Part shown: positions 1-64,000 of the stretch, one piece after another
Position numbering within the stretch: the stretch's first letter is position 1
Layout: every line of letters starts with the position of its first letter
Source: Fimbriimonadaceae bacterium
GTDB lineage: Bacteria > Armatimonadota > Fimbriimonadia > Fimbriimonadales > Fimbriimonadaceae
Assembly: GCA_026129685.1 (NCBI GenBank)
Contig: JAHCHO010000005.1
Coordinates: 310,001-374,000, forward strand
Direction of reading: 5' to 3'
Length of the DNA stretch: 64,000 nucleotides
Notes under the pieces: generated by a model
Database searches by the model: none
Told to the model about the DNA's origin: nothing
What the model saw: the letters and a program-made list of their open reading frames with translations, nothing else
Program-made: the position numbers and the translations under genes

Positions 1-1
1 C

Positions 2-49
2 CAGCACTTCTACTTCGGGCACGAAGCGATCCTGGACCCGCCCGACTAG
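2..49 (+). CDS. C-terminal tail of an unidentified protein (5' truncated by window edge)
   Basis: An open frame enters from the left edge and ends at the TAG at 47-49, encoding fifteen residues, QHFYFGHEAILDPPD. Too little remains to identify a family. The following stretch to the stop of the next gene at 307 (about 255 nt) contains no frame I can support on either strand and no obvious terminator hairpin. Confidence 0.45.
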   Translation, partial: QHFYFGHEAILDPPD

Positions 50-306
50 CACGGGGCGTGCCCGAAGTCCGACGCATTGGGAGCCCGCCGGTCGCCGGTT
101 TCGACCGCACCAGCGAACGCCTCAACGATGGACCGGGTTGCGGACTCGTCCCCGCATCGTGCACCGGGGCCATCGTCTGCGCCATCGGCGTCGTCCCTTA
201 GCGTTCCCGGCCTGGTCGCCGCCCGAATGGCAAGAGGTCGCGGCTATGATCATCGCCCGTGACGGAACGCCACCTCCGATCGGAAGCGGCCGTCCCCCGG
301 CGAACA

Positions 307-1071
307 TCAGTCGAGGTCGAACAACTCGTCGGTGGTGAAGTCCCCGTCCCGGTCGAGTTCGCCCAACCGATGGGGAAGGAACCAAGCCGCTTCGAATCCG
401 TAGCCGAACGAACCGCTTCGCATCTTGGGCGCGACCGCCCTCGCGTGCCCGTCCGCCCAGGCGACCAGTCCCTGCCCGCCGACGGTGCGGCCGTGGAAGC
501 TCGGAAAGGCGGAACTGGGAGGATCGAGGTAGGCGTTCCCCTCCAGAACCGGTGGGTCGAACGCCCAGTTGTTGATCCGGGCGGCGGTGCCGAAGACCAC
601 CGTCTCTGCCGGCGCCGCGACCTGTCCATAGGCCACCGGTCGCGGCACCTCCGTCCAGTCCGGCAGGTAGTCGCTCGGGCTCAGGTAGGCGTAGTTGTAG
701 CCGAAGCCCGTCAGGCCAAGGGCGGTCCGCATCGTCTGGGGGAAGGTCGGGTCGCCGGAGAGGGCCGCGCTCCTGGTGTAGCGGTACAGAAGGCCCTCCT
801 CGGGTCGGAGGAAGTGCCCATCCCACGAACCCCACCAGTAGAAGGTTCGGTCGGGCGCCTCGATCCGGGCGCGCAAGAGGGTGTCGTCGTAGTCGCCGTT
901 GTACAGCAGCCAGGCGAGCGAAATCTGCCGAAGGTTGGACAGGCTCGCCGACTTCTGGGCGCCGCTCTTGGCCTGGGCGAATACCGGGAACAGGATCGCC
1001 GCCAGAATGGCCAGGATCGCGACGACGACAAGCAACTCGATGAGCGTGAAGGCTCGTTTGGGGTTTGGCAT
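307..1071 (-). CDS. Prepilin-type (pseudopilin-like) protein with an H-Xn-DG C-terminal motif
   Basis: A 254-residue protein of the type IV pilin/type II secretion pseudopilin class. A short basic leader MPNPKRA is followed by [17 protein letters not shown], with the conserved Glu at +5 of the mature chain; prepilin peptidase should cut after Ala7 (Ala instead of the usual Gly). The helix continues into FPVFAQAK, a form common in Armatimonadota and Planctomycetes. Near the C-terminus [18 protein letters not shown] matches the H-Xn-DG signature of DUF1559-type prepilins. The tail contains [10 protein letters not shown], an EF-hand-like DxDxDxxxxE loop that could bind calcium. I chose ATG 1071 because GAGGT lies four bases upstream; an in-frame ATG at 1089 has no ribosome site. 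A cobalamin riboswitch lies directly upstream, which is unusual. The role of this pilin is unknown. Confidence 0.9.
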
Positions 1072-1101
1072 CGATACCTCGTGGGACATAGGAGGTCATC
1101 G
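1072..1101 (-). promoter_or_regulatory. Shine-Dalgarno-sequestering hairpin (putative riboswitch expression platform)
   Basis: On the minus strand CGATGACCTC (1101-1092) pairs with GAGGTATCG (1080-1072), giving nine base pairs with one bulged G and an 11-nt loop. The 3' arm contains the Shine-Dalgarno GAGGT and ends exactly at the ATG at 1071. This would block translation initiation and is a plausible output stage for the riboswitch upstream. How ligand binding would switch it is not visible by eye. Confidence 0.55.
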
Positions 1102-1119
1102 ACGAGCGGTCTTCCGAGA

Positions 1120-1141
1120 GCCCGAACGGCGCTGTTCGGGC
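1120..1141 (-). promoter_or_regulatory. GC-rich hairpin between riboswitch and prepilin gene
   Basis: The inverted repeat CCCGAAC / GTTCGGG (eight pairs with the flanking G-C) closes a 6-nt loop. It has no T-run after it on the minus strand, so it is not a classic intrinsic terminator. It may be part of the riboswitch expression platform. Confidence 0.4.
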
Positions 1142-1182
1142 GCTCCGTGGTCCTAATGCTCGTAGGTGACGGATCGGACGTA

Positions 1183-1318
1183 TCGCCGCGAGGCGGGCAT
1201 TCGGGCTCGGGCGGAGTCGCCCACACCGTTGCGGCACAGCGCCGGAATCGCACCGGCTTTCCCCGTGTTTCCGCGCCACGACGACGCGGACCTCACGACC
1301 TCCCGAGGTTACCGGCTG
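1183..1318 (-). promoter_or_regulatory. Cobalamin (B12) riboswitch
   Basis: Read on the minus strand, the conserved core is present in order: GGGGAA then CCGGTGCGATTCCGG (1264-1241), then GCTGTGCCGCAACGGT, then the B12 box AGCCCGAATGCCCGCC at 1207-1192, which fits the consensus AGYCMGRAKACCYGCC at all but one position. The 5' part carries GGTAACC as expected for the P2 side. Boundaries are approximate. The first gene downstream on the same strand is the prepilin gene at 1071. The element also lies within the apparent upstream extension of the divergent plus-strand reading frame, which supports the later start chosen for that gene. Confidence 0.88.
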
Positions 1319-1423
1319 TTGCCCCTACGGCGGGTCCTTGTCCCCGCCGCTGGCCGTCTCCACGGCCATCGTCTGGGCGTTCCGGCCCACGCCGGGAACC
1401 AACCCTGTGTATGGTGCATCGTC

Positions 1424-3412
1424 GTGCGTACCGTCGCCTTACTGGTCGCTTGTGCCCTTGCCGTTCCCGTCTTCGCGGACCACTCGCGCCGTCTTCCCGC
1501 GCAGAAGATCGCGACGCCCCCGACGATCGACGGCACGATCGGGGCCGAAGAATGGGCGGGCATCGCGCCCACGGCCGGCTTTGTGAACCAGAGCGACGAT
1601 TCCCCCGACCGGTACGGAACGACCGTCTGGGCCGCCTACGACGCCAAGGCCGTCTACCTCGCGTTCCGCCTCGATGATCCAGACCCCAAGGCGATTCGCC
1701 GCGTCGAGTACCGGAGGGGCGCCAACGTCGAGGGCGACGACATGGTCATGTTCGGGTTCAACCCGTTCCGGACGTTCCAGGAAGACGAGTTCACCGTCTT
1801 CCAGGTGGGCGCGGGCGGGGGCTTGGACGTCGACTGGGCGGGAGGCCGCGCCGCCAAGCGGGAGTGGCAGGGCGAATGGGACGCCAAAGTCCGGGTGACC
1901 GACAAAGGGTGGGAGGTCGAAGCGATCATTCCGTGGCGCGTCCTCCAACTGCCGCCCGCGGGCGTCCGCGACATCGAGATCAACTTCGCCCGGAGCGTGC
2001 CAAGGTCGCAGACGACCCTCCTCTGGTCGAACATCGGGTCCGACGATCGCTATGAGAAGAACGGGGTTTGGACGGGGGTCGAGATCCCGCAGTCGGGCGA
2101 GGCGAACACGATCCAAGTCCTGCCCTACCAGATTCTGGGAACGGGGAAGACGGACGGCACCGAGTTCAACACCGGCCTTGACGCGCGCTACCAGGCGGGC
2201 TCGCGCTTGACCGGTCTCATGAGCGTCAACCCGGACTTCAAGAACATCGAAAACGCCGTTCTTGGCCTTGAATACTCCCGCTTCGAGAGGCTGGCGGACG
2301 AGCGGAGGCCGTTCTTCGTCGAGGGAGGGGACTATCTTCAGTGGGGCGGCATGTCGGCGAAAATGTTCGCGCCGCAACGAATTCGGACGTTCGATGTGGG
2401 GGCGAAAGCGTTCGGCAAACTGGCCGACGACCAGACGTTCGGCGCGTTGGTCACCACCCGCTTCGATCGCGAAACGGCCTTGGCCGCCCGGTACGAGCGC
2501 ACCTTCAAGGCCGGCAACCTCGTCCGGTTCGGGGTCGCCCGGCTCGAGGACAAGGTCAGCGGGTTGCGCAACACCGCCGCCGGAATCGACGCCTTCGTTC
2601 AGGGCGAGCGCTGGGGCGGCGACGTGATCCTCGGCCACACGGACGACTCGACGCGGGGCCCGGGACGACGATTCGACGCCGACCTCACCTATCGTCAGCG
2701 CTACCTGAACGGCTACCTCGGATGGCAGGAGATATCCGGCGGTTTCCTCCCTCGGCTCGGCTTTGCCCCGCGCACCGGGTTTCGCGGCCTGAACGGCGGG
2801 CTGTTCTACGAACGGGAGTTCACGCAGGGCACCGTCTCCGAAGTGGACGCCGGGATCAACGTCTCGGACCTGAGGAACGAGAAGGGCGGCGGCGTGTTCC
2901 AGCGAATGGTCGAGTCCTTTCTGAGCGTGGGGACCCGCACCGGACCCCATATGTCCGCTTCCGTGACCCAGGCCGAGTACGCCAACGGCTTCGACCGCTT
3001 CTACTCGGCGGAGTTGACCTACCCCAACAACAGCCCGACCCGTCGCATCGAACTTGCGGCGACCGTCGGCACGGTGGGAGGCCGGAGGTTCGTGGCCTAC
3101 GGTCTGGGTGGCAACTACCGGTTCGCCAACCGTCTGACCTTTAGTTCGGGGCTCGAGTGGCAACGCATCGGGTCTGACCGAGAACACCAGTTTGTATTCA
3201 ACCTCGGCTACGAGATCGACAAGTATCGGTCCGTGTCGGGCCGGACGATCGTCCGGGACGGCGGGACGAACTGGTACCTTGCGTTCCGGCAGTCGGGCAA
3301 CCTTGGGGCCGAGTACTTCCTGATCGTCGGCGACCCGAACGCGAACGCGTTCCGGCGACGAATCGTCGCCAAGGTGGTGGTCCCGGTCGAGTTCGGCGGT
3401 CGGCGACGCTGA
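1424..3412 (+). CDS. CBM9-like / DUF5916 outer-membrane protein (paralogue 1)
   Basis: A 662-residue secreted protein. GTG 1424 gives the signal peptide VRTVALLVACALAVPVFA; the frame is open further upstream but that stretch is antisense to the riboswitch. After the signal comes a carbohydrate-binding-module-9-like domain (about residues 28-200; start IDGTIGAEEW, typical of the family), then a long region rich in alternating aromatic/polar strands matching DUF5916, including SVNPDFKNIENAVLGLEYSRF and FFVEGGDY. DUF5916 proteins are predicted outer-membrane beta-barrels with a periplasmic CBM9-like head; substrate is not known. A close paralogue lies at 26597, sharing the NPDF, ERLA, RPFF and VGDPNA motifs. 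It is transcribed divergently from the riboswitch-prepilin unit. Confidence 0.85.
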   Translation: MRTVALLVACALAVPVFADHSRRLPAQKIATPPTIDGTIGAEEWAGIAPTAGFVNQSDDSPDRYGTTVWAAYDAKAVYLAFRLDDPDPKAIRRVEYRRGANVEGDDMVMFGFNPFRTFQEDEFTVFQVGAGGGLDVDWAGGRAAKREWQGEWDAKVRVTDKGWEVEAIIPWRVLQLPPAGVRDIEINFARSVPRSQTTLLWSNIGSDDRYEKNGVWTGVEIPQSGEANTIQVLPYQILGTGKTDGTEFNTGLDARYQAGSRLTGLMSVNPDFKNIENAVLGLEYSRFERLADERRPFFVEGGDYLQWGGMSAKMFAPQRIRTFDVGAKAFGKLADDQTFGALVTTRFDRETALAARYERTFKAGNLVRFGVARLEDKVSGLRNTAAGIDAFVQGERWGGDVILGHTDDSTRGPGRRFDADLTYRQRYLNGYLGWQEISGGFLPRLGFAPRTGFRGLNGGLFYEREFTQGTVSEVDAGINVSDLRNEKGGGVFQRMVESFLSVGTRTGPHMSASVTQAEYANGFDRFYSAELTYPNNSPTRRIELAATVGTVGGRRFVAYGLGGNYRFANRLTFSSGLEWQRIGSDREHQFVFNLGYEIDKYRSVSGRTIVRDGGTNWYLAFRQSGNLGAEYFLIVGDPNANAFRRRIVAKVVVPVEFGGRRR

Positions 3413-3467
3413 GCCCGCGCCGGACTCACCGAGCGTGGGCGGACCCCAAGCGCCGGGGCCGTCCTGC

Positions 3468-3473
3468 TACAAT
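3468..3473 (+). promoter_or_regulatory. -10 box TACAAT of a probable leaderless transcript
   Basis: TACAAT ends nine bases before the ATG at 3483, so transcription should start at or within about three bases of the start codon. There is no Shine-Dalgarno and no clear -35 box. Confidence 0.55.
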
Positions 3474-3482
3474 CTTGTGCCA

Positions 3483-5084
3483 ATGAGCTTTGACGCTCGC
3501 CTCTCGACCGACCAGGTTCCCGTTGATCCCGGCGTTGCCACTCCGCTCGTGATCGTGGTCGACAACCGGTCGGACGACGCCCACCAGTTCGAGATTCAGG
3601 TCGAAGGAATCGATCTCGAATGGGTGGCGGTGCCGGTGCCGCTTTTCCGGGTCGGCGCCCAAGAGTCGCACACCGAAAAGGTCTTCATCAAGCCTCCGCG
3701 CATCTCCGAAAGCGTGGCGGGGAACTACCCGTTCGTGCTGAAGATTCGCTCCCTCGACAGCGGCGACACGCGCGCCATGCAGGGCGTGGTCACCGTGAAG
3801 CCGTTCCATCACATCAGCATGGAATTGAGCCCAAAGCGGGGCCGCGTCAGTTCGGTCGCGAAGTCCTGCCGGTTCACCCTGACGCTGATGAACCTGGGGA
3901 ACACCGACCACACTGTGCAGTTGATGGGTTCGGACCCGGAAAACCAGTGCGCGTTCGAGTTCGAAAGGGAGGGCGTGACCTTGACGGCGGGCCAACAAAC
4001 GACGATCGCGGTGGGCGTCTCTGCGACCAGCAGCCGCTTTTTGGCGAACCCCCGCCTGCACGGTTTCACGATCAGCGGACGCAGCCGGGAGGCGTCCGCC
4101 GTGGCCTGTTCGGCCCAGGGTCAACTCGAACAGCGAGCGATGGTCTCGCCCGGTTCGGCGGTCTTCGCGCTCGTCCTGGCGCTGCTCGTCGTGGGTTGGT
4201 GGATGATCTTCCCCAAGCCCCCCAAGGTCGAGTCGCTGATCTTGTCCTCGAAGGCGCTCGTCGAGGGTGAGAAGCTGACGGTTTCGTGGCGCGCGTCCCA
4301 GGCGGACAAGGTGGAGCTGTACCTGAACGACCGGCTCTTTTTCGCCGGAAAGGCGTCCGACCAATACGAAATGACGCCCACCGAGGGCGGCATCATCAAG
4401 GCCGTCGCCTACCGAGACGGCAAGCGGAGCCCCGAGGTCAGCGAGGCCTTCACCGTGAACCCGAAGGAGCGTGCGGACCCACCCCGGATCGAGTCGTTCG
4501 CCATCAGCCCCAAAGACGCTCTGGAGGGTGACACTCTCCTGGTCTCCTACCGCGTCGGTCCTTCGGTCAAGCGGCTGAACCTGGAGCCGGTCGGCGAAGA
4601 GCTCAGCGTCGCCGCGAACGAGCGGGAGATCGTCGCGAACCGGATCGGGGACATCAAGTACGTGCTGATCGCCGAGAACGCGGACGGAGTCCAGACCAAG
4701 CAAGAGTTCTCTGTGAAGGTGCGGGCGCGTCCGGTGCCGCCCTTGGCGAAGATCCTGAAGTTCGAAGCGGAACCGATGGTGGTGGATCCCGCGCTTGGCC
4801 GCGTGACGCTGCGCTGGGAGGTCGAAGGGGCCGAGAAGGTCGAACTCGATACGGGTGCCGGCACCGAACTCGTGGCCAAGACGGGCGAGCGCGAGGTGAC
4901 GGGGATCGGCCAAGAAACGAAGTTCCGGCTGGTCGTGACCGACGCGAACGGAGTCGTCGTGGATCGGGTGCTCACCGTCGCCGTCGGCTCGCCCGATTCG
5001 CCGCCGCCGTCGGCGGCCTCCGGGCCTTCGCGTCCGGACACCCGCCCGGCGATGGACGTGTCCGGCGTGGGTGGTCGGCGCTGA
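3483..5084 (+). CDS. Membrane-anchored protein with cytoplasmic-type N-terminus and Ig-like repeats
   Basis: A 533-residue protein without a signal peptide. The first ~215 residues look like two beta-sandwich modules (NPDNF-like COG1470-type pattern: VDNRSDDAHQFEIQVEG, then LMNLGNTDHTVQLMG). A single transmembrane helix follows at about residues 226-243 (AVFALVLALLVVGWWMIF). After it come three repeats of about 90 residues, starting KVESLILSSKALVEGEKLTV, RIESFAISPKDALEGDTLLV and AKILKFEAEPMVVDPALGRV. The tail is Pro/Ser-rich. No enzyme motif is visible; a scaffold or adhesion role is possible but unproven. Its TGA overlaps the purH ATG by one base (TGATG), so translation of the two is coupled. 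Confidence 0.8.
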   Translation: MSFDARLSTDQVPVDPGVATPLVIVVDNRSDDAHQFEIQVEGIDLEWVAVPVPLFRVGAQESHTEKVFIKPPRISESVAGNYPFVLKIRSLDSGDTRAMQGVVTVKPFHHISMELSPKRGRVSSVAKSCRFTLTLMNLGNTDHTVQLMGSDPENQCAFEFEREGVTLTAGQQTTIAVGVSATSSRFLANPRLHGFTISGRSREASAVACSAQGQLEQRAMVSPGSAVFALVLALLVVGWWMIFPKPPKVESLILSSKALVEGEKLTVSWRASQADKVELYLNDRLFFAGKASDQYEMTPTEGGIIKAVAYRDGKRSPEVSEAFTVNPKERADPPRIESFAISPKDALEGDTLLVSYRVGPSVKRLNLEPVGEELSVAANEREIVANRIGDIKYVLIAENADGVQTKQEFSVKVRARPVPPLAKILKFEAEPMVVDPALGRVTLRWEVEGAEKVELDTGAGTELVAKTGEREVTGIGQETKFRLVVTDANGVVVDRVLTVAVGSPDSPPPSAASGPSRPDTRPAMDVSGVGGRR

Positions 5085-6619
5085 TGGAGCGGTGGGCGCT
5101 CCTTTCGGTCACCGACAAGTCGGGCCTCGTGGATTTCGCCCGTGGACTCGTGGCCATGGGCTTCCGACTCTTGAGCACCGGCGGAACCGCGCGCGCGTTG
5201 CGCGAAAGCGGCTTCGCCGTGCGGGACGTGGCCGAGCACACCGGGTTTCCTGAGATGCTCGACGGACGCATCAAAACGCTCCACCCCAAGGTTCACGGTG
5301 GATTGCTCGGGGTTTGGGGTCGGCCGGATCACCGGGCGGCGATGGAGTCGGTCGGACTCGAGCCGATCGCTCTCCTGTGCGTCAACCTGTACGCGTTCGA
5401 GCGGACGGTGCGATCCGGGGCGGCCTTCGAGGAGTGCGTCGAGGCGATCGACATCGGCGGGCCGGCGATGATCCGCGCCGCCGCCAAGAATCACGAAACG
5501 GTCACCGTGGTGGTGGACCCGAGCGATTACGCGGAGGTCCTGGGGTCTCTCGACGGCGGCGCCTCGTCGGAACATCGCCGTCGTCTCGCCGCCAAGGCGT
5601 TTCGGCACACGGCGTACTACGATTCGATGGTCGCGAGGTACCTGACCGACCAAGCGGGGGACGAGTTCGGCACGGAAACGCTGACCCTGGGCTACCGCCG
5701 GGGAGCGGTTCTGCGGTACGGCGAAAACCCCCACCAGGCCGGGGCCCTGTACCAAGACCCGTTCGGGCCGCCCGGCATCGCGTCGGCGCACCAAATCTGG
5801 GGGAAGGAACTCAGCTACAACAACCTTCTGGACGGCGACGCGGCCTGGGAGACGGCCTGCGACCTGCCCGAAGGGTCGTGCGTAGTGGTCAAGCACGGGA
5901 ATCCCTGTGGGGCAGGGATCGGGGCGACCGCCGGTGAGAGCTATCGCCTCGCCCGGGAAGGCGACCCGGTGTCGGCCTTCGGAGGAATCGCCGCCTTCAA
6001 CGGGCCGATCGACGAGGCCGCCGCCCTCGCGATGGCCGAAAAGGGCAACTTCCTCGAGGTCGTGATGGGAACCGAGTTCTCGCCCCGCGCGGTGGAGGTC
6101 TTCCAAAGCCGCTCGGGATGGGGCCAGAACGTTCGCCTGCTCGAAACGCCGCGCTCACCCGCGTGTTCTTCGCTCACCGTTCGCACCATTCGAGGCGGCT
6201 GGGTCGTGCAGGATTCGGACGAGGAACCGGACTCGGAGTGGCGGGTGGTGACGCGTCGCCGGCCGGATGCCGAAGAAGAGCGCGCCCTGAGATTCCTTTG
6301 GACGATCGCCCGACACGTCAAGTCGAACGCCATCGTGGTCGGAACGTCGAACCAACTCCTCGGCGTCGGGGCCGGACAGATGAACCGGGTGCGCTCGGTG
6401 CGCCTGGCCTTGGAGCAAGCAGGGGAACGGGCCGCCGAATGCGCGCTCGCCAGCGACGCGTTCTTCCCGTTCCCGGATTCGATCGAGGAGGCGGCAAGGG
6501 CGGGCATCGGCGCCATCGTCCAACCGGGCGGAAGCAAAAAGGACGAGGACGTGATCGCCGCCGCCGACCGGGAGGGCCTGGCGATGGCGTTCACCGGTGT
6601 GCGACACTTCCGGCATTGA
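5084..6619 (+). CDS. purH: Bifunctional AICAR formyltransferase / IMP cyclohydrolase
   Basis: This cytoplasmic enzyme catalyses the last two steps of de novo purine synthesis (AICAR to FAICAR to IMP). At 511 residues it has the usual length. The N-terminal MGS-like cyclohydrolase domain is clear (SVTDKSGLVDFARGL, LLSTGGTARAL, FPEMLDGRIKTLHPKVHGGL). The formyltransferase domain carries KHGNPCGAG at about residue 270, with the Lys-His pair used in catalysis, and ends VQPGGSKKDEDVIAAAD ... FTGVRHFRH as in the family. The start overlaps the stop of the preceding membrane protein gene. No other purine gene is in the window. Confidence 0.97.
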   Translation: MERWALLSVTDKSGLVDFARGLVAMGFRLLSTGGTARALRESGFAVRDVAEHTGFPEMLDGRIKTLHPKVHGGLLGVWGRPDHRAAMESVGLEPIALLCVNLYAFERTVRSGAAFEECVEAIDIGGPAMIRAAAKNHETVTVVVDPSDYAEVLGSLDGGASSEHRRRLAAKAFRHTAYYDSMVARYLTDQAGDEFGTETLTLGYRRGAVLRYGENPHQAGALYQDPFGPPGIASAHQIWGKELSYNNLLDGDAAWETACDLPEGSCVVVKHGNPCGAGIGATAGESYRLAREGDPVSAFGGIAAFNGPIDEAAALAMAEKGNFLEVVMGTEFSPRAVEVFQSRSGWGQNVRLLETPRSPACSSLTVRTIRGGWVVQDSDEEPDSEWRVVTRRRPDAEEERALRFLWTIARHVKSNAIVVGTSNQLLGVGAGQMNRVRSVRLALEQAGERAAECALASDAFFPFPDSIEEAARAGIGAIVQPGGSKKDEDVIAAADREGLAMAFTGVRHFRH

Positions 6620-6673
6620 CGTAACGTACCGAGCGGTTCTCGTCGTCAAAAGGCGAGAGAGAGGATTTAGACT

Positions 6674-7087
6674 GTGAACGATCGACAACTCAACTGGATC
6701 GTGGCCGGGTCGGCGATGCTCGTTTTCGCCATTGCCGCGGTCGTGATGTTCTTCACCAAACCGACGGTTTCGAAGCCGGCCGCGCCCACGGCGGTGCCCG
6801 TGGCGGCGGTCGCCGAGCCGGCGGCCGTGGTTTCGATGGCGAACGCGCTCCCTGGCGCAAGCGCTTCCTCCCCCGGCGGTATCGGCGGCATGGGCGGTGG
6901 CCCGATGCGCGGTCGTGGCGGCGCGATGGGGGTCGCCGGTGGCGGCGGCGGCATGAGCGTGTCGGCCAGCGGCGCAGCGAGCGTGGCGGGCGGCCGGTCC
7001 TCCGGTCCCCCGGCGGTCGGCGGAATGGCCGGTGCCGGCGGCATGGGCGGTCCTTCGGGCGGTCCGATCCTCGGCAGCGACAAGTAA
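6674..7087 (+). CDS. Small single-pass membrane protein with Gly/Ala/Ser-rich tail
   Basis: A 137-residue protein of no recognised family. GTG 6674 follows the purine-rich ribosome site GAGAGAGG. Residues 7-27 (NWIVAGSAMLVFAIAAVVMFF) form one transmembrane helix; the rest is low-complexity Ala/Pro then Gly/Met-rich sequence with several GGMGG-type runs. Low complexity alone could arise by chance in GC-rich DNA, but the N-terminal anchor, ribosome site and position in a plus-strand series support a real gene. Confidence 0.65.
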   Translation: MNDRQLNWIVAGSAMLVFAIAAVVMFFTKPTVSKPAAPTAVPVAAVAEPAAVVSMANALPGASASSPGGIGGMGGGPMRGRGGAMGVAGGGGGMSVSASGAASVAGGRSSGPPAVGGMAGAGGMGGPSGGPILGSDK

Positions 7088-7191
7088 TCGCCGATCCGGG
7101 CGTTGCGGCATCGGGGCGGTCCGTCAGCACCGCCCCGAGCGCGTTTGGGGCGCCCGCCGTGCCGATCCTGTCGGATCGGTCAAACTGAGCC

Positions 7192-8265
7192 ATGCGATCC
7201 GAATCCCTCGATTTCTTCAAAGAGATCGTCAACACTCCCTCTCCCTCCGGCTACGAAGAGCGCGCGGCCGAGGTCTACCGCGCCTACACCGGGTCGTTCG
7301 CCGACAAACTCCACACCGACGTCCACGGAAACGTGTGGGCGATCGCGAACCCCGACGCCCAGATGAAGGTGATGCTGGCCGGGCACATGGACGAGATCGG
7401 GTTCATCGTCCACTACATCAGCGACGATGGATTGCTGTACTTCCTGGGGATCGGAGGCCACGACAGCGCGATCCCGATCGGGCAGCGGGTCTGGATCCAC
7501 GGGAAGGAGCGCGTGCCGGGGGTGATCGGTCGAAAGGCGATCCACCTCCTCGATGAGGACGAGCGCAAGAAGAAACCGCAACTGCACGACCTCTGGATCG
7601 ACATCGGCGCGACGACGCGGGCCGAGGTCGAGGCCGTGCTCTCGATCGGCGACGTGGTCACCTACCAGGTGGAATACCAGCCCTTGCTCGGCGACCGCGC
7701 GACCGCGCGCGGGTTCGACAACAAGATGGGCTCGTTCATCGTCGCGGAAGCGCTTCGGCTTCTGCGGCAGGACGGGGGCCTTCACCCGGAAGTCGGGGTC
7801 TACGCGGTGGCGACCGTGCAAGAGGAGATCGGCTTGCGCGGCGCCCGAACCTCCGCCTACGGGATCGGGGCCCAAGCGGGCCTGGCGGTGGACGTGAACC
7901 ACGCGACCGACTACCCGACCGTCGCCAAGTCGCGACACGGCCAACTGGACATCGGCAAGGGACCTTCGGTCATGCGGGGTGCGAACGCGAATCCGGTGGT
8001 GTTTCGTATGATCTGCGACGCCTGCCGCCAAGACGGGATTCCGTACCAGGTGGACGTCGCGGCCGGCGGCACGGGCACCGACGGCAACGCCATGCAACTC
8101 AATCAAGCGGGCATGGCGGTCGGCATCGTCGGGGTGCCTCTGCGTTACATGCACACGCCCTGCGAACTGCTGAGCCTGGTGGACGTCGAGAACTGCGCCC
8201 GGCTGATGGCGGCGTTCTGTCGCCTTGTTCGCCCGGACACCGACTTCACCCCGCGACTCGCCTGA
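7192..8265 (+). CDS. M42 family metallo-aminopeptidase
   Basis: A 357-residue cytoplasmic zinc-dependent aminopeptidase or endoglucanase-like M42 protein, forming large tetrahedral complexes in characterised relatives. The family's metal and catalytic motifs are all present in order: AGHMDEIGF (His and Asp ligands), RGFDNKMG (Asp ligand), VATVQEEIGLRGA (catalytic Glu and Glu ligand), VDVNHATD, AGGTGTDGNAMQ and RYMHTPCEL (last His ligand). Length is normal. It probably trims peptides from protein turnover. The stop is three bases from the stop of the convergent gene at 8269. Confidence 0.93.
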   Translation: MRSESLDFFKEIVNTPSPSGYEERAAEVYRAYTGSFADKLHTDVHGNVWAIANPDAQMKVMLAGHMDEIGFIVHYISDDGLLYFLGIGGHDSAIPIGQRVWIHGKERVPGVIGRKAIHLLDEDERKKKPQLHDLWIDIGATTRAEVEAVLSIGDVVTYQVEYQPLLGDRATARGFDNKMGSFIVAEALRLLRQDGGLHPEVGVYAVATVQEEIGLRGARTSAYGIGAQAGLAVDVNHATDYPTVAKSRHGQLDIGKGPSVMRGANANPVVFRMICDACRQDGIPYQVDVAAGGTGTDGNAMQLNQAGMAVGIVGVPLRYMHTPCELLSLVDVENCARLMAAFCRLVRPDTDFTPRLA

Positions 8266-8268
8266 CCG

Positions 8269-9111
8269 TCAGCGACCCGCCGCCGCGAGCGAAAACGCCC
8301 GAAGGAACCCGATGCACTGGGCGACTTCGGGCATCGAGCCCTCCCAGTCGTACTCGTACTCGATCGAGACGCTGCCCGTGAATCCCTGGCTCCGGAGTTC
8401 CGTCAGGACCGACGGAATGTCGGAGACGCCCGTCCCGAACGGGACGTCGTGTCCGCCGGGGGAGAACTCGTTCAGGTCCTTTAGATGGCTGGCGACGATC
8501 CGACCCTTGAGCACCTTGAGGGCGTCCACCGGCTTGATGCCCGACCGAACCCAGTGGCCGGTGTCGGCGCATGAGCCGATGCGCGCGTCTCGCTTCTCCA
8601 CCACGCTGAGCACGTACTTGGGGTCCCACATGCGATAGGTCGCGTCGTTCGGCCGTCGGGGGTGGTTGTGGAAGCCGACGCGCATGTCGAACTCCTTGAC
8701 CATCGTCTCGATCGTGTCGATCGCGTCGACCGACTCGGTGTTCAAAATCTCGATGCCGACCTTCTTTGCCCAGGCGAAGAGCTTGCGCGCTTCGCTCGGG
8801 TCCGCCGGAATGCCGGTGACCCCGTAGGCGATCGCCCGCAGTCCGTTCTTGGCCAAATGGTCCATCAGTCGTTGGGTGGCGTCGTCCCCCATGCTCGGGC
8901 CGATCTTGATCTCCTCGCCCGCGACCATTCGCTGGTCGGGGAACAACTCGATGAACTTCGCGCCGACCTTCGCCGTCTTCTCGATCGCCTCGAAGGCGGA
9001 GTAGCGGTTGAAGGTCCACGCCTGGACGGAGGCGCGGAACTCGGCCGGCCGAACCGCTTGGGGGACGTTCGAGAGCACGACGGACGCGACGAGGCCAAGA
9101 AGGGGCGTCAT
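8269..9111 (-). CDS. Secreted sugar-phosphate isomerase/epimerase-like TIM-barrel protein
   Basis: A 280-residue protein of the AP-endonuclease-2-like (xylose isomerase-like) TIM-barrel superfamily. ATG 9111 gives a hydrophobic export signal (TPLLGLVASVVLSNVPQA). Core motifs fit the family: VGAKFIELFPD, FDMRVGFHNHP, GSCADTGHWVRSG and SIEYEYDW, which supply the metal-binding His, Asp and Glu residues. Such secreted forms are common in Planctomycetes and Armatimonadota next to Gfo/Idh oxidoreductases and act on unknown sugars. It is divergent from hisS. A TATGCT box at 9119-9124 suggests a leaderless mRNA. Confidence 0.87.
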   Translation of the reverse strand: MTPLLGLVASVVLSNVPQAVRPAEFRASVQAWTFNRYSAFEAIEKTAKVGAKFIELFPDQRMVAGEEIKIGPSMGDDATQRLMDHLAKNGLRAIAYGVTGIPADPSEARKLFAWAKKVGIEILNTESVDAIDTIETMVKEFDMRVGFHNHPRRPNDATYRMWDPKYVLSVVEKRDARIGSCADTGHWVRSGIKPVDALKVLKGRIVASHLKDLNEFSPGGHDVPFGTGVSDIPSVLTELRSQGFTGSVSIEYEYDWEGSMPEVAQCIGFLRAFSLAAAGR

Positions 9112-9118
9112 GCTCCCA

Positions 9119-9124
9119 AGCATA
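9119..9124 (-). promoter_or_regulatory. -10-like box TATGCT, probable leaderless promoter
   Basis: On the minus strand TATGCT ends seven bases before the ATG at 9111. No ribosome site is seen between them. Confidence 0.45.
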
Positions 9125-9174
9125 GCCCGCTCCGGACCACGAGTGCGGACCCGTCCCGGCCCCCGGCGTTGAGG

Positions 9175-9180
9175 CACAAT
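9175..9180 (+). promoter_or_regulatory. -10-like box CACAAT upstream of hisS
   Basis: CACAAT ends eight bases before the hisS ATG at 9189, again too close for a 5' leader with a Shine-Dalgarno. Confidence 0.45.
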
Positions 9181-9188
9181 ACGTTCCT

Positions 9189-10448
9189 ATGCGATTCCAG
9201 AAGCCGCGCGGGACGCACGACGTGCTACCGGGCGAGTCCTACGCTTGGCGGTGGCTCGAATCCACCTTCTTCGAACTCGCGGGCAGGTTCGGCTACCGTG
9301 AGATCCGAACCCCGATGTTCGAGGACGCCGAGCTGTTCGTCCGGACGTCGGGCGAGACGAGCGACGTCGTCTCGAAGGAGATGTACCGCTTCACCGATAA
9401 GGGCGGCCGCGACGTCGCCTTGAAGCCGGAAGGGACCGCCCCCGCCTTGCGCGCCTATCTGGAGCACTCGTTGGGGGCGCAGGGCGGGGTCACGCGCCTC
9501 TGCTACAACACGCCGTTCTTCCGCTACGACCGGCCCCAGAAGGGACGGTTTCGGCAGGCTCACCAGGTCGGCCTCGAATTGGTGGGCAGTTCGTCGCCGC
9601 TCGCGGACGCCGAGGTGATCGAAGTGACGACCCGGTTCTTCGCCGCGCTGGGTTTGGACGACACCCTGGTGAAGCTGAACTCGCTGGGTCGCGATGCGTG
9701 TCGCGACGCCTACCGGGCCGCGATTCTCGAATACGCCGAGCCCTTTCTGCGCGACGCTCCCGAGGACTACCGCGACAAGGTTCGCAAAAACCCTCTGCGG
9801 TTACTGGACAGCAAGGACCCGACCACCCAGGAGGCGCTCGTGGGGTGCCCGTCCGTATTGCAGTTCTTGGAGGACGAGAGTCGGGCTCGCTTCGATCGGC
9901 TCCAAGGACTGCTCCAGGAGGCGGGGATCGCCTTTCGCGTCTCGCCGGAGATCGTGCGCGGGCTCGACTACTACACCGAAACCGTGTTCGAGGTGCACTC
10001 GGAGCGGCTCGGCGCGCAGACCGCGCTGTGCGGCGGTGGCCGTTACGACGATCTCGTCGAGGAACTCGGCGGTTCGCCGACCCCGAGCGTGGGGGTCGGG
10101 ATCGGGATTGAGCGAGCCCTCATGGTCGTCGAGGAACTCGGCTCGCTGCCCGTCGAGGAGGGGCCGCTCGCGTTCGCCGTCGCCGCCGGGCCCGAGACCG
10201 CGACCTTCGTTCGCGCCCTCGCCCGGACGCTCCGCGACGAGGGCATCGCCTGCATGGTGGACGTGGGCGAAAAGTCGCTCAAATCCCAGATGAAGCAGGT
10301 GGATCGAGCGAACGCCCGCTACGCGCTGATCGTGGGCGAATCCGAGGTTGCCGGCGACCGCGTCACCGTGCGCGACCTCGTGTCCGGCACCCAGAGCGAC
10401 GTGTCCCGCGACGAACTCCCCTTCTGGCTCAAGGCGCGGCGTCCATGA
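9189..10448 (+). CDS. hisS: Histidyl-tRNA synthetase
   Basis: This class II aminoacyl-tRNA synthetase charges tRNA-His. It has 419 residues, the usual bacterial length. Visible motifs: RGTHDVLP at the N-terminus, YREIRTPMFEDAELF (motif 1 region), ALKPEGTAPALRAYLE (motif 2 region), RGLDYYTETVFEV (histidine-binding HisA loop, from about residue 257) and SVGVGIGIERALMV (motif 3). The C-terminal anticodon-binding domain covers about residues 325-415. Its ATGA overlap with the next gene indicates coupled translation with a porin-like protein, an odd pairing. Confidence 0.97.
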   Translation: MRFQKPRGTHDVLPGESYAWRWLESTFFELAGRFGYREIRTPMFEDAELFVRTSGETSDVVSKEMYRFTDKGGRDVALKPEGTAPALRAYLEHSLGAQGGVTRLCYNTPFFRYDRPQKGRFRQAHQVGLELVGSSSPLADAEVIEVTTRFFAALGLDDTLVKLNSLGRDACRDAYRAAILEYAEPFLRDAPEDYRDKVRKNPLRLLDSKDPTTQEALVGCPSVLQFLEDESRARFDRLQGLLQEAGIAFRVSPEIVRGLDYYTETVFEVHSERLGAQTALCGGGRYDDLVEELGGSPTPSVGVGIGIERALMVVEELGSLPVEEGPLAFAVAAGPETATFVRALARTLRDEGIACMVDVGEKSLKSQMKQVDRANARYALIVGESEVAGDRVTVRDLVSGTQSDVSRDELPFWLKARRP

Positions 10449-11332
10449 GTCCGGCTCGGCGGTGCCTACCCCTGTTGGGAATCCCCCTCGCATCGGTGGC
10501 CGCGATGGGCCAAGCGCCGGACGTGGTCGTTAAATTGGACGTTCGACTGGTCTACACGAGCGTCAACGGCGGCAACGGCGAAATCCGTTGGTACGATCGG
10601 TTGGGACGCTATTCGACGGTCGGGCTGGCCTTTCGTCTCGAACCGGGACTGCGCGTCGTGATCACCGAAAAACTTCAACGGGTGGCGGGTGCGTCGGACG
10701 ACGAACCGCTCGACGAGTACTACGTTCAGAACGGTACGTCGTGGCGCGTCGGTCGGCAATACGTGCCGTTCGGACGCGAGACCCTCTACCGGGAGTCGTT
10801 GCGGGCGATTCGGTTCGACACCGTCTTCGCGGTCGGCGACTTTCCCTTCATGGTCGCCGCCTGCGACAATGGGCCGCGTCGGACAAGGGGAGCTCTGGCC
10901 CGTGTGCAAGCAGGGCCGTTGGGTCTGAGCGTCGCCGGGGGCGACCACTTCGCGATCGCGCCCACCGCCCTGACGTTGCTGCGTCGACCCGAGGACGCGC
11001 CGGGGCCGGGAGGCGGGTACCGCACCCTGTACGGGGTCGATTTGGCCTTTCCCCGCCGAGACTGGACGCTTTACGGCGAGGCGATTCGCTTCCGCGATGG
11101 GCACACCGCCTCCGATGTGGATCGGGACGCCTTCGACGTCGGCCTTCGATGGGACCACGGAACCGAGCACTACGCGATCCTCGGCTGGACGCAGGACACG
11201 TCGGGCTCGTCGGGCACGTTGCGGCTACAGGGCTCGAGTCCGGTCACGCGCCACGTTTGGATCGAACCGATGATCCGCTTCCGGAACGGGTCTTTCCACG
11301 ATCTGTGCGTCGCGTTGCGCGTCAAACTCTAG
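10445..11332 (+). CDS. Secreted porin-like outer-membrane protein
   Basis: A 295-residue protein with a signal peptide (about residues 1-22, cut after AAMG or AMGQA) followed by beta-strand-rich sequence. Strands alternate with short turns, as in VGLAFRLEPGLRVVITEKLQ and EHYAILGWTQDTSG, and the chain ends VALRVKL, a typical hydrophobic beta-barrel terminus except for the last Leu in place of Phe. No specific family is recognised. The start overlaps hisS by four bases (ATGA). Confidence 0.7.
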   Translation: MSPARRCLPLLGIPLASVAAMGQAPDVVVKLDVRLVYTSVNGGNGEIRWYDRLGRYSTVGLAFRLEPGLRVVITEKLQRVAGASDDEPLDEYYVQNGTSWRVGRQYVPFGRETLYRESLRAIRFDTVFAVGDFPFMVAACDNGPRRTRGALARVQAGPLGLSVAGGDHFAIAPTALTLLRRPEDAPGPGGGYRTLYGVDLAFPRRDWTLYGEAIRFRDGHTASDVDRDAFDVGLRWDHGTEHYAILGWTQDTSGSSGTLRLQGSSPVTRHVWIEPMIRFRNGSFHDLCVALRVKL

Positions 11333-11336
11333 GACC

Positions 11337-12041
11337 ATGCGTCACTTGCCGGCGCTCCTCGGCCTCGGTCTGTTCGTGTTCGGCGCGATCGCCTCGAACG
11401 TTGCCTTGATGTTGCTCGGGGCGACGATCGGCATCGCGGGACTGGCGGCGAGCGCCCTGCTGGGCGTCCGCAAGGAGCGCTCGGCGCGGACGTACGACGA
11501 CCTGAGCGGCGAAGAGCGAACGCTCGTCCGGCCCTTCGTCAACCTGCACCGCGAGATCGAGGCCCTCGTGGACAAGCACGGGGCTTCGCCGGTGGTCAAG
11601 GTGATCGGTCGGGAGGCGCTCGCCGAGTCCGCCACGATCCTCGGCTATGCCACCCGGCTGCTCGAAGCGCGAAGTCAGCTGCGGAAGGCCCTGGCCGGCA
11701 AGGTGGAGGCCAAGCACGAGATCGAGCGGATGCGAGGGCAATTCGAGGGTGAGGCGTCGGAATCCGTCCGGGCCTCGTTCGAGACCGCCATTGCGGCACG
11801 CGAAACCGAGTTGACGCACTATGCGGGGGTCGAAACCGCCCTCGCCCGGATCGAATCGTCGTTGCGTCAAGCCGAGGCGGGCCTGGCCGAACTGCGCACC
11901 CGACTCGCCGTCAGCGCGTCGACCGCCGCCGAGGCCACCGCCACCGAGGGAGGCGATCTGCGGGAGACCCTGGCGAACCTCCGCGCGCTCGGCGCCTCGC
12001 TGGACGAAGCGGACAAGATCACGAACGTGATCGGTCCGTAG
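11337..12041 (+). CDS. Two-TM protein with long coiled coil, unknown function
   Basis: A 234-residue protein. Residues 3-45 form two closely spaced hydrophobic helices (LPALLGLGLFVFGAIASNVA and LLGATIGIAGLAASALLG). The rest is charged, heptad-rich and helical (about 75-210: alleles of ALAGKVEAKHEIERMRGQF and TALARIESSLRQAEAGLAEL), ending in an Ala/Thr-rich stretch and a short helix. No family recognised. It starts five bases after the porin-like gene and probably shares its mRNA. Its TAG directly abuts the stop of the convergent gene at 12042. Confidence 0.7.
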   Translation: MRHLPALLGLGLFVFGAIASNVALMLLGATIGIAGLAASALLGVRKERSARTYDDLSGEERTLVRPFVNLHREIEALVDKHGASPVVKVIGREALAESATILGYATRLLEARSQLRKALAGKVEAKHEIERMRGQFEGEASESVRASFETAIAARETELTHYAGVETALARIESSLRQAEAGLAELRTRLAVSASTAAEATATEGGDLRETLANLRALGASLDEADKITNVIGP

Positions 12042-14879
12042 CTACTTGGCCAGGGCTTCAAGCCTCGCCTTGAGCTCCTGGGTGAGTTCCCCGTACTTCG
12101 CGAAATCGCCCGCGCGGAGGGCCTTGTCCGCGTCTTCCAGCAACTTCGCCGCTTCGCGAACCGCGCTCTTGGGCACGTTTTCGGAACCCGTGTCGGGTGT
12201 CCTTTCGGTCGGCACCGGCGTCGTGTCGCGCACGGGCGGACGCGGCGCGCCGATCAGCTTTGCGAGCGCCTCCTCGTAGCTGTCTCCGACGACCACCTTG
12301 TCGCTGAACGCGAGCACGACCTTCTTCAGTTCGGGAATCGGGGTGATGCCCGCCGAGCGAGACTGAAGGAAGAGCGGCTTGACGTACAAAACGCTCCGAC
12401 CGATCGGGATCACCAGCAGGTTGCCGGGGACGATCTGCGCTTGGTCGTTGTTGAACTGGCGGTTGATGTCCGCGATCTCGCGGTCTTGGTCGAAGATGGA
12501 CTCCATCTGCGCCGGGCCCTGGATGACGGAGCCCTTCGGGAACTTGAACAACACGAGTTGGCCGTAGCGCTCGGGGTCGCAGTGCGCCGCCAGCCAGCCG
12601 CTCATGTTCGGCTTCTCGCGCGGCGTGAAGGGAAGAATGAGAAGGAAGCTCGGCTTGACCTCGCCGGGCAACTGGATGAGCACCCAGTACGCCTTCATCG
12701 CCTCGCCGCCGCCCGTCAGGCCCCGCTCGAAAGGCATCTCCCAGGCGTCCTCGTTGTTGAGGAACTGGCCGGGGTCGGTCACGTGGTACTGAGTCAGCTG
12801 GACGGACTGCAACATGAACAGGTCTTCCGGGTACCGGAAGTGCTTCTCCAGGCCGGCCGGGATCTGGTCCGCCTCGAGCACGAGGTTCGGGTAGACGCGC
12901 CGCCATGCCCTGAGAACCGGTTCGTTCGGGTCGATCGCGTAGGCGTTGACCTCGCCGGAATAGGCGTCGATCGCAACCTTCACCGAGTTGCGGATGTAGT
13001 TCAGCGACCCGGGAGTGGTGGCCGAATACGGAACGGTGCTGGCCGTCGTGTAACCGTCCAGAATCCAGATCAGTTTGCCCCCGAACACGACGACGTAGGG
13101 GTCCCGGTCGAAGCGTAGGAACGGATAGATCAGCGACGCCCGCTCGATCACGTTCCGCCGATAGAGAATCCGTGAGGTCCCGGTGACGTTCGGCGAGATG
13201 AGGAGGTTCTGGTCGCTGAACAACGATCCGTAGGCGAAGCGGGCGAACGGCGCTCCGAGCGGAACGCCCCGGTGGCCCGTCCAGCGGTAGGTCTTCGTCT
13301 CGTTCTCGGAGGGATAGTCGAACTCGAGTTCCTTGGTATCGACGATGGCGTATTCGTCGTCGAGTTCGCCGTACGCGTCGCGAAAGTCGCTGAAGTACAG
13401 CCGCGGCTGGTCGAGCTTCAGACGCTCGGGGCCGCGCGGAGGCAGGTCCTTGACGAGGAAGCGCGGTCGTCCGGAGGTCTCGGCGCCGTTCACGGGCGTC
13501 ATCACGACCCCCATGCCGTGGGTGTACTGCAGGCGCTGGTTCACCCAGTTGCGGGCGTTGCGATCCAGTCCGTTGATCGCCACGTCGCGCGCACCCAGCA
13601 TCACCATCCGGGTCTGGCCGTCGATCTCGTAGCGATCGATGTCCACGTCGTGGAACGTGTAGTAGCGCCGAAGCCCTTGGAGGCCTTCGATGGACTGCTT
13701 GAGCACGTCCGGGTCCCAAAGCCGCATGTTGTCCAGCGTCGGTTTGGCGCTCGCGACCTCCTGCTCCGTCGGTCGGTCCTGCACGGCGAAAGCGCGCACG
13801 TCCATCTTGTCCAACCCGTAGGCGAAGCGGGTCATCGTGATCGCGCGCTGGGCGAAGGGACCTTCGACGTTGAGGTAGTTCGGGCCGACGTACGTCTTCT
13901 GGACGACCATTGGGATCAGTCCCAGTCCGATCGCGTAGGCGACGACGCACAACCCCGCGCCCACCAGGGTCGGTCGGAACGGATCGATCGGCGACGAGAG
14001 TCGGCCCCGCCGGCGGAACGGACGCGCGACGCGGCCGTTCCAGATCGCCACCAGTCCGAGAAGCGCGACGAGGACCACGAAAACCGTCTGCCCGGTGAGA
14101 CGGACGGTCGCCGCGTACCCTGCGCCCGTGAACTGGCCGTTGTCCACCAACCCATAGCCGTACCGGTCCATCCAGAGCTTCCACGCAACCGCGAAGGCCT
14201 CCAAACCGAACAGCGTCGTGAGGTGCCGGATCGCGGAGCGGCCCAGTTCGATCCGCGCGACCGACGCGAGCGCCTGCATCCCCACGTGCAGAAGCGTCGC
14301 GAGGATCAACGCGAACAGAAGGATTCCCTGGACGTAGTTCGCCATCGCGTCTTGCCAGGGCCAGTCGAACACGTAGAAGCCGATGTCCCGCCCGAAAAGC
14401 GGTTCGGTGACGCCGAACGGCTCGCCGTTCATGCTCAGGGCCAAGGCGCGCCAATTGGCGGAGAACGGAAACGCTTGGACCACCCCGACGACCGTGGCGA
14501 TCAGGACGGCCGTCAGGGTCGCGCGCCGCCCGATCCAGTCGAGCACGTTCGCGACGACCCGCTCGCTCAGCCCGTCCGGGGTCGAGCTGAACACCGGCGT
14601 GCTTGAGAGCGCGAGGCGAACGGTATGGAACAGCAGCGCCCAAGCCGGAACGAAGGCGACGAGGAAGACCAGCAATCGGTTGCGCCATGCGATCTGGAAC
14701 ACCTCCGGTTTCTGGGCGTCGTGGAGGAACCAAAGCCAGTCCGTGTACGGGCGCACGCCCGCCGTCACGAGGGCGAACAATCCGAACACGACCAAGATGG
14801 AGACCATCCAGAAGCCCGGCGCTCGCTTGGGACGCTTGGCTCCGATTGGGCGTCCCAGCGGTTCAAACGGTTCGTCCAT
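12042..14879 (-). CDS. UPF0182 family membrane protein
   Basis: A 945-residue integral membrane protein of the UPF0182 (COG1615) family, found in Actinobacteria, Cyanobacteria, Firmicutes and relatives; function is unknown. The first ~330 residues contain several hydrophobic helices (FWMVSILVVFGLFALVTAGV, LLVFLVAFVPAWALLFHTV, LTAVLIATVVGVVQAFPF and others), followed by a large extracytoplasmic domain with family motifs such as YVGPNYLNVEGPFAQRAI, YTHGMGVVMTPVN and YWVLIQLPGE. The last ~70 residues are a Pro/Thr linker plus a charged helix. ATG 14879 fits the family N-terminus; the frame is open further upstream but that part is antisense to the next gene. CACAAT at 14889-14894 suggests a leaderless start. 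Confidence 0.92.
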   Translation of the reverse strand: MDEPFEPLGRPIGAKRPKRAPGFWMVSILVVFGLFALVTAGVRPYTDWLWFLHDAQKPEVFQIAWRNRLLVFLVAFVPAWALLFHTVRLALSSTPVFSSTPDGLSERVVANVLDWIGRRATLTAVLIATVVGVVQAFPFSANWRALALSMNGEPFGVTEPLFGRDIGFYVFDWPWQDAMANYVQGILLFALILATLLHVGMQALASVARIELGRSAIRHLTTLFGLEAFAVAWKLWMDRYGYGLVDNGQFTGAGYAATVRLTGQTVFVVLVALLGLVAIWNGRVARPFRRRGRLSSPIDPFRPTLVGAGLCVVAYAIGLGLIPMVVQKTYVGPNYLNVEGPFAQRAITMTRFAYGLDKMDVRAFAVQDRPTEQEVASAKPTLDNMRLWDPDVLKQSIEGLQGLRRYYTFHDVDIDRYEIDGQTRMVMLGARDVAINGLDRNARNWVNQRLQYTHGMGVVMTPVNGAETSGRPRFLVKDLPPRGPERLKLDQPRLYFSDFRDAYGELDDEYAIVDTKELEFDYPSENETKTYRWTGHRGVPLGAPFARFAYGSLFSDQNLLISPNVTGTSRILYRRNVIERASLIYPFLRFDRDPYVVVFGGKLIWILDGYTTASTVPYSATTPGSLNYIRNSVKVAIDAYSGEVNAYAIDPNEPVLRAWRRVYPNLVLEADQIPAGLEKHFRYPEDLFMLQSVQLTQYHVTDPGQFLNNEDAWEMPFERGLTGGGEAMKAYWVLIQLPGEVKPSFLLILPFTPREKPNMSGWLAAHCDPERYGQLVLFKFPKGSVIQGPAQMESIFDQDREIADINRQFNNDQAQIVPGNLLVIPIGRSVLYVKPLFLQSRSAGITPIPELKKVVLAFSDKVVVGDSYEEALAKLIGAPRPPVRDTTPVPTERTPDTGSENVPKSAVREAAKLLEDADKALRAGDFAKYGELTQELKARLEALAK

Positions 14880-14888
14880 AGTGGGGTC

Positions 14889-14894
14889 ATTGTG
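14889..14894 (-). promoter_or_regulatory. -10-like box CACAAT, probable leaderless promoter
   Basis: On the minus strand CACAAT ends nine bases before the ATG at 14879. Confidence 0.45.
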
Positions 14895-14947
14895 GCCGAT
14901 CCCCGGGCTTCCGGCCCGGTCCGTCACCATCGGGCGGCTCGGTGGCG

Positions 14948-14953
14948 TATAAG
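14948..14953 (+). promoter_or_regulatory. -10-like box TATAAG, probable leaderless promoter
   Basis: TATAAG ends seven bases before the ATG at 14961. Confidence 0.5.
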
Positions 14954-14960
14954 GGTTAGC

Positions 14961-15545
14961 ATGCGACAACTCGCGGTCCTCGGTCTCCTCGTCCTCGGCG
15001 CGATCGCGTTCGGGCAGTCCGCCAAGCCGTCTCCTTCCGCGAGGCCCACCGATCTCCTGACGGAGGGCGAGATGTGGGCCGTCATGAACCAGGTTGAAAT
15101 GGGCGTGTCGAAGGTGCTCGGTGTGCGACGCCAACTGGTCAAGGTGAAGCTCGAGAACAATGGTCGGAATCCGGCAACCCGCGAGGCGGTGATCGCCAAG
15201 CTCGACAAGCTCTTCGAGATGTCGCGACCGGCCTTCAAGTTCACGCCGCAACCGCAACCGGTGGACGCGAGCGTGCTAAAGGGCACGGCCCCAACCCTCG
15301 CGACGCTGAAGAAGCTGATCGCCTGGGGCGCGATGGCCCCCCGGGGACCCCTCGCGACGGGCGGCGCCACCGTGACGCTCGCGGAGTACGGGGACGCGGT
15401 CGGCTACCTGGTCTCCGCCATCGCGAGCCTCACCCACACCCCAAGCTCCGTCTGGAGTCCTTACCTGATGCCCAACGACCCTGCGGCGGACGAGCGATTC
15501 GACAAGAAGCCCAAGACGACCGGGGGCGGTCGTTCGGGCGGTTGA
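14961..15545 (+). CDS. Small secreted protein, S-layer-homology-like fold possible
   Basis: A 194-residue protein with a signal peptide (MRQLAVLGLLVLGAIAFG, then Q). The middle part, PTLATLKKLIAWGAM ... VTLAEYGDAVGYLVSAIASL, has the rhythm of an SLH-type helix pair, but I cannot assign it with confidence. The tail is charged and Gly-rich. No catalytic motif is seen. The gene lies between a divergent UPF0182 gene and the DnaJ-WD40 gene. Confidence 0.65.
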   Translation: MRQLAVLGLLVLGAIAFGQSAKPSPSARPTDLLTEGEMWAVMNQVEMGVSKVLGVRRQLVKVKLENNGRNPATREAVIAKLDKLFEMSRPAFKFTPQPQPVDASVLKGTAPTLATLKKLIAWGAMAPRGPLATGGATVTLAEYGDAVGYLVSAIASLTHTPSSVWSPYLMPNDPAADERFDKKPKTTGGGRSGG

Positions 15546-15606
15546 GACGTCTTTTCCACGCCGTGCGTAGACCCAGGAGGTAGCCACCGGAGTCCCCGCT
15601 TGGCAC

Positions 15607-15612
15607 CATAAT
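15607..15612 (+). promoter_or_regulatory. -10-like box CATAAT upstream of the DnaJ-WD40 gene
   Basis: CATAAT ends seven bases before the TTG start at 15620. A short AGG at 15616-15618 is too close to the start to act as a normal ribosome site. Confidence 0.45.
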
Positions 15613-15619
15613 TCTAGGT

Positions 15620-16777
15620 TTGGCCACGTTTTACGAAATCCTGGGCGTCGAGAAAACGGCGGAACCCACTCAACTGAAGGTTGCCTACCGGCGGCTCGCA
15701 CGTCGCTACCACCCCGACGTGAACCCGGAAGACCCCGACAGCCATGAGCGCATGGCCCGGATCAACGAAGCGTTCACGACGCTCATGGATCCGGTCAGCC
15801 GGATGGAGTACGACGCCACCCTTGGCGCCGGCTTCTTCGATTCGCGAGTCTATGCGCCGCAAGAAGAGACGCCCACGCCGGTGCACGTCCGGCTCAGCCA
15901 CCGGCTGCGTGGGCACCGCACCCCGATCTATGGGGTGTCCTTCGTCCCCGACGCGCCGTTGTTGCTCTCCAGTTCCTTTGACAACGAACTGATCTGGTGG
16001 GACCTCGACGTCCCGGAGATACGCCGACGCCACCGGTTGGAGGGGGGCGTCGTCTCGACGGTTCGCGCCTGTCCCGGCGAGCGCGTGGTCGCCGCCGGTT
16101 CGACCGACGCGATGGTCAGCGTCTGGGAGTTGCGGGGTGAATCCCAGAACGTCTGGCGCGACGCCAACGCCCAGTGGATCGCCTGCCTCGCGATCACCGC
16201 CGACGGACGCGCCGTCGCCCTCGGGTCGGCCCGCAACCAAGTGACCGTCGCCCGTACGGCCGATGGGGTGCCGGTCTTCACGCGCACTCGGCACGAGCAG
16301 TCGGTGACCGCCGTCGCTTGGTCGAACGATGGCCGGTTCCTCGCGACGGGCAGTGCCGACGCGACCGTCAAGCTCTGGCACGGTGCGAACGGCGTCGAAC
16401 TGCACACCTTTCCCCAGATTCGCACGACGGTCACCGCCTTGGCCTTCAGTCCCGATGGCAAGTACCTCGCGGTGGCGGCGGTCGACCTCTCGATTCGCGT
16501 TTTCGACATCGAGGGGCTGAAACTGCACAAGGTGATGTTCGGGCACGAACGGCCCATCGAAACCATGGAGTTCCATCCGAACGGCTGGTTGTTGGCGACG
16601 GGCTCGAGGGACGGCACGATCGGGCTTTGGAACGCCACGAAAGGCATCGAGAACGTACGGATGAACGTCAGCGACCTGCCCATCGCTTGCGTCACTTTCA
16701 GCGGCGACGGCCATCGCTTGGCCGCCTCCGGCCTCGACCGCACCGTGCGGGTGTGGGACCTGACCGTCGGAAGATAG
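15620..16777 (+). CDS. DnaJ domain - WD40 beta-propeller fusion protein
   Basis: A 385-residue cytoplasmic protein. Residues 1-70 are a J-domain (FYEILGVEKTAEPTQLKVAY, with the Hsp70-activating HPD at 31-33). It lacks the Gly/Phe region, zinc centre and C-terminal client domains of DnaJ. From about residue 90 to the end there are seven WD40-type repeats, among them LRGHRTPIYGVSFVPD, SVTAVAWSNDGRFLATGSAD and IACVTFSGDGHRLAASGLD, enough for one complete propeller. The protein probably recruits Hsp70 (DnaK) to clients held by the propeller; the client is unknown. The start is TTG, chosen because it begins the J-domain. J-WD40 fusions are rare. Confidence 0.9.
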   Translation: MATFYEILGVEKTAEPTQLKVAYRRLARRYHPDVNPEDPDSHERMARINEAFTTLMDPVSRMEYDATLGAGFFDSRVYAPQEETPTPVHVRLSHRLRGHRTPIYGVSFVPDAPLLLSSSFDNELIWWDLDVPEIRRRHRLEGGVVSTVRACPGERVVAAGSTDAMVSVWELRGESQNVWRDANAQWIACLAITADGRAVALGSARNQVTVARTADGVPVFTRTRHEQSVTAVAWSNDGRFLATGSADATVKLWHGANGVELHTFPQIRTTVTALAFSPDGKYLAVAAVDLSIRVFDIEGLKLHKVMFGHERPIETMEFHPNGWLLATGSRDGTIGLWNATKGIENVRMNVSDLPIACVTFSGDGHRLAASGLDRTVRVWDLTVGR

Positions 16778-16805
16778 CCGGTCGGCCGACAGGTAATCTC
16801 CGGCC

Positions 16806-18833
16806 ATGCCCAAGCGTCCGATCACGCCCGACGACCTGCTCCGCTTTCACTTCGTGGGCGACCCCCAGATCAGCCCGGACGGGACGCGCGTTCTGTTCGT
16901 GAAAAAGCACGTCGATGCCGCCAAGAACAAGTACGTGTCGCACCTGTACTCGGTGGATCGGGACGGGCGCGCCACCCAATTGACCCAAGGAGCGGGTGGG
17001 GCGGGCAACCCCCGCTGGTCGCCGGACGGCGGCCACGTGGCGTTCCTCAGCGGGCGGGACAAACCGGCCGGGCAAATCTACCTTCTTCCCATGGGGGGAG
17101 GCGAGGCCCGCAAACTCACCGCGTTCCCGGAAGGCTCCGTCGGTTCCATCGCATGGTCGCCGGACGGCGCCAAGATCGCCTGCACCTTCCGGGAACAGCA
17201 CCCCGACTGGACCGAGGCGGCCAAGAAGGAGCGCGAAGCGAAGGGCGCCGGTACCCCGCCCCGGGTGATGGACGACCTCTGGTACCGCCTGGACGGGGAC
17301 GGTTACTTCATGGGGCAACGCCACGCCGTCTACATCGTCGACGTCGCGACCGGCGAGCACCGACTGCTCTACAACGCGAGCGCCCTGGACAGCTACGACT
17401 TCGATTGGTCGCCCGACTCAAAGGAACTCGCGATCATCCATACCGCGAACAAGCGGCCGTTCTCCGACCCGGCGAACGACCAAATCTACCGGGTCGACCT
17501 GGACGGCAAAGCATGGAAGTTGGACGGTCTCCCCAAAGGCGACAAGTCGAACGTCCGCTGGTCGCCGGACGGCAAAACGATCGCCTACCTGGGCAACGTT
17601 GACGAAGAGGACCCGTGGGGTGTCCGGAACACCCGACTCTGGAAGGTGCCGGCGGAAGGTGGCGAGGCGACGTGCCTCACTCCCGAGGACGATGTCTGCC
17701 TCACGACGGGAACGATCAGCGACGCGAAAGAGGTGTCCTATTCCGGCTATCTGCGGTGGGCACCCGATTCCACCAAGCTCTACGTCAACCCGGGCGTGCA
17801 AGGAGGCGTGTGGTTCGGCGACGTCGACGCCAGGCTCGGCGGCATTCGGTGGCTGGTCCAAGGGAACGAATGTTTCGAGGCAGGACCGGTGAGCCGCGAC
17901 GGTCGGGCGGTCGGGATGGTCGTCAGCGATCCGACCCGGCTCGGGGAGATCGCCTGGCTCGATCTGACGGAAGAGCGCCTCGTCCCCGAGCGCCTGACCG
18001 CCTTCAACAAGCCGCTCTTGGATGAATTGAAGCTGAGCGAACCGGAGGAGTTCTGGGTCGAATCCACCGACGGAACCAAGGTCCACACGTGGGTCATGAA
18101 GCCCGTGGACTACCTGGCGCCCAAACGCTATCCGGCGGTCCTCGAGATTCACGGGGGACCTCACACCCAGTACGGGTGGACCTTCTTTCACGAGTTCCAA
18201 GTCCTCGCCGCCCAGGGCTACGTCGTCGTCTACAGCAACCCGCGCGGCTCAAAGGGCTACTCGGAGGCGCACTGTGCGGCGATCAAGGGAGACTGGGGCA
18301 ACAAGGATTGGGACGATGTGCAGGCCGTGACCCGCTTCGCCCAGCACCTGTCCTACGTGCATCCCGGCCAGATGGGCGTCATGGGCGGCAGCTACGGGGG
18401 TTACATGACGAATTGGGTGATCGGCCACACCAAGGACTTTCGGGCGGCGATCACCGACCGTTGCGTCAGCAACATGGTCTCGATGGGCGGCAGCAGCGAC
18501 TTTCCGTTCAACAAGGACGGGTACTTCAAGGGCGTCTGCTGGGGCGACCTGGAAAAGATTCGGGAGTTGTGGCGCCAGTCGCCGCTCGCCTACTTCGAGA
18601 ACGTGACCACCCCGACGCTGATCATCCACAGCGAGGGCGACCTGCGCTGCAACATCGAGCAGAGCGAGCAGGTGTTCACCGCGCTTCAGATGCAGGGGGT
18701 CGAGTCCCGCTTCGTCCGGTACCCGGTCGAGACCTTCCACGGCATGAGCCGCAACGGCCCCCCCGACCTCCGCCTGCATCGCCTGGGCGAAATCTTGCGC
18801 TGGTGGGAGCGGCACCTGAAGACGAGCGCTTAG
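16806..18833 (+). CDS. S9 family prolyl oligopeptidase-type serine peptidase
   Basis: A 675-residue acylaminoacyl-peptidase-like enzyme. The N-terminal half is a WD40-like/TolB-like propeller with repeated SPDG motifs (WSPDGGHVAFLSG, WSPDGAKIACTF). The C-terminal alpha/beta-hydrolase domain holds the nucleophile in MGGSYGGYMTNW (Ser529), with the acid and His expected around EGDLRCNIEQS and ETFHGMSRNG. No signal peptide, so it should act in the cytoplasm on short peptides. It follows the DnaJ-WD40 gene after 28 bases. Confidence 0.95.
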   Translation: MPKRPITPDDLLRFHFVGDPQISPDGTRVLFVKKHVDAAKNKYVSHLYSVDRDGRATQLTQGAGGAGNPRWSPDGGHVAFLSGRDKPAGQIYLLPMGGGEARKLTAFPEGSVGSIAWSPDGAKIACTFREQHPDWTEAAKKEREAKGAGTPPRVMDDLWYRLDGDGYFMGQRHAVYIVDVATGEHRLLYNASALDSYDFDWSPDSKELAIIHTANKRPFSDPANDQIYRVDLDGKAWKLDGLPKGDKSNVRWSPDGKTIAYLGNVDEEDPWGVRNTRLWKVPAEGGEATCLTPEDDVCLTTGTISDAKEVSYSGYLRWAPDSTKLYVNPGVQGGVWFGDVDARLGGIRWLVQGNECFEAGPVSRDGRAVGMVVSDPTRLGEIAWLDLTEERLVPERLTAFNKPLLDELKLSEPEEFWVESTDGTKVHTWVMKPVDYLAPKRYPAVLEIHGGPHTQYGWTFFHEFQVLAAQGYVVVYSNPRGSKGYSEAHCAAIKGDWGNKDWDDVQAVTRFAQHLSYVHPGQMGVMGGSYGGYMTNWVIGHTKDFRAAITDRCVSNMVSMGGSSDFPFNKDGYFKGVCWGDLEKIRELWRQSPLAYFENVTTPTLIIHSEGDLRCNIEQSEQVFTALQMQGVESRFVRYPVETFHGMSRNGPPDLRLHRLGEILRWWERHLKTSA

Positions 18834-18958
18834 GATTCGTGGGTGGGTTCGGGGCGAACGCGCCGCAGCTCTTCCGCGTCGGCGAGGTCGTGCGGTCGCC
18901 CGCACGCCGCCACTATACGACGGCTTTTCCCTTAACCCGGCTCGCCAAGAGGAAGGGA

Positions 18959-18964
18959 TAGACT
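18959..18964 (+). promoter_or_regulatory. -10-like box TAGACT, probable leaderless promoter
   Basis: TAGACT ends seven bases before the ATG at 18972. Confidence 0.4.
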
Positions 18965-18971
18965 GGCGGCG

Positions 18972-20843
18972 ATGCTGACCGCCCTTTGCCTCGCCGCGAC
19001 CCTTGCCGCCCCGCACAAGGTGATCCTCGTCTCGTGGGACGGCGCCCCGCATTGGGTCGTCTCCCGTATGATCGCGGAAGGCAAGCTTCCCACCCTCGCC
19101 GCGATGGCGAAGGAGGGGGTTATGGCCGACGGCATGCTCGCCGCCTACCCCTCCAAAACCGCCGTCGGCCACGCCGCGATATACAACGGGTGCTGGCCCG
19201 ATCGAACGGGCGTCTCGAACAATACGGTCCCGCAGATGCCGCGGGCGGAGCACACCCCGTTCGAGACCATTCGAGGCTTCGACTCCGCCGCCCTCAAGAC
19301 CGAGCCTCTCATGATCACCGCCGCCCGGCAGGGGAAGCGCGTGGTCAGCCTCTCCTCGACCCAGTCCTTCCCGACCGAACGGTGGACCGAGCTTCTCCGT
19401 GAAGAGGGCCGGGAGGCGAACCTCACCACCTTCTCCGGTTTCGAAAGCCAGATCGTGGGCAACCGATCCCTGACCGCCAAGGACTTCCGGCCCGCACCCG
19501 CGTGGCCGAACGCCCGAGCCGTCGGGCAGGCCATCCAGGCCGAGGCGCAGGTCGGCGACCAGACCTTCGAGTTCCAGGCGATCGACGACGCCAACGACCC
19601 GGCCGTGGGATTCGATACCGTGCTTCTTCGAGAAAAGGGAACCACCGCGATGGAGTCGCTCAAGCCGCGCGAGGCGGGGGAAGACACCCGACCCTGGTCC
19701 AAGCCTCACCGGGTCACCAAGGGCGATTGGTTCGGCAACGCCTTCTTCCGCCTTTTCGAACTCGGCTCGGACGGCAAAGCGGTGACCCTCTTCATTCGCG
19801 GAGCGGCCGCGATGCGCGGCACCGCCGGGGTCGCCGAGACCGAGGAGTACCTGAAGGCCTATCCCGGGTTTCACGCCGACGCCTTTGGCGATTACGAACG
19901 CGGTGCTTTGGGGACTCCCCTCTACAAAGGAGGCGACGGTCTCGCCGAGCGACGCGTTCTCGAGTTGGTGCGATTGGACTGCGAGTTTCTGACCTCGAGC
20001 ACCCTCTACGCCGCGAAGCGCTATTCACCCGACCTGATCACGCACTACACGCCCCAGAGCGACAGCGCCGGCCACACCTGGATGGGCTTGCTGGATCCCG
20101 GCACCCCCGCCTATCGGCCCGAACTCGCCGCCAAGCTGTGGCCGATCTACGAGAAGGTTCTGCAACTGCAGGATGCCTGGATCGGCAACGTCCGGGCCGC
20201 CCTGGGCAAGGAGTATGCGGTCGTCATCGTCAGCGACCACGGGATGGAAGGGGTCGCAAAGCGGTTCCGGCCCAACGTCGTCCTGCGCGAGGCGGGTCTA
20301 TTGACGGTGGAGGGCAACCGCGTGGACGGGTCTCGCTCGAAGTGTTTCGCGCCGCCCTGGGGCGAGTTCTCTCCGATCGTTCACACCACCGATTGGAAGG
20401 GCGGGATCGTGCCGCCGAGCGAGAAGGCGACGGTGATGGACCAGGCCGCGAAAGCGCTGCTCTCGGCCCGCGACCCCGAGACCGGAGACCCGATCGTGAC
20501 CGCGGTGTTTCGGGCGGACGATTTCGCGCAACTCGGCATCGGGGGCGATACGGCGGGCGACCTCTACCTAGACCTGGCTCCCGGCTACTACCCGGTGAGC
20601 GAAGCCTCCGGGCCGATCGTCTCGGTCTACGATCGGGAACGGGGCGGCGGCGCCCACGGCTTCTTCCCGTTCCGCAGGAAGATGCAGGCGATCTTCGTCG
20701 CCGCCGGCCCGGGCGTAGGGGCCCGGACCGCCCTGGGAGGGGTTCGCCAAGTGGACGTCAACCCGACCGTCTGTGCGTTGCTCGGCATTCGGGCAGCGCC
20801 GCAGGTGGTGGGTCGCTCCCTGTTCGACTCGCCCGGCCGGTAG
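18972..20843 (+). CDS. Secreted alkaline-phosphatase-superfamily phosphodiesterase (NPP-like)
   Basis: A 623-residue protein with a short signal (MLTALCLAATLAA). It has the nucleotide pyrophosphatase/phosphodiesterase signature: VILVSWDGAPHWVV (metal-binding Asp), AYPSKTAVGHAAIYNGCWPDRTGV (Thr nucleophile in PSKTAVGH), THYTPQSDSAGHTWMG (metal Asp and His) and VIVSDHGME (metal Asp-His). It probably hydrolyses phosphodiesters or phosphonates outside the cytoplasm. A second, unrelated-type phosphatase (PhoA family) lies at 23803, which suggests phosphate scavenging, though no Pho box was recognised. Confidence 0.9.
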   Translation: MLTALCLAATLAAPHKVILVSWDGAPHWVVSRMIAEGKLPTLAAMAKEGVMADGMLAAYPSKTAVGHAAIYNGCWPDRTGVSNNTVPQMPRAEHTPFETIRGFDSAALKTEPLMITAARQGKRVVSLSSTQSFPTERWTELLREEGREANLTTFSGFESQIVGNRSLTAKDFRPAPAWPNARAVGQAIQAEAQVGDQTFEFQAIDDANDPAVGFDTVLLREKGTTAMESLKPREAGEDTRPWSKPHRVTKGDWFGNAFFRLFELGSDGKAVTLFIRGAAAMRGTAGVAETEEYLKAYPGFHADAFGDYERGALGTPLYKGGDGLAERRVLELVRLDCEFLTSSTLYAAKRYSPDLITHYTPQSDSAGHTWMGLLDPGTPAYRPELAAKLWPIYEKVLQLQDAWIGNVRAALGKEYAVVIVSDHGMEGVAKRFRPNVVLREAGLLTVEGNRVDGSRSKCFAPPWGEFSPIVHTTDWKGGIVPPSEKATVMDQAAKALLSARDPETGDPIVTAVFRADDFAQLGIGGDTAGDLYLDLAPGYYPVSEASGPIVSVYDRERGGGAHGFFPFRRKMQAIFVAAGPGVGARTALGGVRQVDVNPTVCALLGIRAAPQVVGRSLFDSPGR

Positions 20844-20878
20844 GATTGGGGTTCCTCGCCTCGCATAGAGTGACAGGA

Positions 20879-20925
20879 CCTCTCGGCGGTCATCCTGAGC
20901 AACAAAGGACTTGGGCGCCGAGAGG
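20879..20925. terminator. Hairpin between convergent genes carrying a GTCATCCTGAGC repeat in its loop
   Basis: A perfect 10-bp inverted repeat CCTCTCGGCG (20879-20888) / CGCCGAGAGG (20916-20925) encloses a 27-nt loop that starts GTCATCCTGAGC and contains AAAGGAC. It sits between the convergent stops at 20843 and 20947 and may act as a bidirectional terminator, although it has no T-run. The loop resembles the short GTCATCCTGAGC...AAGGA elements scattered in many bacterial genomes. Confidence 0.5.
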
Positions 20926-20946
20926 CGAGTCCGCGACGATCGGTCC

Positions 20947-22743
20947 TTACCCGTAGATCGGACCGTACGCGGAGCAAGCCCGGTAGTCGCCGTCTTGCGG
21001 GTTCATCGCCCCAAAACGGGCCCACGACGAGGGTCGGAACACCGATTCGTCCGCCACATTGTGCATGTCCACCGGGATGCGCAACATCGACGCCAGCGTG
21101 ATGAGGTCCGACCCGATGTGGCCGAACGAGATCGCCCCGTGGTTCGCGCCCCAGTGGTTCATCACCGTGTAGACGTCGCGGAACGGACCATGACCCGTCG
21201 TTCGCGGCGCGAACCACGTCGTTGGCCACGAGGGGTTCGTCCGCTCGTCGAGGATTCGGTCCACCTCCGCCGGCAAATCGAGGGTCCATCCCTCCGCGAT
21301 CTGAAGCACCGGACCGAGGCCTCGCACCAGGTTGAGACGACACATCGTCACCGGCATCCCGCCGAGGGTGGTGAAGTCGGTGGACCACCCGCCGCCCGGG
21401 AAGTATTCGCGGATCGAAGCGCCCCACCGGGTGTTCGCCAGGCAGGCTTCGACTTCTTCCCCCGTGATCTCCCAGTACGGCTTCAGGGCCGGTTTGCCGT
21501 CGCGCGATTGCCTTCCCGTCCAATCGAGCGCGGAAGGACCCGAGTTGATCAGGTGCAAGAACCCTCCCTCGGCGACGCCTGTCGGCGTCCAACCCGTGAC
21601 CCGCTCGACGGCGGTGGGGCTCCAGTAGGTGCGCACATCGGAGAACATCTGGGCGGTACCCGTCAGCAGGTGGCCGAGGAGCATTGAGACGCCATTGCAG
21701 GCGTCGTTCTCGGTCGCCACGACGTAGGGCTGGCGGATGCCGTTCCAGTCGAACGACGAGCAGAGGATCGCTTCGAGGAAGTCGCCGTTGGGGAAGTGGT
21801 CCGTCCATTGGCGCTGACCTTGAAACCCGGCGGCGAGGGCGTTATGACCTTCGGCCTCTTCGTAGAACCCACGGTCGGCGAGCCTCGGGTTGCCCACCAT
21901 CAGATCCCGGGCGATGAGGGCCATCATGACGCTTCGCTCCCAATCGAGGTCGAGGTCGGCGCGCGAGCGGGGCTTCTCCGGCCCGTTCCAGTCCTTGCCC
22001 TCGTGGCAGTTCTCCCGTACCCAGAGCAGGGCACGGTCGAACTCCTCCTCGTCGAAGATCCGCCGGTCCATCCGGCGAACGAATTCGGTCATGTCGATCG
22101 TCTCGGCGCGCATCCCCAGATAGGACTGGAAGAAGTCCTGATCCACGATGCTTCCCGCGATGCCCATGCTCACGCCGCCCATCCCAAGGTACGCCGTCCC
22201 CCGCATCGTCGCCACCGCCAGACCCGCCCGGGCGAACCGAAGCAGCTTTTCGCGCACGTCGTCGGGGATCGCGGTGTCGCCCGCTTCCTGAACGTCGCGC
22301 CCATAGATGCCGAAGCAGGGAAGTCCCTTCTGGCTGTGTCCGGAAAGTGTGGCGGCGAGATACACCGCCCCCGGGCGCTCCGTGCCGTTGAACCCCCAGA
22401 TCGCCTTCACGGTGAGGGGGTCGGTGTCCATCGTTTCGGAACCGTAGCACCAGCACGGGGTGACGGTCAGAGAGACGCCCACGTTCTCCTTCCGAAACGT
22501 CTCCGCGCACTTGGCCGCCTCGCTGAAGCCGCCGATGCAGCCTTCCGCCACGACGCACTCGACGGGAAGCCCGCACGGGTGCCGCAACGACCCCTCGAGG
22601 AACGCCTTCGTGGCTTGCGCCATCGCCATGACCGGGCCCTCGAGCGACTCGCGAACGCCGCCGTAGCGCCCGTCGATGGTGGGTCGGATACCGATCTTGG
22701 GAAGAGAACCGCGAAGCCGATTCACGGGCGAAAGCGTGCGCAT
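20947..22743 (-). CDS. fucI: L-fucose isomerase family protein
   Basis: A 598-residue ketol isomerase that interconverts L-fucose and L-fuculose (or D-arabinose and D-ribulose) using manganese; about the length of characterised FucI. Supporting motifs include [20 protein letters not shown] at the N-terminus, [34 protein letters not shown] and, near the C-terminus, [16 protein letters not shown]. No kinase, aldolase or transporter of a fucose pathway lies next to it, so exact substrate is uncertain. It is separated from the upstream PEP-CTERM gene by a strong terminator. Confidence 0.9.
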
Positions 22744-22804
22744 GGCAACCCGATTCGACGCGACGCGGGTCCCTTCCTACTAATCCGGGACCGCCCTAAA
22801 GCGA

Positions 22805-22833
22805 AAGCGCCGAGCCCGTCGGGCTCGGCGCTT
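22805..22833 (-). terminator. Intrinsic terminator after the PEP-CTERM gene
   Basis: A perfect 13-bp stem, AAGCGCCGAGCCC / GGGCTCGGCGCTT, with a 3-nt loop, lies 20 bases past the PEP-CTERM stop and is followed on the minus strand by a short T-containing run. It separates that gene from fucI. Confidence 0.8.
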
Positions 22834-22852
22834 GAAACGACTCGGTGCGCGG

Positions 22853-23683
22853 TTATCGGCGCCGCCGTCGCAGGAGGGCCGCCGCGCCCACCGCGAGGGC
22901 GACCATCGAAGCGGGTTCGGGAACCGGATTCCCAGCGGTGCCGAGGCCGGCCGCCATCGTGCCGTCCATCGCCCCGTCGAAGAACGCGAGCATGCTGATG
23001 CGGCCCGCCGTGTTGTCGCCGTCGTTGTCGCCCAAGATGTCCACCGCGTCGGAGTCCGTATCGCCGTCGTTGTAGGTGTACATCGAGTAGCGCCCGTCCA
23101 CGCCGTTGGCGGCCACCGTGTTGATGAGGGCGCCATCCAGGTAGTAGTTGATGTTGCCGGCCGTGTTGACGCTCAGGATGAGGCGGTTGTAGCGATTGGC
23201 GTAGATCTTGCCCGCGTACACGCCGGCCGTTCCCGCCGATCCGAACACGCCGCCCGCGTCCTCGCCGTCCCAGCGCACGAACGAGTCGCCGTCGTTGCCG
23301 TTGTCCGCCGAGGTGTTGAACAGGCTGGCCCAGCCGGTCGTCTCGCCGGCGCCCTTCGTGAACGACACGTCCATCAGGATGGAGAACTGGTTGACGTAGC
23401 CGCCGCCGCCGTTCGCGCCGATGCCGTGCCAAGCTCGGAACAGGTTGCCGACGCCGAAGGTGGCGACCTGCTTGTTCACCGTTCCGACCGTGTCCGAAAC
23501 GTAGGTCGGCGAACCCAGCGTGGTCGGCGTGCCGCCGTTGCGCGCCTCAAGCGGCAAGACGTTCGGCGGGTTGGTGTCGATGAACGGATTGAGCGTTCCG
23601 TTGAAGTCGAACGCGCTGACGATGCTCTGGCCGAAGCCTGCCGAGGAAACGACGGCAAGGGCCGCCACGAATGCCTTCTTCAC
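22853..23683 (-). CDS. PEP-CTERM sorting-signal surface protein, LamG-like
   Basis: A 276-residue exported protein. GTG 23683 follows a strong AAGGAGGA ribosome site and gives the signal VKKAFVAALAVVSSAGFG. The body looks like a concanavalin/LamG-type beta-sandwich (FSILMDVSFTKGAG, RLILSVNTAGNINYYLDGAL) and has a run of Asp/Asn-rich turns that may bind calcium. The C-terminus VPEPASMVALAVGAAALLRR plus further Arg residues is a canonical PEP-CTERM tripartite signal: VPEP motif, helix, Arg cluster. Exosortase would process it at the inner membrane; no exosortase gene is in the window. It has its own sigma-70-type promoter and its own terminator, so it is monocistronic. Confidence 0.9.
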   Translation of the reverse strand: MKKAFVAALAVVSSAGFGQSIVSAFDFNGTLNPFIDTNPPNVLPLEARNGGTPTTLGSPTYVSDTVGTVNKQVATFGVGNLFRAWHGIGANGGGGYVNQFSILMDVSFTKGAGETTGWASLFNTSADNGNDGDSFVRWDGEDAGGVFGSAGTAGVYAGKIYANRYNRLILSVNTAGNINYYLDGALINTVAANGVDGRYSMYTYNDGDTDSDAVDILGDNDGDNTAGRISMLAFFDGAMDGTMAAGLGTAGNPVPEPASMVALAVGAAALLRRRRR

Positions 23684-23729
23684 TCTGTCCTCCTTCGTCG
23701 AGAATCTGACGTTCTCGTTCGAATAGCCC

Positions 23730-23758
23730 ATTGTAGGGCGTTTGCGCCCGCTTGTCAA
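23730..23758 (-). promoter_or_regulatory. Consensus sigma-70 promoter of the PEP-CTERM gene
   Basis: On the minus strand a perfect -35 TTGACA (23758-23753) and -10 TACAAT (23735-23730) are spaced by exactly 17 bp. The start point should be near 23723, giving a 5' leader of about 40 nt with the AAGGAGGA ribosome site. This is the best promoter in the window and contrasts with the leaderless starts elsewhere. Confidence 0.85.
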
Positions 23759-23802
23759 GTGGGGATTTCGCGTTCTTAACCAACGGGCAAAGGAGTGGGG
23801 GT

Positions 23803-25371
23803 ATGTTCTCCTCGATGAAGCTCTCTCGTCGCGAGTTGCTTGGTTACGGCGCGGCCGGTGCGGTGGGCCTCGCTTCGGCTCCCCTTGCCCTCGGCCAGTC
23901 CTCCGATCTTCGACCCACGTTCCGGTTCGGGCGTGGACGACGGCCGAAGAACGTGATCTTTATGGTCGCGGACGGCATGGCGGCGAGCGTTCCCACCATG
24001 GCGGACCACCTTCGCCAGCTTCGCGACGGGAAGCACACCTTCTGGGCCGAATGCCTCAAGAAGCCGGGCTTTGTCCGTGCGTGGCAGGACACTCGGTCCC
24101 TCAGCTCGCTGGTGACCGACTCGGCCGCCGCGAGCAGCACCTGGGGTTCCGGGCGATGGGTCTGGAACGGGGCCCTCAACTCGTTTCCCGACGGCACGGA
24201 ACTCAAAACCCTCACGAAGATCATGAGCGAGCACGGGGTGCGCTGCGGCCTCGTTACGACGACCACGATCACCCACGCCACCCCCGCTGGGTTCGCCGTC
24301 AGCGTGCCGTCGCGGGACCTGGAGCCCATCATCGCCACGAAGTACCTGAACGCCGGCGTGGACGTGCTTATGGGCGGCGGCGACCGCTTCTTCAGTCCCG
24401 AGCGCCGCGCCGACAAAACGGACGTGTACGCCGCGTTCGCCAAGGCGGGATACAACGTCGTCAAGAGCCGCGACGACGTCCTCGGTCTCAGATCGCCGAA
24501 GATTCTCGGCGTGTTCAGCGACAGCCACCTGCCCTACACCGTCGACCGGGACAACGATCCGGCGATCGCCAAGAAGGTGCCGACTCTCGCCGAGATGACC
24601 AAGGCCGCGATCGCCAACCTGTCCGGCGGAAAGCAAGGGTTCTTGCTCCAGGTCGAAGGAGGCAAAGTGGACCATGGTGCGCACGCCAACGACCTTGCGG
24701 CGCTGCTCTACGACCAACTGGCCTTTGACGACGCCGTGCGCGCCGCGATCGAATTCGCCCAGAAGGACGGCGAAACGATGGTCGTCGTCACGTCCGACCA
24801 CGCCACCGGCGGCGTCGCGCTCAACGGCGCCGGCAACGAGTACTTCGACTCCACCGCCGGCCTCCTGTCCGTCGGCGGAATGAAGGCGTCGTTCGAGAAG
24901 CTATCCCCGCTGCTCAAGGATGCGGGACCGTCGACCGTCCAGGACGTGGTGCAGGATCGGTTGGGTCTGAAGTTGTCCGCCGACGACGCGGCGACCATCG
25001 TCGCGATCATGAAGGGCGACACGCCGTTCAAGCCCTCCATCTTCTACCGAGGCACGACCCAGTCCCTCGCCGTGATCCTTGGCAACTACTCGAAGGTCAC
25101 CTTCACCAGCGGAAACCATACGTCCGACGTCGTGATGGTGATGGCGTACGGTCCGGGTTCCGAAACGATCCCGGGACTGGTCCAGAACACCAGCTTCTTC
25201 GACCTCATCCTCGCCACGAAGGGCCTCGCCTACGCGAATCCGACGATGACGAAGGAGGAGGCGATGAAGCACATCAAGGACGGCGACAACGCGATTCCCG
25301 AGGAACTGATGGCGTACTTCGAGCCGGACCACGACGAGTGCGCCGACCACGGTTCGAGTCGTCTCCGCTGA
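23803..25371 (+). CDS. Tat-exported alkaline phosphatase (PhoA family)
   Basis: A 522-residue phosphomonoesterase of the PhoA family (PF00245-type). The N-terminus has a twin-arginine signal, KLSRRELLGYGAAGAVGLAS, so it is exported folded. Catalytic and metal motifs are present: VIFMVADGMAAS (Asp ligand), VTDSAAASSTW (nucleophilic Ser in DSA), EGGKVDHGAHAND (Asp/His ligands) and VTSDHATGG (Asp-His ligands). ATG 23803 has AGGAG seven bases upstream; ATG 23815 is an alternative that still keeps the Tat motif. It is divergent from the PEP-CTERM gene. Confidence 0.93.
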   Translation: MFSSMKLSRRELLGYGAAGAVGLASAPLALGQSSDLRPTFRFGRGRRPKNVIFMVADGMAASVPTMADHLRQLRDGKHTFWAECLKKPGFVRAWQDTRSLSSLVTDSAAASSTWGSGRWVWNGALNSFPDGTELKTLTKIMSEHGVRCGLVTTTTITHATPAGFAVSVPSRDLEPIIATKYLNAGVDVLMGGGDRFFSPERRADKTDVYAAFAKAGYNVVKSRDDVLGLRSPKILGVFSDSHLPYTVDRDNDPAIAKKVPTLAEMTKAAIANLSGGKQGFLLQVEGGKVDHGAHANDLAALLYDQLAFDDAVRAAIEFAQKDGETMVVVTSDHATGGVALNGAGNEYFDSTAGLLSVGGMKASFEKLSPLLKDAGPSTVQDVVQDRLGLKLSADDAATIVAIMKGDTPFKPSIFYRGTTQSLAVILGNYSKVTFTSGNHTSDVVMVMAYGPGSETIPGLVQNTSFFDLILATKGLAYANPTMTKEEAMKHIKDGDNAIPEELMAYFEPDHDECADHGSSRLR

Positions 25372-25388
25372 CCCGGCGTCCTGGAAGG

Positions 25389-26480
25389 TTACTTCTTCAG
25401 AATCCGCGTCGCGTTCCGATCCATTTCGGTCCGGACGCGCGCCTCGTTCTTCCGGTCGTAGCCCATCCACATCCGCCGAAGGACGCCCTTGGCGTCCACC
25501 ATCAGAACCGCCGGCGTCGCGCCGAGCTGAAGAACCCTGTTGGCCGCACCCGTGCGGTCGAAGACCGCCGTCGTTCCCGCAAGGTAGGGCTTGGACGACG
25601 GCGTCGCACGTAGGACGCCGGAGGCGATCGCGAATCCCTTCCCGCGAAGTTCGACGGCACGCTTCGTGAAGAACGGGGCCGCCGCCGCCGATACCGAACA
25701 GCCCTCGGCGCCGACGAGCAGCACGTAAGGCTTGCCCGCGAAGGTCTTGCCCAGATCCGTCTTGCCCGTGGCCGAATCCCAGACGACGGCGGGGATCGGA
25801 CGGTCGAGGGGAATCGGGAAAGGCTGGTATGGCAGGTACCGGGGGACGTAGCCGTTCTTGATGGGAATCTCGAACAGCTTGGCGTCCATGGGCTTCGTGT
25901 CCCAAGCCTTGAAATGAAACACCATGAGCCGTCGCCCTTCCTGGCCGCGCGCGTCGTGCGAGTAGAACCAGGGGCGGCCCGCCTCGTCGATCGCGATTTC
26001 GATCACCCCCGAGCCCATCATGGCGGTGTAGGAGGCCTTGATCCGTTCGCAACGGTGGCCGTCGATCGTCTGGGACGGCAGCGACTCGAACTTGGTCCCC
26101 GGCGGAACGAGCTTGCTGAAATCGCCCGCAAAAACGAACTCGGGGAAGGTGTACGCCGGCTCGACCGCGATCTCCGAATCGGGGGCGAGGGCGATCCCCA
26201 TGAAGGGCAGGTCGTCGTACACCCGTTGCTTGTGTTCCACTTCCCGGAGCACCCTTGGGTTGACGACGTACTCGTAATCCTCGGAAGCGCTCTTGCTCGA
26301 AAAGTAGAGCCGATGAGGCCTCGCGATCAGGATCTTGCCCGCCGCGTAACCCTTTCGGTCGTTGAAGTCCATCGTGAACTCGGTGCGGAGGTTCGGCGTC
26401 TTCAGAAAGCCGCGCATCCGGTCAAGGGCGGCGTCGGGTGCGGGAACGCTCAGGATGGCGGCAAGCAGTACGGCGTGCAT
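25389..26480 (-). CDS. LolA-like / thioredoxin-like fusion, secreted
   Basis: A 363-residue exported protein with a short signal (MHAVLLAAILSVPAP). Residues ~18-225 resemble the LolA/DUF2092-type lipoprotein-carrier fold (FTMDFNDRKGYAAGKILIAR, RPHRLYFSSKSASEDYEYVV, IDGHRCERIKASY). Residues ~245-363 look like a TlpA/peroxiredoxin-type thioredoxin domain (YVLLVGAEGCSVSAAAAPFF, ATPAVLMVDAKGVLRRMWMG). The redox site reads GCSVS, so only the first Cys of a CxxC pair remains; it may work like a one-Cys peroxiredoxin or have lost redox activity. GAGGT upstream of ATG 26480 supplies the ribosome site. Its stop is 17 bases from the convergent alkaline phosphatase stop. Confidence 0.8.
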   Translation of the reverse strand: MHAVLLAAILSVPAPDAALDRMRGFLKTPNLRTEFTMDFNDRKGYAAGKILIARPHRLYFSSKSASEDYEYVVNPRVLREVEHKQRVYDDLPFMGIALAPDSEIAVEPAYTFPEFVFAGDFSKLVPPGTKFESLPSQTIDGHRCERIKASYTAMMGSGVIEIAIDEAGRPWFYSHDARGQEGRRLMVFHFKAWDTKPMDAKLFEIPIKNGYVPRYLPYQPFPIPLDRPIPAVVWDSATGKTDLGKTFAGKPYVLLVGAEGCSVSAAAAPFFTKRAVELRGKGFAIASGVLRATPSSKPYLAGTTAVFDRTGAANRVLQLGATPAVLMVDAKGVLRRMWMGYDRKNEARVRTEMDRNATRILKK

Positions 26481-26576
26481 TGTGGACCTCTACGCGCATT
26501 ATGGGGGCCGAGGTCACCGTTCGACGCACCAAATCGACCCAGGCCGGAGGACGGGGACCCTGCCGCCGGGAGGGGG

Positions 26577-26582
26577 TATAAG
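26577..26582 (+). promoter_or_regulatory. -10-like box TATAAG upstream of the DUF5916-waaA operon
   Basis: TATAAG ends 14 bases before ATG 26597. A purine stretch GGGAAG lies in between, so this transcript would have a very short leader rather than none. Confidence 0.45.
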
Positions 26583-26596
26583 CAGGGAAGCCCTGG

Positions 26597-28567
26597 ATGG
26601 ACACCCTACGACGGCTCATCGGATCGAGCCTCCTGATCGTTGCCGCCGCCTGCGCGTGTGCCGAACGCGCGGACAATCGTCTGCCCGGCGTGCGCCTCGC
26701 CAAGCCTCCCGCCGTTGACGGGACGATCGCGCCGGGCGAATGGGACGGCGTTCCCGTGGGAACCGACTTTCAAGACCAGGACACGGGCGCGCCAAGCCCG
26801 GAAGCCACCCGGTTTCGCCTCGCGTACGACGCGGACTTCGTCTACTTCGCCGCCGAGATGGACGATTCGGCCCCGAGCCGAATCCAGGCCACTCAGTACA
26901 AAACCAACGTCGGCTTGGGCGGCGACGACAAGATCGAGCTTCGCCTCGATACCTTCGGCACCAACGTGAACTACAACCGCTTTGCGATCAACCCCCGAGG
27001 GGCGACGCAACTCGCGCTCGCGGGGGGTCGGGCCATGAAGCGGGAGTGGTCGGGAGAGTTTTCCGCCGCCGCCCGCGTCACCGAGTCCGGCTGGGTGGCC
27101 GAGGCGCGCATCCCGTGGCGGCTGATGCTTCTCCCCCGTGGTGGCGTGCGGACGCTCCGCATCAACCTGGAGCGTACGATCGCGCGGATGGGACGGGACT
27201 TCCACTGGCGATTCACCGGGAACGGCCACCGCGAAGACGCCGGGTACTGGACCGACGTCGAGATTCCGAACGTGCCGATGGACCGCTCGCTCAAACTCCT
27301 CCCCTACGGCTACGCGGGCGTGGATCCCGACGGCGCCATCGCGAACCTCGGACTCGACCTGAAGGCCAAAATCACCGACCAACTCGACGCCGCCGCGACG
27401 ATCAACCCGGACTTCCGCAACGTCGAAAACCAGATCCTGAGCCTCGACTTCAGCTACTTCGAGCGCTTGGCCGGCGAGAGCCGGCCGTTTTTCCAGGAAG
27501 GCGGCGACTATTTCGGGGGAGGCGGCATGGGGCCGCGAATCTTCGCCAGCCAGCGCATCCGCCGCTTCGACGCCGGGGTCAAGGCGTTTGGGCAGGTCAC
27601 GGGGAGGACCCGGGTTGGGGTGCTCGACACTGTCGATTTCGGTGTCCAGAACGCCCTGTCCGCCACCGTCGCCCATCGCTTCAGCGACAAGACGGGCATC
27701 GGGATCGAGGTCGCCGACCTGTCGCAGCCCAATCTGAAGAACCGGGCGCTGGCCTTGCGCGCCGACCATCTGATCGGCGCGACCACGCTGTACTTCACGA
27801 GGATGCAGTCGGACGACTCCGAATTCGGCGGCGGGTACCGCACCAACGCGGGCCTCTCGTACTTCCGGAGCAACGACAGCGTCTACGTCGACTGGTCCGA
27901 GGTCTCGCCGTACTTCGTGCCTCGGCTCGGATTCTCGCCGGAGACCAACTTCCGGGGCGTCAGCGTGGGGGCGCGCCGCTTGCGCAACTTCGACTCGGGC
28001 CGAATCCAGTCGTACCAGTTGGGGCTCAACGCGGGCGAGTACCGGACGTTCGGCGGTGATCCCTACTCGCGGAGCGTCTCCGCCTCCGGTGGGTTGGCCT
28101 TCTGGCGCGGCGTCGACGTCTCGCTCAACGCGCGGGCGAGCGAGTTCATGGGGAACCGAGACCGGACCGTTGGGATGCAACTGGGCTACCCGAGGGGAGA
28201 CGGCGCTCGCCGGTTTGAACTCGGGTTCGCATCCGGAAGGCTTGGCGGCGGTGACTTTGCCAAGGCCGGGGCATCGGCGTTCCTGAGGCCAAACTCCCGC
28301 TGGGTGCTAAGCGCGTCTTACGAAAGGCAACGGCACTTTGGCGACCGCTACCAGGCCATCCTCGCGTCGAGCTACGACCTCGGCGACGACCGTTCGATCA
28401 GCGGTCGACTGGTCCAGCGCGGGGGCAGCACGAACGTTTACCTCTCGCTTCGACGGAGCGGAAACCGGGGCGTCGAGTACTACGTGATCGTGGGCGATCC
28501 GAACGCGCCCACGTTCCGCTCGAGCCTGATCGTGAAGGTCGTCGCCCCGTTGGAAGTACGCTTCTAG
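26597..28567 (+). CDS. CBM9-like / DUF5916 outer-membrane protein (paralogue 2)
   Basis: A 656-residue paralogue of the protein at 1424. A signal peptide (RRLIGSSLLIVAAACACA) may end in a lipobox-like CAC, so a lipoprotein anchor is possible. The CBM9-like domain (VDGTIAPGEWDG ... RIPWRLMLLP) covers about residues 35-205 and the DUF5916 barrel region the rest (INPDFRNVENQILSLDFSYF, FFQEGGDYF). It ends in VVAPLEVRF, with a terminal Phe as usual for outer-membrane barrels. The waaA start is only four bases downstream, so this surface protein is co-transcribed with a lipopolysaccharide gene. Confidence 0.87.
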   Translation: MDTLRRLIGSSLLIVAAACACAERADNRLPGVRLAKPPAVDGTIAPGEWDGVPVGTDFQDQDTGAPSPEATRFRLAYDADFVYFAAEMDDSAPSRIQATQYKTNVGLGGDDKIELRLDTFGTNVNYNRFAINPRGATQLALAGGRAMKREWSGEFSAAARVTESGWVAEARIPWRLMLLPRGGVRTLRINLERTIARMGRDFHWRFTGNGHREDAGYWTDVEIPNVPMDRSLKLLPYGYAGVDPDGAIANLGLDLKAKITDQLDAAATINPDFRNVENQILSLDFSYFERLAGESRPFFQEGGDYFGGGGMGPRIFASQRIRRFDAGVKAFGQVTGRTRVGVLDTVDFGVQNALSATVAHRFSDKTGIGIEVADLSQPNLKNRALALRADHLIGATTLYFTRMQSDDSEFGGGYRTNAGLSYFRSNDSVYVDWSEVSPYFVPRLGFSPETNFRGVSVGARRLRNFDSGRIQSYQLGLNAGEYRTFGGDPYSRSVSASGGLAFWRGVDVSLNARASEFMGNRDRTVGMQLGYPRGDGARRFELGFASGRLGGGDFAKAGASAFLRPNSRWVLSASYERQRHFGDRYQAILASSYDLGDDRSISGRLVQRGGSTNVYLSLRRSGNRGVEYYVIVGDPNAPTFRSSLIVKVVAPLEVRF

Positions 28568-28571
28568 GCGC

Positions 28572-29852
28572 ATGCGCGCCCGTCTGCTTGCGCCGCCCCG
28601 ACTTCGGTTCGTGGACCGACTGTGTTTCGCGCTGTACGTCGCGATGCACCTGGCCCTGTCGCCTTGGCTCGCCCTCAGCGGTCTGCGCCGCCGCGTCCGC
28701 CGAGACTACGCTCGCTCGCTTGGCCGTCGGTTCTGGGGAGACCCTCGTGCCGCCACGACCGACCTCGATATCCTGATCGTCACCGGCGCAATGGGAGAGA
28801 CCCGCACCGGGGTCCGCGCCGCGCGCGAACTCCAGGCGCTCGGATACCGGGTGGGGGTCGTGCCGTCGCTGGAGGGCTCCCTTCGGTCGATCGAAACGGA
28901 GCCGAACCTGCCCACCGGCATCGCGCCCTTCAACGCGCCGCATTCCTCCTGGCTCTTCCTCCGGGCCTGGCGACCGATGGCGATCTGGTTCGTCGAGGGC
29001 AACGACCTACCGTATCTTGCTTACTTGGCGAACCGAGGCGGCATCCCGTGCCACGTCGTCAACGGCTACTTCACGGAGGCCAACGCGGCCCGTGCCCGAA
29101 GCCGCGCCGCTTCCCGATGGCGCCTGCTCTGCCTCGCCGGATGGGGCCTGCAGACGGAGGACGCGAAGGAGCGGCTGATTTCGCTCGGGATCGAGGCCCG
29201 TCGGTGCGTCGTCACCGGGCCATCGATCGGCATCTCCCTTCCCGACCAAGCGACCCGCGACGGGCTAAGAGCGAAGTGGCGCGCCCTGATCGGCCTCCCC
29301 GCGGGGGGGCGCCTGATCGTCGCGGGGAGCACCTACCCGGAGGAGGAGACGATCCTCGTCGAAGCGTTTCTGAAGCTTGGCGACCCCGGAGCGCGCCTCC
29401 TCCTTGCCCCGAGGGTGTTGTTCCGGCCCGAGTCGCTCGCCGGGGCTTGTGAGCAACTTGGTGTGGCCTACGCCTTGCGCAGCCGCCTTCCGAATCCCGA
29501 GGCGGCAAGGGTGATCGTTCTCGACACGCTCGGCGAACTGCGCGAGTTGTACGCCCTCGCCGACGTCGCCCACCTGGGCGGCACCCTGGTCGAGGGGATC
29601 GGGGGCCACACCCCCGTCGAGGCGATCGTCTACGGGGTGCCCTTCACGTTCGGCCCTTGGCACGCGCAACAGGTCGCGATGGTCGAACTCGCCGTCGCCG
29701 CCGGCCTCGCCTTCCCGTGCCGAACCGTGGACGATCTCGCCGCGCAATGGGGACGGCTGCTCGTCGAACCCGACCCTACCCGCCTCGAACGCGCGCGCGC
29801 CCTCGTCGGGCGCCAGGGTCGCGCGTTCGCCGACTACTGGGGGCCAAAGTGA
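28572..29852 (+). CDS. waaA: 3-deoxy-D-manno-octulosonic acid (Kdo) transferase-like protein
   Basis: A 426-residue membrane-associated glycosyltransferase that would add Kdo to lipid A. Features of the WaaA/KdtA family: an N-terminal hydrophobic anchor (LCFALYVAMHLALSPWLALS), VTGAMGETRTGVRAARELQ (site of the catalytic Glu), a linker into the second Rossmann domain at GRLIVAGSTYPEEETILVEA, and VAHLGGTLVEGIGGHTPVEA, matching the family's GGS...GGHNPLEP donor-binding loop. It is somewhat divergent, so a related sugar could be transferred. Its presence supports a diderm cell with lipopolysaccharide. Its TGA overlaps the next GTG by four bases (GTGA). Confidence 0.87.
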   Translation: MRARLLAPPRLRFVDRLCFALYVAMHLALSPWLALSGLRRRVRRDYARSLGRRFWGDPRAATTDLDILIVTGAMGETRTGVRAARELQALGYRVGVVPSLEGSLRSIETEPNLPTGIAPFNAPHSSWLFLRAWRPMAIWFVEGNDLPYLAYLANRGGIPCHVVNGYFTEANAARARSRAASRWRLLCLAGWGLQTEDAKERLISLGIEARRCVVTGPSIGISLPDQATRDGLRAKWRALIGLPAGGRLIVAGSTYPEEETILVEAFLKLGDPGARLLLAPRVLFRPESLAGACEQLGVAYALRSRLPNPEAARVIVLDTLGELRELYALADVAHLGGTLVEGIGGHTPVEAIVYGVPFTFGPWHAQQVAMVELAVAAGLAFPCRTVDDLAAQWGRLLVEPDPTRLERARALVGRQGRAFADYWGPK

Positions 29853-30751
29853 TCCCTGTCCTCTCCGGAGTTGCGGTGGCGATCGGGCTCTACCTGGCGG
29901 CGCTCGCGGCCGTCACGCGCCTCGGGTTGCGTCCCCCTCGCATCCCGCTCTACCTCTCCGCCTCGCAGTTCGACTGCCCGCAGGAAACGGTGGCGTTCGT
30001 CACCGAGGACGGGGTCCCGTTGCGGGCCTGGTGGATGGGCCACGAGCGCCCGAAGGCAATCGTGTTCGTCGGTCACGGGTACCTGATGAACCGGTGCGAG
30101 CACGTCGCGGCGGCGGCTCGGTTGTGGCGAGCGGGTTACGCCTGTCTGCTGGTGGACTTCCGCGTTCATGGGGACAGTGGCGGGCGCCTATGCGGTCTCG
30201 GCTACCACGAGCGCAAGGACGTGGCGGCGGCCGTGCGCTGGGCGAGGGGCCGAGCGCCGGGTGTCGCCGTCGTGCTGTACGGGGGCAGCATGGGAGCGGC
30301 GGCCTGCGCATGGGCGGCGGCCGACGACGCCTGTCTTGCCGACGCCCTCATCCTCGACAGCCCCTATTCCACCCTGCCCGACGCGATGTCCGGCATCGTG
30401 CGCGTCTTCCTGGGGAGCAAAGCCCAGGCGTTGTTCGCACCCGGCATCTTCCTCAGTTCGTGGTGGCTACGGTTTCGCCCCTGGGACCTCGACCTGACCG
30501 ACGCGCTCCGTAAGATCGAGCGGCCGATACTCCTTCTGCACGGACGTCGCGACCGCCTGATTCCGCCCGCCCGCGCCGAGCGCAACGCCGCCGCCATCCG
30601 GAACCTGCACGGGCCTGTTTGGTTCGACTCGGGCCATGTCGAGGCCCGAATGGACGACCCGCGCGGCTACGTGGACACCCTCTTGGCCTTCCTGGCCGAG
30701 GTCCTCCCCAACCGCGACGAACCCAAAAGCCAACCACCCGCCCGGCTGTAA
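29849..30751 (+). CDS. Membrane-anchored alpha/beta hydrolase
   Basis: A 300-residue protein. GTG 29849 overlaps the waaA stop (GTGA) and gives an N-terminal membrane anchor (VLSGVAVAIGLYLAALAAVT). The hydrolase fold follows: AIVFVGHGYLMNRCEHVA (oxyanion region), CLLVDFRVHGDSGG, VVLYGGSMGAAACAWA (nucleophile elbow GGSMGA), ILLLHGRRDRLIPP (acid) and WFDSGHVEAR (His). It resembles BEM46/YfhR-type hydrolases. The substrate is unknown; its operon partners suggest envelope work. Confidence 0.85.
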   Translation: MIPVLSGVAVAIGLYLAALAAVTRLGLRPPRIPLYLSASQFDCPQETVAFVTEDGVPLRAWWMGHERPKAIVFVGHGYLMNRCEHVAAAARLWRAGYACLLVDFRVHGDSGGRLCGLGYHERKDVAAAVRWARGRAPGVAVVLYGGSMGAAACAWAAADDACLADALILDSPYSTLPDAMSGIVRVFLGSKAQALFAPGIFLSSWWLRFRPWDLDLTDALRKIERPILLLHGRRDRLIPPARAERNAAAIRNLHGPVWFDSGHVEARMDDPRGYVDTLLAFLAEVLPNRDEPKSQPPARL

Positions 30752-30763
30752 CCGGACGGGTGG
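30734..30763. terminator. Bidirectional terminator-like hairpin between convergent genes
   Basis: CCACCCGCCCGG (30734-30745) pairs with CCGGACGGGTGG (30752-30763), twelve positions with one mismatch, around a 6-nt loop that contains the end of the hydrolase gene. It lies between two convergent genes. Confidence 0.6.
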
Positions 30764-30785
30764 GGGAGGATGGTCGTTCGAACGG

Positions 30786-32651
30786 TCAGTTCGTGGCGGC
30801 GAGGATCGGGGTCGTGGTGGTGATGTTCTGGAACGTGAACCCCTGGGCCTTCACCCCTCGAAGAAGGGTGCGGAGCCGAGCCGGCGTGTGGAACCAGTGG
30901 TAGTACATTCCGGCCCATCCGTCGCGCACCACTTTCTGGACGCCCGCCCGGTAGATCAGGTCCTGTTCCGTCGTCGGCGGCTGCTGGGCGAACCCTTCGA
31001 GGTCCACGTAGCCGATCGTCTCGGGGAACCGCTTCATGCCGAACGTGTCGCGGACGGGGTACGGAACCTTCTGCTGCAGGTATCGGAGCTGGCCGTCCGC
31101 CGTCGTCGCGAAGTACAGGCCACGGCAGAAGCTGTAGTTGTACTTCTTCGCGAACTCGACGTAGTCCAGGGGCGAGGCGAGGTAGTGCGGGGTGACCCAG
31201 CCGGTCGGAACCCAGTTGCCCGCTTTCTTCAGGAGGGCCATGCCCTTGTTCAGGCGATCGTTCACCCAGGCGGCGGAGTCCTCTGCCACCGGGCCGACGA
31301 TCTTCTGGTAACCGAACTCGTCCACGTTGACCCGGAAGAACTCGAAGTCCGGTCCGCTTGTTCCGTTGTAGGGGTTGGCGATGTTGCCGTACTGGTGGGT
31401 GTAGCCGTGCATCAGAATCTGCCCGCCCTTGGTCACGCAGTACTTGAGAGCGTTGACGAACGCCGCCCGCTTGTCCATCGCCAGCGAATACGGGGTGCCG
31501 TTGTTCTCGACGCCGAGCGGGTCCATCCACATCGGAATCACGCAGACCACGAAGGGAACGTTCTCGGCCTTCATAACGTCGGCGAGAGCCCGCAGGTTCT
31601 GCACGTCCACGTTCGGGTGAACGTCCTCGATGCGGATGAACGCCTTGTTGTTCTGCGACGCCGTCGAACCCGTCATGTCGTGGAGCAGGTCGTACACCGC
31701 CAACGAACGGTCCATGTTCGTGATCCAAGAAACGTAGGTCAGGGGGTTGTCGGCCACGTAGTAGAAGTTGGCGCCCTTGACGATGTACGGCGTGGAAGGC
31801 GCGTTAAGCTTCGTCAACGTCGCCTTCTCTTCGGCGACCAGGGTGTTGAGCACGCTGACGTAGCTCACGACCGGATCGAAGGTCTCCTTCGTCAGAGCCG
31901 TGCCCTTGTACATCACCGTGTCGTGAACGACCGAGCCGTCGAGGTAGTTGAAGCGGAAGCCGTACTTGTTCTCGAAGTCCGGGTTCCAGCCCGTCCAATC
32001 CGGCGTCCAAGCGACCTGCCACAGGTTGTACCCGCACCACATGAACGGCTTGGTCGTCGTGATGACGTCGCTCTTGAACGCTTCGGGCAACGGGTTGTTG
32101 TAGTAGATCCCGAAGTAGAACGTCGCGTCGTTGAGATTCGTGTCGCCCGCCACGTACTGCTCGACCGGCTTCATGCCGGTCTCCCAGCCGAAGTGCGAGA
32201 GCAAGTTGGCCAGGTGTTGGGCGTACAGCTTCCCCATCCAGAACGCTTCACCCTGGGAGTCGTACAGGACGAGAGCCTTCTTGGCCGCCGCGTAGGAAAT
32301 CGGTCCGCCGCCCTTGCGCGGGTCGCGCGCCTTCAGGCGGGTCTCCATGTCCTCGACGGACCGCATGCCGAGCGGTCCGGCCTGGGCCGCGTCCATCTTG
32401 CCCGCCTCGGCGCCGCCGAGGTACACGTTGACCCCCGCCGAGCCCGGCCGAATCGGGTTCATGCGACCGCGAGCGACGTTCTGCGGAGCCACGCGAGGCA
32501 TCGCGTTCTGGTTGATGAGAGGGGTAACGGGTCGGCAGACCTCGTCGTCCTTTCCGTCGTGGGCGAATGCGCCGACCGCGAGGGCCGTCATCGCGAGTGC
32601 GGCGATGCCGATGCGGAGGCGTTGTTTCCAGTTGTCTGAGACTCGTTTCAT
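30786..32651 (-). CDS. Secreted DUF2334-type polysaccharide-deacetylase-like protein
   Basis: A 621-residue exported protein; ATG 32651 follows AGGAG and has the signal RLRIGIAALAMTALAVGAFA. Residues ~150-340 form a Rossmann-like module (ALVLYDSQGEAFWMGKLYAQ) and residues ~345-600 the DUF2334 deacetylase-like barrel: FIRIEDVHPNVDVQNLRALA (metal Asp), VPFVVCVIPMW, GGQILMHGYTHQYGN (His pair) and GWVTPHYLASPLDYVEFA. The likely target is an extracellular polysaccharide, as for PelA/IcaB relatives, but no biosynthesis cluster is nearby. A TTGACA lies at 32712-32707 but no well-spaced -10 was found. Confidence 0.85.
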   Translation of the reverse strand: MKRVSDNWKQRLRIGIAALAMTALAVGAFAHDGKDDEVCRPVTPLINQNAMPRVAPQNVARGRMNPIRPGSAGVNVYLGGAEAGKMDAAQAGPLGMRSVEDMETRLKARDPRKGGGPISYAAAKKALVLYDSQGEAFWMGKLYAQHLANLLSHFGWETGMKPVEQYVAGDTNLNDATFYFGIYYNNPLPEAFKSDVITTTKPFMWCGYNLWQVAWTPDWTGWNPDFENKYGFRFNYLDGSVVHDTVMYKGTALTKETFDPVVSYVSVLNTLVAEEKATLTKLNAPSTPYIVKGANFYYVADNPLTYVSWITNMDRSLAVYDLLHDMTGSTASQNNKAFIRIEDVHPNVDVQNLRALADVMKAENVPFVVCVIPMWMDPLGVENNGTPYSLAMDKRAAFVNALKYCVTKGGQILMHGYTHQYGNIANPYNGTSGPDFEFFRVNVDEFGYQKIVGPVAEDSAAWVNDRLNKGMALLKKAGNWVPTGWVTPHYLASPLDYVEFAKKYNYSFCRGLYFATTADGQLRYLQQKVPYPVRDTFGMKRFPETIGYVDLEGFAQQPPTTEQDLIYRAGVQKVVRDGWAGMYYHWFHTPARLRTLLRGVKAQGFTFQNITTTTPILAATN

Positions 32652-32784
32652 CCTCGAACTCCTGCGGTCCCCGGGCCAGGTACGTAACGCCGCGGACACC
32701 GCTATCGGTTGTCAAGGTACTGCGAACCGAGAAGGGGTGGAAGTCCCCTTGTAGAGGGTCCCAAGGAGTGAGCCGGTAACCTCG

Positions 32785-33579
32785 CTAGGCCCTTCGACCA
32801 AGGCACAACAGCGACAGGTACCCGCGGTTCACGGTCCCGCCGAAACGGTCTTCGATCAAGGCGCGAATCGCCTCGTAGAACGGCGACTTGATCGCCTCCG
32901 GAAGGACGTGGTGGTCGGAGTACGTGTCGAGCAGGCGCACGTAATCGTCCGCAGAGAAGCGAAGGTCCCACCGGAAGCGCCGAACTTCGGCCCCCTCGAA
33001 CCGGCCTGAGGACTGAATCTCCGCCGGATAGGCCGACTCCACCGTCTCCGCCTCGGGCAAGGACTCGCTCCGCCGGGTCAGGTCGGGGAGATGCCTTTCG
33101 TACAACTCCTGAACACACTCGAAGAAGCCATCGTCGTCCAGTGCGCGAACGTGTTTGTTCCCAAAGAGGGCGACCGTCCCGCCCGGACGGAGATGGTCCG
33201 CCGCCCGCCCGAATCGGACGTCCGGATCCACCCAATGGAACGAGCTTCCGGCATAGGCGAGGTCGAAAGTCCGACCCCTCGCGTCCCAGTCCTCGTACTT
33301 GGCGATCTCGAACGCGACCTCGAAGTCCCTCGTCCGGGAACGATTGACCTCCACGAGGCGCGCTCCCGGGTCGACCGCGACGATCCGAAGGCCGCGCCTC
33401 GCCATCGGGACGGTGGCCTGCCCGGGTCCGCACCCGATCTCGAGCGCCGAGTCGCCCGACCGGAGTCCTCCGTACTCGAAGATCGCGTCGAACAGCGCGT
33501 CGGGATACCCCGGTCGGGACCGGGCGTAGGCCTCGGCCGCCTCGTCGAAGCTGGTTCGCCGGCGCTCGTCGATGGCCAT
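32785..33579 (-). CDS. Class I SAM-dependent methyltransferase
   Basis: A 264-residue cytoplasmic methyltransferase. SAM-binding motif I is SALEIGCGPGQATVPMA, followed by motif II IVAVDPGARLVEV and FDLAYAGSSFHWVDPD (post-motif acidic loop), as in the methyltransferase type 11 group. The substrate is not predictable. ATG 33579 overlaps the TGA of the upstream oxidoreductase by one base (TGATG), so the two form an operon. Confidence 0.88.
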   Translation of the reverse strand: MAIDERRRTSFDEAAEAYARSRPGYPDALFDAIFEYGGLRSGDSALEIGCGPGQATVPMARRGLRIVAVDPGARLVEVNRSRTRDFEVAFEIAKYEDWDARGRTFDLAYAGSSFHWVDPDVRFGRAADHLRPGGTVALFGNKHVRALDDDGFFECVQELYERHLPDLTRRSESLPEAETVESAYPAEIQSSGRFEGAEVRRFRWDLRFSADDYVRLLDTYSDHHVLPEAIKSPFYEAIRALIEDRFGGTVNRGYLSLLCLGRRA

Positions 33580-34571
33580 CAGGGGCGTTCGGCGCAACCC
33601 GACTTGTCGCTCCGTAGCCCCGCCTCCGAGATGCGCACGCCGTCCGCCGCAATAACGGGGTCGAGAATCCCCTCCGGCTGACCGCCGGCCGCGAGCAACT
33701 GCGCGAAGTACTCGCCCGGAGAACCCACCGCCAGCGCCGGCGCCTCGAACGACTCCGTCTCCTGGCCGGGCCGAAACACTTTGATCGTGTTGCCGTAAAC
33801 GCCGATCGTGCCGCTCTTTCCGTGGATCACCGGGTTCGCGCCCTCGTCGAAGGCCGCCGTCGCCCAAGTTCCTTCGAGGCTGACGCTCGCCTTGGGGTAC
33901 TTGCAGAGCAGGATGGCGTGGTCGTCGGCGACGTCGTAGTCCTTCGTGTAGTTGCCCTTGGCGCAGTAGACCGTGTCCGGCATCCCAAAGTACCAACGCG
34001 AAAGGACCGACCCGTAGCAGCAGAAATCGCCGATCGCGCCGCCGCCGTTCTTGGTCTCGTCGTAAAGCCAGCCGACGAACCACTCGTCGCAGCCGATCTC
34101 GCGCGGGCCGGAGTGTCCGTTCCGGTACCGCATGTGGAAGACCGGGCCGATCGCGCCCTCGTCGAGCATCGCCTTGACCGCGTGAACCCACGGGGACCAA
34201 GCGAACGGCCAGTTGATGACGAGCAGTTTGCCGGAAGCCTTCTGCGCGGCGAGCATGCGGTCCGCGTCCTTCGCGTTCGCTGCCATCGCTTTCTCGACCA
34301 GACAGGGAATTCCCTTACCCAGCGCTTGGACGGCGATCTCGGCGGACTCCAGGCTGTCGCTCGTGACGATCAGCGCGTCCAGCCGCTCCTTCTCGAGCAT
34401 CGCCCGCCAGTCGGTGTAGGTCTGCGCGAACCGACCCTTGGCCCGCTCGAGCAACGGGGTCGCGTCCGCGACCGCCACCAGGGCAACGCCCTCCACCTTG
34501 GCGAACGAATCGATAAGGCCCCAAACATGGCCATGGGTGAGTCCGGCGACGCCGACGCGAAGTTCCGACAT
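33579..34571 (-). CDS. Gfo/Idh/MocA family oxidoreductase
   Basis: A 330-residue NAD(P)-dependent sugar or polyol dehydrogenase-like protein. The Rossmann start is LRVGVAGLTHGHVWGLIDSF, the dinucleotide domain runs to about residue 120 (DALIVTSDSLESAEIAVQAL, GIPCLVEKAMAANAKDADRM with the EK motif), and the beta-sheet C-terminal domain follows. No signal peptide. The substrate is unknown. A TAACGT box six bases upstream of ATG 34571 suggests a leaderless start. The ATG overlaps the possible ATG of the divergent amidase. Confidence 0.88.
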   Translation of the reverse strand: MSELRVGVAGLTHGHVWGLIDSFAKVEGVALVAVADATPLLERAKGRFAQTYTDWRAMLEKERLDALIVTSDSLESAEIAVQALGKGIPCLVEKAMAANAKDADRMLAAQKASGKLLVINWPFAWSPWVHAVKAMLDEGAIGPVFHMRYRNGHSGPREIGCDEWFVGWLYDETKNGGGAIGDFCCYGSVLSRWYFGMPDTVYCAKGNYTKDYDVADDHAILLCKYPKASVSLEGTWATAAFDEGANPVIHGKSGTIGVYGNTIKVFRPGQETESFEAPALAVGSPGEYFAQLLAAGGQPEGILDPVIAADGVRISEAGLRSDKSGCAERP

Positions 34572-34577
34572 GCCCGA

Positions 34578-34602
34578 ACGTTACCTTCGGGTGCGTCATA
34601 CT
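34578..34602. promoter_or_regulatory. Divergent -10-like boxes between oxidoreductase and amidase genes
   Basis: Minus-strand TAACGT (34583-34578) ends six bases before ATG 34571. Plus-strand CATACT (34597-34602) ends nine bases before GTG 34612. Both would give leaderless transcripts in opposite directions from a very short shared region. Confidence 0.4.
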
Positions 34603-35307
34603 TCGGTTACCGTGTGGGCCCTCTTCCTTGGCGTTTCCCTCCTTTTCGGCGCGGCCCCCCAGGCCGCCAAGCCCGTGGCGTCGCCCGCGAAGCCGGTCGT
34701 GTGCATCGATCCCGGCCACCCTTCCGAGGTCGGGAGCGGGACCAAGGGCAAGAAGACCACGGAACTGCGGATCGTTTGGCAGGTGGCCCTACTCCTCCGG
34801 GATCGCCTGAAGAAGGAGGGCGTGACCGTCGTGATGACCAAGGCTCGCGAGGACCAGTTCGTCGCGAACAAGCAGCGAGCCGAAACCGCGAACAAGGCGA
34901 AAGCGGACCTCCTGATTCGGTTGCACTGCGACGCGGCGAGCGGTTCCGGGTTCGCCACGTACTACCCCGCGCAACAAGGAACCGATCGTGAGGGACGGAC
35001 CGGTCCCTCCGAGGAGGTCATTGCCAAAAGCACCGCCGCCGCGAAGGCCTTTCACCCGGTGGTCATCGACAAGCTGAAGGGCTCTTTGTCGGACCATGGT
35101 CTGCGCACCGACAAGCAGACCGCCGTCGGTTCGAAGCAAGGGGCGCTGACCGGTTCGATCTGGTCCGAGGTGCCCGTGATCCTTTGCGAAATCTGCGTCC
35201 TCACCAACCCCGACGACGAGGCCTTCATCGCGGAGAAGAAAGGCCGGGAGAAGATGGCGGACGCGCTTGCGGCGGGAGTTCTCGCGGTCCTACGCCCCAA
35301 AGGATAG
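34591..35307 (+). CDS. N-acetylmuramoyl-L-alanine amidase (Amidase_3)
   Basis: A secreted zinc amidase of about 238 residues that cleaves the bond between muramic acid and the stem peptide during cell-wall turnover. The signal is VWALFLGVSLLFGAAPQA. The Amidase_3 ligands are visible: CIDPGHPSEVGSG (His), TTELRIVWQVA (Glu), DLLIRLHCDAA (His), and the catalytic Glu in VILCEICVLTNPDDE. The start is uncertain: ATG 34570, GTG 34591 and GTG 34612 all give usable signal peptides; the promoter box favours 34612. Confidence 0.88.
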   Translation: MRHTSVTVWALFLGVSLLFGAAPQAAKPVASPAKPVVCIDPGHPSEVGSGTKGKKTTELRIVWQVALLLRDRLKKEGVTVVMTKAREDQFVANKQRAETANKAKADLLIRLHCDAASGSGFATYYPAQQGTDREGRTGPSEEVIAKSTAAAKAFHPVVIDKLKGSLSDHGLRTDKQTAVGSKQGALTGSIWSEVPVILCEICVLTNPDDEAFIAEKKGREKMADALAAGVLAVLRPKG

Positions 35308-35334
35308 GTCCGGAACTCCGCGAATGAGGGGGGC

Positions 35335-37329
35335 ATGTCGGCGATTCTGCTGCTCTGTTCGCTCGCCGCCGCCGGGTTGGCCCAGACCGAGGTCGTCGTG
35401 GACCTGCGGGGCTCCGACGAGGCTCCCGGCACCGTCGCCCGTCCGGTTCGCACCCTCGAAGCGGGCTTCGCCCGCACCCGTTTTCTTGGGGTGAAACTCC
35501 TGACGATCCGGGACGGGGACTTCCGCTTGACCCGGGGCCTCGAACTCGACGCGCGCGACTCCGGCTTGACGATCCGGGCGGCGGAGGGCGCGCGGCCCAC
35601 CCTGACCGGGTCCGTCGCCGTGACGGCCGGCAGCATGCGGCCCTGCCAGGACCAGGCCGTCTTGAGCCGCATTGGGGATCTTTGCGACCCGTACTCGCTC
35701 TACGTGGTGGACTTGGCGGCCCTGGGTGTGGCGACCCTCGACCCGATCTCTCCGCGCGGATTCCCCAAGCCCATCGTGCCCGCGCCAAGCGAGTTGTTCG
35801 CCGACCGAAGGCCCCTGACCCTCGCCCGCTGGCCCAACGAGGGCTTCGCCCAAGTCGGCAAGGTGATCGAGCCGGGGAACGGGGAAAACGACCGCGAGGC
35901 CCCCCCGCGCAAGCCCGTTTTCGAGATGCCCGATCGGATCGTGCGCTGGGGGGCCGCCGAAGACCCGTGGCTGTTTGGCTACTGGAAATTCGATTGGGCG
36001 GACGAAAGCAAGCCCGCCGCCTTCGACGTAGAGAAACGTCGGGCGACGTTGGACGCGCCCCACGTCTATGGCGTCGAAACGGGTGCCCGCTTTTACGCTG
36101 AGAACATGCTCGAGGAGTTGGACCGGCCCGGCGAGTATTGGATTGATCGAGCGAACCGCCGCCTGTACCTCGTGCCCCCGGCCGACAAGGTGTCGCGGTA
36201 CGAAGTCTCCCTTCTGGCCGCTCCCATCCTCACCGTGAAGAGCGCGCGCAGCGTGACCGTCAAGCGTCTTGACTTTGCCGTGTCCCGCGGCGACGGGGCT
36301 CGGTTGGCCGATTGCGACGACGTGAGCTTCGAGGCCTGCCGCTTCTTCGCGCTCGGCCAGCGGGGGGTCGTCGTCGAGGGCGGTCGACGGTGCGGTCTCC
36401 GGGCGTGCGACCTCTGGGACCTGGGAGAGGGCGGCGTGACCTTGAGCGGCGGCGACCGCAAAACGCTCACCCCGTCCTCGCACTTTGTCGTCAACTGCGA
36501 CATCGGCAACTTCCACCGGCGGACGCAGACCTATCGCCCCGCCGCGCTCCTGAGTGGCGTCGGTCAGAAGGTCGCGCACAACGCCATGCACGACGCGCCC
36601 CACTCCGCGATCATCTTCACTGGCAACGACCATGTCATCGAGTACAACGATTTCCAGCGCACCATCGCGCTGACCGGGGACGGAGGCGTCGTCTACACCG
36701 GGCGGGATTGGACGGCGCGCGGCACTGAGATTCGGTTCAATCGCTTCGCCGACAACGTCGGCATCTCAAAGTGGGAGCCCGCGGTTTACCTGGACGACCA
36801 GGCCTGCGGCATCCGGGTCTACGGGAACCTGATCGAACGGTGCCATTGGGGTTTCCTCATCGGCGGCGGCCGGGACAACGTGGTCGAGAACAACCTGATC
36901 CTCGACTGCAAGCTGGCGATGCACTCCGACGCGCGCGGCCTCGGATGGGCGGCCAGGTCGAAGCCAACGATGATGGAGCGCCTGCTCGCCGTTCCGTACA
37001 GGGAGCAGCCCTGGGCCTCCCGCTACCCCTCCCTCGTTCCCATCCTTGAGCAGGACCCGATGGCCCCGGCGGGCAACGTCTACCGCCACAACGTGCTGGT
37101 GCGAAGCGGCAAGATCACAAACGATATGGAGGAGCCGTTCGGCAAAACCGTCGCCCTGGACGGAAACCTTGAGATCGACCAAGGGCCAAAGGACGGGCGG
37201 GTCCTCGCTCGCGACGCGGACCGCACCCTTCGGAACGCGCTCCCCGGATTCCAGCCCCTGCCCGTGGACCGCATGGGCTTGGTGCGCGATGCGCTTCGCA
37301 AGAGCCTTCCCCCGAAGCCGTCGCACTAG
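35335..37329 (+). CDS. Secreted right-handed parallel beta-helix protein
   Basis: A 664-residue protein with a signal peptide (MSAILLLCSLAAAGLAQ) and GAGGGGGG as ribosome site. From about residue 290 the sequence has the repeat pattern of pectate-lyase-like beta-helices: VKRLDFAVSRGDGARLADCD, VSFEACRFFALGQRGVVVEG, NVVENNLILDC. Similar Armatimonadota and Planctomycetes proteins are annotated as right-handed parallel beta-helix proteins or polysaccharide lyase-like; catalytic residues cannot be named. Its TAG overlaps the stop of the convergent photolyase gene. Confidence 0.82.
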   Translation: MSAILLLCSLAAAGLAQTEVVVDLRGSDEAPGTVARPVRTLEAGFARTRFLGVKLLTIRDGDFRLTRGLELDARDSGLTIRAAEGARPTLTGSVAVTAGSMRPCQDQAVLSRIGDLCDPYSLYVVDLAALGVATLDPISPRGFPKPIVPAPSELFADRRPLTLARWPNEGFAQVGKVIEPGNGENDREAPPRKPVFEMPDRIVRWGAAEDPWLFGYWKFDWADESKPAAFDVEKRRATLDAPHVYGVETGARFYAENMLEELDRPGEYWIDRANRRLYLVPPADKVSRYEVSLLAAPILTVKSARSVTVKRLDFAVSRGDGARLADCDDVSFEACRFFALGQRGVVVEGGRRCGLRACDLWDLGEGGVTLSGGDRKTLTPSSHFVVNCDIGNFHRRTQTYRPAALLSGVGQKVAHNAMHDAPHSAIIFTGNDHVIEYNDFQRTIALTGDGGVVYTGRDWTARGTEIRFNRFADNVGISKWEPAVYLDDQACGIRVYGNLIERCHWGFLIGGGRDNVVENNLILDCKLAMHSDARGLGWAARSKPTMMERLLAVPYREQPWASRYPSLVPILEQDPMAPAGNVYRHNVLVRSGKITNDMEEPFGKTVALDGNLEIDQGPKDGRVLARDADRTLRNALPGFQPLPVDRMGLVRDALRKSLPPKPSH

Positions 37330-38747
37330 GAACGAGCGGACTCGAGGAGACGGATCGCCGCCGATCGCTGGGTCGCGTGGTCCACGATCGGGTGCGGATA
37401 GTCGCGCCCCAGCACGCAACCCGCCGCTTCCTGTTCGAGGGGAGAAGCCTTGTGCGGCCAGTGGATCGCCTCGTCGTCGAATCCCGCCAACTCCGGGCAC
37501 CACGTGCGGAGGAACGTCCCTTCGGGATCGAACTTGCGCGACTGCAGGACCGGGTTGAACACCCGAAAGTAAGGCTGGGCGTCCACCCCTGTCGAGGCGG
37601 CCCACTGCCAACCCCCGTTGTTCGAGGCCAGGTCGAAGTCGAGCAAGTGGCGGGCGAAGTACGCCTCTCCGCGCCGATAGTCGGTCAGAAGGTCCTTCGT
37701 CAAGAACGAGGCGACCACCATTCGAAGCCGATTGGGCATCCAACCGCTCTCGACCAGGCACCGCATGGCGGCGTCGACGAGGGGGTACCCGGTACGGCCC
37801 TCGCACCAGGCCCGCCAAAGGGATTCGTCATGCACCCATGGAATGCCGTCGAACTCGGGCCGAAAGGCACGCTCGGCCGTGTGCGGAAACCGGTCCAGGA
37901 TCATCGCGTAAAACTCGCGCCAGATCAGTTCGTCGAGCCACTTCGCCCCGCCCGGTCCGCCTTGCGCCAAGGCGAGACGCGCGCATTCCCGGATCGAGAC
38001 GGTCCCAAAGCGTAGGTGGGCGGATAGCCCCGACGTGGCTTCCCTCGCCACCCGGTCGCGATCCTGGTGGTAGTGCGGCATCCGCTCGTTCGCAAAGCGC
38101 TCCAGACGCGTTCCGCCCGCCCGTTCCCCGGGCTCAAGCCAGGTCACCCTTGGAACAAAGCCCAAGTCCTCGAGGCTCCAGGGATCGCTCGCCGGGTGAG
38201 CCTCGCGGGCGGCGAGCCGGGCCCGGTCGGGGATTCTCTCTTCGATCCGTTCGGGCGTCAGCCGGTCGCGCCACGCTTTCGAGTAGGGCGTGAAGACGCG
38301 GTACGGGTCGCCCGCCTCGGTGGCGATCTCGTCCCCGCCGAAGATCAGGTGGTCGAGCACCTGCCGGAATCCGCAACCTTCGTCCGCCAACCGACGCCCG
38401 ACCTCGGCGTCTCGCGCCTTGGCGTACGGTTCGAAGTCCCGGGCGGCCCACACGTCGTCCGCCCCAAAGGTCCGCGCGACCTCGGGAACAACCGCGATCG
38501 GCTCGCCGTGCCGCACGATCAGCCCGGAACCCGCCTCCCGCAGTCCCCGATCCACTTCTTGGAGGGATTGATGGATGAAACTCACGCGGCGGTCGTCGCG
38601 GTCCACGAGGGCGTCGAGGATGTTCGGATCGAACACGAACAGAACCGCGACTTCGTCGCAGGACCGGGTCGCTTCGGCAAGGGCGGTGTGGTCCTCCAAG
38701 CGGAGGTCCCGACGAATCCAGACGAGTCCTCGGCGGCGTCTCGACAC
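37326..38747 (-). CDS. phr: Deoxyribodipyrimidine photolyase
   Basis: A 473-residue light-driven DNA repair enzyme that reverses cyclobutane pyrimidine dimers. The N-terminal photolyase domain starts GLVWIRRDLRLEDHTALAEA. The FAD-binding domain has the class I CPD photolyase signature: EFYAMILDRFPH, IPWVHDESLWRAWCEGRTGY, VDAAMRCLVESGWMPNRLRM, ASNNGGWQWAASTGVDAQPY and FNPVLQSRKFDPEGTFLRTW. The GTG start at 38747 is the first codon that fits the family. Its stop overlaps that of the beta-helix gene by three bases. Confidence 0.95.
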   Translation of the reverse strand: MSRRRRGLVWIRRDLRLEDHTALAEATRSCDEVAVLFVFDPNILDALVDRDDRRVSFIHQSLQEVDRGLREAGSGLIVRHGEPIAVVPEVARTFGADDVWAARDFEPYAKARDAEVGRRLADEGCGFRQVLDHLIFGGDEIATEAGDPYRVFTPYSKAWRDRLTPERIEERIPDRARLAAREAHPASDPWSLEDLGFVPRVTWLEPGERAGGTRLERFANERMPHYHQDRDRVAREATSGLSAHLRFGTVSIRECARLALAQGGPGGAKWLDELIWREFYAMILDRFPHTAERAFRPEFDGIPWVHDESLWRAWCEGRTGYPLVDAAMRCLVESGWMPNRLRMVVASFLTKDLLTDYRRGEAYFARHLLDFDLASNNGGWQWAASTGVDAQPYFRVFNPVLQSRKFDPEGTFLRTWCPELAGFDDEAIHWPHKASPLEQEAAGCVLGRDYPHPIVDHATQRSAAIRLLESARS

Positions 38748-38793
38748 GGCTACCCTCTACGGGCCGCGCGCGAGTTCGGCGGCACGAACGGCG

Positions 38794-40530
38794 CTAGTTG
38801 TTCAGTTCCTTCGCCTTCTGGACGTCCAACTTGATCGGCATCGTGAACCAGAACGTCGACCCTCGCCCGACTTCCGACTCCGCCCAAATCTTGCCGAGGT
38901 GAACCTGTTCGACGAGGTGCTTGACCAAATACAGCCCCAAGCCGGTGCCGTAAATCTTGCGGTTGTCCTCGTTGTTCACCCGGTGGAACTTGTCGAACAC
39001 CTTCGTCAGGTGCTCTTTCGGAATGCCGAGGCCCTGGTCGCGTACCCCGATCTTGAGCGTGTCGCCCTCCACCTCCGCCAGAACGGTGACCTCGCCCCCA
39101 TTGGGGGAGTACTTCAGAGCGTTGCCCATCAGGTTCGTCACGATCTGGTCGAACTTGTCCTCGTCGGCGGCGACGGGCGGAATCTCGCCCTTGACCTCGA
39201 GCCGCAACTTGTGGCGCGCAGTGCACGCGGGCGAGGCTTCCTGAATCTTCAGAATCTTCTCCAGTAGCGGCCGAACCTGGATCATCTTGTAGTCCGGCTT
39301 GAGCGACTCTCCCTGCTCGATCCGCGCCGTGTTCAGGAGGTCGTTGATCAGCCGGGTCAGGCGGTCGCACTCCTGGTCGATGATCATGTAGAACTCGCGC
39401 CGCTCCTCGGGCTCGAACGTGTCGTCCATCAGCAGGGTGCTGACGAAGCCCTTGATCGCGGTGAGCGGCGTGCGGAGTTCGTGCGAGGCCATCGCCACGA
39501 ACGAACCCTTCATCCGCTCCATGTTCTTGATCTCGGTGATGTCGGTGAAGATCGCGACCACCCCGAGGGTCTTGCCGTCCTCGCCCCGAACCTGGGCGGA
39601 CTGCGCCTGGTAGATGCGGTCGACGTTCTGGACCACGACGTCGATCTCGAGGCGAGGCGGTTCCTCGCCACGGAGCGTCGATTCGATCAGCTCTTCCAGC
39701 CCGGCCGCCCGGATGTACTCGGAGTAGGGTTTGCCGTGCGCCTCCGTCGAAACGCTGAACAGCGTTCGGGCGGTCGCGTTGATCTGGATCAGCTTCCCCT
39801 CGGGGGACACCAGGACCAGACCGGCCGACAGCGACTCGAACGTCTGGAGCAGTTCCTCGCGCTCCTCGACGATCTTGCGGTAGAGCTGGAGGTTCGCGAT
39901 GATCGAGCCGACGTTGCGCGCCATGCGCTCGAGCAACCGCACGTCCTCGTCGTTGAAGTCGTCGCCGAACCGCTTGTTGAACGCGTGCAGGACCCCGATC
40001 GTGTTGCGCTCGATGACCCGGTTCTCCTCGTCGCGTTTCTCGATGACCAGGGGGACCGTGATGCCGTTCAGAACGTGCAACAGGGCGAACGGGTCTTTCT
40101 GCGTGCGGGGGTCGGCCGTCGCGTCGTGGTAGATCGCCGGCTCGCCCTCGCGGTACACCTGCCCGGAGATTCCGTCGCGCGCCCGCACTCGAAAGATGGC
40201 GAGACGGTCCTCGGGGACCCCATAGGCCGGAGGAATGCCGATCAGTTCGCTGCTCTCCGGATCGAAGAACATGATCACGATCTTCTCCGCCTGGAGAATC
40301 ATCGCGATGCGCTGCACCAAGCGGCGGAGGGTGACGTCCGCCTCGTTGATCGGCGCCATGTCGAGCGACGACTCGTCCGAGGCGCTCGGCGTCGGCCGTG
40401 GCTCGCCGGCCCGGCTCGAGAGCTGCTGCTCCAAGGTCTGCGCGCGCTCCTGGGCCTCCTTGAGTTGGGCACGGAGGGCGTTGAGATCGTCGGAACCGTC
40501 GTCGTCCGGCGTGGGGAGTGAAATTGCCAT
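38794..40530 (-). CDS. Soluble GAF-PAS sensor histidine kinase
   Basis: A 578-residue cytoplasmic sensor kinase with no transmembrane segment. Order: a coiled coil (about 15-40), a GAF domain (about 65-215), a PAS domain (about 225-335), HisKA with the phospho-accepting His350 in ASHELRTPLTAIKGF, and an HATPase domain with N, G1 and G2 boxes (DQIVTNLMGNALKYSPNGGE, GVRDQGLGIPKEHL, GTGLGLYLVKHLVE). No response-regulator gene is adjacent, so its partner is unknown. It is divergent from the LON-domain gene. Confidence 0.94.
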   Translation of the reverse strand: MAISLPTPDDDGSDDLNALRAQLKEAQERAQTLEQQLSSRAGEPRPTPSASDESSLDMAPINEADVTLRRLVQRIAMILQAEKIVIMFFDPESSELIGIPPAYGVPEDRLAIFRVRARDGISGQVYREGEPAIYHDATADPRTQKDPFALLHVLNGITVPLVIEKRDEENRVIERNTIGVLHAFNKRFGDDFNDEDVRLLERMARNVGSIIANLQLYRKIVEEREELLQTFESLSAGLVLVSPEGKLIQINATARTLFSVSTEAHGKPYSEYIRAAGLEELIESTLRGEEPPRLEIDVVVQNVDRIYQAQSAQVRGEDGKTLGVVAIFTDITEIKNMERMKGSFVAMASHELRTPLTAIKGFVSTLLMDDTFEPEERREFYMIIDQECDRLTRLINDLLNTARIEQGESLKPDYKMIQVRPLLEKILKIQEASPACTARHKLRLEVKGEIPPVAADEDKFDQIVTNLMGNALKYSPNGGEVTVLAEVEGDTLKIGVRDQGLGIPKEHLTKVFDKFHRVNNEDNRKIYGTGLGLYLVKHLVEQVHLGKIWAESEVGRGSTFWFTMPIKLDVQKAKELNN

Positions 40531-40605
40531 ATCGGGAACCCGTTCAGCTTACCCTTTGGTCGGACCGTCCCGAACCCTCGCCGGGTTCCCCGGGTGGGTC
40601 CACGA

Positions 40606-40611
40606 TATAAT
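40606..40611 (+). promoter_or_regulatory. Perfect -10 box TATAAT, leaderless promoter
   Basis: TATAAT ends seven bases before ATG 40619. The ATG formed at 40610 lies inside the box and is unlikely to be used. No -35 is recognisable. Confidence 0.65.
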
Positions 40612-40618
40612 GAGAGCG

Positions 40619-41287
40619 ATGTCCCGGGGCCTGGAGGAAATCCCGCTTTTTCCGCTCAACACGGTCCTGTTCCCGTACGCGCCGCTCCAACTGCACGTGT
40701 TCGAAGAGCGGTACCGCCGCCTGGTCCAAGACTGCATGGACCTCGGGCGACCGATTGGCGTCGTCCTCATCCGCTCCGGTTCGGAGGTGGGCGGCGAGGC
40801 CGATCCCTACATGGTGGGGACCGCCGCCCGCATCGAGAAGGTCCAGAAGTACGACGACGGCCGCATGGACGTTCACGTCGTCGGCGAACGCCGGTTTCGC
40901 ATCCGCAAGGTGGACGAGTCCCTGCCCTACATGGTGGGGTTCTGCGAGCCGGTGGTCGAGATCGAACTCGAGGATACGCCCCGCACCGACGCCCTGACCA
41001 TGCGCGCGCGCGAATCCTTCGAAATCTACGTGCAGGCGATGTTCGCCGCCCAGGCGGTCAACGTCCGAATCAACTACCCCCAGGACCCGATCGCCCTCTC
41101 GTTCCTGATCGCCAACTACCTGCCGCTCGACAACCTCGAACGGCAACGGATGCTCGAACTGACCGACACCCAGGAGCGCCTCGCCGGCCTGATCCCCGCG
41201 ATCGAGACGCAGATCGTCCAGGCCAAGACGACCGCGTACTACCGCCTGAGCCGCGAGCATCTCTCGGAGTGGATCCACCCGAACTGA
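40619..41287 (+). CDS. LON substrate-binding domain protein
   Basis: A 222-residue protein consisting only of the N-terminal substrate-binding domain of Lon protease (IPLFPLNTVLFPYAPLQLHV, FEERYRRLVQDCM, DVHVVGERRFRIRKV, LSFLIANYLPLDNLERQRML). It has no AAA+ or protease domain. Stand-alone LON-domain proteins are widespread in bacteria and their role is not settled; adaptor or substrate-recognition functions have been proposed. Start chosen at ATG 40619 from the family N-terminus and the TATAAT spacing. Confidence 0.92.
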   Translation: MSRGLEEIPLFPLNTVLFPYAPLQLHVFEERYRRLVQDCMDLGRPIGVVLIRSGSEVGGEADPYMVGTAARIEKVQKYDDGRMDVHVVGERRFRIRKVDESLPYMVGFCEPVVEIELEDTPRTDALTMRARESFEIYVQAMFAAQAVNVRINYPQDPIALSFLIANYLPLDNLERQRMLELTDTQERLAGLIPAIETQIVQAKTTAYYRLSREHLSEWIHPN

Positions 41288-41305
41288 CCGTGGTCGGGGC
41301 CGTGA

Positions 41306-41311
41306 CAGAAT
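41306..41311 (+). promoter_or_regulatory. -10-like box CAGAAT upstream of the DUF433 gene
   Basis: CAGAAT ends six bases before the ATG at 41318. Confidence 0.35.
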
Positions 41312-41317
41312 GAAGTC

Positions 41318-41527
41318 ATGGATTGGCGCGAACGCCTAGAGGCCAAGCCCTCGGTCCGGGGGGGAAAGCCGTGCGTAAAGGGCACGCGCATCACCGTGTA
41401 TGACGTGCTCGAGTACCTCACGGGCGGGATGACGGAGAACGAGGTTCTTGAGGACTTTCCCGATCTGGAGCTCGACGATCTTCGTGCATGCCTGGCTTTT
41501 GCCGTTCCCCCGAGCCCCGCGTCCTGA
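41318..41527 (+). CDS. DUF433 antitoxin-like protein with altered C-terminus
   Basis: A 69-residue DUF433 protein, a helix-turn-helix family often acting as antitoxin beside a PIN-like (DUF5615) toxin. The core is intact: KPSVRGGKPCVKGTRITVYD, VLEYLTGGMTENEVLEDFPD, LDDLRACLAFA. After this the family usually continues with ADRE-type residues; here the frame reads VPPSPAS and stops, while a neighbouring frame reads EPRVLNS, so a frameshift near 41500-41510 is likely. The toxin downstream is also a remnant. Confidence 0.75.
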   Translation: MDWRERLEAKPSVRGGKPCVKGTRITVYDVLEYLTGGMTENEVLEDFPDLELDDLRACLAFAVPPSPAS

Positions 41528-41528
41528 A

Positions 41529-41631
41529 CTCGGTCGCTTCTTCGTCGAGAACCTCGGTCCGCCCCTTCCGGCTACGCTTGCCGACCTCTGCCCCGGGTCG
41601 GCAAGCGCGTCTCAACTCGTCGGAACGGAGC
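41529..41631 (+). pseudogene. Remnant of a DUF5615 PIN-like toxin
   Basis: From 41535 one frame reads RFFVENLGPPLPATLADL then CPGSASASQLV, which matches the N-terminus of DUF5615 toxins (a DENL motif followed by an ADLFPGSAHV-like stretch). The start codon is missing, the first Asp of DEN is lost, and similarity ends after about 32 codons where the convergent hypothetical gene begins. This is the expected partner of the DUF433 protein, now non-functional. Confidence 0.6.
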
Positions 41632-42103
41632 GGGTCAGGATCGATAGGTTCCGCCTCAACTCCGCCATCCCCGATCGCAGGATCGTCTCCGACCCATCGG
41701 ACTCGAATTCGGCGTCGTCCCACGGGCTTAGGCAACCGTACCAGTCGGCACCGTCCTGGTATTCCCTGATCATTGCCCTCGCTTGGGCGATCACCCGGCC
41801 CGGAGTCCACTCGTAGAGGACGCGGGGCAGAATCTCCTCTTCCGAATCGGTCTGCCAGAACGTGAGGACGATCGTCCGCTTTGGAAGAAGGTGCACGTCG
41901 ACACCGACGCTACCGGTACCGAAGTCGTACTCCAACCTGCCAATGTGCCTAGCCTTGCGAAGGCACAGCTCCAGCGAGTAGCTAGCCGTATATTGAGATT
42001 CCCCGAAAACCGGCGCCAGCCCCTCTTCGTCGAGTTTGGGCTTTAGCCGAATCAGGGCTTCCTCAAGGGCAGCCGGTGTCATCGGTTCGCTTTCCACACC
42101 CAT
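41612..42103 (-). CDS. Hypothetical protein, 163 aa
   Basis: An uncharacterised cytoplasmic protein. The sequence has normal complexity and a mixed alpha/beta look (ALEEALIRLKPKLDEEGLAP, RLEYDFGTGSVGVDVHLLP, RTIVLTFWQTDSEEEILPRV). No signal, membrane segment or known motif. It may be an immunity-type or SMI1-like small protein, but nothing supports that directly. An alternative start at ATG 42082 (MTPAALEEAL) would drop seven residues. Its 3' end overlaps the decayed toxin remnant, suggesting a rearrangement here. Confidence 0.65.
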   Translation of the reverse strand: MGVESEPMTPAALEEALIRLKPKLDEEGLAPVFGESQYTASYSLELCLRKARHIGRLEYDFGTGSVGVDVHLLPKRTIVLTFWQTDSEEEILPRVLYEWTPGRVIAQARAMIREYQDGADWYGCLSPWDDAEFESDGSETILRSGMAELRRNLSILTRSVPTS

Positions 42104-42149
42104 CCGTTCTTGGCCCTGCGGGTCTGTCCTGCCGGTTGGCGTCGTTAGT

Positions 42150-43634
42150 TCAGCGCGAGCAGAGGTGACCCATTTGCGGCTCGCGCGGCGCGGGCGTGGC
42201 GGGCGGGGGAGCGAGCGAAACCTCCCGCCCGCCGACGAACACCCGCGCGATGCCGACGCTGAGGGCGCGGGGGTCGCCGGGAGTGGCGCGGTCGCCCACG
42301 ACGGCGGGGTCGAACAACACCACGTCGGCGAGCAACCCGGCCTTCAGAAGCCCACGGTCGCGCAGGCCAAAGCGGCGAGCCGGGAAGGAGGTCATCTTCC
42401 GGATCGCTTCCTCCAAACTCAGGACGCGGCGCTCACGGACGTAACGGCCCAGAATGCGGGGAAAGGAGCCCGCCCCCCGAGGGTGGGAGCCTCCGATGGA
42501 GCCGTCGCTGCAGAACATCACCATCGGGTGCCGCAGGAACGCCTCCAGGTCGTCCTCCCGCATTGCCGTCACCACCACGCTCTCGGTCCCGGACCCGCCG
42601 GGGCCGCGCGTCTTACGGACGATCTCGCGCACCAACTCGACCGGCTCGCGGCCCGTCTCCCTCGCGATGGCGCCGACCGTCTTGCCGACCCAGCCCGGCT
42701 CGTGCGTATAGCTCGAAAGCAGCACGTTGTCGGGTCCGCCGACTTCGGCCAGGGCGCGCCGCCAAGTCTCCGGGGCCTCCCACTCACGGCTCGTCGAGAG
42801 GGCCGTGATCGTGGACTGCCAATAAAGGTAAGGGTAGACGTCGGCGGTGATGTCGAGCCCGTCGCGGCGGGCGCGCTCGATCATCGCGAGGACCTCGTGC
42901 GCCTTGCCCCAGACGGGGAACGTGGCGAGCTTTATGTGGGAGATTTGGGCCGGCAACTTGGCGCGGCGGGCGATCTCGATCAACTCGCGGAAGGATTCGA
43001 GCGCTCGGTTTCCCTCGTCGCGCACGTGGCTGATGTACCGTCCCCCGTACTTCGCCGCGACCTTGGCGAGTGCGACCAGTTCGTCGGTGTCGCCATAGTA
43101 GCCGGGGTCGTACTCCAAGCCGGACGAGAGGCCGAGCGAGCCCGCCCGCATATCGGCCTCGAGGAGGGCCTTCATCTTTGCGATCTCGGCGAGCGTGGCC
43201 TTGCGCTTGTAGTCCTCCCCCATGACCCGAGAACGAAGGCCGCCGTGGCCCGTGAAGGCCGCAAAGCGCAGGGCCGGACTCGCGGCGCGGAGCCGGGCGA
43301 GGTGTTCGGCCACCGGTCCCGACCACCCGCCGTCCTGGCCGACGATCGCGGTGGTGATGCCCTGGCGAACCTGGCTGGTCGCGTCGGGGTGTTCGATCGC
43401 CCCGCCGTCGGCGTGGGAATGGGCGTCCAGAAATCCGGGGGCGACGACCAGACCTCGGGCGTCCATCACCGGCTCGCTCGGGCGTGGCTTCAGCCGGCCG
43501 ACCGCCGCGATGCGCTCGCCTTCGATCCGCAAGTCGCCGACGAATCCGGGCTTGCCCGAGCCGTCCACGATCGTCCCGCCCTGGATCAGGATCGAGGCCG
43601 GAGCGACGAGAAGCGCGGCGAAGAAGGGAAGCAA
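42150..43634 (-). CDS. N-acyl-D-amino-acid deacylase (D-aminoacylase), secreted
   Basis: A 494-residue amidohydrolase with an export signal (MLPFFAALLVAPAS). D-aminoacylase motifs: ILIQGGTIVDGSGKPGFVGD, VVAPGFLDAHSHAD (metal His-x-His), GSLGLSSGLEYDPGYYGDTD, GGRYISHVRDEGNRALES, QISHIKLATFPVWGKA (metal His) and MFCSDGSIGGSHPRGAGSFP (metal Asp). It would release D-amino acids from N-acyl forms, such as wall-derived peptides. It starts four bases after the GH20 stop, so the two form an operon suited to peptidoglycan or amino-sugar breakdown. Confidence 0.93.
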   Translation of the reverse strand: MLPFFAALLVAPASILIQGGTIVDGSGKPGFVGDLRIEGERIAAVGRLKPRPSEPVMDARGLVVAPGFLDAHSHADGGAIEHPDATSQVRQGITTAIVGQDGGWSGPVAEHLARLRAASPALRFAAFTGHGGLRSRVMGEDYKRKATLAEIAKMKALLEADMRAGSLGLSSGLEYDPGYYGDTDELVALAKVAAKYGGRYISHVRDEGNRALESFRELIEIARRAKLPAQISHIKLATFPVWGKAHEVLAMIERARRDGLDITADVYPYLYWQSTITALSTSREWEAPETWRRALAEVGGPDNVLLSSYTHEPGWVGKTVGAIARETGREPVELVREIVRKTRGPGGSGTESVVVTAMREDDLEAFLRHPMVMFCSDGSIGGSHPRGAGSFPRILGRYVRERRVLSLEEAIRKMTSFPARRFGLRDRGLLKAGLLADVVLFDPAVVGDRATPGDPRALSVGIARVFVGGREVSLAPPPATPAPREPQMGHLCSR

Positions 43635-43638
43635 GCGC

Positions 43639-45279
43639 CTATTCCTCGTCCTCGAACCGATCGGGCATCGTCGCGTCGGCCTCGGTGGGGCGGCGGTAGT
43701 TCACGTCGAGTGCGGCGAGGCGCTTGCCGTGGACCTTCAGGGCGGCGACGAAGCGGGCGTAGTCCTTCTGCTCCCGGGGCGTCCAGACGATCTCGGCCAG
43801 AGCGCAGACCCTGGGGAACGCGAAGTACTCGAACCGCTTGGGGGTGGAAATGTACTCCGTCCAGACGTTGCCCTGCGCGCCCAGCACGCGCTTGGCCTCG
43901 TCGGCGGAGAGCTCGTCGGGGATGGGCTCGTAGCTGTAGACCCTGGCGAGTGGGAGGAACCCGCCGATGGCGAGCGGCTCGCCGGGGTCCCGGCTCTGCC
44001 GGTAGTCGAAGTAAAGATGGCTCGTTGGCGTCATGACGACGTCGTGGCCGGCCTTGGCGGCGGTGATCCCGCCCTGCACGCCGCGCCAGGACATCACCGT
44101 CGCCCCCTCGGCGAGGCCACCCTCGAGGATCTCGTCCCAGCCGATCAGTCGGCGCCCCTTTCCGTCCAGGAAGGTGTCCATCCTCCGCACGAACCAGCTC
44201 TGAAGTTCGTCCTCGTCCTTCAGTCCCAGCTCCTTCTTGCGGGCCTGAGCCACCGGGCTCTCGCGCCACTGCTTCTTCGGGCACTCGTCGCCGCCGATGT
44301 GGATGAACTTGGAGGGGAAGATCTCGAGGACCTCGGAGAGAACGTCCTGCAAGAAGAGGATCGTGCTCTCGTTCACGTTGAAAACGTTCTCGTTCACCCC
44401 CCAGGTCTGGTGGACCTCGAGCGTTTTGTCGGTATTGCCGAGTTCGGGGTACGAAGCGATCGCGGCCTGGGCGTGGCCGGGCATCTCGATCTCGGGAACG
44501 ACGGTGATGTGGCGGGCGGCGGCGTAGGCGACGATCTCGCGCAGGTCGTCCTGGCTGTAAAAGCCGCCGTGCCGCTGCCCGTCGTACTTCGCCTCCTTCA
44601 AGTTGTCGCTGTAGTGGCCGACCAGGGTCTGGGCGCGCCAAGCCCCGATCTCCGTCAGCTTCGGGTACTTCTTGATCTCGATCCGCCAGCCTTGGTCGTC
44701 GGTGAGATGGAGATGGAGGGTGTTGAGCTTGTGGAGGGCAAGGAGGTCGAGGTACTTCTTGACGAACTCCTTGGGCATGAACCAACGAGCGCTGTCCATC
44801 ATCGAGCCCCGCCAAGCGAACCGGGGTTGGTCCTCGATCGTGACGATCGGCACGGCCCAGCGCACGCCGGCGATCGGTGCCTGGCGGAAAACGTCCGCCG
44901 GAAGGAGTTGGCGAAGCGACTGGATTCCGTAGAACACCCCCGCCTCGCCCGCCGAACGAATCTCGACGCCGGTTTGGTTCACGACGAGGCGGTACCCCTC
45001 TTGTCCGAGCTTCGCGAGCTTGGCGTCCTTGGCCAGGACGATCGCCTCCTTGCCGCGAGGACGTCGGCCGACGATGGGGAGTTCGAAACCGGTGGCGGGG
45101 CAAAGGTAGCCGCGCAGCTGCTCGGCCTTCGCCCGCAGGTCGTTGGGGGCGACGACGACGGTGTCGGGTCGAATTTGGAAGGTGCCCTCGCCGACCCGTA
45201 TCGAGCGGGGTTCGGGGAGGATGGACACGTCGCCTTGCGCAAGGGTGAGGGAAGCCACGGCGGCCAGGGTCGGAAGCAT
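43639..45279 (-). CDS. Beta-N-acetylhexosaminidase, GH20, secreted
   Basis: A 546-residue glycosidase that removes terminal N-acetylglucosamine or N-acetylgalactosamine. Signal MLPTLAAVASLTLAQG, then a GH20b-type domain (ILPEPRSIRVGEGTFQIRPD) and the TIM barrel starting at FAWRGSMMDSARWFMPKEFV. The catalytic Asp-Glu pair is in FIHIGGDECPKKQW; LHLHLTDDQGWRIEIKKYP and WDEILEGGLAEGATVMSWRG are further family motifs. TAGCAT at 45287-45292 suggests a leaderless transcript. It is the first gene of an operon with the D-aminoacylase. Confidence 0.95.
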   Translation of the reverse strand: MLPTLAAVASLTLAQGDVSILPEPRSIRVGEGTFQIRPDTVVVAPNDLRAKAEQLRGYLCPATGFELPIVGRRPRGKEAIVLAKDAKLAKLGQEGYRLVVNQTGVEIRSAGEAGVFYGIQSLRQLLPADVFRQAPIAGVRWAVPIVTIEDQPRFAWRGSMMDSARWFMPKEFVKKYLDLLALHKLNTLHLHLTDDQGWRIEIKKYPKLTEIGAWRAQTLVGHYSDNLKEAKYDGQRHGGFYSQDDLREIVAYAAARHITVVPEIEMPGHAQAAIASYPELGNTDKTLEVHQTWGVNENVFNVNESTILFLQDVLSEVLEIFPSKFIHIGGDECPKKQWRESPVAQARKKELGLKDEDELQSWFVRRMDTFLDGKGRRLIGWDEILEGGLAEGATVMSWRGVQGGITAAKAGHDVVMTPTSHLYFDYRQSRDPGEPLAIGGFLPLARVYSYEPIPDELSADEAKRVLGAQGNVWTEYISTPKRFEYFAFPRVCALAEIVWTPREQKDYARFVAALKVHGKRLAALDVNYRRPTEADATMPDRFEDEE

Positions 45280-45286
45280 CGCTTGG

Positions 45287-45292
45287 ATGCTA
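45287..45292 (-). promoter_or_regulatory. -10-like box TAGCAT, probable leaderless promoter
   Basis: On the minus strand TAGCAT ends seven bases before the ATG at 45279. Confidence 0.4.
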
Positions 45293-45365
45293 CCTTCGCT
45301 CGCCGGACGTTGGACCGGACAAGGCGAGGCAGGAAGTCGGGCTCGACCGACGAACGTACCGATTC

Positions 45366-46679
45366 ATGCAAGAAAGGCGCGGCACGCCGTTGCACACGAA
45401 GATCCTGATCGGCCTGATCCTGGGCGCGGTGCTCGGCCTGCTCGCCCAATCCACCCTCGGAACGGGGAACGAAACGCTGAAGTGGTGGGTGGACAACCCG
45501 CTCAACTTCGTCGGGATGCTGTTCCTGCGCATGATCTTCATGATCGTGGTGCCCTTGCTGGTCTCCGCCCTGATCCTCGGGGTCGCGGACATCGGAGACG
45601 CGCGCAAGGTCGGACGGGTCGGCGTCCGGTCCCTGGTTATGACCCTGTTGCTGTCCGGAATCGCCGTGATGATCGCGGTGACCGCCGTCAACCTGATCCG
45701 GCCCGGAGAGGGGCTCGCCCCCGAACAGCGCGAACGGTTGGTCGCCTCCTACTCAAAGAAGGAAGACGCGGAGAAGAAGGTCGCCCAGTCGAAGGAGGCC
45801 AAGTCGGCCTGGGACACGATCCTCGAGTTCGTACCGCAGAACCCCGTGCAGGAAGCGGCGCGCGCGCTCGAGGGCGGCCTGATTCCACTTATGGTCTTCG
45901 CGCTCATCTTTGGGCTCGCGCTCTCGGCCGTCGCCCCGGAAAAGGCCTTGCCGATCAAGGAGTTCATGGAAGGGCTCTTCGCGGTCAGCCAGAAAGTGAT
46001 CGAGTTCGCGATGAAGCTGGCGCCGATCGGGGTGTTCGCGCTGGTCTTCAAGACGACCGCGCTCTTGGGCCTCGACGCCCTGCTCGCCCTCGGCCGGTAC
46101 GCCGCCCTCGTCATCGTGTGCCTGGCCCTCCACCAGTTCGTGACCTACTCGGTGGTCATCAAACTGATCGCGAAGATGAACCCGCTCGACTTCTTCCGGC
46201 GGATTCGCACGGTGATGCTGACCGCGTTCGCGACGAGTTCCTCGAACGCGACCTTGCCGGAGGCGCTGCGGTCGGCCCGGGAGGACTTGGGCTTGCCGCG
46301 CGACATCAGTTCCTTCGTCCTGACCGTCGGCGCCACCGCGAATCAGAACGGGACGGCGCTTTTCGAGGGAGTGACCGTGCTGTTCCTGGCCCAATTCTTC
46401 GGGATTCCGCTGACGGTGGCCGACCAGTTCACCGTCGTCTTCCTGAGCATCTTGGCGGGGGTCGGGACGGCCGGCGTTCCGGGCGGCTCGTGGCCCATGA
46501 TCGCGATCCTCCTCGCGAAGGTGGGAGTGCCGCCGACGGCGATCGGGCTCGTCCTCGGCATCGACCGGATTCTGGACATGAGCCGGACGGTGCTGAACGT
46601 CACCGGCGACATCACGATCGCCGCCTGCGTGAGCAAAATGGAAGAGCGCTCCGGGTTGCGCGACGCCGAGGGCGCCTAG
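45366..46679 (+). CDS. Dicarboxylate/amino acid:cation symporter (DAACS/SDF family)
   Basis: A 437-residue inner-membrane sodium- or proton-coupled importer for glutamate, aspartate or C4-dicarboxylates. Eight hydrophobic helices are evident. Family signatures: MLFLRMIFMIVVPLLVSALI, the serine-rich loop AFATSSSNATLPEALRSARE, LTVGATANQNGTALFEGVTV (substrate and sodium site NQNGT) and GIDRILDMSRTVLNVTGD. Residues ~125-145 add a charged loop (KKEDAEKKVAQSKEAK), longer than usual. A hairpin separates it from the convergent ndk. Confidence 0.93.
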   Translation: MQERRGTPLHTKILIGLILGAVLGLLAQSTLGTGNETLKWWVDNPLNFVGMLFLRMIFMIVVPLLVSALILGVADIGDARKVGRVGVRSLVMTLLLSGIAVMIAVTAVNLIRPGEGLAPEQRERLVASYSKKEDAEKKVAQSKEAKSAWDTILEFVPQNPVQEAARALEGGLIPLMVFALIFGLALSAVAPEKALPIKEFMEGLFAVSQKVIEFAMKLAPIGVFALVFKTTALLGLDALLALGRYAALVIVCLALHQFVTYSVVIKLIAKMNPLDFFRRIRTVMLTAFATSSSNATLPEALRSAREDLGLPRDISSFVLTVGATANQNGTALFEGVTVLFLAQFFGIPLTVADQFTVVFLSILAGVGTAGVPGGSWPMIAILLAKVGVPPTAIGLVLGIDRILDMSRTVLNVTGDITIAACVSKMEERSGLRDAEGA

Positions 46680-46721
46680 CGCGACGGGACGGCGTCCGCT
46701 CGGACCACCCTCCCGTCGCGC
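46679..46721. terminator. Terminator-like hairpin between symporter gene and ndk
   Basis: GCGCGACGGGA (46679-46689) and TCCCGTCGCGC (46711-46721) form an 11-bp perfect stem between two convergent genes; no T-run follows. Confidence 0.55.
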
Positions 46722-46726
46722 GTCGC

Positions 46727-47143
46727 CTAGAACGGGAGGCCTTCGGAGAACCAGAGCGCCAGTTCGCGCTCGGCCGCCTCGGGGTCGGCCGAGGAGTGCG
46801 TCAGATTGTCGTCGATCGTCAGCGCGAAGTCGCCACGGATCGTGCCGGGGTTGGCGTCCACCGGGTTGGTCGCGCCCATCATGGTGCGGACGGCGCGGAC
46901 GGCGTTCGTGCCGCGAACGGCCATCGCGACCACCGGCCCACTCGTCAGGTACGCCACGACCGGCTCGAAGAAGCCCTTGCCCCGATGCTCCTCGTAATGG
47001 GTCTCGACCGTTTCGCGGGGGGCGCGGAAAAGCTTGAGGCCGACGACCTTCAGGTTGCGGGCCTCGATGCGACGGGTGATCTCGCCGATCAAGTTGCGGT
47101 CGACCCCGCCGGGCTTGATGAGAACTAACGTGGTCTCGCTCAT
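46727..47143 (-). CDS. ndk: Nucleoside diphosphate kinase
   Basis: A 138-residue enzyme that equilibrates nucleoside triphosphate pools. Motifs: ETTLVLIKPGGVDRNLIGEI, RNLKVVGLKLFRAPRE, GPVVAMAVRGTNAVRAVRTM, GATNPVDANPGTIRGDFA and the active-site His in DNLTHSSADPEAAERE. The usual H-G-S-D reads H-S-S-A-D, a small change next to the phosphohistidine. ATG 47143 matches the family start; the reading frame extends further upstream without similarity. Confidence 0.95.
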   Translation of the reverse strand: MSETTLVLIKPGGVDRNLIGEITRRIEARNLKVVGLKLFRAPRETVETHYEEHRGKGFFEPVVAYLTSGPVVAMAVRGTNAVRAVRTMMGATNPVDANPGTIRGDFALTIDDNLTHSSADPEAAERELALWFSEGLPF

Positions 47144-47218
47144 GGATTCGCTCGAAAGAACCTTGGGTGAAGAGGCGCACCGAGGTTCGGCGGCCCGAAA
47201 GAGGATACCAGGACCCGG

Positions 47219-47224
47219 CATAAT
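47219..47224 (+). promoter_or_regulatory. -10-like box CATAAT, probable leaderless promoter
   Basis: CATAAT ends six bases before the GTG at 47231. Confidence 0.45.
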
Positions 47225-47230
47225 CCACCC

Positions 47231-48238
47231 GTGACCGTGCGCCGCCAATCCCCCCTGCCCGTGCTCGGCGCGTTGGTCCTGCTCCTGCTGGTAGGAGTGC
47301 TGGTGCACGTCAAAATCGGCAGCTACTTCCGGCTCTCCTTCGGCGATATCCTCCGCGAAATCGGCCGCGGCGACGCTGGGGGCGCGGATGCCGTGAACAA
47401 CGTCGTGTGGCGGGTGCGACTGCCCAGGACCGTCGCGTGCGTGACGATCGGGGCGATGCTCGGGTTGGTCGGCTCGGCGTTCCAGGCGTTGTTCCGCAAT
47501 CCCCTGGCCGAACCCTACGTCGTGGGCGTCAGTTCGGGGGCCGCCGTCGGCGGGGTCGCCGCGATAACCCTCGGCTGGGGCACCGCCCTGTTCGGGTTGG
47601 GGACGCTGGCCCTGGCGAGCGTGGGCGGCGGACTCGCCCTCTTGGTCGTGTACGCCCTGTCCTATCGGCGCGGCGTGGTGGACGTCCGAGGTCTGCTGCT
47701 CGCCGGGGTCGTGATCGGCTCCATGCTCTCCTCGATCCTGACCCTGATGATCCTGGCCGCCGGACAGGACGCCAACAACGTGCTACGGTGGCTGCTCGGC
47801 AGCATGGGCAGCGCCTACTGGTCGCACGACGCCGTGCTGACCGTGTGCCTCGTGTTCGGCGGGGCGATCCTGGTGCGGGAGTCGCGGCGACTCAACGCGT
47901 TCGCCCTCGGCGAGGACACCGCCCAACGCCTCGGCGTGGACACGGGTCGGCTCAAGCGCGTGATCCTCGCGACGGGCACCGTCATGACGGCGGCGTGCGT
48001 CGGCGCCGTCGGAGTCGTGGGGTTCCTCGGGTTGGTCGCGCCCCACATCGCGCGGCGGCTCCTGGGGGTGGACTGGCGTTGGTCCCTCGCCGGTTCAGGC
48101 TTGGTGGGGGCGGTGCTGCTGCTCGGTTCGGACGTGGTGGCCCAAAACGTCAAAGCCGTCACCGAGATGCCCGTCGGCGCCGTGACCGCGATCCTCGGAG
48201 CCCCGTCGCTCGTCTTGCTGATGCGAGCGAAAGACTAG
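47231..48238 (+). CDS. FecCD/BtuC-type ABC transporter permease (orphan)
   Basis: A 335-residue inner-membrane permease of the iron-siderophore/cobalamin importer class, with about ten hydrophobic helices. Signatures: VWRVRLPRTVACVTIGAMLG, GSAFQALFRNPLAEPYVVGV, SSGAAVGGVAAI, RWLLGSMGSAYW, LGVDTGRLKR and the ATPase-coupling region VVGFLGLVAPHIARRLLGVD. GTG 47231 follows CATAAT. No substrate-binding protein or ATPase gene is next to it, so its partners are elsewhere. It could import heme, siderophores or cobalamin. Confidence 0.92.
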   Translation: MTVRRQSPLPVLGALVLLLLVGVLVHVKIGSYFRLSFGDILREIGRGDAGGADAVNNVVWRVRLPRTVACVTIGAMLGLVGSAFQALFRNPLAEPYVVGVSSGAAVGGVAAITLGWGTALFGLGTLALASVGGGLALLVVYALSYRRGVVDVRGLLLAGVVIGSMLSSILTLMILAAGQDANNVLRWLLGSMGSAYWSHDAVLTVCLVFGGAILVRESRRLNAFALGEDTAQRLGVDTGRLKRVILATGTVMTAACVGAVGVVGFLGLVAPHIARRLLGVDWRWSLAGSGLVGAVLLLGSDVVAQNVKAVTEMPVGAVTAILGAPSLVLLMRAKD

Positions 48239-48267
48239 AAACTCTCGCCGATTCGCGAAAGCGGTGT

Positions 48268-48273
48268 TATAAC
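48268..48273 (+). promoter_or_regulatory. -10-like box TATAAC, probable leaderless promoter
   Basis: TATAAC ends six bases before the ATG at 48280. Confidence 0.5.
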
Positions 48274-48279
48274 CTCGGT

Positions 48280-48540
48280 ATGAGGACCTCCATCGATCTC
48301 CCCGACGGGCTGTATTGGCGAACCAAGGTTGCGGCTTCGCTCAAGGGGGTGACCATGGACGCCTTTGTGGCGGCCTCGCTCGAAAGCGCGCTGGACTCGG
48401 ATCGGCCCGCCCGCAATGGGCACGCCGAGCCGATCCCGGTGATAATCCCGCTCGACGGCCGCACCATTCCGTTCATGACGAACGACGAATTGTTCGACAT
48501 GATGGACATGGAAGACGAGATCGCCGCCCAGCGAGCCTAG
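48280..48540 (+). CDS. Small ribbon-helix-helix antitoxin-like protein
   Basis: An 86-residue protein. The N-terminus MRTSIDLPDGLYWRTKVAAS followed by LKGVTMDAFVAASLESAL fits a ribbon-helix-helix DNA-binding fold (one beta strand, two helices), as in CopG/Arc-like and VapB/MazE-type antitoxins. The C-terminal half (PVIIPLDGRTIPFMTNDELF, then acidic residues) could wrap a toxin. No toxin gene is adjacent: the upstream gene is a permease and the next gene is convergent. Its TAG overlaps the stop of the TlpA gene. The TATAAC box supports the start. Confidence 0.7.
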   Translation: MRTSIDLPDGLYWRTKVAASLKGVTMDAFVAASLESALDSDRPARNGHAEPIPVIIPLDGRTIPFMTNDELFDMMDMEDEIAAQRA

Positions 48541-49040
48541 AGTCCGGCTTCCTTCAGATAGCCCTCGATGTCGGCGATCGGGTGCGCGCCCTGGAGACGC
48601 TGGGTCACGAAGCCCTCGCGGTCCACGATGAGCAGCGAGGGGTAACCCGCCACCTCGTAAAACGAATGGGCCTCGCCGTTCGTGTCCAAGTAGAACGGCA
48701 GCTTGTAGCCCATCGTGGCGACGAACTTCTTCACGAGCGCGGGGTCCTCTTTCGTGACGGCGACGACGGCTAGACCCTTGTCCCCGTACTTCTTGTGAAG
48801 AGCCTCGACCCCGGGCATCAACTCGTTGCAGTAACCGCACCAGGTCGCCCAGAAGTCCACCAGCACGACCTTTCCCTTCAGGCTCTTCAGTTCGAGCGGC
48901 TTCCCGTCCAGTCCCGTCACCTCGAAGTTCATCGCGGGCTCGGGCGGCAGCGCGGCCTTGGCCCGCGAAAGGTCCGACTCCGGGGCGCAACCGACTAACA
49001 GAAAGACCAACGCGACCGGGAGGGGGAGAGCTTTGATCAC
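48537..49040 (-). CDS. TlpA-like thioredoxin-fold lipoprotein
   Basis: A 167-residue exported thiol-disulfide oxidoreductase. GTG 49040 gives a lipoprotein signal VIKALPLPVALVFLLVGC with lipobox LVGC. The thioredoxin domain has VVLVDFWATWCGYCNELMPG (CGYC active site), AVTKEDPALVKKF and the cis-Pro in VAGYPSLLIVDREG. It probably keeps envelope proteins or cytochrome c precursors reduced. The frame is open to an ATG at 49073 and 49088, but those starts would place the lipobox too far in. Confidence 0.9.
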   Translation of the reverse strand: MIKALPLPVALVFLLVGCAPESDLSRAKAALPPEPAMNFEVTGLDGKPLELKSLKGKVVLVDFWATWCGYCNELMPGVEALHKKYGDKGLAVVAVTKEDPALVKKFVATMGYKLPFYLDTNGEAHSFYEVAGYPSLLIVDREGFVTQRLQGAHPIADIEGYLKEAGL

Positions 49041-49107
49041 GGAATCTACGAACTGTACTCCCATTCGGGGCGTCCGGTTCCGGACCAAGCGTCGCCGGCG
49101 AAGTCGG

Positions 49108-49113
49108 TATGCT
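49108..49113 (+). promoter_or_regulatory. -10-like box TATGCT upstream of the ECF sigma factor gene
   Basis: TATGCT ends nine bases before an in-frame TTG at 49123, which would give a leaderless start four codons before ATG 49135. Confidence 0.35.
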
Positions 49114-49134
49114 CGGCGACGCTTGGACGAACCG

Positions 49135-49695
49135 ATGGACCGCGCCGCTTTCGACCGTTGCCTCCAACCCCTGTTGGGACCGGCGTTCGGCTACGCGTTG
49201 AGGCTCTGCGGCGACCGAGACGAGGCGATGGACCTCGTCCAGGAAGCCTCGGTGAACGCGTTCCGGGCCGCGCGCACCTTCCAACCGGGAACCAACTTCC
49301 GGGCCTGGTACTTCAGAATTCTGACGAACGTCTTCTACCGAAGCCGGAGAAAGCCGTCCAACACGGTTTCGCTCGACGACGAGCAGAACGCCTACCTCCT
49401 GCGCCGCGCCCTCGAGGCGGGCGGCGGGTGGGATGGCGCGGATCGGATCGCCGAAGCCGTGATGGACGGGATCGATGCGGAAGCGATTCAGGACGCGATT
49501 CGGGCCTTGCCGGACGAGTACCGAAGTGTCGCCATGCTCTATTTCCTTGAGACGATGAAGTACGAGGAGATCGCCGACGCGCTCGGACTGCCCTTGGGAA
49601 CCGTCCGGTCGCGGTTGCATCGCGGGCGCAAAGCCCTCCAGCGCGCGCTCTGGGACGTTGCTCGCTCGCGCGGCATCGAGGTGGACCTTGTCTAG
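49135..49695 (+). CDS. ECF-type RNA polymerase sigma factor
   Basis: A 186-residue extracytoplasmic-function sigma factor. Region 2 is GYALRLCGDRDEAMDLVQEA ... FRAWYFRILTNVFYRSRRK; region 4 is ALPDEYRSVAMLYFLETMKY, EEIADALGLPLGTVRSRLHR, a clear helix-turn-helix. The linker is short, as in ECF factors. The next gene, overlapping by eight bases, is its zinc-finger anti-sigma factor. TTG 49123 is a possible earlier start. Targets are unknown; a stress or redox role would fit the neighbouring TlpA, but that is inference. Confidence 0.94.
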   Translation: MDRAAFDRCLQPLLGPAFGYALRLCGDRDEAMDLVQEASVNAFRAARTFQPGTNFRAWYFRILTNVFYRSRRKPSNTVSLDDEQNAYLLRRALEAGGGWDGADRIAEAVMDGIDAEAIQDAIRALPDEYRSVAMLYFLETMKYEEIADALGLPLGTVRSRLHRGRKALQRALWDVARSRGIEVDLV

Positions 49696-49933
49696 ACGGT
49701 GCCTGTCTTGCCGCGAGGCCTTTGAGCGGCTGGACGACTTCGTCGATCGCGAGTTGGCCACCGGCGAAAGGGTTCTCGTCCAAGAGCATCTCGAGGTGTG
49801 CGCCGAGTGCGCGCGCGCGTTCCGTTTTGAGGAAGGGGTCCTTCGCTCGCTTCGCGCCAAGATCGGCCGGATCGACGTGCCGCCGGAACTCGCGGCGAGG
49901 GTCCGAGAGGCGCTTGACCGAGCTTCAGATTGA
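49688..49933 (+). CDS. Zinc-finger (ZAS) anti-sigma factor
   Basis: An 81-residue soluble anti-sigma factor. TTG 49688 overlaps the sigma gene's stop. The zinc-binding anti-sigma motif is HLEVCAECARAF (HxxxCxxC), with an upstream CLSC pair that could supply the remaining ligand. There is no transmembrane helix, so it resembles RsrA/ChrR-like cytoplasmic redox or metal sensors more than membrane-bound RseA. It should hold the adjacent sigma factor inactive until zinc is lost. The 3' end overlaps the convergent gene by nine bases. Confidence 0.85.
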   Translation: MSRRCLSCREAFERLDDFVDRELATGERVLVQEHLEVCAECARAFRFEEGVLRSLRAKIGRIDVPPELAARVREALDRASD

Positions 49934-50689
49934 GCGCCGCCGCAGGACGACCACCAGCGGGCGGTGGTCCGAGGCGACGGGTTCCTCCGGAACTCGGGTT
50001 TCGACGACTGTCCACGCGTCGGTCGGTCGGGCGAGCACGAAGTCGATGCGGACGTCCGGACGGTGGGCCGGATAGGTGGGGCCACCCTGCGCGCCGACGT
50101 CCAGGAATCTTCGGAAAAGGGGTCGAACGCTCGAGCCGTTCGCGACATCGTTCAGATCGCCCGCCACGAGGGTCGGGACGTCATCCTCGACCCAGCCGGC
50201 CAGGGTCTTCGCCTGGTGGGCACGGTCGTCGCGGCTCTTGTGGTCGAAGTGGGTGCTGACGAACCGGACCCGACCCGTACCGGGAACCTCCACGACGACG
50301 TGCAAGGAGGTTCGGGCTTCCCGTTCGGGGGAGCCGGGCAGGGGTCGATTCTGCTCGGAAACGAGCGGAAAGCGCGAGAGAACTCCCACGCCGTAAGCCC
50401 CACCATCGAGGTCGATCGCCTTTCCGAACGCCGCGCGCATCCCGGTCAGGCGTGCCAGTTCGGCGGGCTGGTCCGTTCGGTCCGACCGGCCGACGTTCAC
50501 GTCGAGTTCCTGAAGGGCGACAAGGTCGGGCTTGGCGGCGAGGATGACGCCAGCGATGCGGGGAAGATCGAGCCGACCGTCCACGCCCTCGCCGTGATGA
50601 ACGTTGAAGGTCATCACGGTCAGGGTGGACGTTGCGGGGGCCGTTGGCATCATCGCGATCGAACCGAGCGCCAGGAAGGCGATCCACAT
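49925..50689 (-). CDS. Secreted endonuclease/exonuclease/phosphatase family protein
   Basis: A 254-residue protein of the DNase I-like/EEP fold. ATG 50689 follows GGAGAAGG and starts a signal (MWIAFLALGSIAMMPTAPA). EEP motifs: LTVMTFNVHHGEG (Asn), LVALQELDVN (Glu, metal), RFVSTHFDHKSRDDR (His/Asp), LVAGDLNDVANGS (Asp, Asn) and EPVASDHRPLVV (Asp-His catalytic pair). It may be a nuclease, a phosphodiesterase or a lipid phosphatase; the substrate cannot be told. Confidence 0.9.
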   Translation of the reverse strand: MWIAFLALGSIAMMPTAPATSTLTVMTFNVHHGEGVDGRLDLPRIAGVILAAKPDLVALQELDVNVGRSDRTDQPAELARLTGMRAAFGKAIDLDGGAYGVGVLSRFPLVSEQNRPLPGSPEREARTSLHVVVEVPGTGRVRFVSTHFDHKSRDDRAHQAKTLAGWVEDDVPTLVAGDLNDVANGSSVRPLFRRFLDVGAQGGPTYPAHRPDVRIDFVLARPTDAWTVVETRVPEEPVASDHRPLVVVLRRRSI

Positions 50690-50735
50690 GGCGAACCTTC
50701 TCCTAACGGGCGCGAGTTTATCCCATGCGTCCGCG

Positions 50736-52211
50736 TCAGGCGGCGTCGAGCGACAGGTTCAGACGAGCGGCGATCATGTGACGGTAATGCGTCGAACGGT
50801 TTCGGCCCCGGCGCTTCGACTCGTACAACGCCTCGTCGGCCTGGTCGACCAGCTTCTTGCCGTCCGTCAACTTGCCGTTGGCGGTGGCGACCCCGAAGCT
50901 CGCCGTGACGTGGTTGATGCCGAAGTCGTGGGCCTCGATCGCTTCCCGAAAAGCCTCCGCGCGCTCGAGCGCGTGCTCCGGACCGGCGTTGGGGAGGATG
51001 ATGACGAACTCCTCGCCGCCGTAGCGGGCCGCGAACTCGCCGACGCTGCAGGTCCGCTGGAGCGTGTCCGCGAGCTCGCGCAGCACCGTGTCGCCCGTCG
51101 TGTGCCCGTAGTGGTCGTTCAGCTGCTTGAAGCGATCCACGTCCAGCAGGATCAACGAGAGGGGGTGCTCGGAACGCAGGTGCTTCTCGAACTCCTCCTC
51201 GAACAGCTGCTGGAAGGCGCGGCGGTTGCGGAGTCCGGTTAGGCCGTCGGTGACCGCCATGTGCTCGAGACGGGTGTTCGCCTCCTCGAGCTTCATCCGC
51301 TCCCGCTCCAGTTCCATCGCGATGACGTTGAGCTGCTTGACGTGGACCTCGCCCCGCTGCTCGGCCTCCTTGCGGGCCGTGATGTCCACGTTCCCGCAGA
51401 TGACGCCGCGTACCTCGTTGTTCATGCCTCGCAGCGGGAAGATGTTGGCCAGCATGTAGCACATCGTGCCGTCCTGCCGGGTCATCGACCACTCGACCTG
51501 ATCCATGTTGCCGCCAAGGAGGACCTTCTCAAGGGTGCTCTTGGACCAAGGCTTCCGGCTCTTGCCGCTGAACAGCTCCCAGACCACCCGGTCGATCGCG
51601 AGATAGGGCGGAATCTGGAACAACTGCTCGGACTCACGGTTCCACTCGCGAATCCGGAAATCGTGATCGAACGTGAAACAGGCGATCGGCAAGCCGTCGA
51701 ACAGCTCCTCGAACCGGGTGGAGGCGACCGTCAGCAGTCGGTGGGCGTCTCGGAGGCGCTCCTGGGCGTTGTCTCGCTCGCGCACGACCTGCCGCATCTG
51801 CTGCTCGGTCGCGAGGACCCGGCCGGCGACCACCATCCGGGAGAACAACTCGTCGCCGTCGAAAGGCCGTCCGACGACATCGTCCACCCCCGCTTCGAAA
51901 GCGAGAAGACGGTGCGAACGGCTGCTGTGCGCCGTGCCGATGACGACGTAGGTGTAGGCTCCTCCGAGGGCGCGAATCTCCCGCGTCAGTTCGATGCCGT
52001 CCAGTTGGGGCAGGATCCAAGCGGCGACCACGATCGGGTAGTGCCGGTGGCGCAACAGGTCCAAGGCTTGCGCCCCGTCCTCGGCCAGCTCGACCCGATG
52101 GCCGAGGTCGGTCAGGTGCCGCGCAAGAACGTTCCGCTCGACCTCGTCGCCTTCGGCGACAAGGACGAGTTGGGGCTCAAGCACATCCTCGTAAGTCGAT
52201 CGGTTGCCCAT
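50736..52211 (-). CDS. Diguanylate cyclase with degenerate receiver and PAS domains
   Basis: A 491-residue cytoplasmic protein making cyclic di-GMP. Residues 13-125 are a receiver fold (QLVLVAEGDEVERNVLARHL), but the phospho-acceptor Asp is replaced: VVAAWILPQLDG has Ala64 at that position, and the conserved Lys is Arg115. A PAS domain spans about 165-280 (FDGLPIACFTFDHDFRIREW), then a coiled coil and the GGDEF domain (TDGLTGLRNRRAF) with active-site GGEEF at 398-402. The inhibitory RxxD site reads SVGE, so product inhibition is probably weak. ATG 52211 is preceded by AAAGGA. Confidence 0.93.
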   Translation of the reverse strand: MGNRSTYEDVLEPQLVLVAEGDEVERNVLARHLTDLGHRVELAEDGAQALDLLRHRHYPIVVAAWILPQLDGIELTREIRALGGAYTYVVIGTAHSSRSHRLLAFEAGVDDVVGRPFDGDELFSRMVVAGRVLATEQQMRQVVRERDNAQERLRDAHRLLTVASTRFEELFDGLPIACFTFDHDFRIREWNRESEQLFQIPPYLAIDRVVWELFSGKSRKPWSKSTLEKVLLGGNMDQVEWSMTRQDGTMCYMLANIFPLRGMNNEVRGVICGNVDITARKEAEQRGEVHVKQLNVIAMELERERMKLEEANTRLEHMAVTDGLTGLRNRRAFQQLFEEEFEKHLRSEHPLSLILLDVDRFKQLNDHYGHTTGDTVLRELADTLQRTCSVGEFAARYGGEEFVIILPNAGPEHALERAEAFREAIEAHDFGINHVTASFGVATANGKLTDGKKLVDQADEALYESKRRGRNRSTHYRHMIAARLNLSLDAA

Positions 52212-52372
52212 TCCTTTGGTCCGAGCGCGGCGGGGACCTCGACGCGCCGAGGGTTGGAGTCCGCCTACCGTTGTCGGCATGATGGGAACCCCGAACGCCA
52301 CCGGCGCGCGCGGTCTCCCAATGGCCGCACCCGTATTATTGGGAGCGGGATGTTACGGGCATCCCCGTCGCC

Positions 52373-53992
52373 TTACGAGGTTGCGGGCGTCGTTCGGCGT
52401 TCGACGGCGGCGCGCACCAAACCGGCGAACAGTGGATGCGGGCGGTTGGGACGGCTGCGGAATTCGGGATGGGCCTGCGTGCCGACAAAAAACGGGTGGC
52501 TCGGCAACTCGATCATCTCGACGAGGCGGTAGTCGGGAGACACGCCGGAGATGACGAGGCCGCGCTCGATGAAGGATTCGCGGTAATCGTTGTTCACCTC
52601 GTAGCGATGCCGATGGCGCTCGCTGATGCGGGTCGAGCCGTAAAGGCGATAGGCCAGGCTTCCGGGCGAAACGTTGCAGGGATACGCGCCGAGCCGCATC
52701 GAGGCCCCTTTGGCGGTGACGTCCCGTTGCTCCGGGAGGAGATGGATGACCGGGTGCGGGGAGTCGGCGTTGATCTCCTCGCTGTTCGCCCCCTCGAGCC
52801 CGCAAACGTTCCTCGCGAACTCGATGACCGCCATTTGCAGCCCGAGGCAAATGCCGAGGAAGGGCAGGCCGGTCTCGCGTGCGTACTGAATGGCGCGAAT
52901 CTTGCCCTCGATGCCGCGTCCCCCGAAACCGGGCGCGACGACCAGCCCGTCGAGCTTGGACAACGAGTCGGCGGGCGAGACGCCGGTCTCCAACGAGTCG
53001 CTCTCGATCCACTCGATCTCAACCGCGCAATCGTTGGGAATCCCCCCGTGAACGAGGGCTTCGGCGATGGACTTGTAGGCGTCCCCGTTGCCGGTGTACT
53101 TCCCGACGACTCCGATGCGGCAGGTTCGGCCCGGGTTCTTCAGCGTCTTGACCAACTGCCTCCAGGCCTCGAGGTCCACCGTGCGCTTCTCCATCCCCAG
53201 GCGCTCGATGATCAGTTCGCCGAGGCCGAGCTCCTCGAGCATGAGCGGGACCTCGTAGATCGTCTCGGCGCTGAGCGACTCGATGACCGCCTTGGTCGGC
53301 ACGTCGCAGAAGAGCGAAATCTTGTCCTTGACCTCCGCGCCGAGGGGCGCCTCCGTGCGGCAGATGAGCACGTCCGGGGCGATCCCGATCTCGCGCAGCT
53401 TGATCACGCTGTGCTGGGTCGGTTTCGTCTTGATCTCGTGCCAGGGTCCGACCGTCGGCACGAGCGTGACGTGGACGAAGAGCGTGTTCTCGGCGCCGAC
53501 GTCCTTGCGAATCTGTCGGATCGCCTCCATGAAGGGCAGGCTTTCGATGTCGCCGACCGTGCCGCCGATCTCCGCGATCACCACGTCCGCCTTGAGGTCC
53601 CGGCCGATGCCCAGGATGCCGTCCTTGATCGTGTTCGTCACGTGGGGGATGACCTGCACGGTCGCGCCGAGGTAGTCGCCGCGGCGCTCGGCCTCGATCA
53701 CCTGGCGATAGACCTTGCCCGTCGTGATCGAACTCCCGCCGGTACAGAACACGTCCATGAAGCGCTCGTAATGGCCCAGGTCGAGGTCCGTTTCGGCGCC
53801 GTCTTCCGTGACGAAGACCTCCCCGTGCTGGTACGGGTTCATCGTGCCCGCGTCCACGTTGATGTAGGGATCGAGCTTGACCGGGGACACCGCGTACCCG
53901 CGGTTGCGCAGGAGTCGCCCGAGGCTGGCGGTCGTGATGCCCTTGCCGATCGAACTCACGACGCCACCCGTCACAAATATGTACTTCGTCAC
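52373..53992 (-). CDS. pyrG: CTP synthase
   Basis: A 539-residue enzyme that aminates UTP to CTP using glutamine. The amidoligase domain begins [20 protein letters not shown] and carries [20 protein letters not shown] and [12 protein letters not shown]. The glutaminase domain has [20 protein letters not shown], the nucleophilic Cys in [19 protein letters not shown], and HPEFRSRP near the end. GTG 53992 has a perfect GGAGGA ribosome site. Confidence 0.97.
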
Positions 53993-54099
53993 GACCGTCC
54001 TCCGGGAAACCCCGGTTCAAAACGGCGGAGGCGGGCGCAACGACGCCCGCGCCAACGCGTCATGGGGTTTCTCGAATTATGACCGGTTTCTGACGAGAA

Positions 54100-54127
54100 A
54101 ACGGCACGCCGGGTCCGGCGTGCCGTT
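54100..54127 (-). terminator. Intrinsic terminator after the gene at 54151
   Basis: AACGGCACGCCGG and CCGGCGTGCCGTT form a perfect 13-bp stem with a 2-nt loop. On the minus strand it is followed by TTTTCTCGTC. It ends the gene at 54151-54684 and separates it from pyrG. Confidence 0.85.
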
Positions 54128-54150
54128 GGCTGCCGCTCACGCGCGGCCTG

Positions 54151-54684
54151 TCAGTTGTTGGAGACCACGCGGATGTCGCCACGGAACATCACGGCGGGAA
54201 TCTCCCGCACGAGGGCGCCGTCGCGCGAGGTGAATTTGACGACGATCTTGTCCGGCGTCTCGGTCGCCCCGGCGGGACCACGATTGTCCTCGACCTGAAC
54301 GCGAACCGACCCGTGTACCGTCACGACGCCCCTCGGCCCCCGGTGGCGAAGGGTGGCGGGGCCTTCGAAGACCGCCTTGTTCGCGTCCACCCGTAGGAAG
54401 CCGATCTCGCGCGCCAGAAGGCTGAACCTACGGTCGGGAGTCGGGTCGGCGCGGTTCGTCACCGTGTCCATCGAGAAGGTGCCGCGCACGACGGGTTGCC
54501 CGTTGACGGGCCGCTTGTGGACCTCGAACCGGACCTGGAACCCGTCTCGCTCCTGCGTGATGGGGTTGAAGTAAACGGCGATCCCCGCTCCGATCGCCGC
54601 TTGGCCCACGTTGGTCTGGGCGAGCACCCCCGTCGCTCCCGCGCCGAGCAGAAGGGCGCAAAGCCCCTGAGTTACGATCCGCAT
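54151..54684 (-). CDS. Secreted hypothetical protein, 177 aa
   Basis: An exported protein with signal MRIVTQGLCALLLGAGATG then VLAQ; GGAGGT nine bases before the ATG is a good ribosome site. The mature part is beta-rich (FQVRFEVHKRPVNGQPVVRG, RGVVTVHGSVRVQVEDNRGP). No family is recognised. It has its own terminator and no obvious functional neighbours. Similar small secreted proteins recur in Armatimonadota-like genomes. Confidence 0.7.
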   Translation of the reverse strand: MRIVTQGLCALLLGAGATGVLAQTNVGQAAIGAGIAVYFNPITQERDGFQVRFEVHKRPVNGQPVVRGTFSMDTVTNRADPTPDRRFSLLAREIGFLRVDANKAVFEGPATLRHRGPRGVVTVHGSVRVQVEDNRGPAGATETPDKIVVKFTSRDGALVREIPAVMFRGDIRVVSNN

Positions 54685-54825
54685 CGCTTGGATACCTCCA
54701 TCGGACGGTCTTTCACAAAAACGGCCTCTAGAGGCTATGACCCTCGTCGGGGGCCGATTGTTCGGACAGCGCCCGGCTCGTACCCCTTTTCTTAGCAGAA
54801 ACCGGCACGGTTCGGTCGGTGGCGA

Positions 54826-55275
54826 TCAGAGTTCGACTTCTGCCGGGACGCCCACGATGACCGCCAGAAGATCGTCGGAGGCGACCTGCGCGCCCACCGT
54901 CGCGAGAAGCTTGTTCAACACGCCGTCGAAGGGGGCGACGAACGGTTGCTGGGTCTTCATCGCCTCCAGGACGAACAAGCGCTGGCCGCTGACGACCGGC
55001 TCGCCCTCGGCGACGCAGACGTCCACGACCTGCCCGGGCATCGGTGCGCGCAGTTCGCCGTTGTGGTCGGCCGCCTCGCGCCCGTGGACGACCGGAGCGA
55101 GAATGTAGCTCCGACCTCGGTACGAAACGAGGACCTTGTCGCCCTGACGGACGGCCAGCGCCGAGTGGGTCCCGTCCGGACCCCGCACCCAAAGGCGGTC
55201 GTGTCCGCGAAGCAGTTCGAACCCCTCGAGCCGGTCCGCCAGTTCGGACTCGACCCCGTTGACGAGCCGCTTCAG
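54826..55275 (-). CDS. Biotin carboxyl carrier-like protein (biotinyl attachment domain)
   Basis: A 149-residue protein whose C-terminal ~75 residues are a biotinyl domain: APMPGQVVDVCVAEGEPVVS then LFVLEAMKTQQPFVAPFDG, with the modified Lys in EAMKT (EAMKM in most). The N-terminal half resembles the linker domain of acyl-CoA carboxylase alpha subunits, but the carboxylase itself is absent. No ATG, GTG or TTG fits; the best start is CTG 55275, four bases after GGAGGA and overlapping the upstream TGA as CTGA. The partner carboxylase/transcarboxylase subunits must be encoded elsewhere. Confidence 0.8.
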   Translation of the reverse strand: MKRLVNGVESELADRLEGFELLRGHDRLWVRGPDGTHSALAVRQGDKVLVSYRGRSYILAPVVHGREAADHNGELRAPMPGQVVDVCVAEGEPVVSGQRLFVLEAMKTQQPFVAPFDGVLNKLLATVGAQVASDDLLAVIVGVPAEVEL

Positions 55276-55961
55276 CGCGTCCTCCGGTAAGCGTCGGCCG
55301 CCCCGACGAAGGCTCGGAATACCGACTGCGAGTCGGCGTGCTCGTTCGTCGTTTCCGGGTGCCATTGGATGCCGATCAGCCAAGGGCCGTCCGTCCCTTC
55401 GACGGCCTCGACGATGCCGTCCTCCGCCCACGCCACCGCGCGCAAGCCACCGCCGACGCGGCCCACCGCCTGGTGGTGATAACTCTTGCCCTCCGCGCGC
55501 TCGCCCAGAATGCCGCCCAGCCGGCTGTCGGGAGCGATCCGATACCGCTGGAGGGTGCCCCCGGTGTGCGCTTCGTGTCCGACCACGTCGGGCACGTGCT
55601 GGATCAGCGAACCGCCCCGCATCACGTTCAAAAACTGGCACCCGTGGCATACGCCGAGAATCGGACGGTCGGACAAAGCCCGATAGAGGGCCTGGTCGGA
55701 GGCGAACCGTTGGGGATCGTGACCCTCCGCCTTCGGGTGCGGCGGCTCGTTCCAGAGCGCGGAGTCCAGGTCGCCGCCCCCGGGAATCAGCCAGGCGTGA
55801 ACCAAGCCCGCGTAGTCGGCGACCTCGGGCAACGGAGGGAGGATCACCGGGACCCCGCCCGCCATCGCGATCGCTTCCGCGTAACGAAGCGGGAGGTCGA
55901 TCCGCCGCGCCCCATCGTCGGCGGTCACCAGGCGCGTCGAGATGCCGACGATCGGCTTCAC
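55272..55961 (-). CDS. Class I glutamine amidotransferase, peptidase C26 (PuuD-like)
   Basis: A 229-residue gamma-glutamyl hydrolase-like protein. The N-terminus KPIVGISTRLV, the oxyanion loop AWLIPGGGDL, nucleophilic Cys in ILGVCHGCQFLNVMRGGSL and catalytic HPE in LIGIQWHPETTNEHAD are those of the PuuD/peptidase C26 group, which hydrolyses gamma-glutamyl-GABA or folate polyglutamates. GTG 55961 overlaps the upstream E2 stop (GTGA), and its own TGA overlaps the biotinyl-protein start, so all three genes are translationally linked. Confidence 0.9.
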   Translation of the reverse strand: MKPIVGISTRLVTADDGARRIDLPLRYAEAIAMAGGVPVILPPLPEVADYAGLVHAWLIPGGGDLDSALWNEPPHPKAEGHDPQRFASDQALYRALSDRPILGVCHGCQFLNVMRGGSLIQHVPDVVGHEAHTGGTLQRYRIAPDSRLGGILGERAEGKSYHHQAVGRVGGGLRAVAWAEDGIVEAVEGTDGPWLIGIQWHPETTNEHADSQSVFRAFVGAADAYRRTR

Positions 55962-57136
55962 GGGAGCAGACTCTCGATGGACTCGACGTTCTGGCGCACG
56001 TTCAGCAGGAAGTTGGCCGCCCCGACCCCGTTGATGACCCGATGGTCGAACGTCAACGTGAGATTGACCATGCGTTGAGGGATGGGCTGCTCCGACACGT
56101 CCGGCAGACCCCAATACACTTCCCCGATGAAGAGCGTCGCGACGGCCGGCGGCACGACGACGGGCACCGCGTCCCGAAGTCCGTAGCGCTGCATGTTCGT
56201 CAGGCTGATCGTCACCGCCTCGTTGACCTGGTCCTTGCCGGACCGCGCCAACTCGATTCGGTCGCGCGCGCGCTGCGCGAAGCTCCGCCAGTCAAGGTCG
56301 TCCGCGTCCTCGATCACCGCGAGTACCAACTCGTCGCCCGGGAGGGCGACCGCGATCCCCAAATGGGCGTGCAGGTACGTGCGCAACGTTCCTTCGCCGA
56401 CCAGGGTCGAGCGGAACGCCGGGTGGTCGGCCAGGGCACGGGCGACCGCGAAGGCGAACATCGTGAAGGCGGAGGGCTGAAAGCCGTCGCCGCTCTTCTT
56501 GACCGCCTCCCGGGCGCGCTCGATCGCGTCCCACTTCATCACGACCGTCTCCGTGCCGGGAACGACCAGTTGGGAGCCGCGCTGGAGACGCGAAGCCAAG
56601 ACGCGCTGTTGCGTGGTCAGCGGGACCTCGGCGTACCCTCGCAACGGCGCCGAAGGCGCGGAGGTCTTGCCCGCGAGATGGGCGTCGATCGTCTCCGGCA
56701 GCACCTTGTCATGAACGGCGGCGAGCGCGGCGAGGTCGTCGTCGCTCAACCCCTTCTCCTTCGCGTAGGCACGGGTCCGGGGGGGCACGTTGCGAAGCCG
56801 GTTGCCGCTTTCGGAAGAGCGCGCCGGTTCGGCCACGGCCACGACCGGCGTGGCCGTGGGCGGTCCATGGCCGGCCGGCGCGTCCTCGACCTCGCCCGCC
56901 ACCTCCATCGTCGCCACGTCCGCCCCGATCGCCAGCACCTGATCGGGCTCCCCGAGCCACGCCACGAGCGTCCCTTCGTAAGGGGATTCCACGTCCATTA
57001 CCGCTTTGTCGGTTTCCATCTGGTAGATGGGCTCGTCGCGCCGGACCTTGTCGCCGGGTTGCTTCAAGAAGGCGACGAGACGGGCCTCCTGAAGGCCTTC
57101 ACCGATTTGGGGGATGCGCAATGATACGACGGGCAT
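55958..57136 (-). CDS. 2-oxo acid dehydrogenase E2 component (dihydrolipoyl acyltransferase)
   Basis: A 392-residue acyltransferase core of a 2-oxo acid dehydrogenase complex. Order: lipoyl domain (IPQIGEGLQEARLVAFLKQP, lipoyl-Lys in METDKAVMDVES), Pro/Ala linker, peripheral subunit-binding domain (NVPPRTRAYAKEKGLSDDDL) and catalytic domain. The catalytic motif reads FDHRVINGVGAANFL: His is kept but the usual Asp of HRxxDG is Asn. ATG 57136 has CAGGAGA upstream. E1 and E3 genes are not adjacent. Confidence 0.92.
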   Translation of the reverse strand: MPVVSLRIPQIGEGLQEARLVAFLKQPGDKVRRDEPIYQMETDKAVMDVESPYEGTLVAWLGEPDQVLAIGADVATMEVAGEVEDAPAGHGPPTATPVVAVAEPARSSESGNRLRNVPPRTRAYAKEKGLSDDDLAALAAVHDKVLPETIDAHLAGKTSAPSAPLRGYAEVPLTTQQRVLASRLQRGSQLVVPGTETVVMKWDAIERAREAVKKSGDGFQPSAFTMFAFAVARALADHPAFRSTLVGEGTLRTYLHAHLGIAVALPGDELVLAVIEDADDLDWRSFAQRARDRIELARSGKDQVNEAVTISLTNMQRYGLRDAVPVVVPPAVATLFIGEVYWGLPDVSEQPIPQRMVNLTLTFDHRVINGVGAANFLLNVRQNVESIESLLP

Positions 57137-57248
57137 GGGTCTCCTGGAACGCGCGGACGCTGATGCATGGGAGTTTGGCATAGCGGACGTCCCAAGGTCA
57201 TGCGACCCGTCCGCATCGGGAACCTCGGGCGCCCCGCAGGCGTGATGC

Positions 57249-57254
57249 GATAAT
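57249..57254 (+). promoter_or_regulatory. -10-like box GATAAT upstream of the HtrA gene
   Basis: GATAAT ends ten bases before ATG 57265, supporting that start over the ATGs at 57253 and 57256, which lie in or against the box. Confidence 0.45.
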
Positions 57255-57264
57255 GATGACGGTC

Positions 57265-58431
57265 ATGCGGTCCGCGAAGGTCACGGTTCGGTTCGTTCAG
57301 GCGCTTTTGATGGCGGTGTGCATCGTCGCGCTCGTCGCCGGGGGGGTCGTGCTCGGACTGCGGTTCGATCGGCAGCAGTCGGCGACGGCCTTGGTCGGCA
57401 GACTGGACCGGGCGTTCACGGTCCAAAGTCCGAAGGAGCCCGTCGGCGGCCCGGTCGACTTCCGAGCGGCCGCCCAGCGGGTGATCCCGTCCGTCGTCTC
57501 GATCGACAAATACGAAGAGGTCTATGGCTTCTTCCGGCGCGAACCGGGCGTCGAGCAGACCGCGACCGGAAGCGGCGTCCTCATCAGCGACGACGGATAC
57601 ATCCTGACCAACAACCACGTCATCGAGAACGCCGCCCAGGTCACCGTGCGCCTCAACGACAAGCGGCAGTTCGACGCCAAGGTCATCGGGACCGATCCCT
57701 ATTCCGATCTTGGCCTGCTGAAGATCAGCGCGCCGAACCTGAAGCCCGCCGAAATGGGGTCGAGCAAGGGCCTTGAGATCGGCCAATGGGTCATCGCGGT
57801 CGGCAGTCCCTTGGGATACGACAACACCCTGAGCGTCGGCGTCGTGAGCAGCCTCAATCGGACCCTCCCAAGCGAGGGACGCTCCCTTCTCGTGAACGCG
57901 ATCCAGACCGACGCCGCGATCAACCAGGGCAATTCCGGCGGCGCCTTGGCCGATGCGCAGGGCCGTCTCGTCGGCATCAACACCGCCATCGCCAGCATCG
58001 GAGGCGGCAGCATCGGCATCGGGTTCGCGATCCCCATCGATCGGGCCCGAAGGGTGGTCAACGACATCCTCAAGTACGGCCGCGCCCGCTACGGAACCCT
58101 GGGGGTGATCGTCGATTCCCGGCCCGGGTTGCTCCAGCGCGAGCGGGTGCGACTGCAACTCGAGGAGATGCTCGGCGCAAAGCCGCCGGCGCACGGCATC
58201 CTCGTCCGCGAGGTCGTTCGGCGATCCGTCGCCGAAACGGCGGGGCTGCAGCCGTTCGATCTGATCCTCAAGGTCAACGGAAAGCCGATGGACGATCCGA
58301 TCGAACTGGCGAAATTCCAGCTCGACAGCGCGCCCGGCGAGAAGGCCACCGTCGAGGTCTGGCACAAGGGCGCCACCAGGAGCCTGACGCTGACCCTGGA
58401 CGACCGGCTGACCAGGACTGCGGAGGAGTAG
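57265..58431 (+). CDS. HtrA/DegP-like serine protease with PDZ domain
   Basis: A 388-residue membrane-anchored, periplasm-facing protease for misfolded envelope proteins. Anchor: ALLMAVCIVALVAGGVVLGL (about residues 13-33). Trypsin-like domain with the full triad: His in GYILTNNHVIENA, Asp in DPYSDLGLLKI, Ser in NQGNSGGALADAQG. One PDZ domain covers about residues 285-378 (GILVREVVRRSVAETAGLQP, FDLILKVNGKPMDDPIELA). It starts a run of five plus-strand genes. Confidence 0.95.
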   Translation: MRSAKVTVRFVQALLMAVCIVALVAGGVVLGLRFDRQQSATALVGRLDRAFTVQSPKEPVGGPVDFRAAAQRVIPSVVSIDKYEEVYGFFRREPGVEQTATGSGVLISDDGYILTNNHVIENAAQVTVRLNDKRQFDAKVIGTDPYSDLGLLKISAPNLKPAEMGSSKGLEIGQWVIAVGSPLGYDNTLSVGVVSSLNRTLPSEGRSLLVNAIQTDAAINQGNSGGALADAQGRLVGINTAIASIGGGSIGIGFAIPIDRARRVVNDILKYGRARYGTLGVIVDSRPGLLQRERVRLQLEEMLGAKPPAHGILVREVVRRSVAETAGLQPFDLILKVNGKPMDDPIELAKFQLDSAPGEKATVEVWHKGATRSLTLTLDDRLTRTAEE

Positions 58432-58458
58432 AACCCCAAGTCGCCGAATCGATCGGGC

Positions 58459-60150
58459 ATGAGTTGGATCGTCGCGATCGTCGCAACGGCCCTCGCTCCC
58501 GGAGTGACCATGCGCCCCCTGCTTCCCCCATCGAACGACGTCAAGGTGTGCCAGGTCGGGTACCTCCCGTCCGAACCCAAGTTCGCCGTCGTCACCGCCG
58601 AGCCCACCGGCGAGGCAAGAGTGCGCCGTGCCGCCGACGGGCGAACGGTGGCCACCCTGCCGATCGGCCCCGAAAGAACCGACGCGGACACCGGGGACAA
58701 GGTTCGCTGGGTGAACTTCGGCCGCGTTCGCGCCGAAGGCGATTACGTGCTCGAAGTGGACGGGGTCGGGACGAGTTTCCCCTTCCGAATCGCGAAGGAC
58801 GCCTTCGCGCGGGCGTTTCGGCTCGGGATGCGCTCGTTCTACGGGCAGCGATGCGGCATCGCCGTCGACCTTGCGCCCGACTTCCCAGAGTACCGGTACG
58901 ATGCTTGCCATCTTGAGCCGGCCGTCTACCATGCCTCCAGCGGCCGGGAAGGGACGCGAGACGCCTCGAAGGGCTGGCACGACGCGGGCGATTACGGCAA
59001 GTACGTCGTGAACTCCGGCATCACCACCGGAACGCTTCTCTGGGCGTACGAGCTGAACGCGCGGAAACTGGGCAAGATCGGCCTCGATCTGCCCGAGTCG
59101 GGCGGAAAGCTGCCCGACTTCCTCGCCGAAGTCAAGTGGAACCTTGACTGGATGCTCACGATGCAGGACGTCGACGGCGGCGTCTGGCACAAGTGCACGA
59201 CCGCCCAATTCCCTGGCTTCGTAATGCCCGCCAAGGATCCCACGCCGATGCTGATCATCGGATCGGGCAAGGAACCGTTCAAGACGACCCACGCCACCGC
59301 CAACCTGGTCGCGGTCGCGGCGATCGCGGCGCGGGTCTACCGGCCGTTTGATCGAGCCTATGCCGACCGTTGCCGGCGCGCGGCCGAACTTGGCTGGATC
59401 TGGCTCCGAGATAACCCGGACACGGGCGCCTTCCGTAACCCGCCCGGCATCGCCACCGGCGGGTACGGCGAGCCGAACGCGAGCGACGAACGTCTGTGGG
59501 CCGCCGCCGAGCTGTTCCGAACCACCGGAAACGCCGAGTACGACCGGGCGTTCCTCGCCGCGTACCGCAACTGGACCCCGACGATCAGCCCGACCGCCGC
59601 CCAGAACTGGGGCGACGTGCGCAATCTGGGGATGTTCGCGTACGCCATGAGCGCTCCGGCGAGAGCGAACCCGGAAGCGGTCGCCCGCATCAAGGCGGAC
59701 ACCAAGAAGGCGGCCCAGGCGATCGTCGAAAGGACGCTTGCCAACGGCTACCGAAACCCGCTTCCCGGTGACCAGTACGTCTGGGGCAGCAACGCCGTGG
59801 TCGCCAACTTCGCGATCATGCTGCAGATGGCGAACCGGTTCGAGAAGAACGACGCCGCACGGTTCGCCGCGCTCGACGCCTTGCACTTCCTGCTCGGCCG
59901 AAACCCCTACAACACGAGCTTCGTGACCCACGTGGGAACCAAGAGCGCCATGCGGCCCCATCACCGTCCGAGCGCTGCCGACGGGGTGGACGCCCCGTGG
60001 CCGGGGCTTCTCGTCGGCGGCCCCAACGCGAACCGACGAACGCCCCCCGGCAAGCCCTGGGTGGACGACCAGAGCAATTTCACCCAGAACGAGAACGCGA
60101 TCAACTGGAACGCCGCCCTCGTGTTCGTGTTGGCGGAGGCGTTGCCCTAG
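58459..60150 (+). CDS. Secreted glycoside hydrolase family 9 (cellulase-type)
   Basis: A 563-residue endo-/exo-beta-glucanase of GH9. Signal MSWIVAIVATALAPG, then the N-terminal Ig-like CelD-N domain (VKVCQVGYLPSEPKFAVVTA) to about residue 115. The (alpha/alpha)6 barrel carries the catalytic-base motif KGWHDAGDYGKYVVNSG, the substrate HRPS motif in MRPHHRPSAADG, and the acid Glu in NFTQNENAINWNAALV. It should cut beta-1,4-glucans or related glycans outside the cell. The next gene starts two bases after its stop. Confidence 0.94.
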   Translation: MSWIVAIVATALAPGVTMRPLLPPSNDVKVCQVGYLPSEPKFAVVTAEPTGEARVRRAADGRTVATLPIGPERTDADTGDKVRWVNFGRVRAEGDYVLEVDGVGTSFPFRIAKDAFARAFRLGMRSFYGQRCGIAVDLAPDFPEYRYDACHLEPAVYHASSGREGTRDASKGWHDAGDYGKYVVNSGITTGTLLWAYELNARKLGKIGLDLPESGGKLPDFLAEVKWNLDWMLTMQDVDGGVWHKCTTAQFPGFVMPAKDPTPMLIIGSGKEPFKTTHATANLVAVAAIAARVYRPFDRAYADRCRRAAELGWIWLRDNPDTGAFRNPPGIATGGYGEPNASDERLWAAAELFRTTGNAEYDRAFLAAYRNWTPTISPTAAQNWGDVRNLGMFAYAMSAPARANPEAVARIKADTKKAAQAIVERTLANGYRNPLPGDQYVWGSNAVVANFAIMLQMANRFEKNDAARFAALDALHFLLGRNPYNTSFVTHVGTKSAMRPHHRPSAADGVDAPWPGLLVGGPNANRRTPPGKPWVDDQSNFTQNENAINWNAALVFVLAEALP

Positions 60151-60151
60151 C

Positions 60152-61021
60152 GTGAAAGTGCTGCTGCTGGGAGCGGGCGGAATGCTGGGGCAAGAAGTCC
60201 GGAACGTCTTCACGGAGCACGGATGGGAGGTTTGGGCACGGGATCTCCCCGAGTTCGACCTGACGAACCCGGTATCCGTCGCCTCCGTCGCCGTCGACTA
60301 CGCCGACGCCGATTGGTGCGTCAACTGCGCCGCCTACACGGCGGTGGACAAGGCCGAGACGGAGCGGGACGCCGCCTTCGCCGTGAACGCCTACGGACCG
60401 ACGATCCTCGCCGACGCCTGCCTCCTGGCGGGCACGAAGCTGCTCCACATCGGGACCGACTTCGTGTTCGACGGCGAAAAGGCCGAACCCTACACCGAAG
60501 ACGACGAGCCGAACCCGCTCAGCGCCTACGGCGATTCGAAGCGCGAGGGTGAGAAGGCCGTCCTGGCCGGCGGGGGTTGGGTCGTGCGGACCTCGTGGCT
60601 CTTCGGCCCCTGCTTCAACGGCGGGTTCCCCGCGACGATGATCCGGCTGGCCCGGGAGGGCAAGCCCCTCCGGGTGGTCGACGACCAATTCGGAACGCCG
60701 ACCTACACGCGCGACCTGGCCCTCACCCTGCTCGCCATCATGGAGTCGCAAGCGCCGTGTGGGGTCTACCATGCGGCGGGACCGGAGATCACGACGTGGC
60801 GTCGTCTTGCCGAGGCGGCGATCCGCGAGGACCGACGGCAACGGGGCGAACCCGAGGAACCTCTCGACGTGACCCCGATCTCGACCGCTGAATGGCCCGC
60901 GCCCGCCCGTCGGCCCCGTTGCTCCCCCCTGGTCTCCCGCAAACTGGCCGAACTCGGAGTTCCACCGATGCGCCCGCTTGCGGAGGCCCTTGCCGAGTAC
61001 GTTGCGCGCCGGAACGCGTAG
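60152..61021 (+). CDS. rmlD: dTDP-4-dehydrorhamnose reductase
   Basis: A 289-residue short-chain dehydrogenase-type protein for the last step of dTDP-L-rhamnose synthesis. GTG 60152; Rossmann motif VLLLGAGGMLGQEVRNVF, substrate loop VNCAAYTAVDKAETERDAAF, VFDGEKAEPYTEDDEPNPLS and catalytic YxxxK in YGDSKREGEKA. The other rml genes are not here. Rhamnose would feed surface polysaccharide. Its TAG lies inside the TAGAAT box of the next gene. Confidence 0.92.
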   Translation: MKVLLLGAGGMLGQEVRNVFTEHGWEVWARDLPEFDLTNPVSVASVAVDYADADWCVNCAAYTAVDKAETERDAAFAVNAYGPTILADACLLAGTKLLHIGTDFVFDGEKAEPYTEDDEPNPLSAYGDSKREGEKAVLAGGGWVVRTSWLFGPCFNGGFPATMIRLAREGKPLRVVDDQFGTPTYTRDLALTLLAIMESQAPCGVYHAAGPEITTWRRLAEAAIREDRRQRGEPEEPLDVTPISTAEWPAPARRPRCSPLVSRKLAELGVPPMRPLAEALAEYVARRNA

Positions 61022-61024
61022 AAT
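61019..61024 (+). promoter_or_regulatory. -10 box TAGAAT overlapping the rmlD stop codon
   Basis: TAGAAT begins with the rmlD TAG and ends eight bases before the mutM ATG at 61033, so an internal leaderless promoter may drive mutM-dus separately. Confidence 0.5.
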
Positions 61025-61032
61025 TCGCTGCG

Positions 61033-61890
61033 ATGCCCGAACTTCCCGAGGTCGAAACCGTTCGCCGATTGTTGCGGAAGGTGCTTCAGGGACGGCCGAT
61101 TCGGTCGGTCGAGGCGGAACCCGACCCCATCGTCCTCAGCGGCTTCCCGCCCGAGGCGTTTCACGAGGCGTTGCTGGGCAGAACGGTTACCGACGTCGGG
61201 CGGCGCGGCAAGTTCTTCTGGCTCGAGTTTGGGGAGCCGCCCTTCGTCTACGGGCATCTCGGGATGGCCGGATGGGTGCGCGAAGTGCCACCGCCGGGCA
61301 CGACCAAAGACAAGGAGTTCCGTCTGCGCGAGCACGGGGAGGCCCCCTTGTACGACGCCAACGGACGCCCCCGCTTCCAAAAGATCGCGATCCAGACCGA
61401 CGCGGCCCGGGTGGCGATGACCGACAGCCGGCGGTTCGCCCGGCTGTGGATCGGCGGTCGCCCCGCTGAAGACGCCCGGGTCCGCAAACTCGGGCGGGAC
61501 GCGCTGGACGACCTGCCGGCCGCCGTCGATCTGGTGGCGATCTTCAAGAACCGGAAGGCCCCGTTGAAGGCGGCGCTGTTGGACCAGGGTCTCTTCGCCG
61601 GGATCGGAAATTGGATCGCCGACGAGGTGCTGTACCGGGCCCGTATCGCCCCCGGCCGGCCGGCCGCGACCCTTTCCCCCGCCGAGGTCGCGACCCTGCG
61701 CGAGGCGATCGGCGACGTGTTGCGCCATGCGTGCGAGGTCGAGGCGGACTACGAGCGCTTCCCCGAGGACTGGCTGTTCCACCACCGGTGGGGCGGGACC
61801 AAGGGGGCCGAGTTCATCGACGGCCTCCCGATCGTGCGCGAGACGATCGGGGGGAGGACGACGGCCTGGGTTCCGGCCCGCCAGACGTGA
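61033..61890 (+). CDS. mutM: Fpg/MutM-type DNA glycosylase, zincless-finger form
   Basis: A 285-residue DNA glycosylase/AP lyase that removes oxidised purines such as 8-oxoguanine. The catalytic Pro2-Glu3 is intact (MPELPEVETVRR), as are Lys60 in GRRGKFFW, the GHLGMAGW loop and the H2TH region (LDQGLFAGIGNWIADEVLYR). The C-terminal four-Cys zinc finger is missing: the end reads FIDGLPIVRETIGGRTTAWV then PARQT, with no CxxC. GGRTTAWVPARQ resembles the GGRTTAYVP-type zincless finger of plant and fungal Fpg proteins, keeping the key Arg. Its TGA overlaps the dus GTG. Confidence 0.93.
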   Translation: MPELPEVETVRRLLRKVLQGRPIRSVEAEPDPIVLSGFPPEAFHEALLGRTVTDVGRRGKFFWLEFGEPPFVYGHLGMAGWVREVPPPGTTKDKEFRLREHGEAPLYDANGRPRFQKIAIQTDAARVAMTDSRRFARLWIGGRPAEDARVRKLGRDALDDLPAAVDLVAIFKNRKAPLKAALLDQGLFAGIGNWIADEVLYRARIAPGRPAATLSPAEVATLREAIGDVLRHACEVEADYERFPEDWLFHHRWGGTKGAEFIDGLPIVRETIGGRTTAWVPARQT

Positions 61891-62921
61891 GCCACCCCGG
61901 CTTCCGCATCGGCGGGGTCCGGGTCGAGCCGCCCCTCGTGCTCGCCCCGATGGAGGACGTCAGCAACCTGGCGTTCCGCAGAATCGCCAAGCGGATCGGT
62001 GGTCCGGGGCTGATGTTTTCCGAATTCGTCAGCGCGATGGCGATCCATTACGGGGCGACGAAGACGTTCAGGAAACTCCGCGTCCACCCCGAGGAGCGGC
62101 CTCTTGGAATCCAGATCTTCGGCGGCGACCCGGACGTGATGGCGGAGACCGCCCGGTTCGTCGAGACGTACGAGCCCGACCTGATCGACATCAACATGGG
62201 GTGCTGGGTCCCCAAAGTGTGCCGCACGGGTTCCGGGGCCGCGCTGCTCAAGGACCCCGAACTGGCCGAGCGCATCGTGCGGGCGGTGGTCCGGGCGGTT
62301 CGCGTGCCCGTCACGGTGAAGGTGCGGGCGGGATGGGACTTCTCGCTTTTTGCCGCGCCGGAACTTGCCAAGCGGTTCGAGGACGCGGGGGCGAAGGCGA
62401 TCACCCTCCATGCGCGGTTCGCCAAACAGGGCTTTGAGGGACAAGCCGACTGGGACCTGATCCGGCGGCTGCGGGAATCGGTGACGGTTCCCGTCATCGG
62501 GAACGGCGACGTGAGGTCCCCGGCGGATGCCCTGAGGCTCTTGGAAGAGACGGGCTGCCACGGGGTGATGGTCGGGCGGGCCGCGATCTCGAACCCTTGG
62601 TCCCTGGCCGCGATCCGAGCCGTCCTCGTCGGCGAAACGGCCCCTCCTCCGCCCACGATCCATGATCGGATCGCGGCCGCGATCGAGCACGCGCGGCTCA
62701 TGGTGGCCTACGAGGCGGAGGTCGACGCGTACGAGGACACGATCGGTTTCGCCGACCGCATCGACCTGGAGCTAAGAGCGATCCGGGCGTTGCGGGGGCA
62801 ACTGCCGCTCTACATCAAAGGGGAACCGGGCTCGGCCCAGGTCCGGGAGCGCCTTTCACGAGCGTCTTCGGTGGCCGAAGTGGAAGATCTGCTCGGAGAG
62901 TGGCGCTCTCCGTCCCGCTAG
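61887..62921 (+). CDS. dus: tRNA-dihydrouridine synthase
   Basis: A 344-residue FMN enzyme that reduces uridines in the tRNA D-loop. GTG 61887 overlaps the mutM stop (GTGA). DusB-like motifs: PLVLAPMEDVSNLAFRRIAK, PLGIQIFGGDPDVMAETARF, LIDINMGCWVPKVCRTGSGA with the catalytic Cys, VKVRAGWDF, AITLHARFAKQGFEGQADWD and CHGVMVGRAAISNPW. The residue after the catalytic Cys is Trp where the family has Pro. Confidence 0.93.
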   Translation: MSHPGFRIGGVRVEPPLVLAPMEDVSNLAFRRIAKRIGGPGLMFSEFVSAMAIHYGATKTFRKLRVHPEERPLGIQIFGGDPDVMAETARFVETYEPDLIDINMGCWVPKVCRTGSGAALLKDPELAERIVRAVVRAVRVPVTVKVRAGWDFSLFAAPELAKRFEDAGAKAITLHARFAKQGFEGQADWDLIRRLRESVTVPVIGNGDVRSPADALRLLEETGCHGVMVGRAAISNPWSLAAIRAVLVGETAPPPPTIHDRIAAAIEHARLMVAYEAEVDAYEDTIGFADRIDLELRAIRALRGQLPLYIKGEPGSAQVRERLSRASSVAEVEDLLGEWRSPSR

Positions 62922-62969
62922 CTCACCTCGGGACTGCCTCCGGCGCCGACGACCGTAGCCCTGGGTGAG
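62922..62969. terminator. Imperfect hairpin after dus
   Basis: CTCACCTCGGG (62922-62932) and CCCTGGGTGAG (62959-62969) pair at nine of eleven positions around a 26-nt loop directly after the dus stop. It has no T-run; a terminator role is only possible. Confidence 0.35.
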
Positions 62970-63086
62970 GCTCCCCATCGCGACTTGGTTGACCAACGCC
63001 CATGCCGGGCACCAAAGCCAGGGGGGGCCGTTCTCCGCCCGCCACCCAAACCGCCCATCCGCTGCGACGGTGTGCGTGCAATAGCG

Positions 63087-63195
63087 AATGACGGGAATGA
63101 CGGGATGAACGAAGGGTGCGTGGGATAACGAATGACGGGAATGACGGGATGAACCTAGGGTGCGAGCGGATGACGAATGACGGGAATGACGGGAT
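63087..63195 (+). repeat. Tandem repeat, about 44-45 bp unit, two and a half copies
   Basis: Units begin at 63087, 63131 and 63176. Each starts AATGACGGGAATGACGGGAT, itself an internal doublet of AATGACGGG; the first two continue GAAC and then a diverged 20-nt part containing AGGGTGCG. The third copy stops after the shared 20 bases. The spacing parts are not unique spacers of equal length, so it is not a CRISPR. Confidence 0.85.
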
Positions 63196-63282
63196 TCCCG
63201 GGTCGCAACCGACTTGGCCGCAACCCCGACCCGCCCGCGAAAGAGGTGTGCGGGGTGGCTGCTCCGGCCCCGAAATGAAACG

Positions 63283-63313
63283 GAGCCGCCCCGGAGTCGG
63301 TCCGGGGCGGCTC
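63283..63313 (-). terminator. Intrinsic terminator of gdhA
   Basis: GAGCCGCCCCGGA and TCCGGGGCGGCTC form a perfect 13-bp stem with a 5-nt loop about 20 bases past the gdhA stop; on the minus strand CGTTTCATTTC follows. Confidence 0.8.
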
Positions 63314-63333
63314 GTGCCGGTCGGTCAGGCCGC

Positions 63334-64000
63334 CTAAGGGTAGATGCCGCGGGTCATCGTGGCGTCCGCGACGCGCTTGACGCCAATAATGTGGGCGGCC
63401 GTGCGCATGTCCGTCTTGTGCTCCGCCATCGCGGCCTGGACCGCGTGGAACGACCGCCGCATGATCCGCTCGAGTTTGTTGTTGACCTCGCCCTCTTCCC
63501 AGAAGAAGTTCTGGAGGTCCTGGACCCACTCGAAGTAGCTCACGACGACGCCGCCCGCGTTGGCCAGAATGTCCGGCACGCACAGAATGCCCTTGTCGTT
63601 CAGAATGTGGTCGGCCTCGGGGGTCGTCGGGCCGTTCGCGCCCTCGACGATCATCTTGGCCTTCACGTTCCCCGCGTTGTCCCCCCGAATCTGGGCGGCG
63701 ATCGCGGACGGAATCAGCACGTCGCACGGCAGGGCGAGCAACTCCTCGTTCGTGATCCGCTCGCAGTCCTTGTATTCCTGGATGCCTCCGTCGCGACCGG
63801 AGTAACGCTCGTAAAGTTCGGCGATGGGGAGGCCCTTCGGGTTGTAGATCGCGCCGCGCGCGTCCGAGACGCCCACGACCGTCGCCCCGTTGCGTTCGGC
63901 GAGCATCGCCGCGACCGAGCCGACGTTGCCGAACCCCTGCACCACCACGGAGCAGTTGCCGAGGTCGATGTTGCAGAGCTTGGCGGCCTCCTCGGCGGCG
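63334..64000 (-). CDS. gdhA: Glu/Leu/Phe/Val dehydrogenase, C-terminal part (5' end beyond window)
   Basis: The last ~221 residues of an amino-acid dehydrogenase, most likely NAD(P)-glutamate dehydrogenase. The frame runs off the right edge. The NAD-binding domain begins VVVQGFGNVGSVAAMLAERN (GxGNVG), followed by VVGVSDARGAIYNPKGLPI, CDVLIPSAIAAQIRGDNAGN, AKMIVEGANGPTTPEADHIL, and VPDILANAGGVVVSYFEWVQ, all typical of the family. It links ammonia assimilation or glutamate breakdown to 2-oxoglutarate. An apparent ATG at 63948 is internal, because the open frame and family similarity continue upstream. Confidence 0.93.
   Translation of the reverse strand, partial: AAEEAAKLCNIDLGNCSVVVQGFGNVGSVAAMLAERNGATVVGVSDARGAIYNPKGLPIAELYERYSGRDGGIQEYKDCERITNEELLALPCDVLIPSAIAAQIRGDNAGNVKAKMIVEGANGPTTPEADHILNDKGILCVPDILANAGGVVVSYFEWVQDLQNFFWEEGEVNNKLERIMRRSFHAVQAAMAEHKTDMRTAAHIIGVKRVADATMTRGIYP

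Follow-up and report, generated by a model that had tools for sequence, protein, structure and literature searches.

A conserved single-copy gene of Fimbriimonadaceae encodes a J-domain fused to a seven-bladed WD40 propeller, a candidate adaptor of DnaK

The stretch of DNA analysed here, 64,000 nucleotides from a Fimbriimonadaceae bacterium (the window), contains on its forward strand a gene, open throughout its frame, whose product of 385 amino acid residues joins a J-domain to a WD40 propeller (J–WD40 protein). A gene for an S9 peptidase (Peptidase_S9, 6.8e-46) follows on the same strand, 28 nucleotides downstream, and a UPF0182 protein of 1071 residues (window 12042–15257, - strand, E 2.3e-229) is encoded upstream on the opposite strand. 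The entire J–WD40 gene is also spanned by an antisense open frame of 403 residues (window 15614–16825, - strand), which a simple ORF caller favoured over the gene, and comparable antisense frames are open in the stretches L037 and L057; we take the antisense frame as a by-product of G+C-rich codons. The features of the locus are the following:

15607..15612, + strand: CATAAT, putative -10 element, 7 nucleotides before the TTG start
15620..16777 (stop codon included), + strand: J-domain–WD40 gene, 385 residues, TTG start
15626..15817, + strand: J-domain, residues 3–66 (Pfam PF00226, 1.2e-20; helices 4–8, 16–30, 41–56 and 58–71)
15710..15718, + strand: HPD motif, residues 31–33, invariant in 36/36 orthologs
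15818..15880, + strand: linker, residues 67–87, of which 71–83 are predicted to be disordered (pLDDT <50)
15881..16768, + strand: closed seven-bladed WD40 propeller, residues 88–383 (28 strands; Z ~37 against WD40 propellers)
15902..16021, + strand: WD40 repeat 1, residues 95–134, with T101, P102, Y104 and F120-D-N122
16028..16150, + strand: WD40 repeat 2, residues 137–177 (conservation analysis)
16151..16276, + strand: WD40 repeat 3, residues 178–219, with the invariant W186
16277..16402, + strand: WD40 repeat 4, residues 220–261 (conservation analysis)
16403..16525, + strand: WD40 repeat 5, residues 262–302, with R268
16526..16654, + strand: WD40 repeat 6, residues 303–345, with E314 and R330
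16655..16774, + strand: WD40 repeat 7, residues 346–385 (conservation analysis)

Pfam recognised the DnaJ family (PF00226) on residues 4–65, with E 1.2e-20 and 73.8 bits against a cut-off of 27.8, and the WD40 family (PF00400) with E 1.9e-48. Together with the AlphaFold model and the fold comparison, these matches bear out the preliminary description of the locus, in which the protein was said to consist of a J-domain with HPD, seven WD40 repeats and nothing else. A sequencing error joining two genes, which the same description had named as the observation that would overturn it, is excluded, because in 91 of the 94 ortholog-bearing genomes the fusion lies in a single open frame. Fusion of two genes by chance or in assembly is likewise refuted, and we consider it practically out of the question, as separate genomes hold 91 full or near-full fused orthologs and three partial ones (G001, G052 and G050, in frames of 276–318 residues). 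We also rejected an assignment to a defence system: the PADLOC model HEAT-ARM_XIII matched in part (61.1 bits) and on WD40 residues only, its best stretch covering model positions 53–240 of 1972.

The AlphaFold model, built with an alignment of 43 sequences (mean pLDDT 92.3, pTM 0.78), shows the four helices of the J-domain followed, from residue 88 to residue 383, by 28 strands arranged as seven blades of four. Since strand 88–97 lies ahead of the first repeat, the model provides the 'velcro' closure required of a WD40 domain, the N-terminal strand that closes the last blade, as described for Sqt1 (PMC4491177). The possibility that too few blades would be present to close the propeller is thus answered by the predicted model, in which seven four-stranded blades form a closed ring. 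In VIA-align comparisons, which covered Foldseek's best 1000 chains, 283–299 residues were superposed on solved WD40 propellers with Z ~37 in the top rows, among them WDR61 (3ow8; Z 37.4, 287 residues, rmsd 2.1), Thermomonospora PkwA (5yzv; Z 37.3, 283 residues, 27% identity) and the designed seven-bladed propeller 7big. By prediction and fold comparison, therefore, the seven-bladed architecture of the modelled propeller and its closure are established. Most rows of the fold search span residues 82–382, so that the evidence for the fold of the J-domain comes from sequence matches, the closest solved J-domains including DNAJA3, DnaJ2 and E. coli DnaJ. Residues 71–83 form a low-confidence linker in the model, with pLDDT below 50, and mean conservation falls to 0.40 over residues 67–92, against 0.75 in the J-domain and 0.65 in the propeller.

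The HPD signature is intact: H31, P32 and D33 are invariant in the 36 aligned orthologs, which suggests a working J-domain and not a relic, and so are Tyr23 and Arg24 in helix II. Position 20 is Lys or Arg in 35/36 orthologs, position 35 is Asn in 28/36 and Ser in the other 8, and position 25 (R25) is variable, with Arg or Lys in 30/36. Positions 20, 23–24, the HPD motif and position 35 match those that contact DnaK in E. coli DnaJ. By the PF00226 match above its curated cut-off and by HPD in 36/36 orthologs, the protein belongs to the J-domain proteins (Hsp40). It falls far short of the equivalog model of class A DnaJ (TIGR02349, 75 bits against a cut-off of 377.2, on model positions 2–72 of 354) and of that of class B, the CbpA type (NF007618, 49.2 bits against 403, on positions 5–67 of 306). 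Class C proteins are defined as having only the J-domain in common with DnaJ (PMC8215388), and the J–WD40 protein is of the class C type, because the chain beyond its J-domain is WD40.

A second group of conserved residues lies on one face of the propeller. F120-D121-N122, W186 and E314 are invariant in 36/36 orthologs, and Y104 and R330 are kept in 35/36; T101 and R268 are fixed in the 29 rows of the own family, which is not the case in the seven sister-family rows, where R268 is kept in two, so that the site differs between families. F120-D-N122, W186, E314, Y104, R330 and R268 occupy canonical ligand positions of WD40 domains and are conserved there. In the strands of the AlphaFold model, the conserved residues of this face lie at the beginning of strand a or in the loops d–a and b–c, which by WD40 convention make up the top face. 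Mean conservation is 0.73 in the top-face loops versus 0.55 in the bottom loops (P 0.0016, in a comparison made without a control WD40 family), a contrast that is partly a general property or constraint of the WD40 fold.

We searched the window protein against 113 genomes of the class (threshold E 1e-35) and found an ortholog in 94, with one match each. In the own family, Fimbriimonadaceae (Armatimonadota; assigned by contig titles and not by a marker tree), 85/85 genomes have a single collinear ortholog, and retention in the clade is near-universal: of the other families, two in the same order are positive in 8/8 (f5) and 1/1 (f4) genomes, and two are negative, with the ortholog in 0/18 (f2) and 0/1 (f3) genomes. 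Two family genomes of 1.5 Mb retain the gene as well, and this presence in one copy throughout the family, the small genomes included, marks it as part of the single-copy core of the clade. A second search, with a profile of 36 rows over 291 genomes of the phylum, separated the same 94 genomes, which score at least 300 bits, from the rest; the next-best matches reach at most 180 bits and start at position 95 or later, that is, they are WD40 only. The J–WD40 ortholog was not found in the 197 remaining searched genomes of the phylum (0/197), and a tally of 113/291 genomes at 1e-45 takes in 19 with WD40-only matches. The closest named ortholog, on a contig titled Chthonomonas sp. UBA2387, is 70% identical over the whole protein (69.5% by tblastn), and the contigs of the orthologs are mostly titled Fimbriimonadaceae or Armatimonadetes. 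A search of GTDB contigs with an ortholog-specific propeller pattern returned 57 loci, of which 43 are ortholog matches, 42 of them with HPD and the remaining one (L100) starting at a contig end; the other 14 are WD40 proteins without HPD in their first 80 residues (Planctomycetota, Poribacteria, Leptolyngbya and other titles). J–WD40 fusions that arose independently would escape such a pattern, and we therefore do not claim that the architecture is absent elsewhere. One of the 43 ortholog loci, L114, carries an archaeon title and is taken for a mislabelled MAG.

Along their length, the sister-family proteins share 34–36% identity with the window protein, and each of their seven propellers aligns collinearly to the family profile as a single domain (240–285 bits). 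The best single domain among the 14 WD40 proteins without a J-domain reaches 117 bits against this profile; by whole-protein score, some repetitive members of that set rank above the sister-family propellers. Identity and collinear fit together indicate that the fusion most likely arose before these families split. By itself the J-domain fails to show a single origin, because the J–WD40 set does not form one clade in a tree (68 columns) that places 36 J–WD40 proteins beside 18 other J-domains, with viral rows from every second locus (15/29); the set requires two changes there, and a single origin is seen in 19% of bootstrap trees. Distances in the J-domain and in the propeller are correlated (r 0.79 over 36 rows and 0.49 over the 29 family rows, Mantel P 0.0005), as any vertically inherited pair would be. 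J-domains with 36–47% identity to residues 1–75 occur on 29 viral contigs (L070–L098); a horizontal or viral origin was rejected, as these loci match residues 1–75 at most and have no propeller.

The putative -10 element is also shared within the family. We compared 57 distinct upstream rows of the own family, in which the start was the script-chosen start codon nearest to the aligned first residue, and found an exact CATAAT within 30 nucleotides upstream in 34 (about 0.002 expected per row), 33 of these boxes lying 7–14 nucleotides before the start; the 23 rows without it include near variants such as TATAAT. A Shine-Dalgarno-like 4-mer is present in 8/57 rows, and the start codons are TTG in 39, GTG in 16 and ATG in 2. 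A CATAAT so near to the start points to an mRNA that is probably leaderless, or almost so, and has a conserved non-ATG start codon. The neighbours of the J–WD40 gene vary among the genomes of the own family, a pattern that fits transcription from a promoter of its own.

The genome that carries the window has six J-domain matches, four of them above the cut-off and the J–WD40 protein included. A class A DnaJ with zinc-finger cysteines and a class B DnaJ (classes assigned by eye) are encoded elsewhere in it, and since these ordinary forms are present, the J–WD40 protein is an extra J-protein. DnaK is represented by one full-length match, in a frame of 633 residues, and by two further HSP70-family matches that are short (~100 positions) and weak. 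Another unusual J-protein of the same genome (L003, contig C1; 378 residues), also among the four above the cut-off, has, by eye, apparent TPR-like repeats and several membrane segments, Pfam recognising DnaJ alone.

J-proteins determine the targets of Hsp70, and we consider it probable, with moderate confidence, that the J–WD40 protein is a dedicated DnaK adaptor of the class C type. The top face of the propeller would bind one client or a short segment that the client exposes, while the J-domain, on a flexible tether of ~20 residues, would contact DnaK through helix II and HPD and trigger ATP hydrolysis, loading DnaK onto the client held by the propeller. The preliminary description had likewise proposed that the protein is a dedicated Hsp70 co-chaperone carrying a client-recognition platform of its own; the invariant HPD and Y23–R24, the tether, the rigid propeller and its conserved face fit this proposal, in which we infer the DnaK contact from the J-domain motif. 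The top face is presumably the client site, and a single physiological client seems plausible.

The protein could instead be a scaffold subunit of a larger machine, with a J-domain that functions during assembly or has a mostly structural part. Scaffolding is a classic role of WD40 propellers, single-copy retention in 85/85 family genomes would suit a core complex, and the solved matches include RSP16/DNAJB13 of the radial spoke and mL77, J-proteins that are built-in subunits of their complexes (the name mL77 being used for mitoribosome subunits). An HPD invariant in 36/36 orthologs, a linker predicted to be flexible and the lack of a conserved gene neighbour speak against such a role, which we regard as rather unlikely. 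Still less credible, in our opinion, is that the J-domain recruits DnaK to fold its own propeller, whose function would then be unrelated: both domains share one chain and WD40 propellers can require chaperones for folding, but the other WD40 proteins of the same genomes, which match from residue 95 or later, do without a J-domain, and the joint retention of HPD and the propeller face would be left unexplained.

The gene neighbourhood bears on a further proposal, that the protein serves protein turnover by bringing substrates to the downstream S9 peptidase; the short same-strand spacing in the window speaks for it. We sought ten window neighbours in the surroundings of 33 orthologs (29 stretches of 19 kb and four of 8.8–15 kb), and the only one recovered was the S9 peptidase, once (L047, 58% identity), ~5 kb away and on the opposite strand; the homolog is absent from the same-genus stretch L037. 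The two genes, presented earlier as possible partners, are thus not a conserved pair, and an S9 adaptor is very improbable. None of the 33 ortholog stretches showed a conserved neighbour pointing to a client. Weak leads are given by a phosphomannomutase family in 7/33 ortholog stretches and, in the two sister families, by an HD-domain gene directly downstream in 4/7 stretches (L062, L064, L065 and L066) and by Der (EngA) directly upstream, on the same strand, in 4/7 (L061, L063, L064 and L065; in L066 the upstream sequence is too short for a judgement). Der is a ribosome-assembly GTPase. In its boldest form, to which we give little credence, the preferred reading of a DnaK adaptor would place the protein beside the dedicated chaperones of the WD-repeat kind in eukaryotes, as their bacterial equivalent throughout the clade, possibly essential and coupled directly to Hsp70: the propeller would capture one nascent core protein, perhaps, given Der in the sister families, a component of the ribosome or of translation, and the J-domain would load DnaK onto it.

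To our knowledge, few bacterial J-proteins have a known single client, and the J–WD40 protein, being compact, soluble and single-copy and having a definable binding face, offers a tractable case for finding a dedicated client of Hsp70. The WD40 propeller is typically a eukaryotic hub; here it is found as a single-copy core gene of a bacterial order. Barriot et al. 2020 are said to have analysed J-protein domains in prokaryotes. In our literature search we recognised no paper describing the fusion of a J-domain and WD40 in a clade-core protein, a result that does not establish its absence from print.

Among known systems, PkwA has the same propeller fold (Z 37.3, 27% identity) and is titled a serine/threonine kinase, whereas the partner domain of the J–WD40 propeller is a J-domain, in a single-copy gene of a clade. 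In Cyanobacteria, WD40 genes with DnaJ-domain neighbours have been reported, an association of neighbouring genes in contrast to the one fused protein described here (PMC5587647). The bacterial class C J-proteins HscB, DjlA, DjlB and DjlC resemble the J–WD40 protein in combining a J-domain with HPD and a domain unlike those of DnaJ, which is expected to give specificity; what sets the J–WD40 protein apart is an extra domain in the form of a complete, soluble WD40 propeller, and the word WD40 does not occur in the review (PMC8215388). Yeast Sqt1 and Rrb1 are WD-repeat dedicated chaperones of ribosomal proteins. Sqt1 is eight-bladed and, in the accessible part of the source, is described without mention of a J-domain, and the likeness stands only at the level of the WD40 fold: they too have a WD40 propeller, which holds a short segment of its client on the top face before assembly (PMC4491177).

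Follow-up and report, generated by a model that had tools for sequence, protein, structure and literature searches.

The open reading frame at positions 61033 to 61890 (plus strand) of the window, the 64,000-nucleotide stretch of Fimbriimonadaceae (Armatimonadota) DNA that we analyzed, encodes what is, by its sequence, a member of the Fpg/Nei (H2TH) DNA glycosylase superfamily with a finger free of cysteines. From the sequence and a structure model, we predict with a probability of about 0.75 that the gene specifies a functional bifunctional glycosylase/AP lyase of the type known as plant/fungal Fpg (PFNei), in a branch of bacterial Fpgs with which the plant enzyme clusters. The zincless PFNei group has been described with its membership given as Plants/Fungi (PMC3188539), and within eukaryotes Fpg homologs are confined to plants and fungi (PMC6728418). 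The literature that we searched, which stopped short of key primary papers, held no description of a bacterial branch. We therefore place the window Fpg in a new branch, found in bacteria, of an enzyme type already known; an earlier mention of this branch is possible.

The gene is complete, with exact bounds at an ATG start and a TGA stop, and its product of 285 amino acids begins with MPELPEVET. Pfam matches above cut-off cover the N-terminal catalytic beta-sandwich domain, with the Pro2 nucleophile, Glu3, and Lys60 (61033..61443; residues 1-137; PF01149, E 3e-28), and the H2TH DNA-binding domain, which includes Asn193 (61489..61749; residues 153-239; PF06831, E 1.4e-20). In an alignment of 31 relatives, Pro2, Glu3, Lys60, Asn193, and the finger residue Arg275 are invariant, as are Arg57 and Gly59 of the N-terminal domain; the initial annotation had read the catalytic Pro-Glu, Lys60, and H2TH region as intact, and this holds. 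Upstream, an RmlD/RfbD-type reductase gene (60152..61021, plus strand; PF04321, E 1.1e-84) is separated from the Fpg start by 11 bp, and downstream the GTG start of a tRNA-dihydrouridine synthase (Dus) gene (61887..62921, plus strand; PF01207, E 1.7e-78) overlaps the Fpg stop codon. A conserved operon with either neighbor was considered and rejected, since neither adjoins the Fpg gene in 21 relatives. The GC content is even across the region.

The finger (residues 241-285; 61753..61887) has no cysteine at all; the sole cysteine of the protein, C234, lies in the helix preceding it. The zinc-finger model PF06827 matches both H2TH paralogs of the genome but not the window Fpg, in agreement with the earlier reading that C-terminal cysteines are lacking. 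That reading had also likened the tail, GGRTTAWVPARQ, to the plant and fungal zincless finger; of the 43 finger residues that align with Arabidopsis FPG1, 21 are indeed identical, while FPG1 and E. coli Fpg share 10 of 41. On two profiles built from bacterial zincless fingers, the FPG1 finger scores 46.4 and 56.0 bits, against 9.8 bits on the zinc type. The likeness goes beyond chance: we extracted 70 distinct sequences that conserve the finger motif, 3 of which retain a single cysteine. Those three (L014, L019, and L120) belong to the main zincless clade, and their cysteine, in the form GGRTTAWCP, occupies the position of the third zinc ligand. The window finger spans the whole of the Pfam model PF21218 (Fpg-like_C) at 19.4 bits, below the cut-off of 27.1, and a Planctomycetota sequence (L023) reaches 26.7 bits on the same model.

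A second feature common to the window Fpg and the plant enzyme is a short version of the loop that caps 8-oxoG (residues 237-243, approximately; 61741..61761): about 12 alignment columns of the E. coli Fpg loop are absent from both, and the same deletion occurs in Bacteroidota sequences that still have zinc-finger cysteines. Published loop lengths are 23 in BaFpg1 and 12 in the plant/fungal group (PMC3188539, Table 4). Arabidopsis FPG1 is also the nearest relative of known structure, with 183.7 bits (E 4.3e-53); the highest score of a bacterial MutM is 87.3 bits, and chains of NEIL1, a protein kept outside our trees, reach about 24 bits. The AlphaFold model of the window Fpg has a mean pLDDT of 93.3. 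Its C-terminal hairpin, for which structure prediction had been proposed as a check, is confident at residues 268-279 (pLDDT about 96), with strands at 268-272 and 275-279 and the DNA-contacting Arg275 at the start of the latter. The model fits the Arabidopsis enzyme best (3twm; Z 33.2, rmsd 1.6 Å over 258 residues, 40% identity), followed by MutM (Z 28.0, rmsd 2.3) and Mimivirus Nei1 (Z about 24).

With Arabidopsis thaliana FPG1/MMH-1 (PDB 3twk, 3twl, and 3twm; PFNei), the window Fpg thus aligns over its full length and shares the catalytic residues, the short loop, and the zincless finger motif FPxxW[IL]FHxR...GGRTTA[YW]VPxxQ. It differs from FPG1 in being bacterial, in lacking the long C-terminal extension, and in an insertion at about residues 88-110, which is modeled with lower confidence and which Planctomycetota relatives (e.g., L020) lack; the window Fpg also scores under the Fpg-like_C cut-off. 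With bacterial MutM/Fpg (BaFpg1; E. coli, Geobacillus, and Thermus), it has in common the N-terminal domain, the Pro/Glu/Lys catalytic residues, and the H2TH domain, but not the Cys4 finger or the long capping loop. Its scores on the NCBIfam models for fpg lie below their cut-offs (TIGR00577, 163 bits against 203.3; NF002211, 152.4 against 212), and these curated models cover only residues 1-241 and 1-235 of the protein. The H2TH glycosylases human NEIL1 and Mimivirus Nei1 have a finger free of metal too, but they are far more distant. The Bacteroidota short-loop Fpgs (e.g., those of Adhaeribacter, L030, and Rufibacter, L034) share the short loop and an FPxx[FY] motif before the finger; unlike the window Fpg, they keep a Cys4 or near-Cys4 finger, although some of their relatives have a partial set of cysteines or none.

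We constructed three trees: one of 79 full-length sequences; one of 71 with the finger columns removed; and one of 66 full-length sequences, without long branches and with additional alphaproteobacterial, Bacilli, and actinobacterial MutM sequences. Eukaryotes were represented by one confirmed sequence, that of Arabidopsis FPG1 (taken from the PDB alignment), and by the probably algal L028, with no fungi. In all three trees FPG1 and the bacterial zincless sequences form one clade (100/98, 98/90, and 100/98, respectively), within which FPG1 groups with Planctomycetota-type sequences (98/86, 97/98, and 99/92) and the Armatimonadota group of the window is sister to both. The Bacteroidota clade comes next, with strong support in the finger-free tree (100/95) and in the third tree (100/99) and with weak support in the first, which includes the long branches (69/76). 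The window Fpg is not nested in ordinary MutM, an outcome that the initial annotation had named as counting against its reading. The full-length profile scores of FPG1 agree with the trees, falling from 328.8 on the Planctomycetota-type zincless group to 259.5 on the Armatimonadota zincless group, 222.5 on Bacteroidota, and 171.6 on ordinary zinc Fpg. An alphaproteobacterial (mitochondrial) origin of FPG1 was rejected, given that the three alphaproteobacterial MutM sequences fall far off in the third tree, built without cyanobacteria.

AU tests on the finger-free alignment allow several neighboring arrangements. Namely, they do not reject a clade of all bacterial zincless sequences without eukaryotes (p 0.27), of Armatimonadota with eukaryotes (p 0.37), or of the Planctomycetota-type sequences alone (p 0.44), nor a placement of eukaryotes outside the bacterial zincless and Bacteroidota sequences (p 0.29). 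With other nearby placements thus permitted, our sequence comparisons support a bacterial source for the plant zincless Fpg. A single clade of all zincless sequences is rejected, narrowly (p 0.042), and the tree needs two state changes. Within the Bacteroidota, the number of cysteines in the finger declines from four through intermediate counts to zero, and Fpgs of Cryomorphaceae/Owenweeksia have a different zincless finger, GGRGTFIVPEKQ; on these sequences, zinc was lost separately in that phylum. Since the short loop is common to the zincless sequences and to Bacteroidota with a Cys4 finger, the order of the tree suggests that shortening of the loop probably preceded the loss of zinc.

Counting matches at E below 1e-20, we found the zincless Fpg in 66 of the 85 genomes of the window's Armatimonadota family, to which Armatimonadetes bacterium 55-13 belongs. 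It is the sole H2TH match in 34 of the family's genomes, 26 of them at least 95% complete, and this breadth together with its place as the only such match indicates that the gene is maintained. Two genomes of the window's genus (G140 and G141), one of them 97% complete, have no zincless match, which may reflect either loss or re-acquisition by the window's lineage. Matches in Armatimonadota outside the family are mostly of the ordinary kind, and one (G203) is full length but has an internal stop. The zincless kind occurs in about 13 of 294 Planctomycetota genomes and in 9 of 282 Myxococcota genomes, where some matches, on short contigs, may be misassigned. Two assemblies labeled Myxococcota (L011 and L016) carry an Armatimonadota-type zincless Fpg 55-61% identical to that of the window, which may stem from transfer or contamination. 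Three Planctomycetota genomes with zincless loci (G294, G296, and G297) also encode a second Fpg. Among 296 Bacteroidota genomes, matches came from only 5, and most of these matches have cysteines in the finger. Spread via plasmids or phages was considered and set aside, as the Fpgs found there are all less than 40% identical. A contig named Phycisphaerales UBA7812 (L028:2000-5481) carries an Fpg with a K-rich tail, a run of N, and a RING-finger-like reading frame that scores under the Pfam cut-off; it is probably a green-algal fragment, present as contamination or a misjoin in a public MAG, and was left out as bacterial evidence.

We counted three H2TH genes in the genome that contains the window (3.94 Mb, 99% complete). 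One paralog, on contig C12, is a divergent Fpg2-type protein that starts with MPELPDVT and keeps the zinc finger. The other (L003:1501-2334, on contig C3) is a Nei-like H2TH protein, also with a zinc finger, whose N-terminus, MVELPEA, leaves it without the catalytic proline at position 2. Neither is an ordinary MutM copy; a second normal mutM, which had been raised as a sign that the window gene might be a decaying duplicate, is not found among the H2TH genes of the genome. The one HhH-GPD gene first found there is MutY. A search with OGG_N revealed a further gene (C1:428319-429224, minus strand; L196:820-1725, minus strand), adjoining a DNA ligase gene, whose OGG1-type product has the motif LPGVGPKLADC...AVPVDTHLW and is closest to human OGG1, at 169.7 bits against 92.6 bits to the bacterial 8-oxoguanine-DNA-glycosylase 3f0z; on the NCBIfam model ogg it scores 183.3, below the cut-off of 397.85. 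Bacterial OGG1 has been described as rare findings in Firmicutes (PMC8307549). OGG_N matches occur in 65 of the 85 genomes of the family, and across these genomes they show no correlation with the zincless Fpg (Fisher p 1.0); OGG1 is therefore a background feature of the family, not a demonstrated co-acquired partner.

Judging from the conserved residues and the model, Pro2 would attack C1' of the damaged nucleotide while Lys60, Asn193, and the finger residue Arg275 clamp the backbone, as in Fpg, and the metal-free beta-hairpin in place of the Cys4 zinc site would still present the arginine. By analogy with Arabidopsis FPG1, the enzyme most likely has a plant-like specificity, in which formamidopyrimidines and hydantoins would be excised and AP sites cut, with little removal of 8-oxoG; this preference is predicted because the αF-β9/10 capping loop is short. 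Reviews describe FPG1 itself as efficient on Fapy, Gh, and Sp and strong as an AP lyase but weak on 8-oxoG, and they ascribe this weakness to its short loop (PMC10573277, PMC6728418). Our prediction of substrates may be mistaken, since older plant work, as reviewed, reports some 8-oxoG activity of plant Fpg and complementation in E. coli. From the gene content, 8-oxoG:C would probably be handled by the OGG1-type enzyme and 8-oxoG:A by MutY, so that a cell with both genes need not rely on the zincless Fpg to repair 8-oxoG. The genome's set of Fpg, OGG1-type enzyme, and MutY resembles that of plants.

The initial annotation had left two explanations for the plant-like finger, an ancient bacterial source or a convergent loss. 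Had zinc been lost independently in the window's lineage, the resemblance would be convergence; separate loss evidently does occur, as the finger of Cryomorphaceae/Owenweeksia (GGRGTFIVPEKQ) and the narrow rejection of a single zincless clade illustrate, and NEIL1 has been judged separate in origin from the plant/fungal zincless fingers (PMC3188539). Yet the rest of the protein groups with FPG1 even without the finger columns (98/90), and in full-length profile scores FPG1 fits the bacterial zincless groups better than ordinary zinc Fpg, by 88-157 bits, which makes convergence highly improbable here. Of the two explanations, the bacterial source is thus the one that the trees and profile scores favor for plants, and a separate loss is seen within the Bacteroidota. 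That the gene instead passed from eukaryotes to bacteria is decidedly improbable: FPG1 and the Planctomycetota sequences are close (99/92), a branch that gives no direction by itself, but the Armatimonadota group splits off before the two diverge, and the next relatives (Bacteroidota) and every outgroup are bacterial. For the bacterial source in its fuller form, we see roughly even odds that the Armatimonadota/Planctomycetota branch gave rise to the plant, and perhaps the fungal, Fpg after the loop shortened and zinc was then lost, with the bacterial pairing of this Fpg with an OGG1-type enzyme and MutY matching the set of plants.

As to function, it is scarcely credible that the window carries here a redundant or degenerating mutM copy whose finger was lost. 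The genome does have two further zinc-finger H2TH genes, and the gene is missing from two genomes of the same genus; against this, the reading frame is intact, the catalytic residues are all conserved, the gene is found in 66 of 85 genomes and often alone, and of the paralogs, one is of a divergent Fpg2 type and the other, Nei-like, lacks Pro2. A full MutM that removes 8-oxoG despite its short loop is a more serious candidate, albeit an unlikely one. The zincless Fpg is the sole H2TH match in many family genomes that have MutY, nine of which lack an OGG_N match, and E. coli fpg strains can mutate less when they carry plant homologs. Still, the loop is short like that of FPG1, for which reports give minor or almost undetectable activity on 8-oxoG, and the window genome encodes an OGG1-type enzyme.

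A functional enzyme of the plant kind with predicted plant-like specificity, which we prefer, would have several consequences. With a well-populated branch in bacteria, the origin of the eukaryotic zincless Fpg becomes testable and the loss of the loop is separated from the loss of zinc; the branch also provides small enzymes free of a zinc site for study. PMC4176347 and PMC7139703 describe inhibitors that act on the Fpg/Nei zinc finger, and a naturally metal-free bacterial Fpg would thus be a useful control. The findings suggest, moreover, a family of bacteria in which 8-oxoG is probably repaired by OGG1 rather than by MutM.
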